A stretch of 64,000 bases of DNA from contig LNEY01000033.1 of NCBI GenBank assembly GCA_001464195.1, positions 1 through 64,000 of the forward strand. Direction: 5' to 3'. This document shows, one piece after another, positions 1 to 64,000 of this stretch. The stretch comes from Burkholderiales bacterium Ga0077547. GTDB taxonomy: Bacteria; Pseudomonadota; Gammaproteobacteria; Burkholderiales; Burkholderiaceae_C. The translations under genes and the position numbers were made by a program. Below the pieces are notes generated by a model. That model searched no databases and had not been told where the DNA came from. It worked only from the letters and a program-made list of their open reading frames with translations. The first letter of the stretch is position 1. Every line of letters starts with the position of its first letter.

Positions 1-2046
<2,046 letters not shown>

Positions 2047-2098
2047 GCAATTCCTAAATGGGACGGGGGACTCAACCCCCATGGTCTCTAAAGATGGA

Positions 2099-2117
2099 GT
2101 CGAACGCGTTGTTCGAC
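2099..2117. repeat. Short perfect inverted repeat in rpoD leader
   Basis: GTCGAAC and GTTCGAC form a perfect 7-bp inverted repeat around a 5-base centre (GCGTT), about 55 nt upstream of the rpoD ATG, inside the presumed 5' leader. It has no T-tract, so it is not an intrinsic terminator. It could be a regulator site or a leader hairpin; the sequence does not decide. Confidence 0.4.
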
Positions 2118-2259
2118 AAGCCCGGCATTCAGTGAATTGGAATCAGAACCCACCGACCATGTCGCCGGATCAAATCGGCAATCACGCCCATGACCTTGGG
2201 TGTCCGGGTGGATGCTGTCGCAGTCACTGAGAAATGCAGCGATTTCAGCGCAGCAGAGG

Positions 2260-2265
2260 ATTATA
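2260..2265 (-). promoter_or_regulatory. Candidate rpoD promoter -10 box
   Basis: A perfect TATAAT reads on the minus strand in the 275-base dnaG-rpoD gap, about 215 nt before the rpoD start. No convincing -35 hexamer sits at 16-18 nt spacing, so this is a candidate only. The gap otherwise holds a small inverted repeat at 2099-2117 and no ORF with coding character. A separate rpoD promoter downstream of dnaG is usual in proteobacteria, but the assignment here rests on the hexamer alone. Confidence 0.4.
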
Positions 2266-2321
2266 CCGTTTCACGTCGGCAAATGGCGCCGCGGCGGACC
2301 GGGTCGACGGCGGTCCGAGGC

Positions 2322-4160
2322 TCACGTCGGCTGCGGTGTGGCGCGGGTCAAGGCCGCCTTCAGTCGGGATCGACTTTGCATCAGCTGCGCGCTGCGCGCC
2401 TGGATGTCCGGAGACATCAGCCCGGATTCAAACAGCAGTTTCAGCTCGTGATCGACCTCTTGAAGTCGCAACTGATCGAGTAGCAGATCGAGCTGACATT
2501 TCAGATCCGTCTCGCTTTCCGGGTCGTGGAGCTGCGCGATGCGGCGGAGCGTGGCACGGGCGAGTTCGTCGTCATGTTCGGCTCGCGTCAGTTCGTCCAA
2601 CAGCGCCGCAGGTCCGATGGGCCCATGCTCGTGCAGACTGCGCTCGACGCTGGCGAACAGCGCCGCGTAGGGTGCCGTCTGGTCGGCCAGCAGGTCATGC
2701 GCTTCGTCATCGATCTCCCACCAGAGCTCTGCGCGGTGCAGCAGCAGCCACAGCACACGGTCCAACTGGTTGGCGGTGCCCTGACGCGCCGCCCTGACGA
2801 GCCGGCGCGGCGGGGCAGCCACGTCGGTGGCAGGTGAGCGAACTTTCACGGCGCCGGCGGCCCAGAGGTCGCTCAGTTCGCTGATCTCCAAGGTGGCAAC
2901 GTTCGCGATCTCTCCGAGCAGCTGGCGCTTCAAGGCTCCGTCGGGCAGCGCCGACCAGAGTGGGCGGGCGATGGCAAGAAAGCGTGCGCGTCCCTCGGCC
3001 GTCAGCATGTCGCAGCCTTCCCGAGCGGCGGCAACGAGCTGGCGTGACAGCGGCACGGCCTGCTCGATGCAGCGGGCAAAACCGTCGGTGCCGTGCTCCC
3101 GCACATACGAATCGGGATCGTGCTCGGCGGGCAGGAACAGGAAGCGGATGCTGCGCACGTCCGTGGCATGGGGGAGTGCGGCCTCCAACGCGCGACCCGC
3201 CGCCCGCCGCCCCGCTGCATCGCCATCAAAGCTGAAAACCACCGAGTCGGTGAAGCGGAAGAGCTTTTGCACATGCTCGGCGGTGCATGCCGTGCCGAGG
3301 GTGGCGACCGCGTTCGGGAAGCCCAGTTGCGCCAGTGCCACCACGTCCATGTAGCCTTCGACGACCAGGACGAAGCCGTGCTGCCGGATCGCTGCTCGTG
3401 CCTCGAACAGGCCGTACAGCTCACGGCCTTTGCTGAACACCGGAGTCTCGGGCGAATTCAGGTATTTGGGTTCGCCGCGGTCCAGCACCCGCCCGCCGAA
3501 TCCGATCACATCGCCTTGTACCGATCGGATCGGGAACATGATGCGGTCGCGAAAACGGTCATAGCGTTTCGCTTCGGTGGACGGATCATCGGATTCCTGC
3601 GCAATCACCAAGCCGCTCTCTTCGAGCAGTGGATCGTCGTAGCGCGGGAAGGCGCTGGCCAGCGGACGCCACCCGTCGGGCGCATAGCCCATCGCGAAAC
3701 GGGCCGCGATCTCGCCACTCAGTCCGCGTTGCTTCAGGTAGTCGATGGCGCGTGGACTGGCCTTGAGCTGATGTCGGTAATGCGTCGCCGCCCTCGCCAG
3801 CACATCGGCCAACGTACTTTGCCGTTCCTTCAACTGGACTGCGCGGGCGCGCTCTTCCGGGGATCGATCGTCCTGCGGCACGGTCATGCCGACCTGCTGA
3901 GCCAGATCGTTGACGGCATCGAGGAAGCCCATGCCGGCATGTTCCATCAGGAACCCGATTGCGTTGCCGTGCACGCCGCAACCGAAGCAGTGGTAGGTCT
4001 GGCGCGAGGGGCTGACCGCGAAACTGGGGGACTTTTCGCCGTGGAAGGGGCACAAACCCATGTGGTTGGCGCCCGATTTCTTCAAGGTGACGTGTCGGCC
4101 TACGACCTCCGCGATGTCGACGCGGGCAAGCAGATCCTGGATGAACGAGGGCGCGATCAC
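2322..4160 (-). CDS. dnaG: DNA primase DnaG
   Basis: Synthesises RNA primers for replication and works with the replicative helicase DnaB. It is 612 residues, a normal length. The N-terminal CHC2 zinc finger is intact (C37, H40, C58, C61). The TOPRIM catalytic domain follows, with EGYMDV near residue 267 and DGDAAG near 310 supplying the metal-binding acidic residues. The region after about 470 corresponds to the helicase-interaction domain, which is poorly conserved. The ATG at 4158-4160 gives the standard MIAPSFIQDLL start. It is followed by rpoD on the same strand after 275 nt. Confidence 0.97.
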   Translation of the reverse strand: MIAPSFIQDLLARVDIAEVVGRHVTLKKSGANHMGLCPFHGEKSPSFAVSPSRQTYHCFGCGVHGNAIGFLMEHAGMGFLDAVNDLAQQVGMTVPQDDRSPEERARAVQLKERQSTLADVLARAATHYRHQLKASPRAIDYLKQRGLSGEIAARFAMGYAPDGWRPLASAFPRYDDPLLEESGLVIAQESDDPSTEAKRYDRFRDRIMFPIRSVQGDVIGFGGRVLDRGEPKYLNSPETPVFSKGRELYGLFEARAAIRQHGFVLVVEGYMDVVALAQLGFPNAVATLGTACTAEHVQKLFRFTDSVVFSFDGDAAGRRAAGRALEAALPHATDVRSIRFLFLPAEHDPDSYVREHGTDGFARCIEQAVPLSRQLVAAAREGCDMLTAEGRARFLAIARPLWSALPDGALKRQLLGEIANVATLEISELSDLWAAGAVKVRSPATDVAAPPRRLVRAARQGTANQLDRVLWLLLHRAELWWEIDDEAHDLLADQTAPYAALFASVERSLHEHGPIGPAALLDELTRAEHDDELARATLRRIAQLHDPESETDLKCQLDLLLDQLRLQEVDHELKLLFESGLMSPDIQARSAQLMQSRSRLKAALTRATPQPT

Positions 4161-4264
4161 GCCTTCAGTTTAGCGGCGCCTCCGAGCCGAGACGCGGGAG
4201 CCGATCGGCCCACTGAATCAAGCGGCAGACTCCCGGATCCCACCGCCGGGAGCCTGCTGTCAGC

Positions 4265-4573
4265 TCAAACTGCGAAGTCGCTCAACTGGCGGCCAGATGC
4301 CAGCGCAGCTTTCAGCCATTTGGGTTGCAGGCCACGACCACTCCAGGACTCGCCGGTGGCGGCATTGCGATACTTGGCAGCGACCTTGCCACCCTTGGCG
4401 GCGCTGGGTGCGCGCGTGGATGACTTTCCAGAGATGTCGGCGACGGTCAGACCGTATTCCTGCATCAGGCTTCTGACTTGTGCAATGGCGTTGGCAAGTT
4501 CTTGCTTGCGCGTCGACTCAATCGCCTTGTCGAGTTCTGCCTTTTGATTCAGCAATTCTTTCAGTGTCGACAT
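4265..4573 (-). CDS. H-NS family nucleoid-associated DNA-binding protein
   Basis: A 102-residue protein of the H-NS/BpH3 type found in betaproteobacteria. An N-terminal oligomerisation helix (about 1-45, rich in K, E, Q and L) is joined by a basic Ser/Ala/Lys linker to a C-terminal DNA-binding domain containing KYRNAATGESWSGRGLQPKW. This core is the family hallmark that inserts into the minor groove of AT-rich DNA. The ATG at 4571-4573 is preceded by AAAGGAAA, a good ribosome-binding site. It stands alone upstream of dnaG (104-nt gap). It probably acts as a silencer of AT-rich genes and may autoregulate through its own AT-rich upstream region. The family is certain; which paralogue it is cannot be said. 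Confidence 0.95.
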   Translation of the reverse strand: MSTLKELLNQKAELDKAIESTRKQELANAIAQVRSLMQEYGLTVADISGKSSTRAPSAAKGGKVAAKYRNAATGESWSGRGLQPKWLKAALASGRQLSDFAV

Positions 4574-4627
4574 GAGCTTTCCTTTGAACGTAGATTAATT
4601 GGGCACCGTATAAGCGGACGCGATGCG

Positions 4628-4655
4628 AGTATACAAAACTCTGCACGCGATCAAA
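4628..4655 (-). promoter_or_regulatory. Candidate promoter of the H-NS-family gene
   Basis: On the minus strand TATACT (4628-4633) lies 16 nt from TTTGAT (4650-4655), a plausible sigma-70 promoter. It would start transcription about 45 nt upstream of the H-NS-family ATG. The surrounding 4600-4745 stretch is clearly AT-richer than the rest of the window, a typical target for H-NS autoregulation. It is inferred from hexamers only. Confidence 0.5.
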
Positions 4656-4745
4656 CCAAAGCGCCAATAACCAGTGTGAATCAAACCACAAAAACAACGC
4701 TAAGCGTGCGATTTTCGTTTGCGGATCAGTTTCACAAAAAAATAC

Positions 4746-5018
4746 TCATGCGGCTGGTGGAACGTAACCGGCCACCTGTTCTGCGCCGTCGCCGAAAAAG
4801 AAATTCTCCATCTGGCGTGCCAAATACTGGCGAGCGCGCAGGTCCGCAAGATTCAGGCGGTTTTCATTGACGAGCATCGTCTGATGCTTCATCCACAGCG
4901 CCCAGGCTTCCTTGCTGACTTCGTTGTAGATGCGCTTGCCGAGATCACCGGGATAGGGCGAGTAGTCGAGGCCTTCGCCAACCTTTTTCAGATGGATGCA
5001 ATTGACGGTGCGTGCCAT
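4746..5018 (-). CDS. yggX: Fe(2+)-trafficking / oxidative-damage protection protein YggX
   Basis: A 90-residue cytoplasmic protein of the YggX family, implicated in protecting iron-sulfur clusters and trafficking iron. It has the family start MARTVNCI with Cys7, the proline-rich PYPGDLG segment, the KEAWALW motif and the C-terminal [14 protein letters not shown] block. The start is set at the ATG 5016-5018 because GGAG sits 8 nt upstream and the family begins with MARTV; an in-frame TTG two codons upstream is less likely. It is downstream of argA on the same strand (67-nt gap). Confidence 0.95.
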
Positions 5019-5085
5019 GGGCAAGTCTCCAGTAACAACGATTTCAGTCAGTGAGCCGCGGGGGCGGCAAGCGAGTGGATGACGC

Positions 5086-6426
5086 TCAGGCCAGTGTCTT
5101 CACCAGCACCTGTGAACGGCGATCCCAGTTGTATTTGCGTTGGCGCGCTTCGGGCAACCAGTCGGGAGGCACCTGCTCGAAACCACGCTTGATGAACCAG
5201 TGCATGGTGCGTGTGGTCAACACGAAGATGCTCTTCAATCCCATCGCCCGCGCGCGCTGCTCGATGCGTTTGAGAATCCGCTCACCATCGCCTTGTCCTT
5301 GTACTTCGGGCGACACGGTCAGGGCAGCCATCTCGCCGGTCTGTTTCTCGGGATAAGGGTATAGCGCAGCACAACCGAATATCACGCCATCGTGTTCGAT
5401 GACTGTGTAGAAATCGATATCGCGTTCGATTTCCGTGCGATCCCTTTTCACCAGGGTGCCATCGTTTTCAAATGGCACGATCAACTGCAACACACCACCG
5501 ATGTCGTCGGCAGTGGCCTCGCGCAGACTTTCGAGTTTTTCGTCGACGATCATTGTGCCCACACCATCGTGGGTGAATGATTCCATCAGCACCGAGCCAT
5601 CGACAGAAAACGGAATGATGTGCACGCGCACGACACCGTTGCGGCTGGCTTTCACCGCATGCTGCAAATAGAAAGCGGTATCGGTGGGTTGCTGGGGATT
5701 GGGCAGCGCCGCCAGCAGTTTCTCGGCATCGGCCAGCGCCAATTCCTGATCGATGGCGCTCTCAGGATCGGTGGTGTCGAGCGGGATGCCCTTCACCTCG
5801 GTGACGTAGATGAGTTTGTCGGCCTGCAAGGAAATCGCGGCGCTCGCGGCCACGTCTTCCATGCTGAGATTGAACGCTTCACCGGTGGGCGAAAAACCAA
5901 ACGGCGACAACATCACCAGTGCGCCAAAGTCCACAGCGCGGCGGATACCGATGGCGTCGATCTTGCGCACCAACCCGGTATGGAGGAAGTCCACCCCATC
6001 GATCACGCCGACGGGCTTGGCGGTGATGAAGTTGCCCGACACCACCCGGATCTGGCTGCCCGCCATCGGCGTGTTCGGCAACCCTTGCGAGAACGCGGCC
6101 TCGATCTCGTAGCGCAATTGCCCGGCCGCCTCCTGGGCGCAGTCGAGCGCGATGGCGTCGGTGACTCGCATGCCGTGACTGAAACGGGAGACGTGCCCCT
6201 TGGCCCTGAGCTGCTCTTCGACCTGCGGCCGAAAGCCGTGCACGAGCACGACCTTGATGCCCATCGCGTGGATCAGCGCCAGATCCTGGGCGAAGGTGTT
6301 GAGCTTGCCCGCGGCGATCAGTTCACCGGCGATGGCAACGACGAACGTCTTGCTGCGGTGCGCGTGGATGTACGGCGCGACCGAGCGGAACCACGGTACG
6401 AACGTGTGCGGGAAAACCAGGCTCAT
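5086..6426 (-). CDS. argA: Amino-acid N-acetyltransferase (N-acetylglutamate synthase) ArgA
   Basis: Catalyses the first step of arginine synthesis, acetylation of glutamate by acetyl-CoA. It is 446 residues, the usual ArgA length. An amino-acid-kinase-like domain (about 20-290), with [10 protein letters not shown] near the N-terminus and [10 protein letters not shown], is followed by a C-terminal GNAT domain (about 300-446) with [15 protein letters not shown] as the acetyl-CoA loop. The start is placed at ATG 6424-6426 ([20 protein letters not shown]), which matches the family. The frame stays open upstream but runs into the divergent hrpA gene. The kinase-like domain is the site of arginine feedback in the family. 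Confidence 0.96.
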
Positions 6427-6468
6427 CGTGGCGCTTTGAAATAATGCTCGATTTTGCATGAAGGCCCG

Positions 6469-9400
6469 ATGACGTCTGCCCCGCGAGCCCGCCCGACGCC
6501 CCGCCATGCGCCCCGTGCGAATGAGCCGCTCGCGAACCCGATTCCTCCGATCACCTTCGCCGAGACGTTGCCGGTCTCGGCACGACGCGACGAGATCGCG
6601 AAGGCCATCGAGTCGCATCAGGTCGTCATCGTGTGTGGCGAGACGGGCTCCGGCAAGACCACGCAATTGCCGAAGATCGCTTTGACACTGGGCCGCGGTC
6701 GTGGCGCGGGCGGCCGCGGACTGATCGGACACACCCAACCGCGTCGCATCGCAGCGTCGAGCGTGGCCAGGCGCATCGCGCAGGAGCTCAATTCGCCGCT
6801 GGGAGACATCGTCGGCTTCAAGGTCCGATTCCAGGACCGGCTGTCGCCCGGCGCCAGCGTCAAGCTGATGACCGACGGCATCCTGCTGGCCGAGACGCAG
6901 ACCGATCCGCTGCTACACGCCTACGACACATTGATCATCGATGAGGCCCATGAGCGCAGCCTGAACATCGACTTCCTGCTCGGCTACCTGCGCCAGTTGC
7001 TGCCGAAGCGGCCCGACCTGAAGGTGATCGTGACCTCGGCCACCATCGATGCGGATCGCTTTGCCGATCATTTTGCGAGTGCGGATGGGCCTGCGCCGGT
7101 GATCCAGGTGTCAGGCCGCCTGTTCCCGGTCGAGCAGCGTTGGCGCCCTTTCGAAGACAGTCGAGAGTACGGACTGAACCAGGCCATCACCGATGCGGTG
7201 GACGAACTGTGGATGACTGGGGCAGCCGGTTCCGACGGCGACGTGCTGGTGTTCCTGCCTGGTGAGCGCGAAATCCGCGATGCGGCCGATCACCTGCGCC
7301 GCCACCACCCGCCGGGTGTGGAAGTGGTCCCGCTGTTCGCGCGACTCAGTCAGCAGGAGCAGGACCAGGTCTTCGAGCCTCACAGCGCGCGCCGCATCGT
7401 GCTCGCGACCAACGTGGCCGAGACCTCGCTGACGGTGCCGGGCATCCAGTATGTGATCGACGCGGGCACGGCGCGCGTCAAGCGCTACAGCTATCGCAAC
7501 AAGGTCGAGCAACTGCAGATCGAGCCGACCAGCCAGGCGGCGGCCAACCAGCGCGCGGGTCGTTGTGGCCGTGTCAGCAACGGCATCTGCATCCGGCTTT
7601 ACGACGAGAAGGACTTCGCCAGCCGGCCGAAATTCACCGACCCGGAAATCATGCGTTCGTCGCTGGCGGGTGTGATCCTGCGGATGAAGTCGCTGAACCT
7701 CGGGTTGGTCGAGGATTTCCCATTCATCGAACCCCCGCCGCGCCGTGCGATCGCCGATGGCTACCAACTGCTGGCCGAGTTGGGTGCGGTCGATGAGCAG
7801 AACGAGCTGACGCCAATGGGTCAGGAGTTGGCGCGACTTCCTCTCGACCCGCGCGTCGGTCGGATGATCCTGGAGGCGCGCAGCCGGCAGGCGCTTACCG
7901 AGGTGCTGATCGTGGCCAGCGCGATGAGCGTGCAGGATGTGCGCGACCGCCCGCTCGAAGCGCAGCAGGCGGCCGACGCGGCGCACAAGAAGTTCGATGA
8001 CGAGCGCTCTGAATTCCTCGGCACACTGAAGCTGTGGAAATGGCTCGAAGCTTCGCGCGGTGCGGGCCTCAGCGCGGAAGCATCTGAACCACAGCGCGAA
8101 CACAAGCTCAGCGTGCGCAAGCAGGAACAGCTGCTGCGCGAGCACTTCATCTCGCCGCGCCGCGTGCGCGAATGGCGCGACATCCACTCGCAGCTGCTCA
8201 CCGTGGTGGCCGAGCACGGCTGGCGGCTCAATGCGTCGCCCGCCACCTACGAGCAGCTGCACTTGTCGCTGCTGGCTGGGTTGCTGGGCAACATCGGCGT
8301 GAAGAGCGACGAAGACGAGTGGTACCTGGGCGCGCGAGGTATCCGCTTCTACCGACACCCGGGCATCAACCTGTCGAAGAGGCCGGGACGCTGGATCGTG
8401 GCCGCCGAGCTGGTCGACACGACGCGGCTTTATGGACGAGGCATCGCTGCGATCGAGCCGCAATGGTTGCCGCAGATTGCGGCGCACGTGATCAAGACCC
8501 AGTTGCTCGAGCCGCACTGGGAGAAAAAGGCCGCCGAGGTCATCGCGCTGGAGCGCGCCACGCTGTACGGCATCGTGGTGTACAGCAACCGGCGAGTGAA
8601 CTTCGGCCTGTTGAATCCGGCCGAGGCGCGCGAGATCTTCATCCGCGAGGCGCTGGTCGCAGGCGAGTGGGAGACGCGGCTACCGTTCCTCGCGGCCAAC
8701 CGCAAGCTGATCGAGCAGGTCGAAGACCTCGAGCACAAGTCACGGCGGCAGGATGTGCTGGTCGACGACGAACTGATCTACTCGTCCTACGACCAGCAGC
8801 TGCCGGCCGAGGTGTGCAGCGGTGCGACGCTGGAGCGCTGGTACCGCGACGAGGTCAAGCGCCAGCCCAAGCTGCTGATGCTGACCCGCGAAGAGCTGAT
8901 GCGCCACGAAGCTGCTGGCATCACCACTGCCGCCTTCCCCAAGACCGTGCGGCTCGGCGGCGTGGATTGCTCGGCGGTCTATCTGCACGAGCCCGGCGAT
9001 GCGAAGGACGGCGTGACGGTGACGGTGCCGATCTACGCGTTGAACCAGGTCAGCGACGAGCGCTGCGAATGGCTGGTGCCAGGCATGTTGAAGGACAAGG
9101 TGCTGGCGCTGGTGAAAAGCCTGCACCAGCGCCCGCGCTCGCGGCTGGTGCCGCTGCCTGATTACGTCGCGGAGTTCATCGCCGACATCGGACATGGCTT
9201 TGGAAGCGGCAGCCTGGTCGATGCCGTACTCCAACATGTGCGAGACAGAACGCAGCTGGACGTGAAGCGTGCTGACTTCAAGGCCGAACAGATCCCGGCG
9301 CACCTGTTCATGAACTTCCGCGTGGTCGACGAGCATGGCCGCCAGCTCGGCACGGGCCGCCATCTGGCGACACTGAAGGCGGAGCTGGGCAGCCAGGCAC

Positions 9401-10410
9401 GTTCGGCCTTCCAGGCGCTGGCGCAGCTGAAGACGCCCGCGAGGGCGACGTCTCTCGCCGACGCGAAGGCGCAGAACCTGGCAAAGCCCGTCGAGTCGCT
9501 GCGAACCCGCGACAAGGTGGAGCCGGTCGACGCGCGGCCTGCCACATCGGTTTCGAGTGCAGAGGCGCTGTACACCGACTGGACCTTCGGCGAGCTGCCC
9601 GAGTTGCTTGAAGTGCGCCGTGGCGCGCAGACCATGGTCGGCTTTCCGGCACTGATCGACCGCGGAACGGCGGTTGCGATCGAGGTCTTCGACGAGCCCG
9701 CCAGCGCCTCCTCGCGCCACCGCGACGGCTTGCGGCGGCTGGTCGCGCTGCAAATCCGCGAGGCCCTGAAGTACCTGGAAAAAAACATTCCTGACCTGCA
9801 GAGGATGTCGGTGCTTTACTTGGCGTTGGGCACGGCAGAGGAATTGCGCGAGCAGATCATCGGCTTGGCCATTGACCGCGCCTTTCTCGCGGATCCACTG
9901 CCTACCGACGGGGCCTCTTTCAGTCGCCGCGTGGACGAAGGGCGAGGGCGGCTGACCTTGATTGCCAACGAGATCGCGCGCGCGGCGCAGGCCGTGCTGC
10001 TCGATCTTGCTGCAGCCGCACGCAAGCTGAAGGACGTGCGGGCGCCCAAGGAGGTGTCCGAGGACATCGAGGCGCAGCTTGCTCGCCTGGTGACCAAGCG
10101 ATTCCTTCAAACAACGCCCTGGCCACAACTGGCCCACCTGCCGCGCTACCTGAAAGGCGTGGTGATGAGGCTCGACAAGTGGCGCTCGGACCCGACCCGC
10201 GATACTGCGCGCATGGCTGAATTGCGACCCATCGAGCAACGCTACCTGCGAGCGTTGGCCGAGCGCAAGGGCGTGCGCGATGCGCGCTTGGAGGAATACC
10301 GCTGGCTGATCGAGGAACTGCGCATCAGCCTCTTCGCGCAGGAGTTGCGCACGCCGCAGCCCGTTAGCGCAAAACGACTAGACAAGGTGTGGAGTCAACT
10401 GACTCAGTAA
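6469..10410 (+). CDS. hrpA: ATP-dependent RNA helicase HrpA
   Basis: DEAH-box helicase of 1313 residues, in the range of bacterial HrpA; the family acts on mRNA processing and ribosome rescue. Walker A GETGSGKTT is at residues 57-65 and the DEAH box at 158-161. ATSATID (motif III), NVAETSLT and QRAGRCGRV (motif VI) follow. Helicase-associated and OB-fold regions come next, then the long C-terminal DUF3418-type region typical of proteobacterial HrpA, to the end. The ATG at 6469 is chosen; an in-frame TTG at 6454 is possible. It is divergent from argA, with only 42 nt between starts. Confidence 0.96.
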   Translation: MTSAPRARPTPRHAPRANEPLANPIPPITFAETLPVSARRDEIAKAIESHQVVIVCGETGSGKTTQLPKIALTLGRGRGAGGRGLIGHTQPRRIAASSVARRIAQELNSPLGDIVGFKVRFQDRLSPGASVKLMTDGILLAETQTDPLLHAYDTLIIDEAHERSLNIDFLLGYLRQLLPKRPDLKVIVTSATIDADRFADHFASADGPAPVIQVSGRLFPVEQRWRPFEDSREYGLNQAITDAVDELWMTGAAGSDGDVLVFLPGEREIRDAADHLRRHHPPGVEVVPLFARLSQQEQDQVFEPHSARRIVLATNVAETSLTVPGIQYVIDAGTARVKRYSYRNKVEQLQIEPTSQAAANQRAGRCGRVSNGICIRLYDEKDFASRPKFTDPEIMRSSLAGVILRMKSLNLGLVEDFPFIEPPPRRAIADGYQLLAELGAVDEQNELTPMGQELARLPLDPRVGRMILEARSRQALTEVLIVASAMSVQDVRDRPLEAQQAADAAHKKFDDERSEFLGTLKLWKWLEASRGAGLSAEASEPQREHKLSVRKQEQLLREHFISPRRVREWRDIHSQLLTVVAEHGWRLNASPATYEQLHLSLLAGLLGNIGVKSDEDEWYLGARGIRFYRHPGINLSKRPGRWIVAAELVDTTRLYGRGIAAIEPQWLPQIAAHVIKTQLLEPHWEKKAAEVIALERATLYGIVVYSNRRVNFGLLNPAEAREIFIREALVAGEWETRLPFLAANRKLIEQVEDLEHKSRRQDVLVDDELIYSSYDQQLPAEVCSGATLERWYRDEVKRQPKLLMLTREELMRHEAAGITTAAFPKTVRLGGVDCSAVYLHEPGDAKDGVTVTVPIYALNQVSDERCEWLVPGMLKDKVLALVKSLHQRPRSRLVPLPDYVAEFIADIGHGFGSGSLVDAVLQHVRDRTQLDVKRADFKAEQIPAHLFMNFRVVDEHGRQLGTGRHLATLKAELGSQARSAFQALAQLKTPARATSLADAKAQNLAKPVESLRTRDKVEPVDARPATSVSSAEALYTDWTFGELPELLEVRRGAQTMVGFPALIDRGTAVAIEVFDEPASASSRHRDGLRRLVALQIREALKYLEKNIPDLQRMSVLYLALGTAEELREQIIGLAIDRAFLADPLPTDGASFSRRVDEGRGRLTLIANEIARAAQAVLLDLAAAARKLKDVRAPKEVSEDIEAQLARLVTKRFLQTTPWPQLAHLPRYLKGVVMRLDKWRSDPTRDTARMAELRPIEQRYLRALAERKGVRDARLEEYRWLIEELRISLFAQELRTPQPVSAKRLDKVWSQLTQ

Positions 10411-10453
10411 GTGATGTCCGCAGCGGCTGTTGTTCGGCATACAATGCAAGGCT

Positions 10454-10530
10454 CGGGGCGTAGCGCAGCCTGGTAGCGCACCTGGTTTGGGACCAGGTGG
10501 TCGTGAGTTCGAATCCCACCGCCCCGACCA
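10454..10530 (+). tRNA. tRNA-Pro (anticodon TGG)
   Basis: A 77-base cloverleaf. Acceptor CGGGGCG pairs with CGCCCCG, the anticodon stem CCTGG/CCAGG encloses loop TTTGGGA (anticodon TGG, reading CCA), and the T-arm is GTGAG-TTCGAAT-CCCAC shaped. The 3' ACCA (discriminator plus CCA) is encoded. A -10-like TACAAT lies at 10440-10445, just upstream. It sits 43 nt after the hrpA stop codon. Confidence 0.97.
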
Positions 10531-10632
10531 ACTTCCCACGTTCAGTGCCCCGCACTGAGATCTCTCTGGTGACGCATTCCCGCCTTGGCGAATTCGGATC
10601 CACCGGATTCGACGCAGCGGTCACGGTCAACG

Positions 10633-10706
10633 GTGGCGGTAGCTCAACCGGATAGAGCACCAGCCTTCTAAGCTGGGGGTTACAGGTTCGATTCCTGTCC
10701 GCCGCG
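10633..10706 (+). tRNA. tRNA-Arg (anticodon TCT)
   Basis: A 74-base cloverleaf to the discriminator. The acceptor GTGGCGG pairs with CCGCCGC, with one U-G wobble at pair 2-71. The D-arm is GCTC/GAGC, the anticodon stem CCAGC/GCTGG has loop CTTCTAA (anticodon TCT, reading AGA), and the T-arm is ACAGG-TTCGATT-CCTGT. The discriminator G is followed by CCC, so the CCA tail is not encoded and must be added by the nucleotidyltransferase. It lies 102 nt after tRNA-Pro, so the two may be cotranscribed. Confidence 0.93.
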
Positions 10707-10759
10707 CCCCACGAATACACTGGCCCTGCCATGTTCGCCGCACCCGTGTCGATCTCTTC

Positions 10760-11548
10760 ATGTTTCTGCGCACGGAACCAGTGCGATTTGACGGCATGCT
10801 GCCCGGTTTGAAGCGGTGGTGGACCCGCAGCCTCGGCCATGCTGATGCAGGCCTTGATGCCATCGAGACTTGGGCCGCTCAGGCCGGTATGCGCTACCGC
10901 CGCGATGAGGGTGGGCTGCGGTTTGTCATCGAAGCGCCGTCCGCAGGCCAGACCATGCGCATGGAATGGGGGCCGACGCAGCGGAGCTACATCGCCGGCG
11001 ACGAACTGCGCATCCGGCTCGATCTGAATCTGCCTGGGGCCTTGCAGGTGCTGGCCATGACCCGCCCGCTGATGGAGCGGCTTGAACACGAGACCTTCGA
11101 GCGCTACACGCAGGAGGCGCAGACCATCATCGACATGTCGCACCCGGAAGAGATGCGCTGGTTGGCGATGTTCCCGAAGATCGATCTCTCGTTCGACAAG
11201 TTGCTTCAGTCGCGCTTCGGGGTACTCGGCGTGAACACCGTGCTTGCAATGGCCTGGGTCAATGGGCCGTTGGGCGAGCAACTCGCCAAGGCCACGCAGA
11301 ACTTGTTGGCCAGCGAAGAGCCGTTCGTATTGATGGCGTTGCGCGGCAAGATGTACCTGCGGCTGCAACTGGCGCAGCCGAGCCCGGAATCGCTCTCGCA
11401 GTGCCTCACGGTCTTCGATGCGGCGGTGCAATCGGCATTGCAACTGACGGGCCAGATGTCCCCCGACGGCGGAGATTGGTCGGCCACGGCGGGCAGTTCG
11501 TGGTTGGTGCACAGCGCGTTGGATGACCCAAATCACGGTCCGCGCTAG
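10760..11548 (+). CDS. Conserved-looking protein of unknown function
   Basis: 262 residues, not recognised. There is no signal peptide and no clear membrane segment. It is a mixed alpha/beta soluble-looking protein with a basic N-terminus (LKRWWTRSLGHADAG), a middle with ALQVLAMTRPLMERLEHETFERYTQ, and Trp, Met and Leu scattered through. Codon use and GC pattern match the neighbouring real genes, and no competing frame is plausible. The ATG at 10760 is 53 nt after tRNA-Arg; an in-frame ATG at 10796 (MLPGLKRWW) is an alternative, and neither has a strong ribosome-binding site. It lies alone between the tRNAs and the FimV-like gene, so context does not suggest a role. Confidence 0.75.
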   Translation: MFLRTEPVRFDGMLPGLKRWWTRSLGHADAGLDAIETWAAQAGMRYRRDEGGLRFVIEAPSAGQTMRMEWGPTQRSYIAGDELRIRLDLNLPGALQVLAMTRPLMERLEHETFERYTQEAQTIIDMSHPEEMRWLAMFPKIDLSFDKLLQSRFGVLGVNTVLAMAWVNGPLGEQLAKATQNLLASEEPFVLMALRGKMYLRLQLAQPSPESLSQCLTVFDAAVQSALQLTGQMSPDGGDWSATAGSSWLVHSALDDPNHGPR

Positions 11549-11642
11549 CGCGTTGCCTTTGGCGCCCTTGATCGGCGATCCAAACCGAGGCCGCATGCTA
11601 GAGTGAATTTTCGCTACGTTTCCCGGATCTGAGTCCCTGAGC

Positions 11643-13505
11643 ATGCGCATCATTTACCCGGCGCTGGTCGCCAGTGCACTGCTGGCCGTGGCAGCGCAGC
11701 CCTCGATGGCTGTCGGGTTTGGCAAGGTGGTCAACGCCACCACCCTGGGGCAACCACTCGACATCACCGTACCGGTGAGTGCCGATCCCAGCGAGCAAAT
11801 CACCCTGAGGTGCGTGGCCGCGGAGGTGATCGCCGGAGACAACCCCTTGCCTCCAGGCTCGCTGCAATGGCGGCTCGACCCGTCGCCCGACAGCGGGGTG
11901 CAATGGTTGCGCATCCGCAGCAGCGTGCGCATGGTCGAACCTGTGCTCCAGGTCACGGTGTCTGCCGGATGTGCGTCGCGCGTCAGCCGGCAGTTCGTGG
12001 TGTTCGTCGATCCACCGCTTTCTGAATATGAGAGCGGTGTACCCACGGCGGCGGAGCCCGCCGCAGCCGCCGCTTCCGATGTGACGCCCAGGGACAGCAG
12101 CCTGGGCGCTGGTGGCATGTCCGCCGCCGGATCTGGCATGGCCCGCGCCGATGGCGCAGATGCAGCTGGGAGGCCCGCTTCATCGCGCGCGCAGCGCCGC
12201 CAGGCGAAGTCGGCAGCGGCCAAGCGGGCGTCAGCCGAAGCGCAGAGTGCACGTGCTGCGGTGCGCAAGTCACGGCGTGCGGCGGTCGCCTCTCAGCGTT
12301 CACGCGCCTCAGCGTCGCGGCTGCAACTTGAGCGAAGTGCCGCGCTGGCGGTGGTTCCAGGAATCACAGCAGGCGCGTCGGCGCCCACAGCAGCCGATGT
12401 GGCGGCCTCCGCGGCGGCGATGGTCGCAGCTGCGGCCTCTGCTGCATCGGAAGCCGAGCGGGCCAGCGAGGTGCAGCGCGAGCAGATCGCCGAGTTGCAG
12501 CGCCGACTGGAGCAGTCGAGGCTCGACACCGAGGTGTCGAACGCCGCCGCGGCGAAGTTGCAAGCCCGCTTGGATGCGGCCGAAGCCCCCCGCTACTCCT
12601 TGCCGTGGCTGGTGGCGCTGACGGTGTCGGTGGCGGTGCTGCTGTTCGGTTTGGGCGTGCTGCTGGACCGGCGCCGCATGGCACGCCGTCCGAGCCGGCC
12701 GACCTGGAGTGCCGAGCGAGCGCAGACGCGTCCCACCGCCAGCAGGTTGACGCCAGCGCCCTCCAGCACCATGGCTGGGCCCCGTGCCACGGCACAGTGG
12801 ACAGACGACGACCCACACGATGCGGCGGCCAGCACCGGGCCCTTGCCGTTCAACCGTGCTGCGACACCAGCTGCCGTGCCGTTCGTAGCGGACGTCCGTG
12901 CACCCGCCGAGCCGGCGACGTCGGCGTTGCCGGTCACGGCCGACGCACTCATTGACCTCGAGCAGCAGGCCGAGTTTTTCGTCGCGCTGGGTCAGGCAGA
13001 TACGGCGGTCGAGCTGCTCGATGGCTTCACTCGCGGCGCCGGTGGTGCGTGCCCGATGCCGTACCTGATGCTTCTGGACATCCATCGCCGTCGTGGCCAG
13101 CGCGACGCCCACGCCGTGGTGCGTGAACGGTACGAAACACGCTTCAATCGCACAGTGCCTGCCTGGGATGACCAGCCGGCCATTGCCACCTCGATAGACG
13201 ATCACCCTGACGAGATACGCCGCATCGAGTCGGCCTGGAACGATCCGCCCGCGGCGATGCGCCTGGTCGAGTCGCTCCTGGTTCATGGGGGAACGCCGGC
13301 GGAGGCCTTCGACCTCAACTGCCTGAGTGAGCTGCAGTTCCTGTATCTGCTGGCCCGAGACCACAGCGAGATCGAGCCGCCGCCCGTCGAACCCGTCGAT
13401 TTGCTGCTGCCGCTGGCACCCCAGACGAGTGCGAAGCCGGTGGGCACCGCTGTCGATCTGGAGTTGGATTTCCTGCCGCCCGCCGGTCCTGGGTCGTCAA
13501 AGTAG
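11643..13505 (+). CDS. FimV-like inner-membrane protein without LysM
   Basis: 620 residues with FimV-like layout. A signal peptide ends near residue 23 (VAAQPSMA). The N-terminal periplasmic domain has GKVVNATTLGQPLDITVPV, like the GQPL motif of FimV N-termini. A long Ala/Arg/Ser-rich low-complexity linker and a coiled-coil stretch (EREQIAELQRRLEQ type, about 275-315) lead to one membrane segment (about 318-340). The cytoplasmic tail ends in a TPR-like module (LIDLEQQAEFFVALGQADTAVELLDGF cut into helices). I see no LysM peptidoglycan-binding domain. FimV proteins support type IV pilus assembly and polar signalling; whether this one does is inference. Its end overlaps the convergent aminotransferase by 9 bases. 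Confidence 0.75.
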   Translation: MRIIYPALVASALLAVAAQPSMAVGFGKVVNATTLGQPLDITVPVSADPSEQITLRCVAAEVIAGDNPLPPGSLQWRLDPSPDSGVQWLRIRSSVRMVEPVLQVTVSAGCASRVSRQFVVFVDPPLSEYESGVPTAAEPAAAAASDVTPRDSSLGAGGMSAAGSGMARADGADAAGRPASSRAQRRQAKSAAAKRASAEAQSARAAVRKSRRAAVASQRSRASASRLQLERSAALAVVPGITAGASAPTAADVAASAAAMVAAAASAASEAERASEVQREQIAELQRRLEQSRLDTEVSNAAAAKLQARLDAAEAPRYSLPWLVALTVSVAVLLFGLGVLLDRRRMARRPSRPTWSAERAQTRPTASRLTPAPSSTMAGPRATAQWTDDDPHDAAASTGPLPFNRAATPAAVPFVADVRAPAEPATSALPVTADALIDLEQQAEFFVALGQADTAVELLDGFTRGAGGACPMPYLMLLDIHRRRGQRDAHAVVRERYETRFNRTVPAWDDQPAIATSIDDHPDEIRRIESAWNDPPAAMRLVESLLVHGGTPAEAFDLNCLSELQFLYLLARDHSEIEPPPVEPVDLLLPLAPQTSAKPVGTAVDLELDFLPPAGPGSSK

Positions 13506-14660
13506 GCGCAGCCGTTCCAGCGCCAGCGACAGGGTGGCTTCTTCTTTCGCGAAGCAGAAGCGGATCAGCCCTTGCTGAACCGGCTGCGGGTAGAAGGCCG
13601 ACATCGGGATCGCCGCCACGCCGATCTCGCGTGTCAGGCGTTCGCAAAACGTGCGATCGTCTTCATCGCTGATCGCTGAAAAATCAGCGCACTGGAAATA
13701 AGTGCCAGCGCTAGGCAATGGTCGCAGCCGCGTGCCGTGCAAACCCTCGACGAACAGATCGCGCTTGCGCTGGTAGAAAGCGCTCAACTCAAGATGCGGT
13801 TGCGGATCGCGCAGGTAGTTGGCCAGTCCGTGTTGAACCGGTGTGTTGACTGCGAACACATTGAACTGGTGCACTTTGCGGAACTCCGCCGTCAATGCAG
13901 CCGGGGCCGCGACGTACCCGACCTTCCAGCCCGTCACGTGGTAGGTCTTGCCGAAGCTGGAGACGACAAAGCTGCGTGCGGCCAGTTCGGGCCAGCGCGC
14001 GATGCTTTGATGCTGCACGCCGTCGTAGACCATGTGCTCGTAGACCTCATCGCCAATCACCAGCACCTGAGTGGACCGCAGCAATTCGGTCAGGCGCTGC
14101 ATGTCGGTGGCGCTCCACACGGTACCGCTCGGGTTGTGCGGTGTATTGACGACGATCAGTCGTGTGCGCGGCGAGAGGGCCTGCGCGATGCGGTCGAAGT
14201 CCGGCGCGAAGCTGCCCGACGCGAGTGGCACGTGGACCGCGACGCCGCCCGCCAGCGCCACGTTGGGCGCGTAGCTGTCGAAGCAGGGATCGAGCAGGAT
14301 CACCTCGTCACCCGGCTGCACCACCGCCATCACCACCGTGAGGATCGCTTGCGTGGCGCCGGCGGTGACGGTGATCTCGTGTTCCGGGTCGTAGTGGTGG
14401 CCGTACAGCGAAGTGATCTTCTCGGAAATCCCCTCTCTCAGGGCCCGCACGCCGGCCATCGGGGCGTACTGGTTGTGGCCCTGTCGCATGGCTTGATTCA
14501 CCGCATCAAGCAGTCGCGGGTCACAGCCGAAATCCGGAAAGCCTTGTCCCAGATTCACCGCGCCGTGCCGTTGCGCCAGCGTCGACATCACGCTGAAGAT
14601 CGTCGTGCCGACCTCCGGCAGTCTGCTCCTCACCGAAGGGGTGATGCCCAGCGCGCTCAT
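13497..14660 (-). CDS. PLP-dependent class I/II aminotransferase (methionine aminotransferase-like)
   Basis: 387 residues, fold-type I transaminase resembling the YbdL/kynurenine-methionine aminotransferase group. LGQGFPDF near the N-terminus, the TAGATQAI turn, NTPHNPSG, the VIGDEVYEHMVYD cofactor Asp/Tyr block, and SSFGKTYHVTGWKVGY with the Schiff-base Lys at about 238 are all intact. The start at ATG 14658-14660 overlaps the cysB stop as ATGA, so it is the last gene of the lptF-lptG-cbiX-cysB operon. With CysB and a sirohydrochlorin chelatase-like protein in front, a role in sulfur amino acid recycling (methionine to its 2-oxo acid) is an attractive inference. Confidence 0.9.
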   Translation of the reverse strand: MSALGITPSVRSRLPEVGTTIFSVMSTLAQRHGAVNLGQGFPDFGCDPRLLDAVNQAMRQGHNQYAPMAGVRALREGISEKITSLYGHHYDPEHEITVTAGATQAILTVVMAVVQPGDEVILLDPCFDSYAPNVALAGGVAVHVPLASGSFAPDFDRIAQALSPRTRLIVVNTPHNPSGTVWSATDMQRLTELLRSTQVLVIGDEVYEHMVYDGVQHQSIARWPELAARSFVVSSFGKTYHVTGWKVGYVAAPAALTAEFRKVHQFNVFAVNTPVQHGLANYLRDPQPHLELSAFYQRKRDLFVEGLHGTRLRPLPSAGTYFQCADFSAISDEDDRTFCERLTREIGVAAIPMSAFYPQPVQQGLIRFCFAKEEATLSLALERLRLL

Positions 14661-15598
14661 TCGCCGGCGGCTCCTGATCCTCCCAGGCTGCGGGTGATCA
14701 GTGCGCGGCTCAGCCGTTCGGAAATCATCTCGGCGAACACATAGACGAAATTGCGCAGGTAGGCGCCACGCTTGAATGCGATGCGCGCCACGTTCTGGCC
14801 GAACAGCTGGCCGGCGGGTCGCCACACCAGATCGCCGCCCGGCGGGTCGTCGCGCACCGCCATCTCGGCCACGATGCCGATGCCCAGACCCAGCCGCACA
14901 TAGGTCTTGATGACGTCGGAGTCGATCGCCTCAAGCACCACGTTCGGTTTCAAGCGCCGCGACTCGAAGGCCTGGTCAATGCGGGTGCGCCCGGTGAAGG
15001 TCGGGTGGTATGAGATCAATGGCTCGACCGCGAGCTGCTCGATGGTCAGTCGTTCGACCTGCGCCAGCGGGTGCCCGGCCGGCATCACGATGACATGCTG
15101 CCACTCGTAGCAGGGGAGGGTGACCAGTTCGTCGTAACGGTCCAGCGACTCCGTGGCCAACCCCACCTCGGCCACCTCCTCGATGACCATCCGCGCGACC
15201 TGTTGCGGATTGCCCTGGTGCAGGCTGACGTTCACCTTGGGAAAGCGCTTGCGCAGCCGCGCGACGGGCTCGGGCAACACATAGCGGGCCTGGGTGTGGG
15301 TGGTCGCGATCGACAGCGTGCCGGCGTCCTGGTTCGAGAACTCATCGCCAATGCGCTTGAGGTTGTTGACCTCGCGCATGATGATCTCGATCGCCTTCAA
15401 CACCTCCAACCCCGGCTCGGTGACGCGGCGCAGGCGCTTGCCGTGGCGCGCGAAGATGTCCACGCCGAGTTCGCCTTCGAGCTCGAGGATCGCCTTGGAG
15501 ACGCCGGGCTGAGAGGTGAACAGCGCCTTGGCGGTTTCCGTCAGATTCAGGTTCTGACGGACGGCCTCCTGGACGAATCGAAACTGGTGCAGGTTCAT
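14657..15598 (-). CDS. cysB: CysB-type LysR-family regulator of sulfur assimilation
   Basis: 313 residues. The N-terminal winged helix-turn-helix begins MNLHQFRFVQEAVRQNLNL and contains LFTSQPGVSKAILELE; a periplasmic-binding-like effector domain follows with TTHTQARYVLP, the CysB signature for binding O-acetylserine/N-acetylserine or sulfate. CysB activates sulfate uptake and reduction genes. The ATG at 15596-15598 overlaps the stop of the cbiX-like gene (ATGA), and its own stop overlaps the aminotransferase start. A second CysB-type protein is encoded at 49617-50555; this copy is the closer match to the CysB effector signature. Confidence 0.93.
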   Translation of the reverse strand: MNLHQFRFVQEAVRQNLNLTETAKALFTSQPGVSKAILELEGELGVDIFARHGKRLRRVTEPGLEVLKAIEIIMREVNNLKRIGDEFSNQDAGTLSIATTHTQARYVLPEPVARLRKRFPKVNVSLHQGNPQQVARMVIEEVAEVGLATESLDRYDELVTLPCYEWQHVIVMPAGHPLAQVERLTIEQLAVEPLISYHPTFTGRTRIDQAFESRRLKPNVVLEAIDSDVIKTYVRLGLGIGIVAEMAVRDDPPGGDLVWRPAGQLFGQNVARIAFKRGAYLRNFVYVFAEMISERLSRALITRSLGGSGAAGE

Positions 15599-15987
15599 GG
15601 GCTGTTTGCAGTATCGGTGCGCCGCAGCGCGGCGGCCGCCATGGCCTCGATGACGCCCGGGGCTTCGCCGATCGATGGCTGAAGCGTCCAGGCCACTTGA
15701 GGATGCGCGCTGCGCATCGCCTCGATCAGCAGCGGCAGATCCTTGCGCACATGGCCGCCGGTGCCGAGGAACAATGGAACGATATCGACACGGGTGCATC
15801 CCCGGGCCGCCAGGGTGGCACCGGCTTCCGGCAGCGTGGGTGCCATGAATTCCAGAAAGCTCAGGGACACAGCGATGTTCGGGGCCTGCTCACGCACCCG
15901 TCGCAGCACTGCCTCGAACGGGAGGGCCCAGTTCGGGTCGCGAGCGCCATGGGCGAACAACAGCAAGCCGGTGGGCGCGTCGCTCAT
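15595..15987 (-). CDS. CbiX/SirB-like sirohydrochlorin chelatase domain protein
   Basis: 130 residues, the size of the short single-domain CbiX/SirB chelatases that insert metal into sirohydrochlorin. The two metal-handling histidines are present, H13 in LLLFAHGARDP and H79 in FLGTGGHVRKDLP. A short chelatase next to cysB suggests siroheme production for sulfite/nitrite reductase. The ATG at 15985-15987 overlaps the lptG stop (ATGA) and its stop overlaps the cysB start. Whether iron (siroheme) or cobalt (B12) is the metal cannot be told from sequence; the operon favours iron. Confidence 0.9.
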   Translation of the reverse strand: MSDAPTGLLLFAHGARDPNWALPFEAVLRRVREQAPNIAVSLSFLEFMAPTLPEAGATLAARGCTRVDIVPLFLGTGGHVRKDLPLLIEAMRSAHPQVAWTLQPSIGEAPGVIEAMAAAALRRTDTANSP

Positions 15988-17096
15988 CGGTAACGCACCA
16001 GCCAGGCAAAAGCAGCCATCGACATCAGCAGGAACAGCACACTGGGTGCGGCGGCCGCAATCCACGGGGTCCAATTGCGCAGCAGCCCCAGATGCCCGGC
16101 CAGGCTGTTGAGCACGACGAAGGCGATGCCCAGCATGATGCCCCCGAACACTTTCAGGCTGATGCCTCCAGCGCGCGCGTGCAGGTAGGCGAACGGCAAT
16201 GCGAGGCACACCATCACCAGGCAAGCGAACGGATACAGGGCGCGCTTCCAGAACTGAATTTCGTAGGCCTGGATCGCCTGTTCATTGACATCCAGGTGGC
16301 CGATGTAGCGCCAGAGTTCCACCGTCGACATCGTCGAGACGGGCAACAGCGCAGACGCGACGACTTCGGCAGACGGTCCGTTTGTCCATTGCCAAGACTC
16401 AAGCGATTCAGTGCTCACGGTGGGAGACTGGCCGGCGTCTCGGGTGTTCCAGCGCGTCAGGTTGACATTCGACAACGCCCAGTGTCCTCGGTCATCAATG
16501 CGTCCCGACGCCGCAGTGATCTGCCGAACCAGCCTGACATCGTCGTCGAATTCGAAGATGTTCACCTGCAGCATGCCGCCTTGCGAGCCACTGCGACCGA
16601 TGTTGATGGAGTAAGAGCGATCGCCATCAGGCGTGCTCTGGCGATCCTTGATCCAAACGCCGGAGCGTCCATGGCTGAGACTGCCACGCGCCGAGGCCCG
16701 CACATCGACGCCCTTGTTCTCGGAGTACGGCGCCAGGTAGTCACCCACCAAGAAGGTCAACGCGGCGAACGCCAGGCCCAGGGTGGCCAACAGGCGCAGC
16801 GCGCGCCATGGGCCGAGCCCGCTGGTGCGCAGGATCGTGAATTCCGACGATTGCGCCATCCGCGACAGCGTGTAGATCGTACCGATCAGCACCATGATCG
16901 GCGCCAGTTCATAGAAGTGACCCGGGATGTCCAGCATGCTGGACAGTGCAGCCAGTCCTATCGATCCCCCTGACTTGGCCATGTCCGACAAGGCGTCGAC
17001 CAGATCGATGAACAAAAACAAGGACAGGAAGGCCAGTGACACGAACATCACCGACATGGTGATGTCGACAAAGAACAGGCGACGTACGGTCTTCAT
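15984..17096 (-). CDS. lptG: LPS export ABC transporter permease LptG
   Basis: 370 residues, YjgP/YjgQ family. Membrane segments lie at the N-terminus (MSVMFVSLAFLSLFLFIDLV and the IMVLIGTIYTL region) and at the C-terminus (RALYPFACLVMVCLALPFAYL, IMLGIAFVVLNSLAGHLGLL), flanking a periplasmic beta-jellyroll domain. With LptF and the LptB ATPase it extracts lipopolysaccharide from the inner membrane. The start is at ATG 17094-17096 (MKTVRRLFFVDITMSV), 14 nt after the lptF stop. Confidence 0.95.
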   Translation of the reverse strand: MKTVRRLFFVDITMSVMFVSLAFLSLFLFIDLVDALSDMAKSGGSIGLAALSSMLDIPGHFYELAPIMVLIGTIYTLSRMAQSSEFTILRTSGLGPWRALRLLATLGLAFAALTFLVGDYLAPYSENKGVDVRASARGSLSHGRSGVWIKDRQSTPDGDRSYSINIGRSGSQGGMLQVNIFEFDDDVRLVRQITAASGRIDDRGHWALSNVNLTRWNTRDAGQSPTVSTESLESWQWTNGPSAEVVASALLPVSTMSTVELWRYIGHLDVNEQAIQAYEIQFWKRALYPFACLVMVCLALPFAYLHARAGGISLKVFGGIMLGIAFVVLNSLAGHLGLLRNWTPWIAAAAPSVLFLLMSMAAFAWLVRYR

Positions 17097-17110
17097 CGGG
17101 TCCAGGTGCC

Positions 17111-18202
17111 TCAGGTGCCAGTAACGCCGGCGCGGCGTGGCAAGCGCTTCGCGGCATCCTGACGCCACATCAGGTACATGGCGAGCAGCAATGCGGTGCC
17201 GTGTGTGAGCAGCAAAGCCGAGCCCATCCCGAGTTTTCCGTTGGAGACCCAGGCGCGCGACAGGCTGATGAGGTTGTAGTAGACGATGAAGGTCAGCAGG
17301 GCAAACATCAGGTTCCAATTGCTGGCTCGTCGCGGATTGATCGCTGCCAATCCGATCGCCAGCAGCACCATGTTGGTTGCTGCCAGGATCAGACCCAGGC
17401 GCCAGGTCAATTCGCCCAGGTGTTCGGCGGTGGGCTTGCTCAACAGCGTCATCGTGGCGCGTGCCTTCGGTGGCAACTCATCGAGAGGCGACGTGAGCCG
17501 GTCGCCGACGATGACCTCATAGCGATCAAAGAGCGATAAGGTTCGTTCTGCGGATTGACGGTCGATCTCGTTGCGTTGGCCATCCCCGAGCCGCAGGTAG
17601 CGATTGTCATCCTCGACCTCGACACGACCCGTGCGCGAGGTGGTGACCGATTCGCTGTCCTTCAATCTGCCGTAGATGAACACGTTGCGCCCGTCGGTGC
17701 CGTCCGGCGAATTGCGCTCAATGAAGAACACCCGGCTGCCATCGGCGGAGGCCTCGAATTGACCGGGGGTGACTCGCGACAGATTGGACCGGCGCTCGAA
17801 CTGATCCCTCAGCAAGGCAGAGCGTTCATTGACCCAGGGCCACACCAGCAGCGACATCAGCAGAACCACCAGCAGCACCGGCCAGGTGGTTCGCAGCACC
17901 GGCCGAATGAAGCGCATCAAGCTCACCCCGCTGGCAAACCAGATCGCCATTTCGCTGTCGCGGTACATCCGGCCCAGCGTGCCCATGATGGCGACAAACA
18001 TCGACAGTGCCAGCATCGTGGGCAGGTGCGCCAACGCGGTGTAACCCAACAACAGCACCACGTCTTGCGGCGCTGCCTTGCCGCCCGCGGCCAAGCCCAA
18101 CGTGCGGATCAACATCATCGTCAGCACGATGGTCAGAATGACGACCACCGTGGCGCCGAAGGTGCGCGCCAGGTCACGACGCAAGGTCGAATCGAATAAC
18201 AT
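17111..18202 (-). CDS. lptF: LPS export ABC transporter permease LptF
   Basis: 363 residues, partner permease of LptG. It begins MLFDSTLRRDLARTFGATVVV, with the first membrane helix right after; VVLLLGYTALAHLPTMLALSMF and the pair near the C-terminus complete six segments around a periplasmic domain (FIERNSPDGTDGRNVFIYG). It is the first gene of the five-gene minus-strand operon and is divergent from pepA with 27 nt between starts, the same lptFG/pepA arrangement known in many proteobacteria. Confidence 0.95.
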   Translation of the reverse strand: MLFDSTLRRDLARTFGATVVVILTIVLTMMLIRTLGLAAGGKAAPQDVVLLLGYTALAHLPTMLALSMFVAIMGTLGRMYRDSEMAIWFASGVSLMRFIRPVLRTTWPVLLVVLLMSLLVWPWVNERSALLRDQFERRSNLSRVTPGQFEASADGSRVFFIERNSPDGTDGRNVFIYGRLKDSESVTTSRTGRVEVEDDNRYLRLGDGQRNEIDRQSAERTLSLFDRYEVIVGDRLTSPLDELPPKARATMTLLSKPTAEHLGELTWRLGLILAATNMVLLAIGLAAINPRRASNWNLMFALLTFIVYYNLISLSRAWVSNGKLGMGSALLLTHGTALLLAMYLMWRQDAAKRLPRRAGVTGT

Positions 18203-18229
18203 CGTCAGCCCAATTGATCAGCAGGCATT

Positions 18230-19690
18230 ATGGACTTCAGACACCTAGTGGCGACCCCGGCGTCGTTGGCCGATATCAGCGCTGACGCGCTGCTGCTTGT
18301 CGTGCATGGGAATGCGATCGATGGCGCCCTGGCCCCTGCGATCTCGTCATTGATCAGCGACGCCGTGGAGACAGGTGATCTCCAGCTCAAGGCCGCTCGA
18401 AGCCTCTACCTGCACCGGCCTGCAGGGGTGAAGGCGGCTCGCCTCCTGGTGGTCGGCGCGGCTGCAGCGAGTGTCAAGTCGTTCAAGAGCGCGGTGGCGG
18501 CGGGTCTGAGTCAGCTCAAAGGCAGCGGCGCCAAGCATGTTGCCGTGGCGGTGGCCGATGCCAACCCGCTGACCGCGTTGCATGGCGAGGCGCTGGCGAC
18601 TGCCGCTGCCGACGCGACTTACCTGTATCGCCACACCAAGCCAAGCGCAGCCAAGCCGCCTGCGATGACGCGGTTCACGCTGGTGTGTGGCAAGGCGCAA
18701 GCCAGCGATGTGTCTGCCGGCCTGCAACGCGGCGCTGCCATCGCCTCTGGGGTCACCCTGGCGCGCGAATGTGCCAACCGGCCTGGGAATCACTGCACGC
18801 CGACTTACCTGGGCGAGCAGGCCAAGCGCCTGGGCAAAGAACACGGGTTGAAGGTCGAGGTGCTGGATCGCAAAGCGGTCGAAAAGCTCGGCATGGGCGC
18901 GTTTCTGGCCGTGGCCCAGGGCTCGGCCGAGCCACTGCGATTCATCGTGGCCCGCTACGAGGGCGCTGCGAAATCACAGGCTCCCGTGGTGCTGGTGGGC
19001 AAGGGCATCACCTTCGACACTGGCGGCATCTCGATCAAGCCTTCGGCCGAGATGGACGAGATGAAGTACGACATGGGTGGCGCCGCGAGCGTGCTCGGCG
19101 CCCTGCGTGCGATTGCCGAGATCAAGCCGAAGCTCAACGTGATCGGCCTCATTCCGAGCTGCGACAACATGCCCAGCGGCACGGCCGTGAAGCCGGGAGA
19201 TGTCGTGACCAGCCTGTCGGGCCAGACCATTGAAATTCTGAACACCGACGCTGAAGGCCGGCTGATCCTGTGTGACGCGCTCACCTACGCAGAGCGTTTC
19301 AAGCCGGCGGTGGTGGTCGACATCGCGACGTTGACTGGCGCTTGCGTGATTGCACTGGGCCACCATCGCTCGGGCCTCTTCACTGCCGACGACGCGCTGG
19401 CCACTGAACTGCTGAATGCAGGCGATGCGGCGCTCGACCCGTGCTGGCGCATGCCGCTCGATGACGAGTACGACGAAGGCCTGAAGAGCAACTTCGCCGA
19501 CATGGGCAATGTCGGCGGGCGAGCCGGTGGTGCGATCACTGCTGCGATGTTCCTGAAGCGCTACACCGCCAAGTACCGCTGGGCGCACCTCGACATTGCG
19601 GGCACCGCCTGGAAGTCCGGTGCCGCCAAGGGCAGTACCGGGCGACCCGTGGGCCTGTTGACTCACTTCGTGCTGGCCCAGATCAAGTGA
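18230..19690 (+). CDS. pepA: Leucyl aminopeptidase PepA (M17)
   Basis: 486 residues. An N-terminal macro-like domain is followed by the M17 catalytic domain with GKGITFDTGGISIKPS (metal-binding Lys and Asp near 258-263), the YDMGGAASVLG block and the hallmark NTDAEGRL (from about residue 338). It removes N-terminal residues from peptides in the cytoplasm; in some bacteria PepA also binds DNA, which cannot be judged here. It is divergent from lptF and followed by holC after 25 nt. Confidence 0.97.
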   Translation: MDFRHLVATPASLADISADALLLVVHGNAIDGALAPAISSLISDAVETGDLQLKAARSLYLHRPAGVKAARLLVVGAAAASVKSFKSAVAAGLSQLKGSGAKHVAVAVADANPLTALHGEALATAAADATYLYRHTKPSAAKPPAMTRFTLVCGKAQASDVSAGLQRGAAIASGVTLARECANRPGNHCTPTYLGEQAKRLGKEHGLKVEVLDRKAVEKLGMGAFLAVAQGSAEPLRFIVARYEGAAKSQAPVVLVGKGITFDTGGISIKPSAEMDEMKYDMGGAASVLGALRAIAEIKPKLNVIGLIPSCDNMPSGTAVKPGDVVTSLSGQTIEILNTDAEGRLILCDALTYAERFKPAVVVDIATLTGACVIALGHHRSGLFTADDALATELLNAGDAALDPCWRMPLDDEYDEGLKSNFADMGNVGGRAGGAITAAMFLKRYTAKYRWAHLDIAGTAWKSGAAKGSTGRPVGLLTHFVLAQIK

Positions 19691-19715
19691 TCGCCCGCTG
19701 GCTGCACGTGATCCG

Positions 19716-20144
19716 ATGACCGAAGTGCAGTTCCATGTCAATGTGCCCGATCCGGTGCACTATGCGTGTCGATTGCTGCGCAAGGCCTTGCGCCAAGGCG
19801 CACGACTGGCGGTGACCGGATCGGCTGCCACGCTCGCTGAGCTGGACCGCGCACTGTGGGTGTTCGAGGCAGACGAGTTTCTGCCGCACATACAGCTGCG
19901 TGACGACAAGCCCACTGCGACCCAGTCGCGCGCCCCGGTGTGGCTGGTCGAGGATGCTCGCCACGGCGCCGCGATGCCGGTGCTGATCAATATGGGCGCG
20001 CCGCTCACGGCTGGCTTTGAGGCCTACCCGAGGGTCATCGAGATTGTCTCGAACGATGAAGAAGAGCGCGCCGCCGGGCGCCAGCGATGGCGCGACTACG
20101 TGGCACGCGGTTGTGCCCCGGTGAAGCACGAGGTGGCCACTTGA
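19716..20144 (+). CDS. holC: DNA polymerase III chi subunit HolC
   Basis: 142 residues. It begins MTEVQFHVNVPDPVHYACRLLRKA and carries the family features ALWVFEADEFLPHI and the PVWLVED and PVLINMG stretches. Chi links the clamp-loader complex to SSB. Position immediately after pepA is the standard arrangement. Its stop overlaps the TTG start of the next small gene by 4 bases. Confidence 0.95.
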   Translation: MTEVQFHVNVPDPVHYACRLLRKALRQGARLAVTGSAATLAELDRALWVFEADEFLPHIQLRDDKPTATQSRAPVWLVEDARHGAAMPVLINMGAPLTAGFEAYPRVIEIVSNDEEERAAGRQRWRDYVARGCAPVKHEVAT

Positions 20145-20650
20145 GCCTGCCTGCACTCCCGCCGATGAGGGTTCCGACGCTGACCGAGGTCGTGGATTGG
20201 CCGCCAGTGCCACTGGTCGTGGTGGACCCACCAACGCCATCCACGGTTGATGCGCACGCCGATGGCGTGCTTGAAGTCTGTATCGAAGAAGCGGCCGAAC
20301 TGCTGGCGTCAGAGCCCACCCTGGAGTCGCCGAGCGAGACGGCGCCTGTGCTGGTGGATGTGCTGGCGAACGAGGTGCCGGCACGCGAGTTGCCATCCAC
20401 GCCTCCGATCGATGAAGCCGCGCTGGCCCAGCGCATCCTCACCGACCTGCAGAGCCAGGTCGATGCCATGCTGGAACAGCAACTGCGCGTGGCGATGCAG
20501 CCGTTGCTCAACCGACTGGCCGACACCTTGGCGCAGCAGGCACGCGAGGAACTGGGCTCGGCCTTGCGTGACATGGTGGCATTGGCGGTGTCACGGGAGA
20601 TGATTCGGCTGCGTGCTGCAGCGCCTCACAGCGATACGGCTGCGTCCTGA
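20141..20650 (+). CDS. Small acidic protein of unknown function, coupled to holC
   Basis: 169 residues, not recognised. The N-terminal half is Pro/Val/Glu-rich and probably disordered; the C-terminal half (about 95-160) is helical, with LQSQVDAMLEQQLRVAMQPL and LADTLAQQAREELG forming amphipathic heptads, so it may oligomerise or bind a partner. The start is TTG 20141-20143 (MSLPALPPMRVP), chosen because GAGG lies 7 nt upstream and it overlaps the holC stop as TTGA; the ATG at 20165 has no ribosome-binding site. Translational coupling to holC suggests cotranscription, but no function follows from the sequence. Confidence 0.7.
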   Translation: MSLPALPPMRVPTLTEVVDWPPVPLVVVDPPTPSTVDAHADGVLEVCIEEAAELLASEPTLESPSETAPVLVDVLANEVPARELPSTPPIDEAALAQRILTDLQSQVDAMLEQQLRVAMQPLLNRLADTLAQQAREELGSALRDMVALAVSREMIRLRAAAPHSDTAAS

Positions 20651-20693
20651 CACGGCGGCTCAGACTTTTTACTTTTTCTCGGGAATGGACGAC

Positions 20694-21848
20694 ATGCGAA
20701 CCCAACAACACATGCAATCGCTCGCGATCGCGGCGGCCCTGACGGCAGCCCTCGCTGCACCGGTCTGCGCGCAGGAGCTGGTGGTCAAGATCGGGCACGT
20801 GGGGCCGATCAGCGGTCCGGACGCTCACTTGGGCAAGGACAACGAGCGTGGCGCCAAGATGGCCATCGACGAACTCAACGCCAAGGGTGTGATCATCGGC
20901 GGCAAGAAGGCGAAGTTCGTGCTGCTGGCAGAGGACGATGCCTCCGATCCCAAGCAGGGCACGGCCGTAGCGCAGAAGCTGGCGGACTCGAACGTCAACG
21001 GCGTCATCGGTCACCTGAACTCGGGTACCTCGATCCCCGCAGCGAAGATCTACAGCGATGCAGGTATCCCGCAGATATCTCCGTCGTCGACCAACCCGAA
21101 GTTCACCCGCCAGGGCTACAAGACCACCTTCCGTGTCGTTGCTGACGATGTGCATCTGGGGAGCACGCTGGGTCGCTACGCGTCGCAGACGCTCAAGGGC
21201 AAGTCGATTGCCGTCATCGATGACCGCACCGCTTATGGTCAGGGCGTCGCCGAGGAATTCGAGAAGGGCGTGGCTGCCAGCGGCGGCAAGGTCACGGGCC
21301 GCCAGTTCACCACCAGCAAGGAGACCAACTTCACCTCCATCCTGACCGCCATCAAGGCCGGCAAGCCTGACGTGGTCTTCTACGGTGGCATGGACTCGGT
21401 GGCCGGGCCCATGCTGCGCCAGATGAAGAGCCTCGGTATCGCTGCCACTTTCATGGGCGGCGACGGCCTATGTACAGCGGCCTTGCCCGGCCTGTCGGCC
21501 GGTGCGATGGGCGATGGCCAGGTGGTGTGCGCGGAGGCGGGCGGTGTGGTCGGCGAGCAGAAGAAGGCGATGGATGACTTCCGTGTCGCGTTCAAGAAAA
21601 AGTTCAACGTCGAGGTCCAACTCTATGCCCCCTACGTTTACGACTCGGTCAACGTGATGGCAGCCGCCATGGTCAAGGCTGGTTCTGCCGATCCCGCCAA
21701 ATACCTGGCGACACTGGCAAAAACCGATGGCTACAAGGGCGTGACCGGCACGATCTCATTCGACGACAAGGGTGACATCAAGAACGGCGCGCTGACGCTG
21801 TACACCTTCAAGGGCGGTGTGCGCGAACAGATTGCGGTCGTGCGCTGA
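20694..21848 (+). CDS. Branched-chain amino acid ABC transporter substrate-binding protein (LivK-like)
   Basis: 384 residues, type I periplasmic binding protein. A signal peptide cleaves after residue 26 (APVCA-Q). The mature protein starts ELVVKIGHVGPISGPDAHLGKD, followed by the ligand-pocket segment HLNSGTSIPAAKIYSDAG and YDSVNVMAAAM near the C-terminus. The ATG at 20694 is preceded by GGGA at 9 nt; an ATG three codons earlier has no room for a ribosome-binding site. No permease or ATPase gene of the Liv system is adjacent, so it is an orphan here and must use components encoded elsewhere or act as a sensor. Confidence 0.93.
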   Translation: MRTQQHMQSLAIAAALTAALAAPVCAQELVVKIGHVGPISGPDAHLGKDNERGAKMAIDELNAKGVIIGGKKAKFVLLAEDDASDPKQGTAVAQKLADSNVNGVIGHLNSGTSIPAAKIYSDAGIPQISPSSTNPKFTRQGYKTTFRVVADDVHLGSTLGRYASQTLKGKSIAVIDDRTAYGQGVAEEFEKGVAASGGKVTGRQFTTSKETNFTSILTAIKAGKPDVVFYGGMDSVAGPMLRQMKSLGIAATFMGGDGLCTAALPGLSAGAMGDGQVVCAEAGGVVGEQKKAMDDFRVAFKKKFNVEVQLYAPYVYDSVNVMAAAMVKAGSADPAKYLATLAKTDGYKGVTGTISFDDKGDIKNGALTLYTFKGGVREQIAVVR

Positions 21849-21858
21849 CGTCTCGTGC

Positions 21859-22155
21859 TTATCGACTTGTGTTCTGCATCAACCCTGCAGCCTCCTGCCG
21901 CAGTTGCAGGGCTTTCTGATCGATCGCATCGAGTTCGGCGCTGGGCTCCTTGACGCTGTCCTTGGCTTTCAAGTACGCCGCCTGCCATTCCATGGAGGTG
22001 CACTCGGGAATGCTTGCGTCGCCTTGCTGTGCCTTCATGTGATCAACGCACTTCTGTAGCGCTGCGTTCATCTTGTGGCCAGCGGAGGTGGCGTCGCCAG
22101 CTCGATCGCAAGCTGACAGCATCAGTGCCATCAACATCATGAGGATGCTTTTCAT
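21859..22155 (-). CDS. Small lipoprotein of unknown function
   Basis: 98 residues. The N-terminus is a lipoprotein signal with lipobox LSAC (Cys16). The mature part is helical and charged, with two further cysteines (C in LQKCVDHM and in IPECTSMEW) that could form a disulfide. The start is ATG 22153-22155 with GGAG 8 nt upstream. Convergent with the binding-protein gene (10-nt gap) and just downstream of tRNA-Ser. Likely periplasmic, membrane-anchored; function unknown. Confidence 0.8.
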   Translation of the reverse strand: MKSILMMLMALMLSACDRAGDATSAGHKMNAALQKCVDHMKAQQGDASIPECTSMEWQAAYLKAKDSVKEPSAELDAIDQKALQLRQEAAGLMQNTSR

Positions 22156-22171
22156 CGCTGAGCTCCGCATG

Positions 22172-22193
22172 TAAAAACAGGCCCGAGGGCCCG
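22172..22193 (-). terminator. Intrinsic terminator downstream of tRNA-Ser
   Basis: On the minus strand a compact GC hairpin (GGGCC pairing with GGCCT, including one G-U pair, CTCG-type tetraloop) is followed by GTTTTT at 22172-22177. It sits 16 nt after the 3' end of tRNA-Ser and ahead of the lipoprotein start, as expected for a tRNA terminator. Confidence 0.6.
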
Positions 22194-22208
22194 TGTTCAC
22201 TGGTTGTC

Positions 22209-22299
22209 TGGCGGAGAGAGCGGGATTCGAACCCGCGGGGGGTTATTAGCCCCCACACGCTTTCCAGGCGTGCGACTTAAACCGCTCATCCATCTCTCC
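22209..22299 (-). tRNA. tRNA-Ser (anticodon GGA)
   Basis: A 91-base class II tRNA. Acceptor GGAGAGA pairs with TCTCTCC, the anticodon stem CACGC/GCGTG has loop CTGGAAA (anticodon GGA, reading UCC/UCU), the long variable arm GGGGG-CTAATAA-CCCCC is typical of tRNA-Ser, and the T-loop is TTCGAAT. Discriminator G and CCA are encoded at the 3' end (22209-22212). Confidence 0.97.
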
Positions 22300-22362
22300 G
22301 AAGCCCCAGAGTTTAGCCGACACCCCGGCCGGAAGCCGCGCTGCAGGCGGCCTGCGGTGTTG

Positions 22363-22584
22363 TCAGCGCGGTGGGAAAGCCGCCCGAACGTCGGCGGGCA
22401 GGGAATCGAAATCGTCCTCCTGCACCTGAAGGCCGCATTTCAGGTCGCTGGACGAGTCGAACCAGCCGCGCAGGTCGGAGAGCTTGGGCTCGGGCAGGGC
22501 TTCCTGCACGCCACGGTCAGCTTTGGCCTCGGGCCGGTTTCCAACATCCGATGGCGTAGGGCGAAGAAAGGGGAAAGACCGCAT
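22363..22584 (-). CDS. Small hypothetical protein
   Basis: 73 residues, not assigned a function. It has a short polar N-terminus (MRSFPFLRPTPSD) and a C-terminal block WFDSSSDLKCGLQVQEDD followed by acidic residues. From memory, I think I have seen WFDSS-x-DL-like tails in short Burkholderiales proteins, which is why I favour this frame; that is weak evidence. The start is ATG 22582-22584; the frame continues upstream without a better start. It sits between tRNA-Ser and the DUF2237 gene, same strand. Confidence 0.5.
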   Translation of the reverse strand: MRSFPFLRPTPSDVGNRPEAKADRGVQEALPEPKLSDLRGWFDSSSDLKCGLQVQEDDFDSLPADVRAAFPPR

Positions 22585-22736
22585 GGCTGTCCATTGAAGA
22601 TGTTTCTGACGCCTTGCAGCGAACCGTGGTTCGCCGTGTGCCGGCACACCCTCAATTTAGCGATATCGATCCACCAGCAACACCCCGCGACTGAGTGGTG
22701 GGGAATCCCGAAACCGCACTTCAACCGTGCAGCTGA

Positions 22737-23120
22737 TCACGCTGAATCTGTATTCGGCCCGCCCCCCAGCGCATGGGCCTGCAGCGTAGCCAGCGGCACG
22801 TGATCGAGTGCCTTGCGGTGGGTGCTCTCGAGCACGACCGGCGGTGCCACACCTGCTTTCTCGGCCTCAACCCACCGCGACGCGCACAAGCACCATCGAT
22901 CACCAGGCTTCAGCCCTGCAAAGCGGTACTCCGGGTGTGGCGTGATCAGGTCGTTGCCGCGCTCCAGCGAGAACGCCAGGAACTCCGCCGTGACCTTGGC
23001 GCACACCACATGGGTGCCCAGATCGTCTGCGCGGGTCTTGCAGCAGCCATCACGAAAAAAGCCGGTCAAGGGGTCGTAGGAGCAGGGCACGAGCTCGGTG
23101 CCCAGAACATTCAATGGCAT
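22737..23120 (-). CDS. DUF2237 family protein
   Basis: 127 residues. It matches the conserved DUF2237 pattern nearly end to end: NVLGTELVPCSYDP, TGFFRDGCC, TAEFLAFSLERGNDL, GLKPGDRWCLCASRW. The conserved cysteines (PCS, GCC, VVCA, CLCA) could bind a metal or form disulfides; the family function is not known to me. The ATG is 3 nt after the stop of the SPFH gene, so it is the third gene of a NfeD-SPFH-DUF2237 operon. Confidence 0.92.
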   Translation of the reverse strand: MPLNVLGTELVPCSYDPLTGFFRDGCCKTRADDLGTHVVCAKVTAEFLAFSLERGNDLITPHPEYRFAGLKPGDRWCLCASRWVEAEKAGVAPPVVLESTHRKALDHVPLATLQAHALGGGPNTDSA

Positions 23121-23123
23121 GGT

Positions 23124-24041
23124 TCAGTTGGCTCCCGGTGGCTTGGGTTTCAGCAAGGTCATCGCGGTGCCGATCAGTGCCGAGACTTCGCTCATGTTGC
23201 CGGGCACGATCATCGTGTTGTTCTTCTGCGCCAGCTGTGCATAGGCCTCGACGGCCTTCTCGGCCACCTTCAGCTGCACCGCTTGCTCGCCGCCGGGGGC
23301 ACGGATGGCTTCTGCAATTTTGCGTATGGCTTCGGCGCTGGCTTCGGCCACGGCCAAGATGGCCGAGGCTTCGCCCTGGGCCTGGTTGATCTCGGCCTGA
23401 CGCTGCCCCTCCGACCGGGCGATGAACGCTTCTCGCTCGCCGGTGGCGATGTTGATCTGCTCCTGCTTGCGGCCTTCGGAGGCGGCAATCAGCGCACGCT
23501 TCTCGCGCTCTGCGGTGATCTGCGCCTGCATGCTGCGCAGGATCTCCGCCGGTGGTGTCAGGTCCTTGATTTCGTAGCGCAGCACCTTCACGCCCCAATT
23601 GGCCGCCGCCTCGTCCAGCGCGTTGACGACTGAGGCGTTGATGGTGTCGCGCTCCTCGAAGGTCTTGTCGAGTTCCATCTTGCCGATCACTGAACGCAGC
23701 AGCGTTTGCGCCAGTTGGGTGATGGCGAAAATGTAGTTGCTTGACCCATAGCTTGCGCGCATCGGGTCGGTGATCTGGAAGTAGATGATGCCGTCGACCT
23801 GCAACTGTGTGTTGTCACGCGTGATGCAAACCTGGCTCGGCACGTCGAGCGGCACTTCTTTCAGCGAATGCTTGTAGGCCACTCGCTCAATGAAGGGCAC
23901 GACGAATTTCAACCCTGGTGTCAGGGTGCGGTCGTACTTGCCCAAGCGCTCGACAACCCAGGCGTGCTGCTGCGGCACGATCTTGAACGTTTGTGAAATG
24001 AAGATGACCGCGATGATCGCGATGACGACGGCAATGTCCAT
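23124..24041 (-). CDS. SPFH/band-7 membrane protein (paraslipin/QmcA type)
   Basis: 305 residues. An N-terminal membrane anchor (about 4-20, VVIAIIAVIFIS) is followed by the SPFH domain (VPQQHAWVVERLGKYDRTL, GLKFVVPFIERVAY) and a coiled-coil region rich in Ala/Glu (AEREKRALIAASEGRKQE). It is a stomatin-like scaffold that forms oligomers in the membrane. The gene directly upstream encodes an NfeD-like partner (22-nt gap), the classical pairing in which the two proteins act together in membrane quality control. Confidence 0.95.
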   Translation of the reverse strand: MDIAVVIAIIAVIFISQTFKIVPQQHAWVVERLGKYDRTLTPGLKFVVPFIERVAYKHSLKEVPLDVPSQVCITRDNTQLQVDGIIYFQITDPMRASYGSSNYIFAITQLAQTLLRSVIGKMELDKTFEERDTINASVVNALDEAAANWGVKVLRYEIKDLTPPAEILRSMQAQITAEREKRALIAASEGRKQEQINIATGEREAFIARSEGQRQAEINQAQGEASAILAVAEASAEAIRKIAEAIRAPGGEQAVQLKVAEKAVEAYAQLAQKNNTMIVPGNMSEVSALIGTAMTLLKPKPPGAN

Positions 24042-24063
24042 GAGAGCCTTTGAAGTGAGGAGT

Positions 24064-24519
24064 TCAGTGGGCCGGACGCGCCAGCGCCGACAGGGGTGCG
24101 ACCACCAGCCAGTTGCCTTCGACGGCTACCACGCGGTGCAAGCCAGGGCCAGCGTCGCAGCCGGGCTGTAGACGGGCGGTCCACGCGGAGCCTCGGTAGG
24201 TCACCCGGGCCGTGTGGTCGGCCGCCCACTTGCCGACGTGCACCGTTTCGCCGATGTCCAGATTCACGTCGCGGTTCTCGCGCGCGACCAAGCTTTGCGG
24301 ATGCCGCATGCGGCGCCAGTGCCACAGCGCCGTCGCGCCGCTGCCAACGACCGCCGCGACGACCACCTGCACCACGCTGGCCAGCCCCAGGTGTGTCGCC
24401 ACGGCGCCGCTGGCCAGGCCAAGCGCGATCATCAGCAGGTAAAACGTACCGGTGGCGAGCTCGACCGCCACTGCAGCGCCGGCTGCGATCCACCAGAACG
24501 TGGCCTGTGACATGTCCAT
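24064..24519 (-). CDS. NfeD-family membrane protein
   Basis: 151 residues. Membrane helices fill about 8-75 (FWWIAAGAAVAVELATGTFY, then the AVVGSGATALW segment) and are followed by a soluble OB-fold-like C-terminal domain (LDIGETVHVGKW, ARVTYRGSAWTARL, VVAVEGNWLVV). It is partner of the SPFH protein encoded next. Two ATG codons (24517-24519 and 24511-24513) are possible starts; neither has a clear ribosome-binding site. The frame stays open further upstream but that part is not family-like. Confidence 0.92.
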   Translation of the reverse strand: MDMSQATFWWIAAGAAVAVELATGTFYLLMIALGLASGAVATHLGLASVVQVVVAAVVGSGATALWHWRRMRHPQSLVARENRDVNLDIGETVHVGKWAADHTARVTYRGSAWTARLQPGCDAGPGLHRVVAVEGNWLVVAPLSALARPAH

Positions 24520-24677
24520 GTCTTGTTGACGGTGTGGTTGTGGGAGTGCGCGCCAGTGTAGTTCGCGCAGGTTGCTTGCGCCCCGCAAACGGCGCGCGAC
24601 AGGCTGGTGCGACGGGCTGCGGTTCGCCCAAACGCCCTAAACTCCGCGCTCCTTCCACGCCGCCCACTGGGACTGCC

Positions 24678-26942
24678 ATGCTGCGCTTTCGCTTTCCGAT
24701 CGTGATCATCGACGAGGACTACCGCTCGGAAAACACCTCCGGCCTGGGCATCCGTGCGCTGGCGCAGGCCATCGAGAAAGAGGGTTTCGAGGTGCTGGGC
24801 GCCACCAGCTATGGCGACCTGAGCCAGTTCGCGCAGCAGCAAAGCCGCGCCAGCGCCTTCATCCTGTCGATCGACGACGAGGAGTTCACGCCCGGCCCCG
24901 AGCTTGACCCGGCGGTGCTGAACCTGCGCAAGTTCATCGAGGAAATTCGCTTCAAGAACGCCGACATCCCGATCTACATCTACGGGGAGACGCGCACCTC
25001 GCAGCACATCCCGAACGACATCCTGCGCGAGCTGCACGGCTTCATCCACATGTTCGAGGACACGCCGGAGTTCGTGGCCCGTCACATCATCCGCGAGGCC
25101 AAGAGCTACCTGGGCGGTCTGCCGCCCCCTTTCTTCAAGGCGCTGATGGACTATGCGCAGGACGGCTCGTACAGCTGGCACTGCCCGGGCCACTCAGGCG
25201 GCGTGGCGTTCCTGAAGAGCCCGGTCGGCCAGATGTTCCACCAGTTCTTCGGCGAGAACATGCTGCGAGCGGACGTGTGCAACGCGGTCGAGGAACTGGG
25301 GCAACTGCTCGACCACGATGGCGCCATCGGCGCCTCAGAGCGCAACGCGGCGCGCATCTTCAATGCCGACCATTGCTTCTTCGTCACCAATGGCACCAGC
25401 ACCAGCAACAAGATGGTCTGGCACCACACCGTGGCGCCCGGCGATGTGGTGGTGGTCGACCGCAACTGCCACAAGTCGATCCTGCACGCGATCATCATGA
25501 CCGGCGCGGTGCCGGTGTTCTTGCGGCCCACGCGCAACCACTACGGCATCATCGGCCCGATCCCCCAGGCCGAGTTCTCGCCCGAGGCGATCCGCCAGAA
25601 GATCGCTGCCAACCCGCTGCTCAAGGGCGTCAATGCCAAGACCGTCAAGCCGCGCATCCTGACCTTGACGCAGAGCACCTACGACGGCGTGCTCTACAAC
25701 ACCGAGACCATCAAGCACGCGCTCGACGGCTACATCGACACGCTGCATTTCGACGAGGCCTGGCTGCCACACGCAGCTTTCCACCGCTTCTACGGCAGCT
25801 TCCACGCCATGGGCAAGAAGCGCGCACGGCCGAAGGACCAGATCGTCTTCGCGACGCAGTCCACCCACAAGCTGCTCGCCGGCATCAGCCAGGCCAGCCA
25901 GGTGCTGGTTCAGGACGCGGTCGATCGCAAGCTGGACCGGCACCTCTTCAACGAGGCCTACCTGATGCACACCAGCACCAGCCCGCAGTACGCCATCATC
26001 GCGAGCTGCGACGTGGCGGCCGCGATGATGGAAGCGCCGGGCGGCCCGGCGCTGGTCGAGGAAAGCATCAGCGAAGCGCTCGACTTCCGCCGCGCGATGC
26101 GCAAGGTCGACAAGGAGTTCGGCAACAAGGATTGGTGGTTCAAGGTCTGGGGCCCGGACAAGCTGTGCGCCGACGGCATTGGCAAGAGCGAGGACTGGGT
26201 GCTCAAAGCGGGCGATAAATGGCACGGCTTCGGCAACCTGGCCGAAGGCTTCAATCTGCTCGACCCGATCAAGAGCACCGTGATCACGCCCGGGCTGGAC
26301 ATGTCGGGCAAGTTCGCCAAGACGGGCATCCCGGCGTCGATCGTTACCAAGTATCTGGCCGAGCACGGCATCGTGGTCGAGAAAACCGGGCTTTACTCGT
26401 TCTTCATCATGTTCACCATCGGCATCACCAAGGGCCGCTGGAACACGATGGTGACTGCGCTTCAGCAGTTCAAGGACGACTACGACCGCAACCTGCCGAT
26501 GTGGAAGATGCTTCCGGAGTTCGTTGCCAAGTACCCGCGCTACGAGCGCATGGGGCTGCGCGACCTGTGCCAGAGCATCCACGCGATGTATGCCAAGGGT
26601 GACATCGCCAGGCTGACCACCGACATGTACCTGTCGGACCTGCAGCCGGCGATGAAGCCGAGCGACGCCTACGCCTACATCGCGCACCGCAAGACCGAGC
26701 GCGTGGAGATCGACGCGCTGGAAGGGCGCATCACCACCACCTTGCTGACGCCCTACCCACCGGGCATTCCGTTGCTGATCCCGGGTGAGGTGTTCAACAA
26801 GAAGATCGTCGATTACCTGCGCTTCACCCGAGACTTCAACGCGGCGTTTCCTGGCTTCGACACCGATGTGCACGGCCTGGTCGAAGAAGAGGCTGAAGAC
26901 GGCAGCAAGCGCTACGGGATTGACTGCGTGCGGGAAGATTGA
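24678..26942 (+). CDS. Biodegradative-type arginine/lysine/ornithine decarboxylase
   Basis: 754 residues, fold-type I PLP decarboxylase. An N-terminal response-regulator-like wing (MLRFRFPIVIIDEDYRSENTS) is followed by the catalytic core with WHCPGHSGG near residue 170, HFDEAWLPHAAFHRFY, the Schiff-base lysine K398 in STHKLLAG, and the C-terminal domain. The family consumes protons and yields agmatine, cadaverine or putrescine. The HFDEAW block and overall length fit the arginine/lysine group; the exact substrate is not decidable here. The ATG at 24678 is the family start, since upstream sequence lies in the nfeD promoter region. No antiporter gene is adjacent. Confidence 0.93.
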   Translation: MLRFRFPIVIIDEDYRSENTSGLGIRALAQAIEKEGFEVLGATSYGDLSQFAQQQSRASAFILSIDDEEFTPGPELDPAVLNLRKFIEEIRFKNADIPIYIYGETRTSQHIPNDILRELHGFIHMFEDTPEFVARHIIREAKSYLGGLPPPFFKALMDYAQDGSYSWHCPGHSGGVAFLKSPVGQMFHQFFGENMLRADVCNAVEELGQLLDHDGAIGASERNAARIFNADHCFFVTNGTSTSNKMVWHHTVAPGDVVVVDRNCHKSILHAIIMTGAVPVFLRPTRNHYGIIGPIPQAEFSPEAIRQKIAANPLLKGVNAKTVKPRILTLTQSTYDGVLYNTETIKHALDGYIDTLHFDEAWLPHAAFHRFYGSFHAMGKKRARPKDQIVFATQSTHKLLAGISQASQVLVQDAVDRKLDRHLFNEAYLMHTSTSPQYAIIASCDVAAAMMEAPGGPALVEESISEALDFRRAMRKVDKEFGNKDWWFKVWGPDKLCADGIGKSEDWVLKAGDKWHGFGNLAEGFNLLDPIKSTVITPGLDMSGKFAKTGIPASIVTKYLAEHGIVVEKTGLYSFFIMFTIGITKGRWNTMVTALQQFKDDYDRNLPMWKMLPEFVAKYPRYERMGLRDLCQSIHAMYAKGDIARLTTDMYLSDLQPAMKPSDAYAYIAHRKTERVEIDALEGRITTTLLTPYPPGIPLLIPGEVFNKKIVDYLRFTRDFNAAFPGFDTDVHGLVEEEAEDGSKRYGIDCVRED

Positions 26943-26998
26943 GGCTTGCTGCTTCGAGTTCGGCGCGGTAGCACTGCGGCGGGCCACTGTGTTGCGTT

Positions 26999-27284
26999 CA
27001 TGTCCCCCGGGCCGGTTCACCCTTCATTTGCTTCGGCTCAAGCCGCTCCGGCCCTCCTCCTTTACTTCACTCCACACAGCGGCCCACCGCAGCGCTCCTG
27101 CCACCACCGAAGCAGGCTGGGTTTGAAGCCTTTGCATGCGGCAATGGTGCTTGCTGTCGAGGGTGTGGGGTGACCGGCGCAGCGAAGTAAAGGGGGAGGG
27201 CCGGATCGGTCTTGCCGGAAGCGTTCTGGCCGTGATCCGGCCCGGAGGACATGAGCGGAGCCGGTCACCCCGCGCCCTCGACAG
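26999..27284. repeat. Interleaved long inverted repeats (mutually exclusive stems) in the 360-base decarboxylase-dxs gap
   Basis: This is the only gene-free stretch over 300 bases. Stem A: 26999-27015 with 27237-27253 (16 of 17). Stem B: 27047-27068 with 27184-27205 (21 of 22, the exception a G-U pair). Stem C: 27154-27178 with 27260-27284 (23 of 25, both exceptions G-U). Stem D: 27198-27207 with 27234-27243 (10 of 10). A encloses B and C encloses D, but C crosses A and B, and D shares bases with both, so A+B and C+D cannot form together. The covering frames lack coding character. It lies between two convergent genes. It could be a structured RNA, a complex bidirectional terminator, or a decayed repetitive element. 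Confidence 0.8.
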
Positions 27285-27302
27285 CCCGAGACGATCAGCC
27301 GA

Positions 27303-29207
27303 TCACTGATGCACAGCCGGCCGCACCAGCGCCGGACGACCGCCGAAGCGCTTCAGGATCGATTGCTCGATGCCTGCGGCGTCGAGCCCGCAGCGCGACA
27401 TCAGCACCGCCGGGTCGCCGTGTTCGATGAACTCGTCGGGCAGTCCCAGCACCAGCACCGGTGTCGCGATGCCGGCCTGTTGCAGCGCTTCGAGCACCGC
27501 CGAGCCTGCGCCGCCCATCGTGCAGCCGTCTTCGACAGTGACCAGCGCATCGTGCGTACGCGCCAGCTCGGCGACCAGCTCCGCATCGAGCGGTTTCGCG
27601 AAGCGCATGTTGGCTACCGTCGCGTCCAGGCGCTCGGCGGCGTCCAGTGCGGCGTAAAGCAGGGTGCCGAAAGCCAGGATGGCGATGCGCTTGCCGTGTG
27701 CGCCGTTGTTCTGCCCCGCCTCGCGACGCACCTCGCCCTTGCCGAGCGGGATCGCCGTCATCGCAGACTGCACCTCGACGCCCACACCCTTGCCGCGCGG
27801 GTAACGCACGGCGGTCGGGTGATCCTGCAGGAAAGCGGTGTACAGCAGCTGACGGCATTCGTTCTCGTCGGCCGGCGTCATCACGCTCATGTTCGGGATG
27901 CAACGCAGGAAGGCGATGTCGTAGTTGCCCGCATGCGTCGCGCCATCGGCGCCAACCAGGCCCGCACGGTCGAGCGCAAACACCACCGGCAGGTTCTGGA
28001 TTGCCACGTCGTGGATCAGCTGGTCGTAGGCGCGCTGCAAGAAGGTGGAATAGATCGCAACGACTGGCTTCAAGCCCTCGCAGGCGATGCCCGCGGCGAA
28101 GGTCACCGCGTGCTGCTCGGCGATGCCGACGTCGTGATACCGGTTCGGAAAGCGGCGCTCAAACTCCACCATGCCCGAGCCTTCGCGCATCGCCGGTGTG
28201 ATGCCGACCAGCCGCTCGTCCTGTGCCGCCATGTCGCACAGCCAGCTGCCGAAGACCTGGGTGAAGGTCGGCTTGCCGGGCGCTGCGGCCTTGATGCCCA
28301 CCGCCGGGTCGAACTTGCCGGGCCCGTGGTAGTTGATCGGGTCGTTCTCGGCCAGCTTGTAGCCCTGGCCCTTCTTGGTGACCACGTGCAGGAACTGCGG
28401 CCCTTTCAGGTTGCGCAGGTTCTCCAGCGTCGGGATCAGTGCGTCGAGGTCGTGGCCGTCGATCGGGCCCACGTAGTTGAAGCCGAACTCCTCGAAGATC
28501 GTGCCCGGCACGACCATGCCCTTGGCATGCGACTCGAAGCGGCGCGCCAGTTCCAGCAGCGGCGGCGCGTTCTTCAATACCGACTTCGCGGTGTCACGCG
28601 CATTGGCATAGAAACGACCGCTCATCAGCCGCGCCAGGTAGCGATTCAGCGCGCCCACCGGCGGCGAGATCGACATGTCGTTGTCGTTCAGGATCACCAG
28701 CACGTCGGCACCGGCGACGCCGGCGTTGTTGAGCGCCTCGAATGCCATGCCAGCGCTCATGGCGCCGTCGCCGATGACCGCGATCGACTTGCGGTGCTCT
28801 CCCTTCAGTGCAGCGCCCACCGCCATGCCGAGCGCTGCCGAGATCGATGTCGATGAATGCGCGGTGCCGAACGTGTCGTACTCGCTTTCGTCGCGGCGCG
28901 GAAAGCCACTGATGCCACCGAGCTGCCGCAAGGTGCCCATGCGGTCACGGCGGCCGGTCAGGATCTTGTGCGGATAGGTCTGGTGGCCGACGTCCCACAC
29001 GATGCGGTCGTTCGGGGTGTTGAACACATGGTGCAAGGCGACCGTCAGCTCGACCGTGCCGAGGTTGGACGACAGATGACCTCCGGTCTGCGACACGCTG
29101 TGCAGCAGGTAATCGCGCAACTCGCCTGCCAGTCGGTGCAGTTCGCTGCGAGACAGGCGCCGGACATCGGCGGGAGATTCGATCGATTGGAGCAGTGCTT
29201 GTTTCAT
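27303..29207 (-). CDS. dxs: 1-deoxy-D-xylulose-5-phosphate synthase Dxs
   Basis: 634 residues, thiamine-diphosphate enzyme that condenses pyruvate and glyceraldehyde 3-phosphate, the first step of the MEP isoprenoid route. [17 protein letters not shown], the ThDP motif [18 protein letters not shown] and the transketolase pyrimidine domain with [11 protein letters not shown] and [15 protein letters not shown] are all present. The start is ATG 29205-29207 (MKQALLQSI), 2 nt after the ispA stop, giving the usual xseB-ispA-dxs operon. The family is unambiguous. Confidence 0.98.
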
Positions 29208-29209
29208 CG

Positions 29210-30115
29210 TCAACGGTCCCGTTCCACCACCTTGTCAGCCAGCACGCTCAGCCACACCGTGTCGCGCAGCGCCGAGCGCGACAGTGCCGATTGCGCCTGA
29301 TCGCGCAGGGCCATCGCATGTCGCCGCGCTGCGTCCAGCCCCATCAGACTGACATAGGTGGGCTTGTTGGCATCCATGTCCTTGCCTGCTGTTTTACCGA
29401 GCTTGTCCGATGCCTGGGTCACGTCGAGCACATCGTCGATGACCTGGAAGGCCAGCCCGATCGAGTCTCCGTAAACCTCCAGCGCTGACCAGGCTGCGGT
29501 GTCGATGTCGCCGCAGGCCGCGCCCATCATCACGCTGGCCCGCAGCAGGGCACCGGTCTTGCGACGGTGCATGTCGCGCAGGCTGTGTTCATCCAGCGGG
29601 CAGCCGACGCTGGCGAGGTCGATGGCTTGGCCGCCGGCCATGCCGGCATGGCCGGCGGCCCGGGCCAGCAGGCCGCAGAGCCGCGCTTGCAGCGCCGCCG
29701 GAACGGCCTCCTCAACGTTGGCCGATGACTCGGGGGTCAGCACCTCGAAGGCCAGCGCTTGCATCGCATCACCGGCCAGCATCGCGGGCGCTTCGCCGAA
29801 CTGCACATGCACCGTCGGCTTGCCGCGTCGCAGCACGTCGTTGTCCATGCAAGGCATGTCGTCATGCACCAGCGAGTAGGCATGAATGAGTTCAACGGCG
29901 CATGCGGCCCGCAGCGATGCCATGCGCCGGCCGCCGACCGCATGCGCCGCGGCCAGCGCCAGCAGCGGGCGCAACCGCTTGCCACCATCCAGTACCCCGT
30001 AGCGCATCGCGGTGCCGAGGCCCGCCGGCGCGTCAGCGGGCACCCAACGTCCCAGGCAGTCTTCAACCGCTGCCAATTGGGCGCGTGCCCAGGTGTCGAA
30101 ATCGGCAACCGTCAT
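29210..30115 (-). CDS. ispA: Farnesyl diphosphate synthase IspA
   Basis: 301 residues, short-chain prenyltransferase that makes farnesyl diphosphate. The first aspartate-rich motif DDMPCMDND and the second DDVLDV are intact; [13 protein letters not shown] at the N-terminus is the diphosphate-binding segment. The ATG at 30113-30115 overlaps the xseB stop by 4 bases. Confidence 0.97.
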
Positions 30116-30402
30116 GTCGGGTTCCAGGGCTTGAGCTGGCCGTCCTCGAGCACCTTCACCTGCTGCTCGACCGCTTCGAGGCGAGCACGGCAGAAATTCA
30201 GCAGCGAGGCCCCCCGCCGGTAGCTGTCCAGCAGACGATCCAGGGGCAGTTGCCCGGCCTCCATCGCCCCGACCAACCGCTCAAGCTCGGACAGCGCGGC
30301 CTCGTAGGTTTCCGGCAAGGGCTCGGGCGGGATCGTGGGCTGCGGCGCTGCGGGCACTGAGGCCGGCACCGGGGCCGTCGGGGCGTGTGAGGACTTGACC
30401 AT
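30112..30402 (-). CDS. xseB: Exodeoxyribonuclease VII small subunit XseB
   Basis: 96 residues, small subunit of exonuclease VII. A Pro/Ala-rich N-terminal extension (about 1-30) precedes the conserved helical core ([44 protein letters not shown]). The start is ATG 30400-30402 ([11 protein letters not shown]). First gene of the xseB-ispA-dxs operon; a possible -10 TACAAT lies upstream on the minus strand near 30430. Confidence 0.95.
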
Positions 30403-30562
30403 GAACGATTGGAGTACCGCCTCATTGTAGTCAGCGGTCTTTCGCTGTGACGCCGCCTTAAAATGAGCGCTGACCCGCATTTCATGTGACTTCGCTGAGG
30501 CGGCGGCGCCAAGATCCCCTGGCGCCACATTGCCCACTGTTTACCTGGAGACACTCCCGGCC

Positions 30563-31807
30563 ATGTCCGAACTGTTTGTCGCGCGCGGCGCTCCGGTGTC
30601 CGACGCGGGACACCCTGTGCGACCCCGCAATGCGCACAACGCGTTGCCCCTGGCTGCCTCGGCCTATTTCGACGAGGCGCTCTTTCAGCGCGAAGTGGAC
30701 ACCCTGTTCCGCCACGGCCCGCGCTATCTCGGGCACGAACTGTCGGTACCCCAGCCCGGGGATTACTACACACTGCCTCAGGAAGGCGATGGTCGGGTGC
30801 TGGTGCGCACACCGAACAGCGTCGAGTTGATCTCCAATGTGTGCCGTCATCGCCAGGCGCTGATCCTGCACGGCCGTGGCAACACCCGCAGCAACATCGT
30901 CTGCCCGCTGCACCGCTGGACTTATGACCTGAAGGGGCAACTGATCGGTGCACCGCATTTTGCGGAGTCGCCGTGTCTGCACCTGAACAACTACAAGACG
31001 CGCAGCTGGAACGGCCTGGTGTTCGAAGACAACGGCCGCGACATCGCTGCCGATCTGGCCGGACTCGGCCCGCGGGCCGATCTTGACTTCACCGGGCATG
31101 TGCTGGACCGCGTCCATGTGCATGAGTGCGACTACAACTGGAAGACCTTCATCGAGGTGTACCTGGAGGATTACCACGTCGGGCCGTTCCACCCCGGACT
31201 GGGCAACTTCGTGACCACCGATGACCTGCGCTGGGAAATGGGCCGCGACTACTCGGTGCAGACGGTCGGCGTCGCCACCGCATCGGGCGAGGCCCTGGGC
31301 AAGCCGGGCTCCAGCGTTTACAGCCGCTGGCACGACGAGGTGCTGCGCTACCAGCAGGAGCACCAAGAGGGGCGCCCGCCAAAGCATGGTGCGATCTGGC
31401 TGACGTACTACCCAGGGGTGATGATCGAGTGGTATCCGAACGTGCTGGTGGTCTCGACGCTGTACCCCCGCGGCCCGCGCCACACCACCAACGTCGTCGA
31501 GTTCTATTACCCGGAGGAGATCGCTGCGTTCGAGCGCGAGTACATGGACACCCAGCAGGCGGCCTACCTCGAAACCTGTGTGGAAGACGACGAGATCGCC
31601 ATGCGCATGGACCAGGGCCGTGCGGCGCTGTGGCAGCGCGGTGATCACGAGTCCGGCCCCTACCAGAGCCCGATGGAAGATGGCATGGAGCAATTTCATG
31701 CCTGGTACCGCGAAGCGATGGGCAACGCGCTGACGTCACTCAGCGATGCACCAGCGCTTTTGACACCACGCGCGCTGAACCCGGTCGCTGCGAAGGCCGC
31801 ACCGTGA
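30563..31807 (+). CDS. Rieske [2Fe-2S] ring-hydroxylating oxygenase alpha subunit family
   Basis: 414 residues. The Rieske cluster ligands are C94, H96, C114 and H117 (C-x-H-x17-C-x2-H). The catalytic domain carries the mononuclear-iron histidines in EDYHVGPFH (H205, H210). The substrate is unknown; the protein needs reductase/ferredoxin partners that are not encoded nearby. The ATG at 30563 (MSELFVARGAP) is preceded by GGAG about 12 nt away; an in-frame TTG at 30530 is less likely. Its stop overlaps the GTG of the sulfurtransferase gene (GTGA), so the two are cotranslated. Confidence 0.92.
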   Translation: MSELFVARGAPVSDAGHPVRPRNAHNALPLAASAYFDEALFQREVDTLFRHGPRYLGHELSVPQPGDYYTLPQEGDGRVLVRTPNSVELISNVCRHRQALILHGRGNTRSNIVCPLHRWTYDLKGQLIGAPHFAESPCLHLNNYKTRSWNGLVFEDNGRDIAADLAGLGPRADLDFTGHVLDRVHVHECDYNWKTFIEVYLEDYHVGPFHPGLGNFVTTDDLRWEMGRDYSVQTVGVATASGEALGKPGSSVYSRWHDEVLRYQQEHQEGRPPKHGAIWLTYYPGVMIEWYPNVLVVSTLYPRGPRHTTNVVEFYYPEEIAAFEREYMDTQQAAYLETCVEDDEIAMRMDQGRAALWQRGDHESGPYQSPMEDGMEQFHAWYREAMGNALTSLSDAPALLTPRALNPVAAKAAP

Positions 31808-32670
31808 GCTCCGCGGATCACGCTGCCACACTGATCAAGGCGCAGTCCTTGCAAAAGCTGATCGACAGCGGCAGCCCGCTCGTGATCCTTGATGCCAGTT
31901 TCGATCTGACGGACGCTGGTGCGGGCGAGCGCGCCTACCTCGACGGACACCTTCCCGGCGCACTTCATGTGCATCTGGACCGCGACCTGTGCGGCGCGAA
32001 GACGGGACACAACGGCCGGCATCCGCTGCCCGACCGTGCAGCGTTCGCCACCACCGCGGGCCGCTTAGGCATCACGCCGGACACGCAGGTCGTGGTGTAC
32101 GACCGTCAAGGCGCGATGTTCGCCGCCCGGGTGTGGTGGATGCTGCGCTGGCTGGGTCATGCGCCGGTGGCAGTGCTCGATGGGGGGCTCGCCGCTTGGC
32201 AAGCAGCCGGCTTCGCCGTCGACAGCGCCGCGGTCACCACGAACGCTCAGGCGGCTTATCCAATCGGCGCCGGGCCATCCCCGCTGGTGCGCACCGTCGA
32301 CGCCGACACGCTGCAAGGACAGCTGGGCCGCATCGCATTGATCGATGCGCGCGCGCCCGAGCGATTTCGCGGCGAAGTCGAGCCACTCGACGCGCAGGCC
32401 GGGCACATCCCGGGCGCGCGCAATCGTTTCTTCAAGGACAACCTCTCCGCCGATGGTTCCTTCAAACCGGTCGAGCTGTTGCGCACCGAACTGCTGGCCT
32501 TGATCGGAGAGCGGCCCGCGAGCGAGATCGTGAACCAGTGCGGTTCAGGGGTCACCGCGTGCCACAACCTGCTGGCGATGGCGGTGGCCGGAATCGACGG
32601 CGCGGCGCTGTATGCAGGTTCATGGAGTGAGTGGTCGTCTGACCCCGCGCGCCCGGTCGCGCGCGGCTGA
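31804..32670 (+). CDS. sseA: Two-domain sulfurtransferase, 3-mercaptopyruvate type (SseA-like)
   Basis: 288 residues, tandem rhodanese domains. The active-site loop is CGSGVTA with Cys at about residue 246, the loop characteristic of 3-mercaptopyruvate sulfurtransferases rather than thiosulfate sulfurtransferases (CRKGVT). The linker region DARAPERFRGEVEPLDAQAG leads into the second domain. Start is GTG 31804, overlapping the Rieske oxygenase stop by 4 bases. It may donate sulfur in cysteine catabolism; coupling to an oxygenase is unexplained. Confidence 0.92.
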   Translation: MSSADHAATLIKAQSLQKLIDSGSPLVILDASFDLTDAGAGERAYLDGHLPGALHVHLDRDLCGAKTGHNGRHPLPDRAAFATTAGRLGITPDTQVVVYDRQGAMFAARVWWMLRWLGHAPVAVLDGGLAAWQAAGFAVDSAAVTTNAQAAYPIGAGPSPLVRTVDADTLQGQLGRIALIDARAPERFRGEVEPLDAQAGHIPGARNRFFKDNLSADGSFKPVELLRTELLALIGERPASEIVNQCGSGVTACHNLLAMAVAGIDGAALYAGSWSEWSSDPARPVARG

Positions 32671-32753
32671 GCAATCGCTGGGCCCGTTCGGCATGTCTTG
32701 TGCACGCACGCCGCGTTGGTCGCAGCGTCACACTTTTCCCCGACAATGATTTG

Positions 32754-34307
32754 ATGGATTCGACTCTGGCTGCACGGCCTGCTTCCTTCGACACGGCCGG
32801 CACCCGCTGGCGCGGCTTGCTGGCCGCCATCGACATGGGCTCGAACAGCTTTCGCCTGGAGCTGGGCCAGCTGGACGGCGTGCGCTACCGCCGCATCGAT
32901 TACCTGAAAGAAACGGTTCGTCTCGGCGCCGGGCTTGACGACGACGGCCTGCTGACCGAAGAGGCGATGCTGCGCGGGCTGGCCTGCTTGAAGCGCTTCG
33001 CCCATCGGCTGGAGGGCGTGGCCTCTTGGCAGGTGCGGGCGGTGGCCACCCAGACCCTGCGCGAGGCGCGCAACCGCAACGCGTTTCTGGCGCGCGCTGA
33101 AACGGTGCTCGGGTATCCGATCGAAGTGATCTCCGGCCGCGAAGAAGCCCGACTGATCTACGCTGGTGTGGCGCGGCTGCAGCCCTCCACGCAACCGCGG
33201 CTGGTGATCGACATCGGCGGGCGCTCCACCGAGATGATCCTCGGCCACGGCCGCAGGCCGGTACGCGCCGAGTCGTTTCAGGTGGGCAGCGTCAGCCTGT
33301 CCATGAAATTCTTCGGTAATGGCCGCTACACCGAGGCCGCCTTCCGCGCCGCGCAGGTGGCCGCAGGCGCAGAGCTCGAAGAGGCGCTGCAGCCATTTGC
33401 GCCAGACCACTGGGTCGAGGCCCTGGGCTCGTCGGGCACGGTGGGTGCGGTCTCGCAATTGCTGCAGGCCAATCGCGTCACCGATGGACGCATCACCCCG
33501 AGCGGGTTGCGCTGGTTGATGGAGCAGTGCATCGCTGCTGGCCGAGTCGATCGCCTGGCGCTGGCGGGGTTGAAGGAAGACCGCCGAGCGATCATCGCCG
33601 GGGGCCTGTCCATCCTCTACACGCTCGCCACGCATTTCGGCATCGATGCGCTGCTGCCTGCGCGCGGGGCACTGCGCCAGGGCGTGATCTTCGACCTGGA
33701 CGAGCGGCTCAACGCCAGCCAGCAGCCCAACGACGGCGAAGACATGCGCGACAGCTCGGTGCGCGAGCTGCAGCGCCGGTTCCTGGTCGATGAGCCGCAG
33801 GCGCTGCGCGTGGCGCAAGTGGCCGAGCAGCTGTATCACCACGTGCAGCCCGACGCCAGCCGAGATTCACGGCGTGAGCTGCAATGGGCCTGTGCCTTGC
33901 ACGAGATCGGCATGATGGTGTCGCACCACGATCACCACCGTCACAGCGCCTACATGCTGGGCCACGTGGATGCGCCGGGGTTCTCGCAGTCTCAGCAGCG
34001 CCGTCTGGCTGAGTTGGTGTTGGCGCAGCGTGGCGGCTTGCGCAAGGTCGAAGCCAGTCTCACGCAGTCCGACTTCGCCTGGCAGACCTTGTGCCTGCGG
34101 CTGGCCATCATCAAGTGCCACGCCCGCGGCACGGTGGACAAGCATGCGATCGCCCTGCGGCGCAGCGGCACGGTGGCCGAGCTCAGCTGGCAGCCCGGTT
34201 GGTTGGAGAACCATCCGCGCACGCATTACCTGCTGACCGAAGAGGCCGCGACCTGGCAGCGCAGCGGACCATTGCAGCTCGAGCTGCCGCGCACGACGGG
34301 TTACTAG
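32754..34307 (+). CDS. ppx: Exopolyphosphatase / Ppx-GppA phosphatase
   Basis: 517 residues. ASKHA-fold N-terminal domain with AAIDMGSNSFRLELGQ (phosphate loop), EARLIYAGVA and DIGGRSTEMI; a C-terminal HD-like domain (ALHEIGMMVSHHDHHRHS) is present, as in full-length Ppx/GppA enzymes. It hydrolyses polyphosphate and/or pppGpp. The start is ATG 32754 (MDSTLAARPAS); no strong ribosome-binding site. Confidence 0.95.
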   Translation: MDSTLAARPASFDTAGTRWRGLLAAIDMGSNSFRLELGQLDGVRYRRIDYLKETVRLGAGLDDDGLLTEEAMLRGLACLKRFAHRLEGVASWQVRAVATQTLREARNRNAFLARAETVLGYPIEVISGREEARLIYAGVARLQPSTQPRLVIDIGGRSTEMILGHGRRPVRAESFQVGSVSLSMKFFGNGRYTEAAFRAAQVAAGAELEEALQPFAPDHWVEALGSSGTVGAVSQLLQANRVTDGRITPSGLRWLMEQCIAAGRVDRLALAGLKEDRRAIIAGGLSILYTLATHFGIDALLPARGALRQGVIFDLDERLNASQQPNDGEDMRDSSVRELQRRFLVDEPQALRVAQVAEQLYHHVQPDASRDSRRELQWACALHEIGMMVSHHDHHRHSAYMLGHVDAPGFSQSQQRRLAELVLAQRGGLRKVEASLTQSDFAWQTLCLRLAIIKCHARGTVDKHAIALRRSGTVAELSWQPGWLENHPRTHYLLTEEAATWQRSGPLQLELPRTTGY

Positions 34308-34311
34308 CCCG

Positions 34312-35952
34312 GTGAATCGGTCAGCGCCGAAGTCTCCTCAGCCCTGGCCGCGCGTCAGCGCGAGGCGACGGTCGCTGACGTTTGCGCTGGCGCTCTCGTT
34401 GCTGATACACGCGTTGTTGCTGAGCCTGACCTTGGGCGGGCAGGGCTGGGGTGTCCCCGGATTTTCCTTGCCCTGGCAACAGCGTCGCGCCGAGGCGCCT
34501 GACCTGCGCGTGGTGCTGATGCCTGCGCGCGAGCAGGCAGCGTTGGCGGTGGTCGCGCCGGTTGCGCCCGAACCCGTGCCAGCCCTCGCCGCGCCTGCAG
34601 CCCCCCCGGCTGCCCCCCCCGCAGCGCTGGAGACGTCTTTGGCCGCTGCGTCTGAGGCTCTCTCTGCACCGAGCGAAGAGGCAGTGCCTGTCGACGCCAA
34701 GCCGGAACCCGCACCCGACCCCGTCCCGCCCCCAGAGGCTGAACCAGAGACGTCCGCCGCGCCCGCCGCCGCCGAATTGCCGCCCCAGCCACCCACCGAG
34801 CCACCCACCGAGTTGGTGCAGGCCATCCCCGCGGCGCCAACCGTGATGGCGGTCGAGCGAACCGAGGAAGCCACCTGGGTGGTGCCACCTGAGGCCGCCT
34901 CCGCGCCGACGCCCGCGTCGGCGGCAGCGTCTGCGCCATCGAGCCCGGCGGCCGCTGCGTCGGCACCTGCGGAAGTGTTCGTTGAACAACCCGTCCCGGC
35001 CGTGGAGCAGGCTGAAGCCGACCGTTTAGCGCAAGAGGCACAGCGGCAGGCGCAGTGGCTGGAGGCCGCGCGGCTCGAGAGTGAACGCAACGAGACTGCC
35101 CGCCGGGAAGCGGAACGCCTCGAGGCAGAGCGGCTTGAAAAGGAGCGTGAGGCGCAGCGCCTTGAGATCGCGCGGCAGGACGCAGCGCGCCAGGAGCTTG
35201 CACGAGAGCAGGCTGCCCGCCAGGAATCGGCACGGCGGGAAGCACAGCGGATCGAGGCCGCGCGACTGGAGGCACAGCGCATCGAGAGCGCGCGCTTGGA
35301 GGCCGAACGCCAGCAGGCGGCGCAGCAGCAATCGCTGCGGGAGGAAGCTGCCCGGCAAGAGGCTGCTCGCCAGGAAGCAGGCCGCCAGGAACTCGCCCGA
35401 CAGGAGGCGGCGCGACAAGAGGCCGCACGTCTCGAAGCAGGCCGACGAGAGGCTGCCCAGGCCGAAGCTGCGCGGGACGAGGCGCGGCGCGAAGCCTCGC
35501 GGCGCGCGATGGGTCGCCAGCTGGATGAAGAAGCGGCCCGGCGCGCAGCGGCCTCAGAGGCCGCGAACCTGGCGGCCCGCCTGGAGCCGTCGTCGCGCGG
35601 TGCACGTCGTGGCCGCCTCTTTGGGCGCACCGACCCCAACACCGAACTCGTTCTGTACGCCGAAGCCTGGGCCCGCAAGATCGAGCTGAACATGACTGTC
35701 GACCGCATCCGCGAGCTGGCCAGGCAGCCTCACGGCAACCCCTTGGTCACGGTGGCGATCCGCAGCGACGGGTCGGTGGAATCAGTGACCTTTCTGCTCT
35801 CCAGTGGCGTGCCGGACATCGATGAGGCCATACGCCGCATCGTGGAGAGCTTGTTGCCTTATCCAGCCTTTCAGCCGGCGCTGGCTCGGGAGTACGACGT
35901 GATCGAAATCCGTCGAACCTGGATCATCGACAGCGCTGTCCGCTTGTATTGA
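34312..35952 (+). CDS. TolA/TonB-like energy-transducing protein with long coiled coil
   Basis: 546 residues with TolA-like architecture. One N-terminal membrane helix (about 20-42, TFALALSLLIHALLLSLTL), then a Pro/Ala/Glu-rich stretch (about 70-225) that probably spans the periplasm, an uninterrupted Glu/Arg/Ala/Gln-rich helix of about 190 residues (225-415), and a C-terminal domain (about 455-546) with GNPLVTVAIRSDGSVESV and YPAFQPALAREYDVIEIRR, which resembles TonB/TolA C-terminal domains. Start is GTG 34312, 4 nt after the ppx stop. No ExbB/ExbD or TolQR genes are adjacent, so its motor is encoded elsewhere. It ends 10 nt before the convergent antiporter gene. Confidence 0.8.
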   Translation: MNRSAPKSPQPWPRVSARRRSLTFALALSLLIHALLLSLTLGGQGWGVPGFSLPWQQRRAEAPDLRVVLMPAREQAALAVVAPVAPEPVPALAAPAAPPAAPPAALETSLAAASEALSAPSEEAVPVDAKPEPAPDPVPPPEAEPETSAAPAAAELPPQPPTEPPTELVQAIPAAPTVMAVERTEEATWVVPPEAASAPTPASAAASAPSSPAAAASAPAEVFVEQPVPAVEQAEADRLAQEAQRQAQWLEAARLESERNETARREAERLEAERLEKEREAQRLEIARQDAARQELAREQAARQESARREAQRIEAARLEAQRIESARLEAERQQAAQQQSLREEAARQEAARQEAGRQELARQEAARQEAARLEAGRREAAQAEAARDEARREASRRAMGRQLDEEAARRAAASEAANLAARLEPSSRGARRGRLFGRTDPNTELVLYAEAWARKIELNMTVDRIRELARQPHGNPLVTVAIRSDGSVESVTFLLSSGVPDIDEAIRRIVESLLPYPAFQPALAREYDVIEIRRTWIIDSAVRLY

Positions 35953-35962
35953 CACAGCCCGC

Positions 35963-37081
35963 TCAGGGCACCACGGTCAGGAACAAGAAAGCGGCGAAAA
36001 GCACCAGGTGCACCGCACCCTGCATCACGGTGGCGCGTCCGCTGCCCAGGGTCAGCGTGCCCACCACCAGCGTGAGCATCAGCAGCACGATGTCGATCGG
36101 GCGCAGGCCCAGCACCAGCGGAAACGGAAACCACGGAGACAGCGCGGCCACCACAGGAATCGTGAGCCCGATGCTCGCCAGCCCCGAGCCCAGCGCGAGG
36201 TTCAGGCTGCTTTGCATCCGATTGCCGCGCGCGGCCCGCAGCGCGGCGCCGGTTTCCGGCAGCAGAACGATCAGTGCGATCACTACGCCGGCCACTGCCT
36301 TCGGCGCGCCGACCGCGGCGACACCGGCTTCCAGCGCCGGGGCCAGCGACTTGGCGAGGCCGACCACCGCCACCAGCGACACCATCAGCAATCCCAGGCT
36401 GGTCCAGGCGATCCAGTTGGCAGGCGGCGGCGCGTGGCTGTCTTCGTCGTTGCTGCCGACCGGCAGGAAATAGTCGCGGTGTCGCACGGTTTGCACGAAG
36501 ACGAACACCCCATACAGCGCCAGCGAAGCCATACCGGCGAACGCCAGCTGCGAGCCGCTGTAGGTGGGGCCGCTGGTGGTGGTGGTGAAGCTGGGGAGTA
36601 CCAGCGCCAAGCCTGCCAGCGCGGCGAGCGACGCCAGCGCCGGGCTGGTGCCTTCGATGCGGAAGGCCAGCACGCCGTGACGCAGACCACCGACCACCAG
36701 ACACAGGCCTACCACCCCATTGCACACGATCATCACCGCCGAGAACACCGTGTCTCGCGCCAGTGTGTTGGCGGCCTCGCCGCCGGCCAGCATCAGCGCG
36801 ACGATCAAGGCGACCTCGATGATCGTCACGGCGACAGCCAGCACCAGCGTGCCATAAGGCTCGCCAACGCGGTGCGCGACCACCTCGGCATGGTGGATCG
36901 CACACACCACGGCCAAAAACAGGGCCGCGGTGAGCGCCGCGCCCAGCCCCAGGCCGAGCGGCATGCCCCAGGTCAGTGCCAGTGTCAGCACCGCCAGCAA
37001 AGGCACCGAAATGCTCCAGAGAGGCAGGCTGTGCACGCGCCAGGTCGCGATCGGCGAGGGAGGGTTCGAAGCAAGCGTCAT
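35963..37081 (-). CDS. chaA: Calcium/proton (cation) antiporter, ChaA-like
   Basis: 372 residues, about 11 membrane segments, CaCA superfamily. The first acidic motif is in the EVALIVALMLAGGEAANTLA region and the second in LLPETGAALRAARGNRMQS, the paired alpha-repeat acidic residues of cation/proton exchangers; the N-terminal TWGMPLGLGLGAALTAALF helices follow a short cytoplasmic tail. It exports Ca2+ or Na+/K+ in exchange for protons. Convergent with the TolA-like gene and divergent from mscS. Confidence 0.9.
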   Translation of the reverse strand: MTLASNPPSPIATWRVHSLPLWSISVPLLAVLTLALTWGMPLGLGLGAALTAALFLAVVCAIHHAEVVAHRVGEPYGTLVLAVAVTIIEVALIVALMLAGGEAANTLARDTVFSAVMIVCNGVVGLCLVVGGLRHGVLAFRIEGTSPALASLAALAGLALVLPSFTTTTSGPTYSGSQLAFAGMASLALYGVFVFVQTVRHRDYFLPVGSNDEDSHAPPPANWIAWTSLGLLMVSLVAVVGLAKSLAPALEAGVAAVGAPKAVAGVVIALIVLLPETGAALRAARGNRMQSSLNLALGSGLASIGLTIPVVAALSPWFPFPLVLGLRPIDIVLLMLTLVVGTLTLGSGRATVMQGAVHLVLFAAFLFLTVVP

Positions 37082-37232
37082 CGGATGATCCTAACCAAGG
37101 CCGGCGCGCTGCCTGAAATTGGCAGGCTGGGCCAGGATTTCGGCTACAACCTGAACCGGCCGCGGCGCAACCTGCGAACGGCGGGAAGCAGTCACACGCA
37201 GATCGAGCACTCACATGGCAAGGGAGTTCCAG

Positions 37233-38039
37233 ATGAACATTGAATCGATACAAACCTTCCTCGGCACCACCGCGATCGACATCGCGCTGAAGGTGCTGGC
37301 GGCACTGGCGTTCTGGATCGTCGGCCGCTGGCTGATTGGCCGTGTCATCGGTCTGATGCAGGCGGCGATGAACCGCAACCACGTCGACCCCACGTTGACC
37401 AAGTACCTCGGTTCGATCATCGCCATCGCGCTGAACATCGCCTTGGTGCTCGGCATCCTGGGCTACTTCGGCATCGAGACCACCTCGTTCGCTGCACTGC
37501 TCGCCGGCGCTGGCGTGGCGATCGGCGCCGCGTGGAGCGGTTTGCTGGGCAACTTCGCCGCCGGCGCCTTCATGCTGATCCTCAGGCCATTCAAGGTGGG
37601 CGATTTCGTCAGCATCAGTGGCACGGTCGGCACGGTGCATGAACTGGGCCTCTTCGGCACCACCATCGTCACGCCGGATAACGTGATGACGCTGATCGGC
37701 AATGGCAAGATCTTCGGTGACACGATCCAGAACTTCTCGGTGCTGCCGGTGCGGCGTGTCGAGCGGGTTGCGCAGCTGGCCCATGGCGTCGACCCACTGG
37801 ATGCCATCGCGCGCCTGAAGGCTGCCGTGGTCTTGATTCCCAATGTGTCCAAGGAGATGCCGCCCGAGGTGAATCTGCTCGACATGAAGCTCGAAGGCCC
37901 GCAGATTTCAGTGCGCCCGTACACCCACACCGACCACTACTGGCAGGTCTACTTCGACACCAACGAAGCCATCATCAGGGTCTGCCAGGAAGCCGGCTGG
38001 CCGGTGCCTTCGGCGCTGCATCAGATCCGCCAGGTCTGA
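37233..38039 (+). CDS. mscS: Small-conductance mechanosensitive channel MscS
   Basis: 268 residues, close to MscS size. Three N-terminal helices include the pore-lining TM3 AGVAIGAAWSGLLGNFAAG, followed by the beta-domain FKVGDFVSISGTVGTVHELG and a C-terminal alpha/beta domain. Opens on membrane tension to release solutes in hypo-osmotic shock. The ATG at 37233 has GGGAG 6 nt upstream, so it is preferred to the in-frame ATG at 37215. A second MscS-type gene follows after 17 nt. Confidence 0.95.
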   Translation: MNIESIQTFLGTTAIDIALKVLAALAFWIVGRWLIGRVIGLMQAAMNRNHVDPTLTKYLGSIIAIALNIALVLGILGYFGIETTSFAALLAGAGVAIGAAWSGLLGNFAAGAFMLILRPFKVGDFVSISGTVGTVHELGLFGTTIVTPDNVMTLIGNGKIFGDTIQNFSVLPVRRVERVAQLAHGVDPLDAIARLKAAVVLIPNVSKEMPPEVNLLDMKLEGPQISVRPYTHTDHYWQVYFDTNEAIIRVCQEAGWPVPSALHQIRQV

Positions 38040-38056
38040 AGCCGAGGGCGGCCGCG

Positions 38057-39706
38057 ATGGGTGTCGTCAAGCGCGGGGTGTTGCTGCTGTGGCTGTGGTT
38101 GATGGCTGCGGCCGTGTGGGCGCAGGCAACACCGGCGCCGGTCAGCGCGACAGCTGCCGATGCGGCAACGGAAGTGCCTGTGATGGTGGCCAACCGCACC
38201 GTCACGACTTTCCGCGCGCCCTACCTGGGCGTGCCACCCGAGCGACGTGCGCAGCGCACGGAAGCCATCTTGCGCGAGTTGCTGGACAGGGCGGTGCAGG
38301 GCGAGGTGACCATTCAGGTCGAGCCGCAGGGTCATGTGCTGCTGGTCGACGGCGAGCTGGCGCTGGTGTTGACGCCTGCCGATGCCGACCCGCTGCGCGC
38401 GCAGACGCTCGCGCAGGCCAGTGCCGCAGCGCGAGACTCTCTGCGGTTGGCGCTCGCTGAAACGCGCGAGGGGCGCGACAGCCAGCGTCTGCTCTGGGGC
38501 CTGGGGCGCAGCCTGCTGGCCACGCTGATCGTGTTGGCCATCGCGGTGCCGGCGTGGCGCGCGCGCCGTTGGGCGACGGTGCACCTGGCGCGGCGAATCA
38601 CGCAAAGCGCCTCCGGTGTGCGCGTGGCCGGTGCCGAGTTGCTGCACACCGATCGATTGGTCGTGGTGGTGCGGCTCACCGTGCGCGCCTTGTGGTGGAT
38701 GTTGGCGCTGGTGCTGGCCTATGAGTGGTTGAGCTATGTGCTGCGCCAGTTTCCGTACAGCCGGCCGTGGGGCGAGGGCCTGACCCGCTACCTGCTCGAT
38801 GTGGCCGAACACATCGGCCACGGCGTGCTGGGCGCGCTGCCCGACCTGATGGTCGCCGTCATCATCTTTCTGATCGCGCGCGGCGTGATCGCGCTGTTCC
38901 GCCCGTTTTTCAGCCGCTTGGCCGCCACCGGCGATCGGCAGGGCGGCTGGCTGGACGCCGATACCGCGGGCCCCACCCAGCGATTGTTTGGCATCGCCGT
39001 CTGGCTGTTCGCCGCCGTGATGGCCTACCCGTACCTGCCGGGAGCGCAGAGCGAGGCCTTCAAGGGGCTGTCGCTGCTGATCGGCTTGATGGTGACCCTG
39101 GGTGGATCCAGCCTGTTCGGGCAGGCGGCCAGCGGGCTGGTACTGATGTACTCGCGAACGTTGCGTGTCGGCGAGTACGTGCGCATCAACGAGCATGAGG
39201 GCACGGTCACGGAGATGGGTGCCTTCATCACCCGTGTGCGCACCGGGCTGGGCGAAGAGCTGACTTTCCCGAACTCGTTGGTGCTCGGCAGTGTCAGCAA
39301 GAACTACTCGCGTGCGGTTCACGGGCAGGGATTTGTCGTCGACACCACGGTGACCATCGGCTACGACACGCCTTGGCGACAGGTGGAGAGTCTGCTCATC
39401 GAGGCAGCGCGCCGCACCCCCGGTGTGCTGGCGACGCCGGCACCACGGGTGTTCCACACGGCGTTGTCCGACTTCTACCCTGAGTACCGGCTGGTCTGCC
39501 AGGCCATCCCCGACGAACCGCGACCGCGCGCCGAGGTGTTGAGCGCATTGCACGCCAACATTCAGGATGTGTTCAATGAATGCGGTGTGCAGATCATGTC
39601 GCCGCATTACCTGGGGGACCCCGCAGAGGCCAAGTTGGCCCCACTTGACCAGCCCTACGTCAAGCCCGTGCGTGGTGCCGACGGACACTCATCAGCGTCA
39701 GGCTGA
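38057..39706 (+). CDS. MscS-family mechanosensitive channel with extended N-terminus
   Basis: 549 residues. A signal peptide (MGVVKRGVLLLWLWLMAAAVWA) is followed by a periplasmic domain (about 25-145), several membrane helices from about 150, and the MscS core at the C-terminus with LGGSSLFGQAASGLVLMYSR (pore) and VGEYVRINEHEGTVTEMG (beta-domain), ending in a C-terminal alpha/beta domain. It belongs to the larger MscS-like proteins with added N-terminal modules. It is cotranscribed with the small MscS upstream. Confidence 0.9.
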   Translation: MGVVKRGVLLLWLWLMAAAVWAQATPAPVSATAADAATEVPVMVANRTVTTFRAPYLGVPPERRAQRTEAILRELLDRAVQGEVTIQVEPQGHVLLVDGELALVLTPADADPLRAQTLAQASAAARDSLRLALAETREGRDSQRLLWGLGRSLLATLIVLAIAVPAWRARRWATVHLARRITQSASGVRVAGAELLHTDRLVVVVRLTVRALWWMLALVLAYEWLSYVLRQFPYSRPWGEGLTRYLLDVAEHIGHGVLGALPDLMVAVIIFLIARGVIALFRPFFSRLAATGDRQGGWLDADTAGPTQRLFGIAVWLFAAVMAYPYLPGAQSEAFKGLSLLIGLMVTLGGSSLFGQAASGLVLMYSRTLRVGEYVRINEHEGTVTEMGAFITRVRTGLGEELTFPNSLVLGSVSKNYSRAVHGQGFVVDTTVTIGYDTPWRQVESLLIEAARRTPGVLATPAPRVFHTALSDFYPEYRLVCQAIPDEPRPRAEVLSALHANIQDVFNECGVQIMSPHYLGDPAEAKLAPLDQPYVKPVRGADGHSSASG

Positions 39707-39915
39707 CGCCGCGCCGCCGCAAATCTCGCTCGCTGGCAAGGAAAGACGCGTGTTTCAGCCCGCATTTCCAGGCACTCAGCGCTGGCACCCAGCATCAGAA
39801 TTCAGGTGCAGGTCAGATCGAGGTGATCTCCTGCCCGAACCGGTCGCCGCCCGCCCGCGCCGACTTTCGTGCCCCTGTCACTCGGCGCCGTGAAGCAGAA
39901 GAAGGCAAGCCCTGC

Positions 39916-42900
39916 ATGGCCTCACGTCGATTCTCGCCAGACAAGCCCGTGGCTGAAGAGTCCGCGCAGTCGTCACCGCTGACAACAGCCGCGTGGCTGC
40001 CCAAGTCACTGGTCGCCTCCGCTGTCTTGACCGCTGTGCTGTTCTTTGCGTTGGCCGTGATTGCTATGTTCCTGTCCCGGCGCACTGGGGACATCGCCAT
40101 GCTCTGGTATGCCAATGCCGCTGTCGTGGCGCTGCTGCAGGCAAAGCCGAAGACGCAGTGGCCGGTGCTGCTGGGCGCCACCGCCTTCGGCAACATCGCC
40201 GCCAATGGGTTGTTCGGCGACGCCGGGTTGCTGTCCCTGAGTTTCACGGTCGGCAATGTGATCGAGATCTCGATCGCCGCGATGCTGCTGCGCCGCTACT
40301 GCGCTCCTGCAGACTGCGTCAACCGCCCGGGCTCACTGTCCCTGGCCTTGCTGCTGGGTGGGGTCGTCCCGGCATTTTTCGGTGCGACGCTCGGGGCCAG
40401 CCTGCTGTACGCCCTGGGCGTCGGGCCGATCGACAGGGTGTGGCTGTCCTGGTTCGAGGGGAGCTCAATCGGCAGCGTGGCGCTGCTACCGCTGGGCCTG
40501 CTGCTGACCGCCCGAGGCTGGCGTCCGCTGTGGCTGGATTTGCGGCGAGCTTCGGTGCTGCTGGCCCTGCTGCTGGTGGTGGGTATCTCGCTGACCGCGC
40601 CGACCGCGCTGCCCCATCCGTACGTCTACATCTCGATTGCGCTGGTGCTGGTGGCGTCCGTCGGGCGCTTCGCAGGTGCTGCGCTCGGCGTGTTGCTGTG
40701 CTCGCTCTCCGTGGCCGTGTTGATCGCCCAGGGCGTATTTCAGCCGCTGATGACCATCCACTCTCTGAATGAAAGTCTGTTTTATCTACCGCTCATGCTG
40801 GTGCTGTTGCCGCCGTTGCTGCTCGGGGCGACCCTGGAGCGCATCCATCACGGCGTGGGCGAGTTGGCGCAGCGCGAGGACGACTTCCGCAACCTGTATG
40901 AAAAAGCGCCGGTGATGATGCATTCGGTGGGCATCGACAAGCGGCTGCTCAGCGTCAACGATGCCTGGCTGGCCCGGCTGGGCTATGAACGTTCGGAAGT
41001 GCTGGGCCGTCCGTCGATCGATTTCCTGACCCCCGAGTCGCAGCGACTGGCTCAAGAGACGGTCATCCCGAGGTTTCTTGAGCAGGGGTATCTGCGCGAC
41101 GTGGATTACCAGATGGTCACGAAAAGCGGCGAGGTCCTGGATGTGCAGCTGTCTGCCATCTGGCAGCGCGATGCCCAGGGCCGCCCGGTGCGCACGCTGT
41201 CGGTGATCAAGGAAACCACCGAGCAAAGGCGCCTGGCGGCCGAGTTGGTCGCCGAAAAGGAGCGCATCGAGGTGACGCTGCAATCCATCGGCGACGGTGT
41301 GGTGACCACCGACGACCAGGGCCGCATCACTTACATGAACCCGGTGGCCGAGCAACTGGTCGGCCGCCGTCTGGATGACGCACGAGGGTTCGCCTTCGGC
41401 GAGGTGGTGCGCCTGTTTGATCATGTGACGGCAGCGCCGTTGTCGAGTCCGATCGAGAGCGGTGCTTATGGCAAGCGCGTCGCCGGCGTTCCGCAGAATG
41501 CGGTGCTGCGTGACCAGCAGGGCAAGGAGTACGGCGTACAGAATTCGGTCGCGCCGATCTTGGGCAAGAACGGCCAGCTGCAAGGCGCCGTGATGGTGTT
41601 CCAGGATGTGTCCGAGGCCCGCGCGCTGTCGCAGCGGCTCGCCTATCTGGCTCACCATGACAGCCTCACCGACCTGCCCAACCGGGTGCTGTTCCAGGAT
41701 CGGGTGCACCAAGCATGTCAGTTCGCCCTGCGCCATCGGGCCCGATTCGCGGTCATTTTCATGGACCTCGATCACTTCAAGCACGTCAACGATTCGCTGG
41801 GCCACGCGGTGGGCGACGAACTGCTGAAGACCGTGGCGCAGCGGCTGACCCGCACGCTGCGTGGCAGCGACACGGTATGCCGCCTCGGCGGCGACGAATT
41901 CGTGATGCTGTTGTCGGAGATCGGTGGTCCCGATGATGCGGGCGAAGTGGCGACGAAAGTCCTGCGCGAGGTGGCGGTACCCTGCACACTCGAAGGCACC
42001 GAAGTCAATGTGGGCATCAGCCTGGGCATCGCGATGTTTCCCAGCGATGGGGAAGACCCAGAGACGCTGATGAAGCATGCCGACGCGGCAATGTACCGTG
42101 CCAAACGCGAAGGCCGTAACCGCTACCAGTTCTTCTCGAAGGCGGTCGACCAGGCGGCCTCGGCACGGTTGCAGCTGGAAGCGGATATGCGCCGCGGTCT
42201 GGCCGAAGGCCAGTTCATCGCGCACTACCAACCGATCATCGACGCGGTCAGTGGCCGGCCGGTGGCCTTGGAGGCACTGGCCCGGTGGGATCGGCCGGAG
42301 CACGGCCTGCAAGGCCCGCTCGTGTTCATCACCGTCGCCGAAGAAAGTGGCCTGATCGTGCCACTGGGGGCCGCCATGCTGCGCCGCGCCTGCGACCAGT
42401 TGCGGGCCTGGCGCGGCACCCCGCTGGGCCACATCACCATCGCGGTCAACGTGTCGCCGGTGCAGCTGGCGCATGCGGGCTTCATCGAGATGGTGGCCGA
42501 AACGTTGCAGTCGACGGGCGTGGAAGGCAGTCAGCTCGCCTTCGAGATCACCGAGTCCACGCTGATGACCGACCCTGAGGCGACGCTGGGACTGCTGCTG
42601 CAAATCAAGGCGCTGGGCGTCCGCATTGCCATCGACGACTTCGGCACCGGCTATTCCAGCCTGAGTCACCTCAAACGCTTCCCGGTCGACAGCGTCAAGA
42701 TCGACCGGTCATTCGTGCGCGATCTGGAGACCGATCCCGACGACCGAGAACTGGTGAAGGCCATCGTTGCGATGTCGAGGAGCCTGCGCCTTCGCGTGGT
42801 GGCCGAGGGAGTGGAAACCGACGTCCAGGCCGAGATGCTGACGGCGATGGGCTGCACCTCGCTTCAGGGCTTTTTGTATGCCAAGCCAGCCGATGCGGTG

Positions 42901-42957
42901 ACCCTGGGCGAGTGGTTGCATGCCACCCTCATAGAGCACCCCTCGGCAGTCGAGTAG
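39916..42957 (+). CDS. MASE1-PAS-PAS-GGDEF-EAL cyclic-di-GMP protein
   Basis: 1013 residues. A multi-helix MASE1-type membrane sensor (about 25-320) leads to two PAS domains (about 325-440 and 450-560). The diguanylate cyclase domain has intact GGDEF (658-662) and an inhibitory RxxD site (R649-D652, RGSD). The phosphodiesterase domain has EAL (786-788) and DDFGTGYSS loop 6, so both activities look possible. The start is placed at ATG 39916 (MASRRFSPDKP); a GTG at 39823 is an alternative. It controls motile/sessile lifestyle in response to an unknown signal; the gene stands alone before the sulfate locus. Confidence 0.95.
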   Translation: MASRRFSPDKPVAEESAQSSPLTTAAWLPKSLVASAVLTAVLFFALAVIAMFLSRRTGDIAMLWYANAAVVALLQAKPKTQWPVLLGATAFGNIAANGLFGDAGLLSLSFTVGNVIEISIAAMLLRRYCAPADCVNRPGSLSLALLLGGVVPAFFGATLGASLLYALGVGPIDRVWLSWFEGSSIGSVALLPLGLLLTARGWRPLWLDLRRASVLLALLLVVGISLTAPTALPHPYVYISIALVLVASVGRFAGAALGVLLCSLSVAVLIAQGVFQPLMTIHSLNESLFYLPLMLVLLPPLLLGATLERIHHGVGELAQREDDFRNLYEKAPVMMHSVGIDKRLLSVNDAWLARLGYERSEVLGRPSIDFLTPESQRLAQETVIPRFLEQGYLRDVDYQMVTKSGEVLDVQLSAIWQRDAQGRPVRTLSVIKETTEQRRLAAELVAEKERIEVTLQSIGDGVVTTDDQGRITYMNPVAEQLVGRRLDDARGFAFGEVVRLFDHVTAAPLSSPIESGAYGKRVAGVPQNAVLRDQQGKEYGVQNSVAPILGKNGQLQGAVMVFQDVSEARALSQRLAYLAHHDSLTDLPNRVLFQDRVHQACQFALRHRARFAVIFMDLDHFKHVNDSLGHAVGDELLKTVAQRLTRTLRGSDTVCRLGGDEFVMLLSEIGGPDDAGEVATKVLREVAVPCTLEGTEVNVGISLGIAMFPSDGEDPETLMKHADAAMYRAKREGRNRYQFFSKAVDQAASARLQLEADMRRGLAEGQFIAHYQPIIDAVSGRPVALEALARWDRPEHGLQGPLVFITVAEESGLIVPLGAAMLRRACDQLRAWRGTPLGHITIAVNVSPVQLAHAGFIEMVAETLQSTGVEGSQLAFEITESTLMTDPEATLGLLLQIKALGVRIAIDDFGTGYSSLSHLKRFPVDSVKIDRSFVRDLETDPDDRELVKAIVAMSRSLRLRVVAEGVETDVQAEMLTAMGCTSLQGFLYAKPADAVTLGEWLHATLIEHPSAVE

Positions 42958-43008
42958 CCAGCCGCCTCGGCGGCGCCCACCGCCGCCATCGACAGCCAAA
43001 CTGTCGAA

Positions 43009-43068
43009 TTCCGCATAAGCAAGCGCAAATCGCTTCGTTTTCAGCGGGAAAGCCCCTGCCTAGGATTC
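43009..43068 (+). promoter_or_regulatory. Putative CysB-dependent promoter of first sulfate-binding protein gene
   Basis: A 60-base block that aligns gap-free with 44193-44252 upstream of the second sulfate-binding protein. Shared elements are TTYCGCATAAGCA at the left, CTTYGTT at about position 25, and TAGSATTC at 53-60; the last contains a -10-like hexamer (TAGGAT, 43061-43066). The -35 element is weak, as in activator-dependent promoters. The left element, with ATAAG, would suit binding of a LysR-type activator such as CysB; that is inference. The start codon lies 60 nt downstream. Confidence 0.65.
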
Positions 43069-43128
43069 ACCGCTCGTTGTCACGGCGTGGCCGTTGACAC
43101 CCGGAAATCTCACTCAGGAACCGTCTTC

Positions 43129-44142
43129 ATGACCATCTCCCGCTACTCCCGCTCTGTGCTGCTCGCTCTGGCTGTCGGTGTCACCGCGTTCGGTGCCATC
43201 GCCAAGGACGTCACGCTGCTCAACGTGTCCTACGACCCGACGCGCGAGCTGTACGTCGACTTCAACAAGGCGTTCGCCGCGCACTGGAAGGCCAAGACCG
43301 GGGACAACGTCACCGTCAAGCAATCGCACGGCGGCTCCGGCAAGCAGGCGCGTTCGGTGATCGACGGGCTGGAGGCCGACGTCGTCACATTGGCCTTGGC
43401 CTACGACGTGAGCGAACTGCATGCGAAGGGCAAGCTGATTCCGGCCGATTGGCAAAAGCGCCTGAAGCACAACAGCGCGCCGTACACCTCGACCATCGTG
43501 TTCCTGGTGCGCAAGGGCAATCCAAAGGGCATCAAGGACTGGGACGACCTGGCCAAGGCCGGCGTCTCCGTGATCACTCCGAACCCGAAGACCTCCGGCG
43601 GTGCTCGCTGGAACTACCTGGCCGCCTGGGGCTACTCGCTGAAGAAGTCCGGCGGCGACCAGGCCAAGGCGGAGGCCTTCTTGAAGGCGATCCTCGCGAA
43701 CGTGCCGGTGCTCGACTCCGGCGCTCGCGGCTCCTTGATCACCTTCACCGAGCGTGGCATCGGAGACGTGTTCCTGTCATGGGAGAACGAAGCCTTCCTC
43801 GCGGTCAAGGAACTCGGCCCCGACAAGTTCGACATTGTTGTTCCGTCGGTGTCAATCCTGGCTGAGCCACCTGTGACCGTGATCGACAAGAACGTCGATC
43901 GGCGCGGCACCCGCGAGGTGGCGACCGCCTACCTCGAGTACCTCTACTCGCCTGAAGGACAGGACATCGCCGGCCAGAACTACTACCGCCCGATCGATCC
44001 GAAGGCCCAAGCCAAGTACGCTTCCAAGTTCACCAAGGTCGAGCTGTTCAGCATCGACGACGTCTTCGGCGGCTGGGACAAGGCCCAAGCGACCCACTTC
44101 AACGACGGTGGCTCCTTCGATCGGATCTTCACGAAGAAGTGA
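43129..44142 (+). CDS. Sulfate/thiosulfate-binding periplasmic protein (Sbp), copy 1
   Basis: 337 residues. Signal peptide ends at residue 25 (TAFGAIA-K). The mature part has [34 protein letters not shown] (sulfate-pocket loop) and [19 protein letters not shown], all hallmarks of Sbp/CysP. It captures sulfate for CysTWA. ATG 43129 has AGGA about 9 nt upstream. Followed by an intrinsic terminator and then a second sbp; the two proteins are clearly paralogous and share most of their conserved blocks. Confidence 0.95.
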
Positions 44143-44160
44143 TTCCCGGCTGAGTGACAT

Positions 44161-44195
44161 CGATGAGGCCACCTCCGGGCGGTTTCATCGTTTTT
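44161..44195 (+). terminator. Intrinsic terminator after first sulfate-binding gene
   Basis: A 10-bp stem, CGATGAGGCC (44161-44170) with GGTTTCATCG (44181-44190), including two G-U pairs, a 10-base loop and then TTTTT at 44191-44195. It lies 18 nt after the stop codon. The T-run runs straight into the promoter block of the next gene, so termination and re-initiation are separated by no spare sequence. Confidence 0.75.
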
Positions 44196-44252
44196 CGCAT
44201 AAGCATGGCCGGAAAACTTTGTTAGTGGCCCAGAGGCCGGTCTTTAGCATTC
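44193..44252 (+). promoter_or_regulatory. Putative CysB-dependent promoter of second sulfate-binding protein gene
   Basis: Gap-free counterpart of 43009-43068 with the same elements at the same offsets: TTTCGCATAAGCA, CTTTGTT and TAGCATTC (TAGCAT as -10-like hexamer, 44245-44250). It begins inside the T-tract of the preceding terminator and ends 27 nt before the ATG. The match suggests both genes answer to one activator, most plausibly CysB or the second CysB-type protein encoded nearby. Confidence 0.65.
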
Positions 44253-44279
44253 GATAAACAACTATTGGTGGCCGACTTC

Positions 44280-45305
44280 ATGCGCTCTTCATATGTATCG
44301 TTGGGCCGTCGAGGCCTGCTGGCGGTGACCTTGGCCTTGGCGAGCGGCTGGGTCGCGGCCGAGCCCGGCAAGACCCTCTTGAATGTCAGCTATGACGTCT
44401 CGCGGGAGTTCTACAAGGACTACAACGCGGTCTTTCTCGCCCACTGGAAGAAGACGACGGGCGAAGGCCTGACGATCAACCAGAGCCATGGCGGTTCGAG
44501 CAAGCAGGCGCGCAGCGTGATCGACGGTCTCGAAGCCGATGTCATCACGATGAACCAGCACAACGACATCGACATCCTGCACACCCGCGGGGGCCTCGTG
44601 TCTGCGGACTGGGCCAAGCGCCTGCCGAACAACGCCTCGCCCACCACCAGCGTCAGCGTGATCCTGGTGCGCAAGGGCAACCCGAAGAACATCCGCGACT
44701 GGACCGACCTGGGCCGCAACGGACTGCAGGTGATCATTCCGAACCCGAAGACCAGCGGCAACGGCCGCTACACCTACCTCGCCGCCTGGGGCGCGGGCGT
44801 GACCGGCGGTGTCAGCCATGAGGCCGCCAAGGCGCTGGTCACCCGCATCTTTGCCAACGTGCCGGTGCTCGATGGCGGCGGTCGCGGTGCCACCACCACC
44901 TTTGCGCAGCGCAACATCGGTGACGCACTGGTGACCTTCGAGAGCGAGGTGCCGCTGATCAAGAACGAGTTCGGCGACAAGTTCGAAGTGGTCTACCCCG
45001 TCCGCACGATCCTGGCCGAGAACCCGGTGAGCGTGGTCGACAAGGTCGTCGACAAGCGTGGCACGCACAAGCAGGCCGAAGCCTATCTTCAGTACCTGTA
45101 CAGCGAGGCCGGACAGGAAGCGGCCGCCAAGCACAACCTGCGACCGCGCGACGCCAAGGTCCTGGCCAAGTACGCCAAGGCGTTCCCCAAGGTCAGCACC
45201 TTCACCGTGGACGAGGTCTTTGGCGGCTGGACGAAGGCGCAGAAGGATCACTTCAACGACGGTGGCCTGTACGACCAGGTGATCAACGCAGCGAAGCCGC
45301 GCTGA
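44280..45305 (+). CDS. Sulfate/thiosulfate-binding periplasmic protein (Sbp), copy 2
   Basis: 341 residues. The signal peptide contains a twin-arginine (LGRRGLLAV) and probably cleaves after WVAA near residue 27. The mature part matches copy 1: [74 protein letters not shown]. Its differences from copy 1 (NQHNDIDILH in place of [10 protein letters not shown]) may change ligand preference between sulfate and thiosulfate. ATG 44280 is chosen; an in-frame TTG at 44265 is possible. It precedes cysT by 97 nt. Confidence 0.95.
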   Translation: MRSSYVSLGRRGLLAVTLALASGWVAAEPGKTLLNVSYDVSREFYKDYNAVFLAHWKKTTGEGLTINQSHGGSSKQARSVIDGLEADVITMNQHNDIDILHTRGGLVSADWAKRLPNNASPTTSVSVILVRKGNPKNIRDWTDLGRNGLQVIIPNPKTSGNGRYTYLAAWGAGVTGGVSHEAAKALVTRIFANVPVLDGGGRGATTTFAQRNIGDALVTFESEVPLIKNEFGDKFEVVYPVRTILAENPVSVVDKVVDKRGTHKQAEAYLQYLYSEAGQEAAAKHNLRPRDAKVLAKYAKAFPKVSTFTVDEVFGGWTKAQKDHFNDGGLYDQVINAAKPR

Positions 45306-45308
45306 CAT

Positions 45309-45323
45309 CCACTGCCGCAGTGG
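45309..45323 (+). repeat. Perfect 6-bp hairpin after second sulfate-binding gene
   Basis: CCACTG and CAGTGG pair around a 3-base loop (CCG), starting 3 nt after the stop codon. There is no T-tract, so full termination is unlikely. It may stabilise the 3' end of the binding-protein transcript or cause partial read-through into cysTWA, which would give the usual excess of binding protein over permease; this is inference. Confidence 0.5.
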
Positions 45324-45402
45324 CGCTGGCCCAGGCGTCGGTCTGTCCCGATGTCCGGCGAGCTCCCCGGTTTCTCGTGCTTCCTTCTCCCCCAGGCTTT
45401 CG

Positions 45403-46239
45403 ATGATCTTCACCCGCACGCTCCTGAAGCGGCACAGTGTCCTGCCGGGCTTTGATCTCGCGCTTGGCTTCGCTTTGCTGTACATCAGCCTGATCGTGCT
45501 GATCCCGCTGTCGGCCGCCTTCTTCAAGACCTTCACGCTGACCTGGGCGGAGTTCTGGGAGGCGACCACATCGCCACGCGTGATGGCGTCCTATCGCCTG
45601 ACCTTCGGTGCCAGTCTGGCGGCCGCAGCACTCAACGGCGTGTTCGGGCTGATGGTCGCGTGGGTGCTGGTGCGTTACGAGTTCTTCGGCAAGCGCCTCG
45701 TCGATGCACTGGTCGATCTGCCGTTTGCGCTGCCGACAGCGGTGGCGGGCATCGCCTTGACCGCGATCTACGCCGAAAACGGCCTGATCGGCCAGTACCT
45801 GCCGTTCAAGGTCAGCTTCACGCCCGTAGGGGTGTTCGTCGCTCTGGTGTTCATCGGTCTGCCTTTTGTCGTGCGAACCGTCCAACCGGTGCTCGAGGAC
45901 CTGAACCGCGAGCTGGAAGAGGCGGCAGCGACGCTCGGAGCCAACCGCTGGCAGACCTTCCGGCACGTGATCTTCCCGACCGTGATGCCGGCGCTCTTGA
46001 CCGGCTTCGCGCTCGCGTTCGCACGCGCTTTGGGCGAGTACGGGTCGGTGATCTTCATCGCCGGCAACCTGCCGTTCGTCAGCGAGATCACGCCGCTGCT
46101 GATCATCACCAAACTCGAGCAGTACGACTACGCTGGGGCGACCGCCATCGCGGTCGTCATGCTCGTGGTGTCGTTCGTGCTGCTGCTCGTCATCAACGCA
46201 CTGCAAGCCTGGGCGCGCAAGCGTCAAGGCGGCATCTGA
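45403..46239 (+). CDS. cysT: Sulfate ABC transporter permease CysT (CysU)
   Basis: 278 residues, six membrane segments. The N-terminus is [32 protein letters not shown] is the conserved sulfate-permease helix, and the EAA loop ([15 protein letters not shown], about 168-182) contacts the CysA ATPase. It pairs with CysW. First gene after the sbp pair, followed by cysW after 10 nt. Confidence 0.96.
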
Positions 46240-46249
46240 GGCCATTGAC

Positions 46250-47152
46250 ATGTCGTCCAGCGACCTGAGTCTTCCCGCCGCAGCCACGCCGAGCCTGGCC
46301 CCGCGCCCGATCCGAAACGCCACCACCGAAGCCCCTTGGGTCAAGTGGACGCTGGTCGGCTTGGTGCTGACCTTCATGACCTTGTTCCTGTTTGTGCCGC
46401 TCGCGACGGTGTTCATCGAGGCGTTCAAGAAGGGGTGGGATGTCTATGTGGCGTCGATCACCGACCCCGACGCGCTCTCGGCCATCAAGCTCACCTTGAT
46501 CGCCGCGGTGATCTCGGTGCCGTTGAACCTGATATTCGGCGTCGCCGCCGCGTGGGCGATCGCCAAGTTCGACTTCCGCGGCAAGAACGTGCTGCTGACC
46601 TTGATCGACCTGCCGTTCTCGGTGAGCCCCGTCATCGCCGGCCTGATCTATGTGCTGATCTTCGGCCTGCAAGGCTGGTTCGGAAGCTGGTTCATCGACA
46701 ACGACATGAAGATCATCTTCGCGGTGCCTGGCATCGTGCTGGCGACCATCTTCGTGACGTTTCCGTTCGTTGCGCGGGAGCTGATTCCACTGATGCAGGC
46801 ACAGGGCACCGAGCAGGAGGAGGCGGCCTGCGTGCTCGGCGCGAACGGTTGGCAATTGTTCTGGCGCGTCACGATGCCCAACGTCAAGTGGGCGCTGATC
46901 TACGGCGTGATTCTTTGCAACGCGCGCGCGATGGGCGAGTTCGGCGCGGTGAGCGTGGTGTCGGGTCACATCCGTGGCCAGACCAACACGATGCCGCTGC
47001 ACATCGAGATCGTCTACAACGAATACCAGTTCGCCGCCGCCTTCGCGGTGGCCTCGCTGCTGGCCAGCCTGGCGCTGGTCACGCTGGTGCTCAAGTACGC
47101 GGTCGAGCAGCGCGTCAAGGCACAGAAGCGGGTGATCACTGAAATTCACTAG
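46250..47152 (+). CDS. cysW: Sulfate ABC transporter permease CysW
   Basis: 300 residues, second permease subunit. It has an N-terminal extension (about 1-35), then [17 protein letters not shown], the EAA loop ([17 protein letters not shown]) and the [22 protein letters not shown] segment specific to CysW. It forms the membrane channel with CysT. Position cysT-cysW-cysA is standard. Confidence 0.96.
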
Positions 47153-47230
47153 CGCCAGTTGCAGATCTTTCGCCACGGTCCTGAACCCACAGACCTCACC
47201 CGGCCGACGCCGCACGATGGAACCTTCGAC

Positions 47231-48286
47231 ATGAGCATTGAAATCCGCAACCTGAACAAGCGCTTCGGCAAGACGGTCGTCTGCGACAACCTGAACCTGG
47301 ACATCCCGTCGGGCGAACTCGTCGCTTTGCTCGGGCCCTCGGGCTCGGGCAAGACCTCGCTGCTGCGCATCATTGCGGGGCTGGAGGTGCCGGACTCCGG
47401 CAGCGTGCTGTTTCACGGCGAGGACACCACCCACACCGACGTGCGCGACCGCAATGTGGGCTTCGTGTTTCAGCACTACGCGCTGTTTGGGCACATGACC
47501 ATCTTCGAGAACGTCGCTTTCGGGCTTCGGGTCAGACCGAAGGCCACGCGGCCGAACGAGGCCGCGATCCAGAAAAAGGTCTCCGAGCTGTTGAAGCTGG
47601 TGCAGCTGGACTGGTTGGCCGACCGCTATCCGCATCAACTCTCCGGAGGACAAAGGCAGCGCATCGCGCTGGCACGTGCGTTGGCGGTCGAGCCCAAGGT
47701 GCTCTTGCTCGATGAACCGTTCGGCGCGCTCGACGCGAAAGTGCGCAAGGAATTGCGACGCTGGCTGCGTCGCCTGCACGACGAGGTGCATGTCACCAGC
47801 GTGTTCGTCACCCACGACCAGGAAGAGGCGATGGAGGTGGCCGATCGCATCGTCGTGATGAACCTGGGCGGCATCGAGCAGGTCGGCACGCCCGACCAGG
47901 TCTATGACCAGCCCGCCACGCCATTCGTGTTGCAGTTCCTGGGTGATGTGAACCTGTTCCACGGGCGACTCGACCATGCGCAGGGCGCGGTGACCACCGG
48001 CCGCGACGTGAGTTACGTGCGCCCGCATGAACTGGAGGTCGTCGCCACGCCGCAGGCAGGCGCGGTGGCGGTGACGCTGTCGCAAGCACTGACCGTCGGG
48101 CCGAACACCCGGCTGGAGTTCAAGCGCCTCGACGACAGCACCTACATCGATGTCGAGCTGCCACGGGCCGAGTTCCGCAAGCTGCGCGAACGGATGCAAC
48201 TCGAAACGGGCTCGATGGTGCACCTGCTGCCGCGCCGGGTGACTCGCTTCACCGAGGAACAACCCGACCCGGCTGCGATGATCTGA
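47231..48286 (+). CDS. cysA: Sulfate ABC transporter ATP-binding protein CysA
   Basis: 351 residues. Walker A GPSGSGKT (35-42), signature [14 protein letters not shown] (from about 137), Walker [13 protein letters not shown] and the H-loop [11 protein letters not shown] are intact; the C-terminal part is the CysA-type regulatory domain (VRPHELEV). It powers sulfate uptake. The ATG at 47231 ([14 protein letters not shown]) is the family start; 78 nt after cysW. It converges with the HD-GYP-like gene. Confidence 0.96.
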
Positions 48287-48375
48287 GCGAGTCCGGGCGG
48301 GGCCCGTTCTCGGCCGGAGGCCACTTGAATCACGCGTTGGCTGAGTGCCGCTGCAACCTGAACCGTGCGGGCGCG

Positions 48376-49500
48376 CTACTCCACCAATCCGTACAGCCGC
48401 TCTGGCGGCACGCGCAGCGCCAGCGCCGAGTTGGCCTCGATGCCCTTGATCGCGTAGGCAGGCTGAGCGGTATCGCGTTGTTTGGTGTTGATGGTGGGCG
48501 CGCCGGTCTTGTCGGTGATGGCAGCAGCCACCGGCGTCAGTGCGCTCACGCCCCGGCGGATCACGATCGCCAACTCGCCAGAGGCCAGCCGCACGAAATT
48601 GCCTGGCGGGTAGACGCCGTACTCCTTGATGATCGCCGCCGCGGCAGGGCTGCCGCTCGACTCGCTGTACATCTGCCGCGCGGCATCTTGAATCGGTATG
48701 GCCGGCCGGCTGGCACGCGGGCTGATCTTGGCCATGAAGACATCGGCGAGTCGCAACACGTTGCCGGCTTCCGACACCTCCTTCAGGTCGCTCGGATAGC
48801 CACCGCCGCCCGGCCGCTCGTGATGCTCCAGCACCGCTTGCAGCCACTCCGCGTCATCGACACCGGCGGCCTTCAGTCGCTCAACCGCCTGCGCGGGATG
48901 CCTGCGGATCTCCGTCATCTGTTCTTCGCTGAGCCGACCGTGCACTGCATAGCGCCCTTGCAGTTCGACGATGGCGAGGTTCATCGTCAGCGCCGCCTTG
49001 ACCAGCGTGCGGATGCGATCGACGGGCCACCCGCTGCGGGTGCCCATCAACTGGCAGACCAGCGCGCAATGCAGTGAGTGTGTCAATCCGTAGTGCGCCA
49101 GGCGCCGCTCGTCCTTGCGCACCGAGAGGTAGATGGCAATGTCCGGATCTCGCTCGACCAGGCCCATCATCTGGCTGGCGAATTCATCGCAGCGCTGCGC
49201 AAAAACTGGCTCTTGGTCGATGCTCTTGAGCACGCGCTCCAGGCGCCAGATCGCCTGGTCCCACAGGTCGAACATCGTCAGCCGCTTGGTGTCGGCCTTG
49301 TCGCTGCGCCCACCTTGGCTGGCTTCGACCTCGGTCGCATCGGCATAGAGGCCGCGAGACAGCAGTGCTTCCAACTGGGACTCGGTGGCGATGAGTTGCC
49401 CGCGCGCCAGCAGCAGCTTGCCGTTCTCGTCGCGCACGCCGAAAGGCAAGGGCATGCCGAGCATGATCTGGCCGGGGATCAACTTGAGCATTTGCGGCAA
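48376..49500 (-). CDS. Degenerate HD-GYP domain protein
   Basis: 374 residues. The N-terminal part (MLKLIPGQIMLGMPLPFGVRD and following) resembles the small domain that precedes HD-GYP in some proteins. The HD-GYP domain keeps HHERPGGGGYP and LADVFMAKISPR, but the metal-binding HD pair is lost: where HDIGK should be there is TMNLAIVEL. It is therefore probably not a working c-di-GMP phosphodiesterase; it may bind the nucleotide or act as an adaptor. A TTG at 49498-49500 (AGGAG 6 nt upstream) is favoured; ATG 49489-49491 lies three codons later. Convergent with cysA. Confidence 0.85.
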   Translation of the reverse strand: MPQMLKLIPGQIMLGMPLPFGVRDENGKLLLARGQLIATESQLEALLSRGLYADATEVEASQGGRSDKADTKRLTMFDLWDQAIWRLERVLKSIDQEPVFAQRCDEFASQMMGLVERDPDIAIYLSVRKDERRLAHYGLTHSLHCALVCQLMGTRSGWPVDRIRTLVKAALTMNLAIVELQGRYAVHGRLSEEQMTEIRRHPAQAVERLKAAGVDDAEWLQAVLEHHERPGGGGYPSDLKEVSEAGNVLRLADVFMAKISPRASRPAIPIQDAARQMYSESSGSPAAAAIIKEYGVYPPGNFVRLASGELAIVIRRGVSALTPVAAAITDKTGAPTINTKQRDTAQPAYAIKGIEANSALALRVPPERLYGLVE

Positions 49501-49616
49501 TGACGGCTCCTGGTGGCGGGCCCAAGGCGCATGGCGAGGCTCGACTCTAGAGCCGCGCGGACAGACCAGACTCGGGATAAGCCCGACTTTCAGCGGCATC
49601 TCGCTGAAATGGAGGC

Positions 49617-50555
49617 TCAGCCTGGGTCAACGTCGCCGGCCAGCGCCCGTTCGACCACCGTGCGTGACAGTGTTGGTGCGAAGGCCTCGATGAAGGCGTA
49701 GACGTAGCCGCGCAGCCAGGTGCCGCGGCGTATGGCCAGGCGGGTCAGATTGACTTCGAACAGGTGTCGCGCATCCAGCGCGCGCAGTGTGCGGTCGCGC
49801 TCAGGGTCGAAGGCGATCGAGGCCACGACTCCCACCCCCATGCCCAGCTCGACATAGGTCTTGATGACGTCCGCGTCCATCGCGCTCAGCACGATGTGGG
49901 GCTGCAGACCTGCTTTCGAGAAGGCGTCATCGATGTGCGCCCGGCCGGTGTAGCCGGTTTCGTAGGTGATGATGGGGTGCTGCGCCAGTTGTTCGAGCGT
50001 GATCGGACCGTCGACGCTGAGCAGTGCGTGGTCGGGAGGCACCACCACGCTGTGCGTCCAGCGGTAGCAGGGCAGGGCCACCAGCGACTCGTAGTGCGCG
50101 AGCGCCTCGGTGGCGACGCCGATGTCGGCCTCGCCAGAGAGCAGCATTTCGGCCACCTGCTTGGGCGAGCCCTGGTGCAGCAGCAAGGTCACGTTGGGAT
50201 ACACCTCGCGGAAATCGCGCACGACGGTGGGCAGCGCATAGCGGGCCTGCGAATGGGTCGCCGCGATGGACAGCCGGCCTGTGCTTTGCGCATTGAAGTC
50301 GTCACCCACGCGCTTGAGGTTGTCAGCCTCCAGCAGCAACCGTTCGACGATGGGCAGCACCGCTTCGCCGGGCGGCGTCAGCCGTGTCAGGCGCTTGCCT
50401 GCGCGCACGAAGATGTCGACGCCGAGTTCGTCTTCGAGTTCGCGGATCTGTCGGCTGATGCCCGGTTGTGAGGTGTGCAGCACAGCCGCCACCTCGGTCA
50501 GGTTGAATCCGCAGCGGATGGCTTCACGGACGGCTCGCAGTTGCTGGAAATTCAT
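49617..50555 (-). CDS. CysB/Cbl-type LysR-family regulator (second copy)
   Basis: 312 residues. The winged helix-turn-helix (MNFQQLRAVREAIRCGFNL, VLHTSQPGISRQIRELEDELG) and effector domain (ATHSQARYALP, TGYTGRAHIDDAF) match the CysB/Cbl group. It sits beside the cysTWA locus and 204 nt from the divergent hybrid kinase gene. With cysB at 14657-15598, the organism has at least two such regulators; this one may serve thiosulfate, sulfonate or general sulfur control. Ribosome-binding site not obvious; ATG 50553-50555 gives the family start. Confidence 0.92.
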   Translation of the reverse strand: MNFQQLRAVREAIRCGFNLTEVAAVLHTSQPGISRQIRELEDELGVDIFVRAGKRLTRLTPPGEAVLPIVERLLLEADNLKRVGDDFNAQSTGRLSIAATHSQARYALPTVVRDFREVYPNVTLLLHQGSPKQVAEMLLSGEADIGVATEALAHYESLVALPCYRWTHSVVVPPDHALLSVDGPITLEQLAQHPIITYETGYTGRAHIDDAFSKAGLQPHIVLSAMDADVIKTYVELGMGVGVVASIAFDPERDRTLRALDARHLFEVNLTRLAIRRGTWLRGYVYAFIEAFAPTLSRTVVERALAGDVDPG

Positions 50556-50759
50556 GCGGAGTCGCCGCGCGGGCGAGCGAAGGTGTCGGCACATGCCGAC
50601 CGCCTGATTCTCAATGGGCGTCTCTGCCCGGGCAACGACGCACTGCTTCTAAGCTTTCTTGAATTGGCTATATCGCGACGCGGTGTGACCTTGGGCCGCG
50701 GAAATGCACCCATAGCAACGCTGAATTCGAGGCTTTGACGAGGTTGTTCCACGTCAAGA

Positions 50760-54010
<3,251 letters not shown>

Positions 54011-54011
<1 letters not shown>

Positions 54012-55120
54012 TGAACATGTATGAGCTATCCGCCCTGACGGACCGAACTGTCGATCGACCCACGGTGCTGGCGGTTGACGACACGCCCTCCAACCTCACC
54101 CTGCTGTCCGGGCTGCTCAGCCCGCATTACCGGGTGCAGCTGGCCGTGTCGGGTGCCAAGGCGCTTGAACTCGCACAGCGCCGAGCTCCCGATCTGATCG
54201 TGCTCGACGTGATGATGCCGGGCATGGACGGTCACGAGGTGTGCCGTCGTCTGAAAGCCGATGAACGAACGCGCGATGTCCCGGTGCTGTTCCTGACGGC
54301 GTTGAACCGAGCGGACGACGAGACCTTGGGCTTCGAATTGGGGGGTGCTGATTTCGTCGTCAAGCCGTTCAATCCGACCACACTGCTCGCTCGCGTGCGC
54401 ACCCAGCTCGAAGTCAACGCCTGGCGAATCGCGCTGCGCGACCGCAACGCATGGCTGAACAACGAATTGGCACTGCGGATCGAAGAGGTTGAACAGCTGC
54501 GCGACACGACGCTTTTCGTGATGGTCGCGTTGGCCGAGTTTCGCGACAGTGATACGGGCCACCACATCCAGCGCACCCAGGAATATGTCCGCGTGCTGGC
54601 GCGCTGGGTCGCGCAGCAGGGGGTTGCCATTGACGACAGGCAGATCGACGCGATGGCGCGTGCGGCACCGCTGCACGACATTGGCAAGGTGTCCATTCCC
54701 GATCGGGTACTTCTCAAGCCCGGGCGGCTGAATGCCGAAGAGTGGGAGCTGATGAAAACCCACGCCGATACGGGCGCCAACTTGCTGCAGCGCGCTGCTG
54801 ATCGCCTGGGCGACCGTGCGGGACCGTTGCTGCGCTACGGCATCGAGATTGCGCGCCACCATCATGAAAAGTGGGACGGCAGTGGCTACCCCGCAGGTCT
54901 TGTCGGCGAGGCGATTCCGTTGTCGGCACGCCTGATGGCGGTGGCTGATGTCTACGACGCGCTGGTCAGCCGACGGGTTTACAAGGACCCGATCGACCAC
55001 GACGTGGCGCTCGAGATGATCGTGGCCGACAGCGGCAAGCATTTCGACCCACAACTGGTGCGTGGGCTCCTGGAGGTGCGCTCGGACTTGATCTCCATTG
55101 CGCAGAAATGGCAGGACTGA
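54011..55120 (+). CDS. HD-GYP response regulator (cyclic-di-GMP phosphodiesterase)
   Basis: 369 residues, RpfG-like. The receiver domain has VLAVDD, Asp66 in LIVLDVMMPGMDG and the conserved Lys in VVKPFNPTT. The HD-GYP domain has HDIGK (H222, D223) and HHHEKWDGSGYP (from 283), so all catalytic residues are present. The start at ATG 54011 is supported by GGAG 8 nt upstream and overlaps the kinase stop by one base. The presumed cognate of the hybrid kinase encoded just upstream, through its HPt. Confidence 0.95.
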
Positions 55121-55127
55121 AAAGCCC

Positions 55128-56429
55128 ATGAAAAAACAACCGTTCCACACACTTGCGTCAGCGGCTGCACTGCTGCTCGCGCTCAGCGCTGTGCCGGCGC
55201 ACGCGGTCGATGCCACCTGGTCGGGCTTTGCGACCTTCGGCTATGCGGAGTCCAATTCGGACTACACCTATCAGCGCTTCATCGACCGCGACGGCACCTT
55301 CAAACGTGACACGCTGGTGGCGGGCCAGCTCGACCTGAGCCTGGCACCGCAGTGGTCGGCGACCCTGCAGATGCGTGCCGCGGCAGCAGACAACAACGAC
55401 AAGCGCTGGCGTATTGAACCGAGCTGGGCTTTCGTTGCCTGGCGGCCCGACAACGACTGGCTGGTGCGTGTCGGCAAGATGCGGGTGCCGCTGTACTTTC
55501 ACTCCGAGTCTCTCGACGTTGGCGTGGCGCACGACATGGTGCGTCTGCCGCATGAGATGTACTCGATCGCACCGATCAGCGAGTTCACCGGCTTGTTCGC
55601 GACGCGCAGCTTCACCGTGGGAGCGCGCGATTTCAGCGTCGATGGCTACGTCGGAGAGGCCGACACCCAAACACGCCTGTGGGCGCGCGACGGCGCACCG
55701 CCGTTGATCCAGCCGGGTCCGTTCCTCACCCCGATACGGGTCAAGATCGGCGGTCTGGTTCTGACCGCGCGCGACCCGGACTTGACATGGCGTCTCGGCG
55801 TGCATTACACGAGCACCAGCCGCAAAGACGGCGCGCAACTGTCGGTTCGATATCCGCGCGTTAACGTTGCGCCAGGCATAGGCTATTGGAAGGCATCGAG
55901 TGCCGTCCCTGGCCCCGAGATACCGGGCACTAACAGCATTGGCAACATTTTCCTGACGGCCGGTGTCGACTGGCAGATGGGCGACGGCTGGCGGGTGGCG
56001 AGCGAGATCGCCTCACTGCGGCAACTCGATACCGATGTCGGCTATGACGCACTTGCCGGTTACGTGGCGTTGTTCAAGCGCATCGGTGAATTCACGCCGT
56101 ATGTCAGCTACGCCAGGGAAAAGTCGAGCTCCGATCTGATCGGCTGGGCCAAGCGCCTGCGTTCACCGAGCCTGCCGGCGCAGATCCCTGGCGCTTCGAC
56201 CGTCAATGTGGTGCAGCGGCTGGCCGGCGAAAACATCTTTGCCTACGACCAGGACTCCATCGCGCTCGGCGTTTCGTATTCGCTGTCGCCCACGGCGAAG
56301 CTCAAGGCTGAATGGATGCGCACGCGAGTCGGACAGCTGTCTAAGCATTTCGACACGCCGCCTGGCAAGCCGGACCCCGCAGGTCTGCGGGTCAATACGC
56401 TGTCAGTCAACTTCAGCGTTGCGTTTTGA
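55128..56429 (+). CDS. Outer-membrane porin-like beta-barrel protein
   Basis: 433 residues. Signal peptide ends at residue 26 (AVPAHA-V). The mature protein is a beta-barrel of alternating strands (WSGFATFGYAES, WSATLQMRAAA, WAFVAWRPDNDW) and ends in phenylalanine (SVNFSVAF), as outer-membrane proteins do. It does not look like a classical OmpC-type porin; it resembles barrels found next to small periplasmic binding proteins. Only 7 nt separates its start from the HD-GYP stop, and AGGA lies 11 nt upstream, so it is cotranscribed with the signalling genes. Confidence 0.8.
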   Translation: MKKQPFHTLASAAALLLALSAVPAHAVDATWSGFATFGYAESNSDYTYQRFIDRDGTFKRDTLVAGQLDLSLAPQWSATLQMRAAAADNNDKRWRIEPSWAFVAWRPDNDWLVRVGKMRVPLYFHSESLDVGVAHDMVRLPHEMYSIAPISEFTGLFATRSFTVGARDFSVDGYVGEADTQTRLWARDGAPPLIQPGPFLTPIRVKIGGLVLTARDPDLTWRLGVHYTSTSRKDGAQLSVRYPRVNVAPGIGYWKASSAVPGPEIPGTNSIGNIFLTAGVDWQMGDGWRVASEIASLRQLDTDVGYDALAGYVALFKRIGEFTPYVSYAREKSSSDLIGWAKRLRSPSLPAQIPGASTVNVVQRLAGENIFAYDQDSIALGVSYSLSPTAKLKAEWMRTRVGQLSKHFDTPPGKPDPAGLRVNTLSVNFSVAF

Positions 56430-56439
56430 GGGGGCAGCC

Positions 56440-56862
56440 ATGAAACTGGTTCGCACCCTCCCCATTTTGCTGTCGCTGCTGGTCTGCACGGCGGGCAACG
56501 CTGAAGACCGAGACGCCCCGGTGATGATCGGCAACGCTTCGGTGCCGCGCATCGACCTGGTCACTGCACAGCGCCTTTACACCGGCCGCGCGATCGAGGT
56601 CGACGGGCAACCGGTGACCGTGGTGAATGCGGCACCTGGCAGCAAGCTGCGCGAGCGCTTCATGTCCGATGTGATGAAACAGGACGACAACAAATATGTT
56701 GCCTACTGGACCGTACGCAAGCACGTCGGCAAGGGCACGCCGCCGCGCGAGCTGAAGTCGGCCGCCGAGATCATCGAGTACGTTCAGAGCACGCCGGGCG
56801 CCATGGGATACGTCCTCGCCTCCGATGTGCGGCCTGGAATGAACATCGTGATGAAGCCCTGA
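56440..56862 (+). CDS. Small PstS-like periplasmic substrate-binding protein
   Basis: 140 residues. Signal peptide MKLVRTLPILLSLLVCTAGNA is followed by VPRIDLVTAQRLYTGRAIEVDG, KLRERFMSDVM and YVQSTPGAMGYVLASD, matching the short PstS-like (phosphate ABC transporter substrate-binding-like) proteins that correspond to one lobe of PstS. GGGGG lies 5 nt before ATG 56440. Only 10 nt after the porin gene. These short proteins are usually not part of a transporter; with a porin and a signalling pair they may report periplasmic ligand to the kinase (inference). Confidence 0.8.
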   Translation: MKLVRTLPILLSLLVCTAGNAEDRDAPVMIGNASVPRIDLVTAQRLYTGRAIEVDGQPVTVVNAAPGSKLRERFMSDVMKQDDNKYVAYWTVRKHVGKGTPPRELKSAAEIIEYVQSTPGAMGYVLASDVRPGMNIVMKP

Positions 56863-56866
56863 ACGC

Positions 56867-56892
56867 CACGCACCCCGACGCCGGGGTGTGTG
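56867..56892. terminator. Strong hairpin between convergent genes, likely bidirectional terminator
   Basis: An 11-bp stem (CACGCACCCCG with CGGGGTGTGTG, one G-U pair) and 4-base loop ACGC, 4 nt after the binding-protein stop and 8 nt before the VIT-family stop. No long T-tract follows, so it may work with a factor or as an mRNA-end stabiliser; the placement between convergent stops makes a terminator role likely. Confidence 0.55.
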
Positions 56893-56900
56893 CTGCTGCT

Positions 56901-57599
56901 TCACGGCGAAAACAGCGCTCCCACGAGGCTGGTCAGCCCCATTGCCAGCGCGCCCCACAGCGCGACACGGCTGGCGCTGCGCCAGACGCCAGCGCCGCCG
57001 ACCTGTGCCGACAGGCCACCGAGGAAGGCGAGACTCGCGATGGCGGCGACCCAGATCACCGTCACGAGCTGCGTTGGCGGTGCCAGCAGGCACACCGCCA
57101 GTGGCAACAGCGCGCCCACCGCGAAACTCGCAGCGGAGGACCCCGCGGCCTGCAGCGGTCGGGCGACCAGCAGCTCTGAGATACCGAGCTCGTCGCGTGC
57201 ATGTGCAGCCAACGCGTCGCGTGCAGTCAGTTGCGTCGCGACCTGGCGCGCCAACTCAGGCTCGACCCCGCGGCGCATGTAGATGGCGGTGAGTTCGTTC
57301 AGTTCGGCGTCGGCATCAGCGTCGAGTTCTGCCTGTTCGCGCGCCAGGTCGGCCGTTTCCGTGTCGGCCTGGGCGTGTACCGACACGTACTCGCCCGCGG
57401 CCATCGACATGGCCCCGGCCACCAGGCCTGCGACGCCCGCGATCAGCATGCCGCTGCGATCTGTTCCTGCTGCGGCCACACCGAGCAACAGGCTGGCGGT
57501 GGAGACGATGCCGTCGTTGGCCCCCATCACTGAAGCCCGCAGCCAGCCGATCCGGCTGGTGCGGTGGCGTTCGCCGTGGGGGCGGCGCAGCAGTGGCAT
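56901..57599 (-). CDS. VIT1/CCC1 family iron/manganese transporter
   Basis: 232 residues. MGANDGIVSTASLLLG and AGLVAGAMSMAAGEYVSVHAQ are the first two membrane helices with conserved Asp, Gly, Met and Glu residues of the family; a cytoplasmic charged helix (about 80-140, RGVEPELARQV) and three further helices follow. It moves Fe2+ or Mn2+ out of the cytoplasm. Its ATG (57597-57599) overlaps the folA stop by one base, so it is cotranscribed with folA. Confidence 0.9.
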   Translation of the reverse strand: MPLLRRPHGERHRTSRIGWLRASVMGANDGIVSTASLLLGVAAAGTDRSGMLIAGVAGLVAGAMSMAAGEYVSVHAQADTETADLAREQAELDADADAELNELTAIYMRRGVEPELARQVATQLTARDALAAHARDELGISELLVARPLQAAGSSAASFAVGALLPLAVCLLAPPTQLVTVIWVAAIASLAFLGGLSAQVGGAGVWRSASRVALWGALAMGLTSLVGALFSP

Positions 57600-58096
57600 C
57601 AGGGGGCCGCCTTGCGGCGGTAATCGACATAGCGGTACACCAAACCCTCGGACGTGGTGTGCGACTCGCTCGACACGATGTCGTAATCCGCGCGCGGCCA
57701 GTCGGGGAAAAAGGCATCAGCGTCGAAGTCGGCGTCGATTTCGGTGAGCAGCAGCTCATCGGCTTGCGGCAGCGCCAACGCATAGATCTCGGCGCCGCCG
57801 ATGACGCACACCCGGTCCACGTCTCCGGCCAGTGCCAGGGCAGCGGTGAGGCTCGGCGCCGGTTCGGCGCCGGCTGCTGACCATTGGGGGTTGCGGGTGA
57901 TGACGATGTTGCGGCGCCCGGGCAGGGGCCGGCCGATGGAGTCCCATGTCTTGCGCCCCATCACGATCGGATGGCCCATCGTGAGGCGCTTGAACCGCGG
58001 CAGGTCACCGGGCAGATGCACCAGCAGTTGGTTGTTTTTGCCAATGGCGCCGCACCGGGCGACGGCCGCGATCAGGGTCAGGGACGGTTTGTGCAC
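57599..58096 (-). CDS. folA: Dihydrofolate reductase
   Basis: 165 residues from GTG 58094-58096. LTLIAAVARCGAIGKNNQLL, GDLPRFKRLTMG (catalytic Asp31), IVMGRKTWDSIG and VCVIGGAEIYAL are the DHFR motifs. GTG is favoured because GGGAGG lies about 10 nt upstream; an in-frame ATG at 58127-58129 lacks a ribosome-binding site. The residue equivalent to E. coli Trp22 is Val26 (LLVHLPGD), a non-standard substitution next to the catalytic Asp. It supplies tetrahydrofolate. It is divergent from feoA. Confidence 0.95.
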   Translation of the reverse strand: MHKPSLTLIAAVARCGAIGKNNQLLVHLPGDLPRFKRLTMGHPIVMGRKTWDSIGRPLPGRRNIVITRNPQWSAAGAEPAPSLTAALALAGDVDRVCVIGGAEIYALALPQADELLLTEIDADFDADAFFPDWPRADYDIVSSESHTTSEGLVYRYVDYRRKAAP

Positions 58097-58151
58097 AGCG
58101 AATTGTCCTCCCGATGCCCACTGGGTCATGCCAAGTCGTGGATCTAGACAA

Positions 58152-58172
58152 GAACGTGTATCATTTGCGTTC
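58152..58172. promoter_or_regulatory. Imperfect palindrome before feoA (candidate metal-regulator site)
   Basis: A 21-base imperfect palindrome: perfect outer 5-bp arms GAACG and CGTTC, paired central AT/AT, and mismatches in between. It lies in the 81-base gap between folA and feoA, next to the feoA start. Its AT-rich centre loosely resembles a Fur box and its position suits an iron repressor, but the match to the consensus is weak. Confidence 0.35.
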
Positions 58173-58189
58173 ACATTTTGAGTACTGCC

Positions 58190-58450
58190 GTGACCACTGC
58201 CTTGCCGATGTCGACCCTGGACCGTTCGCCACTGCGTGCGCGTTGTACCGTGACGGGTGTCAGGGCACCAGAGCGCGCGCCGGAATGGGCGCAGTGGCTC
58301 GAAGAGATCGGTTTCCTGCCGGGCGAGCAGGTCGAGCTGATGGCACGCGGCGCCTTTGGTGGGCACTCGCTGGTGGTGCGCGTAGGCTTGTCCACGTTTG
58401 CCTTGCGGCGGGCCGAAGCGGCCTGCGTCCTGGTCGAATCCTCGGTGTGA
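58190..58450 (+). CDS. feoA: Ferrous iron transport protein A FeoA
   Basis: 86 residues from GTG 58190 (or 90 from TTG 58178; ATG 58208 is also in frame). A small SH3-like protein: RCTVTGVRAPERAPEWAQWLEEIGFLPGEQVELM and VVRVGLSTFALRRAEAACVLVE are the family strands when read in parts. It helps FeoB work at the membrane. The stop overlaps the feoB GTG by 4 bases (GTGA). Ribosome-binding evidence does not decide the start. Confidence 0.9.
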   Translation: MTTALPMSTLDRSPLRARCTVTGVRAPERAPEWAQWLEEIGFLPGEQVELMARGAFGGHSLVVRVGLSTFALRRAEAACVLVESSV

Positions 58451-60342
58451 ACGAAGCGGTCATCCACGTCCACCGCGGCGGTCCGCTGGTGGCACTGGTG
58501 GGCAATCCGAACTGCGGCAAGACGGCGCTGTTCAATCTGCTGACCGGCAGTCGCCAGAAGGTGGCCAACTACGCCGGCGTCACCGTCGAGCGCAAGGAAG
58601 GCAAGCTCGTCACGCCAGCCGGCAAGACCTTGCGGGTGCTCGACCTGCCCGGCGCTTACAGCCTGCATGCACGCTCTCCCGACGAGCGCGTCACCTGCGA
58701 TGTGCTGTACGGCCGCGCGCGCGGAGAGAAGCGCCCTGATCTGGTGGTGTGCGTGGTCGATGCCACCAACCTGCGACGCAACCTGCGCATGGTGCTGGCG
58801 GTCAAGCGCCTGGGGCTGCCTTGCGTGGTCGCGCTGAACATGACCGATCTGGCAGCTCGCCAGGGCGTCAAGGTCGTCTGTGCTGACCTGGCTGCCGAAT
58901 TGGGTGTCCCGGTGGTGGCGACCGTCGGCGTGAAAAGCGATGGCGCGGGCGGCCTGTGCGCCTTGCTTGATGAGCCGGACGTCTGGCGTCACGCGGCGAG
59001 GCCGCTGACGGTCGATGCCACGGCGGAGCCCGTCGTGGGCACCCAGGCGGATCACGACACGGTGCACGCGATCCTGAAGCGGCTCGGCCTCGCGACGGTG
59101 GTGCCCCACACCGCCAGTGATCGCATCGACCGGGTGGTGCTGCACCCCGTGATCGGGCCGTCCCTGTTGGCGGTGATTCTGTTTCTCGTGTTCCAGGCGG
59201 TCTTCTCGTGGGCTCAAGCGCCCATGGATGCGATCAATTCCGCCACCGATGCCATGGGTTCGGCCGTCACCTCATGGCTGCCGGAGGGTTGGCCACGCAG
59301 CCTGCTGGTCGATGGGGTGATCGCCGGCGTTGGCGGGGTGGTGGTGTTTTTGCCGCAGATCCTGATCCTGTTCTTCTTCATTCTGCTGCTCGAAGAGTCG
59401 GGTTACCTGCCACGAGCGGCCTTCCTGCTCGACCGACTGATGGGCGGCGTGGGCTTGAGCGGTCGCTCCTTCATCCCGCTGCTGTCGAGCTTTGCCTGCG
59501 CTATCCCCGGCATCATGGCCGCACGCACCATTGCCAATCCGCGTGATCGTCTGGTGACGATCATGATTGCGCCGCTGATGACCTGCTCAGCCCGTTTGCC
59601 GGTGTACGCCTTGTTGATCGGCGCATTCATTCCGGCGCGCTCGGTGTGGGGTGGGTTCGAACTCCAGGGGCTGGTGCTGTTCGGGCTGTACCTGGCTGGC
59701 ATCGTGGGCGCACTGCTGGTGGCCTGGGTACTCAAGCGCTTCACCGCGCGGGGACAGGTGCGCTCGCTGATGATGGAACTGCCGGCTTACCACTGGCCCA
59801 CCGTGCGCAATGTCGTCATCGGACTGTGGCAACGGGTGGAGATTTTCATGCGGCGTGTCGGCGGCATCATCCTCGGGCTGACGATTGCGCTGTGGTTCCT
59901 GGCCAGTTTCCCGGGGCCGCCCGCTGGGGCCACCGGCGCCCCGATCGAGTACAGCATCGCCGGGACGCTGGGCCGTGCGTTGGCCGTGGTGTTCGAACCG
60001 ATTGGATTCAACTGGCAGATCAGCATCGCGCTCGTACCTGGATTGGCTGCTCGCGAAGTGGCCGTGGGCGCGCTCGGCACGGTGTACGCGCTGTCGGCCA
60101 CCGGTGACGACACCGCACAGGCGCTGACACCCTTGATCGCCCACACCTGGAGCCTGGCCACCGCACTGTCGCTGCTGACCTGGTTTGTGTTCGCGCCCCA
60201 GTGCCTGTCGACCCTGGCCACGGTCAAGCGCGAGACCGGTGGCTGGTCCATGCCGCTGTTGATGGCGGGCTACCTTTTTGCGCTGGCCTATGCAGCCTCG
60301 TTCATCACCTACCGCGTGGCTTTGATGTGGGGCGCTGGCTGA
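58447..60342 (+). CDS. feoB: Ferrous iron transport protein B FeoB
   Basis: 631 residues, typical of the shorter FeoB proteins. The N-terminal G domain has GNPNCGKT (19-26), DLPGAYSLH and NMTD; the membrane part has two gate domains with LLSSFACAIPGIMAART, the Cys-containing pore motif, and a second half RIVGGIILGLTIALWF. It imports Fe2+. Start is GTG 58447, overlapping the feoA stop. Translation is coupled to FeoA. Confidence 0.96.
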   Translation: MNEAVIHVHRGGPLVALVGNPNCGKTALFNLLTGSRQKVANYAGVTVERKEGKLVTPAGKTLRVLDLPGAYSLHARSPDERVTCDVLYGRARGEKRPDLVVCVVDATNLRRNLRMVLAVKRLGLPCVVALNMTDLAARQGVKVVCADLAAELGVPVVATVGVKSDGAGGLCALLDEPDVWRHAARPLTVDATAEPVVGTQADHDTVHAILKRLGLATVVPHTASDRIDRVVLHPVIGPSLLAVILFLVFQAVFSWAQAPMDAINSATDAMGSAVTSWLPEGWPRSLLVDGVIAGVGGVVVFLPQILILFFFILLLEESGYLPRAAFLLDRLMGGVGLSGRSFIPLLSSFACAIPGIMAARTIANPRDRLVTIMIAPLMTCSARLPVYALLIGAFIPARSVWGGFELQGLVLFGLYLAGIVGALLVAWVLKRFTARGQVRSLMMELPAYHWPTVRNVVIGLWQRVEIFMRRVGGIILGLTIALWFLASFPGPPAGATGAPIEYSIAGTLGRALAVVFEPIGFNWQISIALVPGLAAREVAVGALGTVYALSATGDDTAQALTPLIAHTWSLATALSLLTWFVFAPQCLSTLATVKRETGGWSMPLLMAGYLFALAYAASFITYRVALMWGAG

Positions 60343-60361
60343 AACGGTGGAATGAGGGTCG

Positions 60362-60383
60362 GGCACCGGGCTGAGGCGGTGCC
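60362..60383. repeat. Perfect hairpin between feoB and the DUF2796 gene
   Basis: GGCACCG (60362-60368) and CGGTGCC (60377-60383) form a perfect 7-bp stem with an 8-base loop between two convergent stop codons. No T-tract. Could be the feoB terminator acting with Rho, or a processing stop for the opposite transcript. Confidence 0.4.
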
Positions 60384-60393
60384 GGTCAGTGGG

Positions 60394-60951
60394 TCAGCGG
60401 GGCAGCTTCACCAGCTTGTCTGGGCGCTTGAGCGTCTGCTTCGATTGCCCTTTGGGGCTTGCCATCTGCACGTTGATCTTCTGAAGACGCTTGAAGGCAT
60501 CGAACAGGCCGATCTCGATCACCGTCAGCTTGTCAGGGTGCGCGCAATTGAATTCATAGTTGGCGTCCAGGTCGGCGTGTTCGCTTTTCTTGTCGGCGTC
60601 TTTCCCCGCTGCAGGCGCGGTGGCTTGCAATGCGGCCGATTCGAGGCTCACTGTCGTCAGAGCGCATTGCGCCGCCGCGTCGGGCTTGAACAGCGCTGCC
60701 GCGTCGGTCATCTGCTTGAGCAAGGCGTCAGCGGCCTGCCGTTCTGCGGCGCTGCGGGGATGTCGCTCGAATCCGAGCAGGCTGTCGAGTGGCGCCTCGA
60801 GTTGCACGCTCAGCAGTTGCTTGTCGACGGCGATGTCCAACTGCATCGAGCCGTGCACATGAGCAGCTTCGGTGGCGTGTGCCGCGGGGGAAAAATGCAG
60901 CACGGCCAAACACACCGCCAAGCCATGGAATTGCTGCAGTCGCTTGTTCAT
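60394..60951 (-). CDS. DUF2796 family periplasmic protein (ZrgA-like)
   Basis: 185 residues. A signal peptide (MNKRLQQFHGLAVCLAVLHFS to AAHA) is followed by HVHGSMQLDIAVDKQLLSVQLEAPLDSLLGFER read in parts, the N-terminal DUF2796 signature, and a Cys pair (QCAL and FNCAHPD). ZrgA-type proteins bind zinc and are linked to zinc uptake in other bacteria. The ATG at 60949-60951 is chosen over a GTG at 60960. It converges with feoB and does not share its operon. Metal specificity is inferred from the family. Confidence 0.9.
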   Translation of the reverse strand: MNKRLQQFHGLAVCLAVLHFSPAAHATEAAHVHGSMQLDIAVDKQLLSVQLEAPLDSLLGFERHPRSAAERQAADALLKQMTDAAALFKPDAAAQCALTTVSLESAALQATAPAAGKDADKKSEHADLDANYEFNCAHPDKLTVIEIGLFDAFKRLQKINVQMASPKGQSKQTLKRPDKLVKLPR

Positions 60952-61015
60952 GCGAATCACCGTGGAGTTGACGTGACCGACTGACCTGGCGCGCTGCGGA
61001 AGGTTCAGGCCGTGT

Positions 61016-61732
61016 TCAGGGGAACGCGGCCGCTTCCTTGCCCTGGGCCATGTGCAATTGCATCAGGCGTTTGGCGAGCTCCGCATCGCGTGCCCTCAGG
61101 GCCGTCATGATGTCTCGGTGCTCCTGGAGCGAGGCGGCCAGCCGTCCCTCTTTCAGCAGGGAGTGGTGTCGGTTCAACTTCATCACCTGCCGCATGTCTG
61201 CGACCATCTGGTTGCGCCAACGGTTGTCCGCAATCTCCAGCAGGCGCATGTGGAAGCGCTCGTTGGCCGCGAAGAAGGCGTCGGCGTCGTTCACCGCGTC
61301 CTCCAGGCGGGCATGCAGCGCTGCCAGATCTGCCAGCTCAGCGTCGGTTGCCTGCTCGGCCACCACCGCCACCGCATCGCACTCGAGCAGGGAGAGCAGG
61401 TGGAAAACCTCTGTGAGGTCGCGCTGCGAAACTTCGGTGACATAAGCGCCGCGCCGCAGCTTCATCGTCACCAGGCCTTCGGATGCCAGCACCTTCAAGG
61501 CCTCGCGCAGGGGAGTGCGACTGGTGCCGTACTCCGCGGCCAGCGACTGCTCGTCAATCCAGCTGCCCGGTGCCAGGGTGTGCGACATGATCTTCGAGCG
61601 CAGCCGTTCAGCCACCTGCTGATACAGCGCGGTCGAGGGCAGTTGCACGCGGTCGCTTGCGGCGCCGGTCGGCGTCATGCCGCGGGGAGGGGCTGCCTGT
61701 GAGGTCGGGTGCGGTCCATCGATCGAATTCAT
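61016..61732 (-). CDS. GntR-family transcriptional regulator (FadR/FCD subfamily)
   Basis: 238 residues. The winged helix-turn-helix (QVAERLRSKIMSHTLAPGSW, SRTPLREALKVLASEGLV) is followed by the helical FCD effector domain (FHLLSLLECDAVAVVAEQ, FHMRLLEIADN with the metal/ligand histidines). The start is ATG 61730-61732 (MNSIDGPHPTS). It is divergent from methylmalonyl-CoA mutase with a 20-base palindrome between, so it probably represses that gene in response to a propionyl/methylmalonyl-type metabolite (inference). Confidence 0.92.
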   Translation of the reverse strand: MNSIDGPHPTSQAAPPRGMTPTGAASDRVQLPSTALYQQVAERLRSKIMSHTLAPGSWIDEQSLAAEYGTSRTPLREALKVLASEGLVTMKLRRGAYVTEVSQRDLTEVFHLLSLLECDAVAVVAEQATDAELADLAALHARLEDAVNDADAFFAANERFHMRLLEIADNRWRNQMVADMRQVMKLNRHHSLLKEGRLAASLQEHRDIMTALRARDAELAKRLMQLHMAQGKEAAAFP

Positions 61733-61766
61733 GAGCAAGCCTGCGCGCTGGGTGAGCAATTTGTCT

Positions 61767-61786
61767 ATAATTCAATTTTGAATTAT
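61767..61786. promoter_or_regulatory. 20-base palindrome, probable GntR operator, overlapping -10
   Basis: ATAATTCAA and TTGAATTAT form a perfect 9-bp inverted repeat with a 2-base centre. The overlapping TATAAT (61766-61771) suits a plus-strand promoter of the mutase gene about 85 nt before its ATG. The AT-rich palindrome stands out in a GC-rich region. A repressor bound there would block both divergent promoters. Confidence 0.7.
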
Positions 61787-61855
61787 GCATGATGCGCAGC
61801 AAAGGACTCAAATCCGCACGCTTTGCAGCGTCATGCCACGCCGAACGGAGCCCCC

Positions 61856-64000
61856 ATGTCTGAACCGATGCACCTGAACTCCGACGCGTTGGCCACCTGG
61901 CAGAAGGCCGCGGCCAAGTCAGCGCCGGGATGTCAGGTTGACGCGCTGAACTGGCACACGCCCGAAGGATTGGTGGTCAAGCCGCTGTACACCGCTGCGG
62001 ATCTGAAGGGTCTGCACTACACCGACACGCTGCCCGGCTTCGCTCCGTATGTCCGCGGCCCGCAAGCGACGATGTATGCCGTTCGTCCCTGGACGATCCG
62101 CCAGTACGCCGGCTTCTCGACCGCCGAGGCATCGAACGCGTTCTACAAGAAGGCGCTGGCCGCCGGCGGGCAGGGCGTCAGCGTGGCTTTCGATCTGGCC
62201 ACGCACCGTGGCTACGACAGCGACCACCCGCGCGTCACGGGCGATGTGGGCAAGGCCGGTGTGGCGATCGACAGCGTCGAGGACATGAAAATCCTCTTCA
62301 ACGAGATCCCGCTCGACAAGGTCAGCGTCTCGATGACGATGAACGGCGCGGTGCTGCCGGTGTTGGCGGCCTATGTGGTCGCAGCCGAAGAGCAGGGCGT
62401 GTCGGAGGAGTTGCTCGCGGGGACCATCCAGAACGACATCCTCAAGGAGTTCATGGTCCGCAACACCTACATCTACCCGCCCGAGCCGAGCATGCGCATC
62501 GTCGGCGACATCATCGAGTACACGGCGAAGAAGATGCCGAAGTTCAACTCGATCAGCATCTCCGGGTATCACATGCAGGAGGCGGGGGCCAACCAGGCGC
62601 TGGAATTGGCCTTCACGCTGGCCGACGGGAAAGAGTACGTGAAGACCGCGCTCGCCAAGGGCCTCGATGTCGATGAGTTCGCCGGGCGCCTGAGCTTCTT
62701 CTGGGCGATCGGGATGAACTTCTACCTCGAGATCGCGAAGATGCGCGCCGCGCGTCTGCTGTGGTGGAAGATCATGTCGGCGTTCAACCCGAAGAACCCG
62801 AAGAGCCTGATGCTGCGCACCCACTGCCAGACCTCGGGCTGGAGCCTGGCCGAGCAGGACCCGTACAACAACGTGGTGCGCACCACCATCGAAGCGATGG
62901 CCGCGGTGTTCGGCGGCACGCAGAGCCTGCACACCAATGGATTGGACGAAGCCATTGCGCTGCCGACCGAATTTAGCGCCCGCATTGCCCGCAACACGCA
63001 GCTGATCATCCAGGAGGAAACACACATCACCAGCGTCGTTGACCCCTGGGCCGGCAGCTACATGATGGAAAAGCTGACGCAGGACATGGCCGACGCGGCC
63101 TGGAAAATCATCGAAGAAGTCGATGCCATGGGCGGCATGGTGAAGGCAGTGGACAGCGGCTGGGCCAAGCTGAAGATCGAAGCCAGCGCCACCGAAAAGC
63201 AGGCGCGCATCGATTCGCGGCAGGACGTGATCGTTGGCGTCAACAAGTACAAGCTGGACACCGAAGACGCGATCGACACCCTGAGCATCGACAACGTCGC
63301 GGTGCGCGAGAACCAGGTCGCGCGCTTGAAGGCCATTCGCGCCAAGCGCGACAGCGCTGCGGTGCAGGCCGCCCTCGATGCGCTGACGGCCTGCGCCGAG
63401 GCTGGCGACCGCGGCGACAGCGCGCCAGGCAACTTGCTCGACCTGGCGATCCGCGCAATGCGCGTGCGCGCCACGGTTGGCGAGGTCAGCGATGCGCTGG
63501 AAAAGGCCTGGGGCCGCCACCGTGCCGACACGCAGAAGGTCACGGGCGTTTACGCCGCAGCCTACGACAGCGCCGAAGGCTGGGCGCAACTGCAAAAGGA
63601 AATTGCCGAGTTCGCCCGCGACGAAGGCCGCCGCCCGCGCGTGATGATCGCCAAGCTCGGACAGGACGGGCACGACCGCGGTGCCAAGGTGGTGGCCACC
63701 GCCTACGCCGACCTCGGCTTCGATGTGGACATGGGCCCGCTGTTCCAGACGGCCGAAGAGTGCGCGCGGCAGGCGATCGAGAACGACGTGCACGCCGTGG
63801 GCGTCAGCACGCTGGCGGCCGGCCACAAGACGCTGGTGCCGGAGATCATCGCCGAGCTGAAGAAGCAGGGCGCTGACGACATCATCGTGTTCGTCGGTGG
63901 CGTGATCCCGCGCGCCGATTACGACTTCCTCTACGAAGCCGGCGTCAAGGGCATCTATGGCCCCGGCACGCCAATCCCGGCGAGCGCGAAGGACGTGCTG
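61856..64000 (+). CDS. Methylmalonyl-CoA mutase (3' end cut by window edge)
   Basis: 715 codons are visible, to the window edge, with no stop. The N-terminal TIM-barrel catalytic domain carries [19 protein letters not shown] and the substrate-binding [13 protein letters not shown] and [11 protein letters not shown] stretches; the C-terminal B12-binding domain contains [13 protein letters not shown] with the DxHxxG cobalt-binding histidine, then the conserved [13 protein letters not shown]. It interconverts methylmalonyl-CoA and succinyl-CoA (propionate pathway). The ATG at 61856 has GGAG five nt upstream. Very close to full length (usual 715-740 residues). Confidence 0.97.

Follow-up and report, generated by a model that had tools for sequence, protein, structure and literature searches.

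The window, by which we mean the whole 64,000-nucleotide stretch of DNA analyzed here, contains two convergent genes, one for an Orn/Lys/Arg decarboxylase, whose start at 24816 is our choice, and the other dxs. The best NCBIfam match of the decarboxylase is LdcC at 632 bits, below the LdcC cut-off of 968. Between the two genes, the region 26968-27284 consists of two hairpin modules in inverted orientation, with the following features:

24816-26942, plus strand: Orn/Lys/Arg decarboxylase, convergent (Pfam OKR_DC_1, 501.6 bits, cut-off 27)
26968-27098: left hairpin module, purine strand on the minus strand (model R1, 86.0 bits, E 1.5e-17)
26970-26997: left outer helix, arm 1 (stem E), pairing with 27069-27096
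26998-27008: left conserved loop half TCATGTCCCCC, purine strand GGGGGACATGA (from the alignment)
26999-27015: stem A, arm 1, with 27237-27253; cross-module complementarity without covariation support
27009-27054: left inner hairpin, 27009-27015 with 27048-27054
27047-27068: stem B, arm 1, with 27184-27205; cross-module complementarity without covariation support
27055-27068: left conserved loop half TCCTCCTTTACTTC, purine strand GAAGTAAAGGAGGA (from the alignment)
27069-27096: left outer helix, arm 2, partner of 26970-26997
27099-27153: spacer between the modules, 55 nt in the window and alike in the genus copies
27154-27284: right hairpin module, containing stems C and D, purine strand on the plus strand (R1, 99.9 bits, E 9.6e-21)
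27154-27183: right outer helix, arm 1, with 27255-27284 (26 Watson-Crick pairs, 2 G-U, 2 mismatches)
27184-27197, plus strand: right conserved loop half GAAGTAAAGGGGGA (from the alignment)
27198-27243, plus strand: right inner hairpin, with stem D at 27198-27207 / 27234-27243
27244-27254, plus strand: right conserved loop half GGAGGACATGA (from the alignment)
27255-27284: right outer helix, arm 2, the sharp right end of the element
27303-29213, minus strand: dxs, convergent (TIGR00204, 882 bits, cut-off 466)

R1 is a covariance model constructed from 30 modules of 26 loci (alignment A4), all outside the window, and up to an E value of 1 it matches the left and right modules and nothing else in the 64 kb. 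A preliminary description of the region had listed four stems, A to D, and all four are present where it placed them, with 16 Watson-Crick pairs and one C·A in A, 21 and one G-U in B, 23 and two G-U in C, and ten Watson-Crick pairs alone in D; in a repeat search, A, B, and C come out with arms that are longer but imperfect. The list was incomplete, however, in that a fifth stem, E (26970-26997 / 27069-27096; 23 pairs and five mismatches on the plus strand), had been overlooked. With E included, the layout is one of two local hairpins (E, and C+D) or of one cross-pairing (A+B). The assertion that the stems lie beyond chance is borne out by DNA folding, with z scores of -8.06 (right module, plus strand) and -5.48 (left module, minus strand) against 200 dinucleotide shuffles each, and in neither case does any of the 200 shuffles fold as well as the module.

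In each module, which is some 100-130 nt long as a whole, the internal loop GAAGTAAAGGRGGA / GGRGGACATGA separates an outer helix of about 30 positions from a variable inner hairpin. When 30 modules taken from 26 loci that lie outside the window are aligned, 92.8% of alignment cells are paired as compared to 61.4% in shuffles, and 338 cells carry double-sided changes (94.5 when shuffled), distributed over 34 of the 37 pairs. Among 147 distinct modules from 114 loci, positions 6-28 of the outer helix pair with frequencies of 0.69-0.98 per position, against 0.39-0.93 with partners dealt anew; positions 3 and 5 are mismatches and position 4 is weak. Pairing drops at positions 29-31 (145 modules), and the helix is thus of fixed length. 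Arm-to-arm template switching in palindromes can yield double-sided changes without selection.

The loop is near-invariant in alignment A5, which holds the best 150 of 173 matches from 100 chosen loci, although part of this conservation is by choice because loci were selected by their exact loop; the partner modules found by R1 were not so picked. The composition of A5 also means that its 46 'single' modules are an overcount. Two loop purines vary, and since they are A/G or G/A in 148 of the 150 modules (120 and 28, respectively, with two A/A and no G/G), they appear to exchange as a non-canonical pair would. In two rows of alignment A2 (G506_m1 and G435_m1) a change of GAAG to GAAA accompanies one of ATGA to ATTC, a joint two-sided change that hints further at cross-loop contacts.

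The preliminary description interpreted A+B and C+D as alternative functional folds, with the region acting as a switching RNA or as a bidirectional terminator with two states. When the element is folded in full, A+B does appear in the predicted minimum-energy structure, and across 17 copies from the genus 92.7% of the A+B cells are paired, a value reached by eight of 500 shuffles, with a covariation score reached by four of 500. (These copies form alignment A1, 17 of 22 references, omitting the short or rearranged L006, L052, L206, L039, and L015.) However, related sequences that share a conserved inverted repeat can produce such pairing and scores, and the A+B pairs changed on both sides number six, close to the 4.5 of the shuffles (91 of 500 reach it). 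In the same copies the local fold has 14 double-changed pairs as compared to 4.7, with none of 500 shuffles reaching that number. Compensatory changes, which the preliminary description had named as a criterion, thus support the local modules and not A+B.

Comparison of 62 module pairs from other genomes leads to the same result. Partner arms are identical at 13.66 of 28 positions on the 5' side and 13.79 on the 3' side, against 14.39 and 14.71 for unrelated modules, and the cross-folding gain is -36.6 kcal/mol as compared to -36.1 kcal/mol with unrelated partners. Loop type is mixed between partners in 18 of the 62, where overall frequencies predict about 19. Because neither the likeness nor the folding gain across modules is better than for unrelated pairs, A+B is not separately maintained. 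Two inverted modules that share one loop sequence are automatically complementary in it, which is how stems A and B arise. Single modules and half-deleted copies also persist, and the elements are located 3' of genes and not in leaders, so that the switch reading is very improbable in spite of the 14 of 21 host-genome copies that lie between convergent genes. Nor do its terminator properties find support in T-runs: in the 25 nt flanking the modules on the outside, 53 pairs have a longest T-run of 1.35 nt on average, as compared to 1.55 in random 25-mers.

A role as a terminator was rejected on the same absence of T-runs after the hairpins, and one site (L013) has a separate terminator-like hairpin. 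There the element is situated between the stop codon of the left gene and this hairpin, which is preceded by an A-run; the hairpin is also found in two genomes without the element (G002 and G010), and a T-run following it is visible in L211.

The preliminary description had suggested searching for the unit in the genome and its relatives, and BLAST with the 401-base region gives 65 matches in the host genome (E ≤ 0.001), spread over more than 20 distinct sites; R1 has at least 32 matches there. BLAST also matched 14 of 40 genomes, 12 of them of the host genus (host included) and two others of the family. Of 120 genomes sampled from the host family, 59 match R1, representing 57 of 115 genera, with from one to at least 32 modules per matched genome under strict filters, and often few. 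Beyond the family the range narrows: an order-wide R1 search matched five of 150 genomes, two of the host family (host included) and three of one genus in another family. An exact-pattern search matched 30 of 200 genomes family-wide and two of 370 class-wide (the host and one other), and an exact search for the loop gave at least 116 stretches among 84,980 species genomes. The 80 of these matches listed by name are mostly from Burkholderiales (Rubrivivax, Hydrogenophaga, Rhizobacter, Variovorax, Methylibium, and others), with some from Luteimonas and Pseudoxanthomonas. No plasmid matched a 336-base query, and no viral contig had an exact-pattern match.

The region is thus one copy of a dispersed, non-coding, palindromic paired-hairpin element, organized like REP/BIME, and the family is apparently both widespread and uncatalogued. 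At the Rfam gathering score the 64-kb window contains three tRNAs only and no family over a module; the sub-threshold matches of modules are to microRNA-precursor families only. In 17 of 116 loci no Rfam family matches over the modules; a single sX13 match (RF02232) lies beside those of L129, from Luteimonas terricola (2810-2923, minus strand), at 47 nt from the module. sX13 is a small RNA of the Xanthomonadaceae. Identity with a 'Betaproteobacteria toxic small RNA' was rejected, as no Rfam match was found in the window or in the 17 of 116 loci. In the portion of the literature covered, the letters of the loop motif occur only in papers that are human or mammalian by title, and none of six taxon names looked up occurs in the RepRanger paper (PMC12306157).

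The alternative of a repeat element, which the preliminary description also raised, is supported by these many dispersed copies, but the target-site duplications that it associated with such an element were not seen, nor was a clean insertion; the one empty site (G002 and G010) has diverged too far for a duplication to be read. Among 26 longer copies in genus loci the right end is sharp and common, whereas the left end is soft. A classical MITE or transposon remnant, mobilized by a transposase recognizing terminal inverted repeats, would be dispersed, non-coding, and palindromic, and might have such a sharp end. But the modules share no terminal repeat, their distal outer arms vary from genome to genome, and the conserved part is internal; no duplication was seen either, and this explanation is quite improbable. 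One genome (G466) contains alternating arrays of three or four modules. In L045 and L191 the left modules appear, as read by eye, to have been lost between short direct repeats (CAGCGC and AGCG), in the manner of slippage deletions of hairpins.

Modules sit downstream of genes and rarely between divergent ones. In loci no longer than 8 kb, with genes called by our own program after training on 350 ORFs, the gaps containing modules are 62 same-direction, 31 convergent, and two divergent, as compared to 100, 17, and 63 among other gaps of at least 100 nt; two further modules are within genes and 45 are not between two called genes. The 21 host-genome copies (21 of 30 BLAST loci, the rest repeating the same places) are distributed as 14 convergent, six same-direction, and one divergent, and the window has two convergent, 11 same-direction, and six divergent gaps of at least 100 nt. 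Where modules share a gap, 56 of 60 pairs are inverted one way, four the other, and none is direct; for R1 matches within 150 nt the numbers are 49, three, and none. The core-to-core distance is 100-107 nt in about 30 of the 56 pairs of the main arrangement, and one same-orientation pair, 398 nt apart, is present in L112. Neighboring genes in 20 loci resemble, in our reading, ordinary metabolic genes, and some pairs separate members of a single pathway, lying between hpaE and hpaD, between nifE and nifN, between genes for 2-oxoacid oxidoreductase alpha and beta-like proteins (the latter scoring below the cut-off of its best model), and between prkA and its neighbor. Module pairs in such places, hpaE-hpaD and nifE-nifN among them, may alter expression.

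This location is compatible with a cis-acting RNA in 3' untranslated or intercistronic regions that shields the mRNA of the preceding gene from 3' exonucleases and makes expression uneven along an operon, with the loop as a protein-binding RNA motif. Location between neighboring same-direction genes and compensated changes at orthologous sites (see below) both agree with such a role, and REPs are credited with roles of this kind in parts of PMC3733652. The mispairs, however, point elsewhere. On the pyrimidine strand, helix positions 6-28 contain 249 C·A and 30 G·T, where 422 and 297 are expected with partners dealt anew, and the bias persists when one module is counted per locus (197 and 28). 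A C·A on the pyrimidine strand corresponds to a G-T wobble on its complement, and so it is the purine strand whose pairing is kept. In same-direction gaps the ratio of C·A to G·T is 101:5 where the purine strand is sense (48 modules) and 71:5 where it is antisense (46 modules), and the bias therefore follows the module and not the direction of the genes. Pyrimidine-sense transcripts thus carry C·A rather than G-U, which is not expected if the transcript is selected. Because the purine strand tolerates wobbles also when it runs antisense to the genes, a transcript is unlikely to be the recognized molecule, and a cis-acting RNA is on balance unlikely, albeit the most plausible of the rival explanations.

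A folded DNA strand can explain the bias in both directions, whereas a one-way transcript does not, and we infer that the molecule recognized is the purine strand in the form of a single-stranded DNA hairpin. The bias could also arise from C-to-T damage of an often single-stranded purine strand, or from antisense RNA. A dedicated RNA is conceivable but lacks support, because the spacer is unlike a promoter and no T-run follows the hairpins. In 53 pairs the spacer has a GC content of 0.659, as compared to 0.606 and 0.600 in the flanks, and TANNNT occurs 0.06 times per spacer, against 0.17 and 0.21 in the flanks and 0.36 in shuffled sequence. A divergent promoter in the spacer, giving two purine-strand RNAs, was rejected on this GC-richness and scarcity of TANNNT. 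The independence of the strand bias from transcription makes the choice between a DNA hairpin and an RNA directly testable.

Excerpts of PMC3733652 describe REPs as 20-40 bp long, and REP/BIME as intergenic hairpins, often in opposite-orientation pairs, found between same-direction or convergent genes, with G-T in their stems and presumed mobile; according to portions of PMC8266576, single-stranded REP is recognized strand-specifically and a bulge is required, and parts of PMC2817692 report copies often exceeding 100 per genome. The modules are likewise paired in inverted orientation, intergenic, and seldom between divergent genes. They differ in size, being about 100-130 nt with a helix of some 30 positions and a 14/11-nt internal loop as compared to the 20-40 bp given for REPs in those excerpts, and in having no GTAG/CGTC tag above control at the foot of the helix: at both feet of 145 modules GTAG, CTAC, CGTC, and GACG occur 4, 8, 16, and 15 times, and 5, 7, 19, and 31 times in the further-out control.

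Neither are the modules linked to Y1/RAYT transposases. None of 15 genus genomes exceeds the Y1_Tnp cut-off, although two weaker matches are present. By R1, Y1 is found in 17 of 25 genomes with modules and 17 of 20 without (45 genomes listed of 61); by exact pattern the proportions are 18 of 31 and 25 of 30, with ten of the 30 genomes scored as module-free having R1 matches. Among 32 fetched Y1 loci none has the full module motif, and nine have a half motif with at most one mismatch. RAYT mobilization was rejected, since Y1/RAYT genes do not follow the modules, and these searches found no mobilizing enzyme. Because the tag, size, and RAYT tests fail, we do not class the element in the REP family, even though it would work like a REP.

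Integron attC sites and the ends of IS200/IS605 elements are recognized as folded single DNA strands. These two are named together in part of PMC8266576, and the modules would share with them the reading of a folded single strand; they differ in that Y1 genes do not follow the modules and that the neighbors look like ordinary metabolic genes in 20 loci. Another parallel is the BRE (Beta-proteobacterial repeat element), which portions of Hot et al. 2011 (PMC3110155) describe as a dispersed, GC-rich, mostly intergenic Betaproteobacteria repeat of 75-91 bp that is suspected to be mobile, with some loci in tandem and no or few nucleotides between repeats. Going by that description, both are dispersed, GC-rich, mostly intergenic Betaproteobacteria repeats with suspected mobility, but 0 of 60 and 0 of 52 neighboring module pairs are direct. 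BRE may be related to the modules or even identical with them, and this is the main risk to a claim of novelty.

Some copies appear to have been retained at a gene end over a long period. An hpaD match is present in 111 of 397 genomes, and modules are positioned just upstream of hpaD in seven of 30 fetched loci; by coordinates G570 is an eighth genome with this arrangement. HpaE is called upstream in all three loci examined (L216, L217, and L218, with the family checked for L217). In five genomes of four genera the arms of the first module are 0.64-0.86 identical, as compared to a mean of 0.43, a 95th percentile of 0.60, and a maximum of 0.72 among other modules. This suggests, from sequence likeness, that the five copies descend from one shared insertion, with which G780 does not fit and G541 is borderline. 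The first modules (n=7) have 20 of 37 pairs changed on both sides and the second modules (n=6) 25 of 37, numbers reached by none of 500 shuffles in either case, and loops are 0.89-0.91 identical while arms are 0.57-0.61. A purely selfish repeat should decay at hpaD, so that some local function or turnover process must be invoked as well.

The explanation that we favor, and consider probable, is that of a non-coding, dispersed, REP/BIME-like element of two inverted modules that is recognized as a folded DNA strand. The purine strand would fold as a hairpin, either when transiently single-stranded or as a cruciform arm, and its purine-rich internal loop, held at a fixed place in the helix, would be read by a putative enzyme or by a protein of the host. 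Recognition of the loop would also spread the copies, which would accumulate downstream of genes because those landing in a gene or promoter are eliminated. Some gene-end copies would stay long, possibly since a double hairpin after a gene is useful, and we speculate that the use could be mRNA 3'-end protection or supercoil handling.

More tentatively, the modules could represent a new class, a strand-specific single-stranded-DNA hairpin element with an exchangeable-A/G purine loop at fixed distance in a covarying helix, read by a putative factor other than a RAYT transposase, present in about half of the sampled family genera, and kept by selection at some gene ends; we regard this as possible, though somewhat short of even chances. 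A structure with 34 of 37 covarying pairs and a near-invariant loop in 57 of 115 genera is presumably recognized by something, and the searches made here turned up no partner for it. If an enzyme moves the modules it is probably outside the Y1/RAYT group, whereas a host protein that binds them, should there be one, might be a novel gene-end factor.

Some modules also carry other insertions. A second palindrome, which contains GCCAGGCACAAACAGTCC and then its inverted copy, is inserted at TCATG^TCC of the conserved loop in modules of seven loci (L006, L010, L038, L149, L153, L185, and L206) with at least three different outer stems, and is free-standing in L099 and L157. Its presence at the same loop point across different outer stems suggests that it is a site-specific guest of the modules. 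In L190 (about 2528-2588) a different insertion, seen in one copy, breaks the other loop half within CTCCCCCTTTACTTC.

At the dxs locus, the element adjoins dxs in eight of 14 readable genus genomes, five having both modules (G000, G003, G014, G006, and G008) and three the right module only (G009, G004, and G013), with other sequence at the site in six (G001, G002, G007, G010, G011, and G012); dxs was not found in G005 in this comparison. A glyoxalase-family gene lies between the decarboxylase gene and the element in six loci (L043, L044, L045, L047, L052, and L058), the assignment having been checked for L043 (Pfam PF00903). The corresponding interval of the window, 26943-26967, is without the gene that these relatives have (at 3815-4237 in L043). 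The best-scoring module of the host genome (G000:C33:66875-66980) is located about 2.9 kb past the end of the window.
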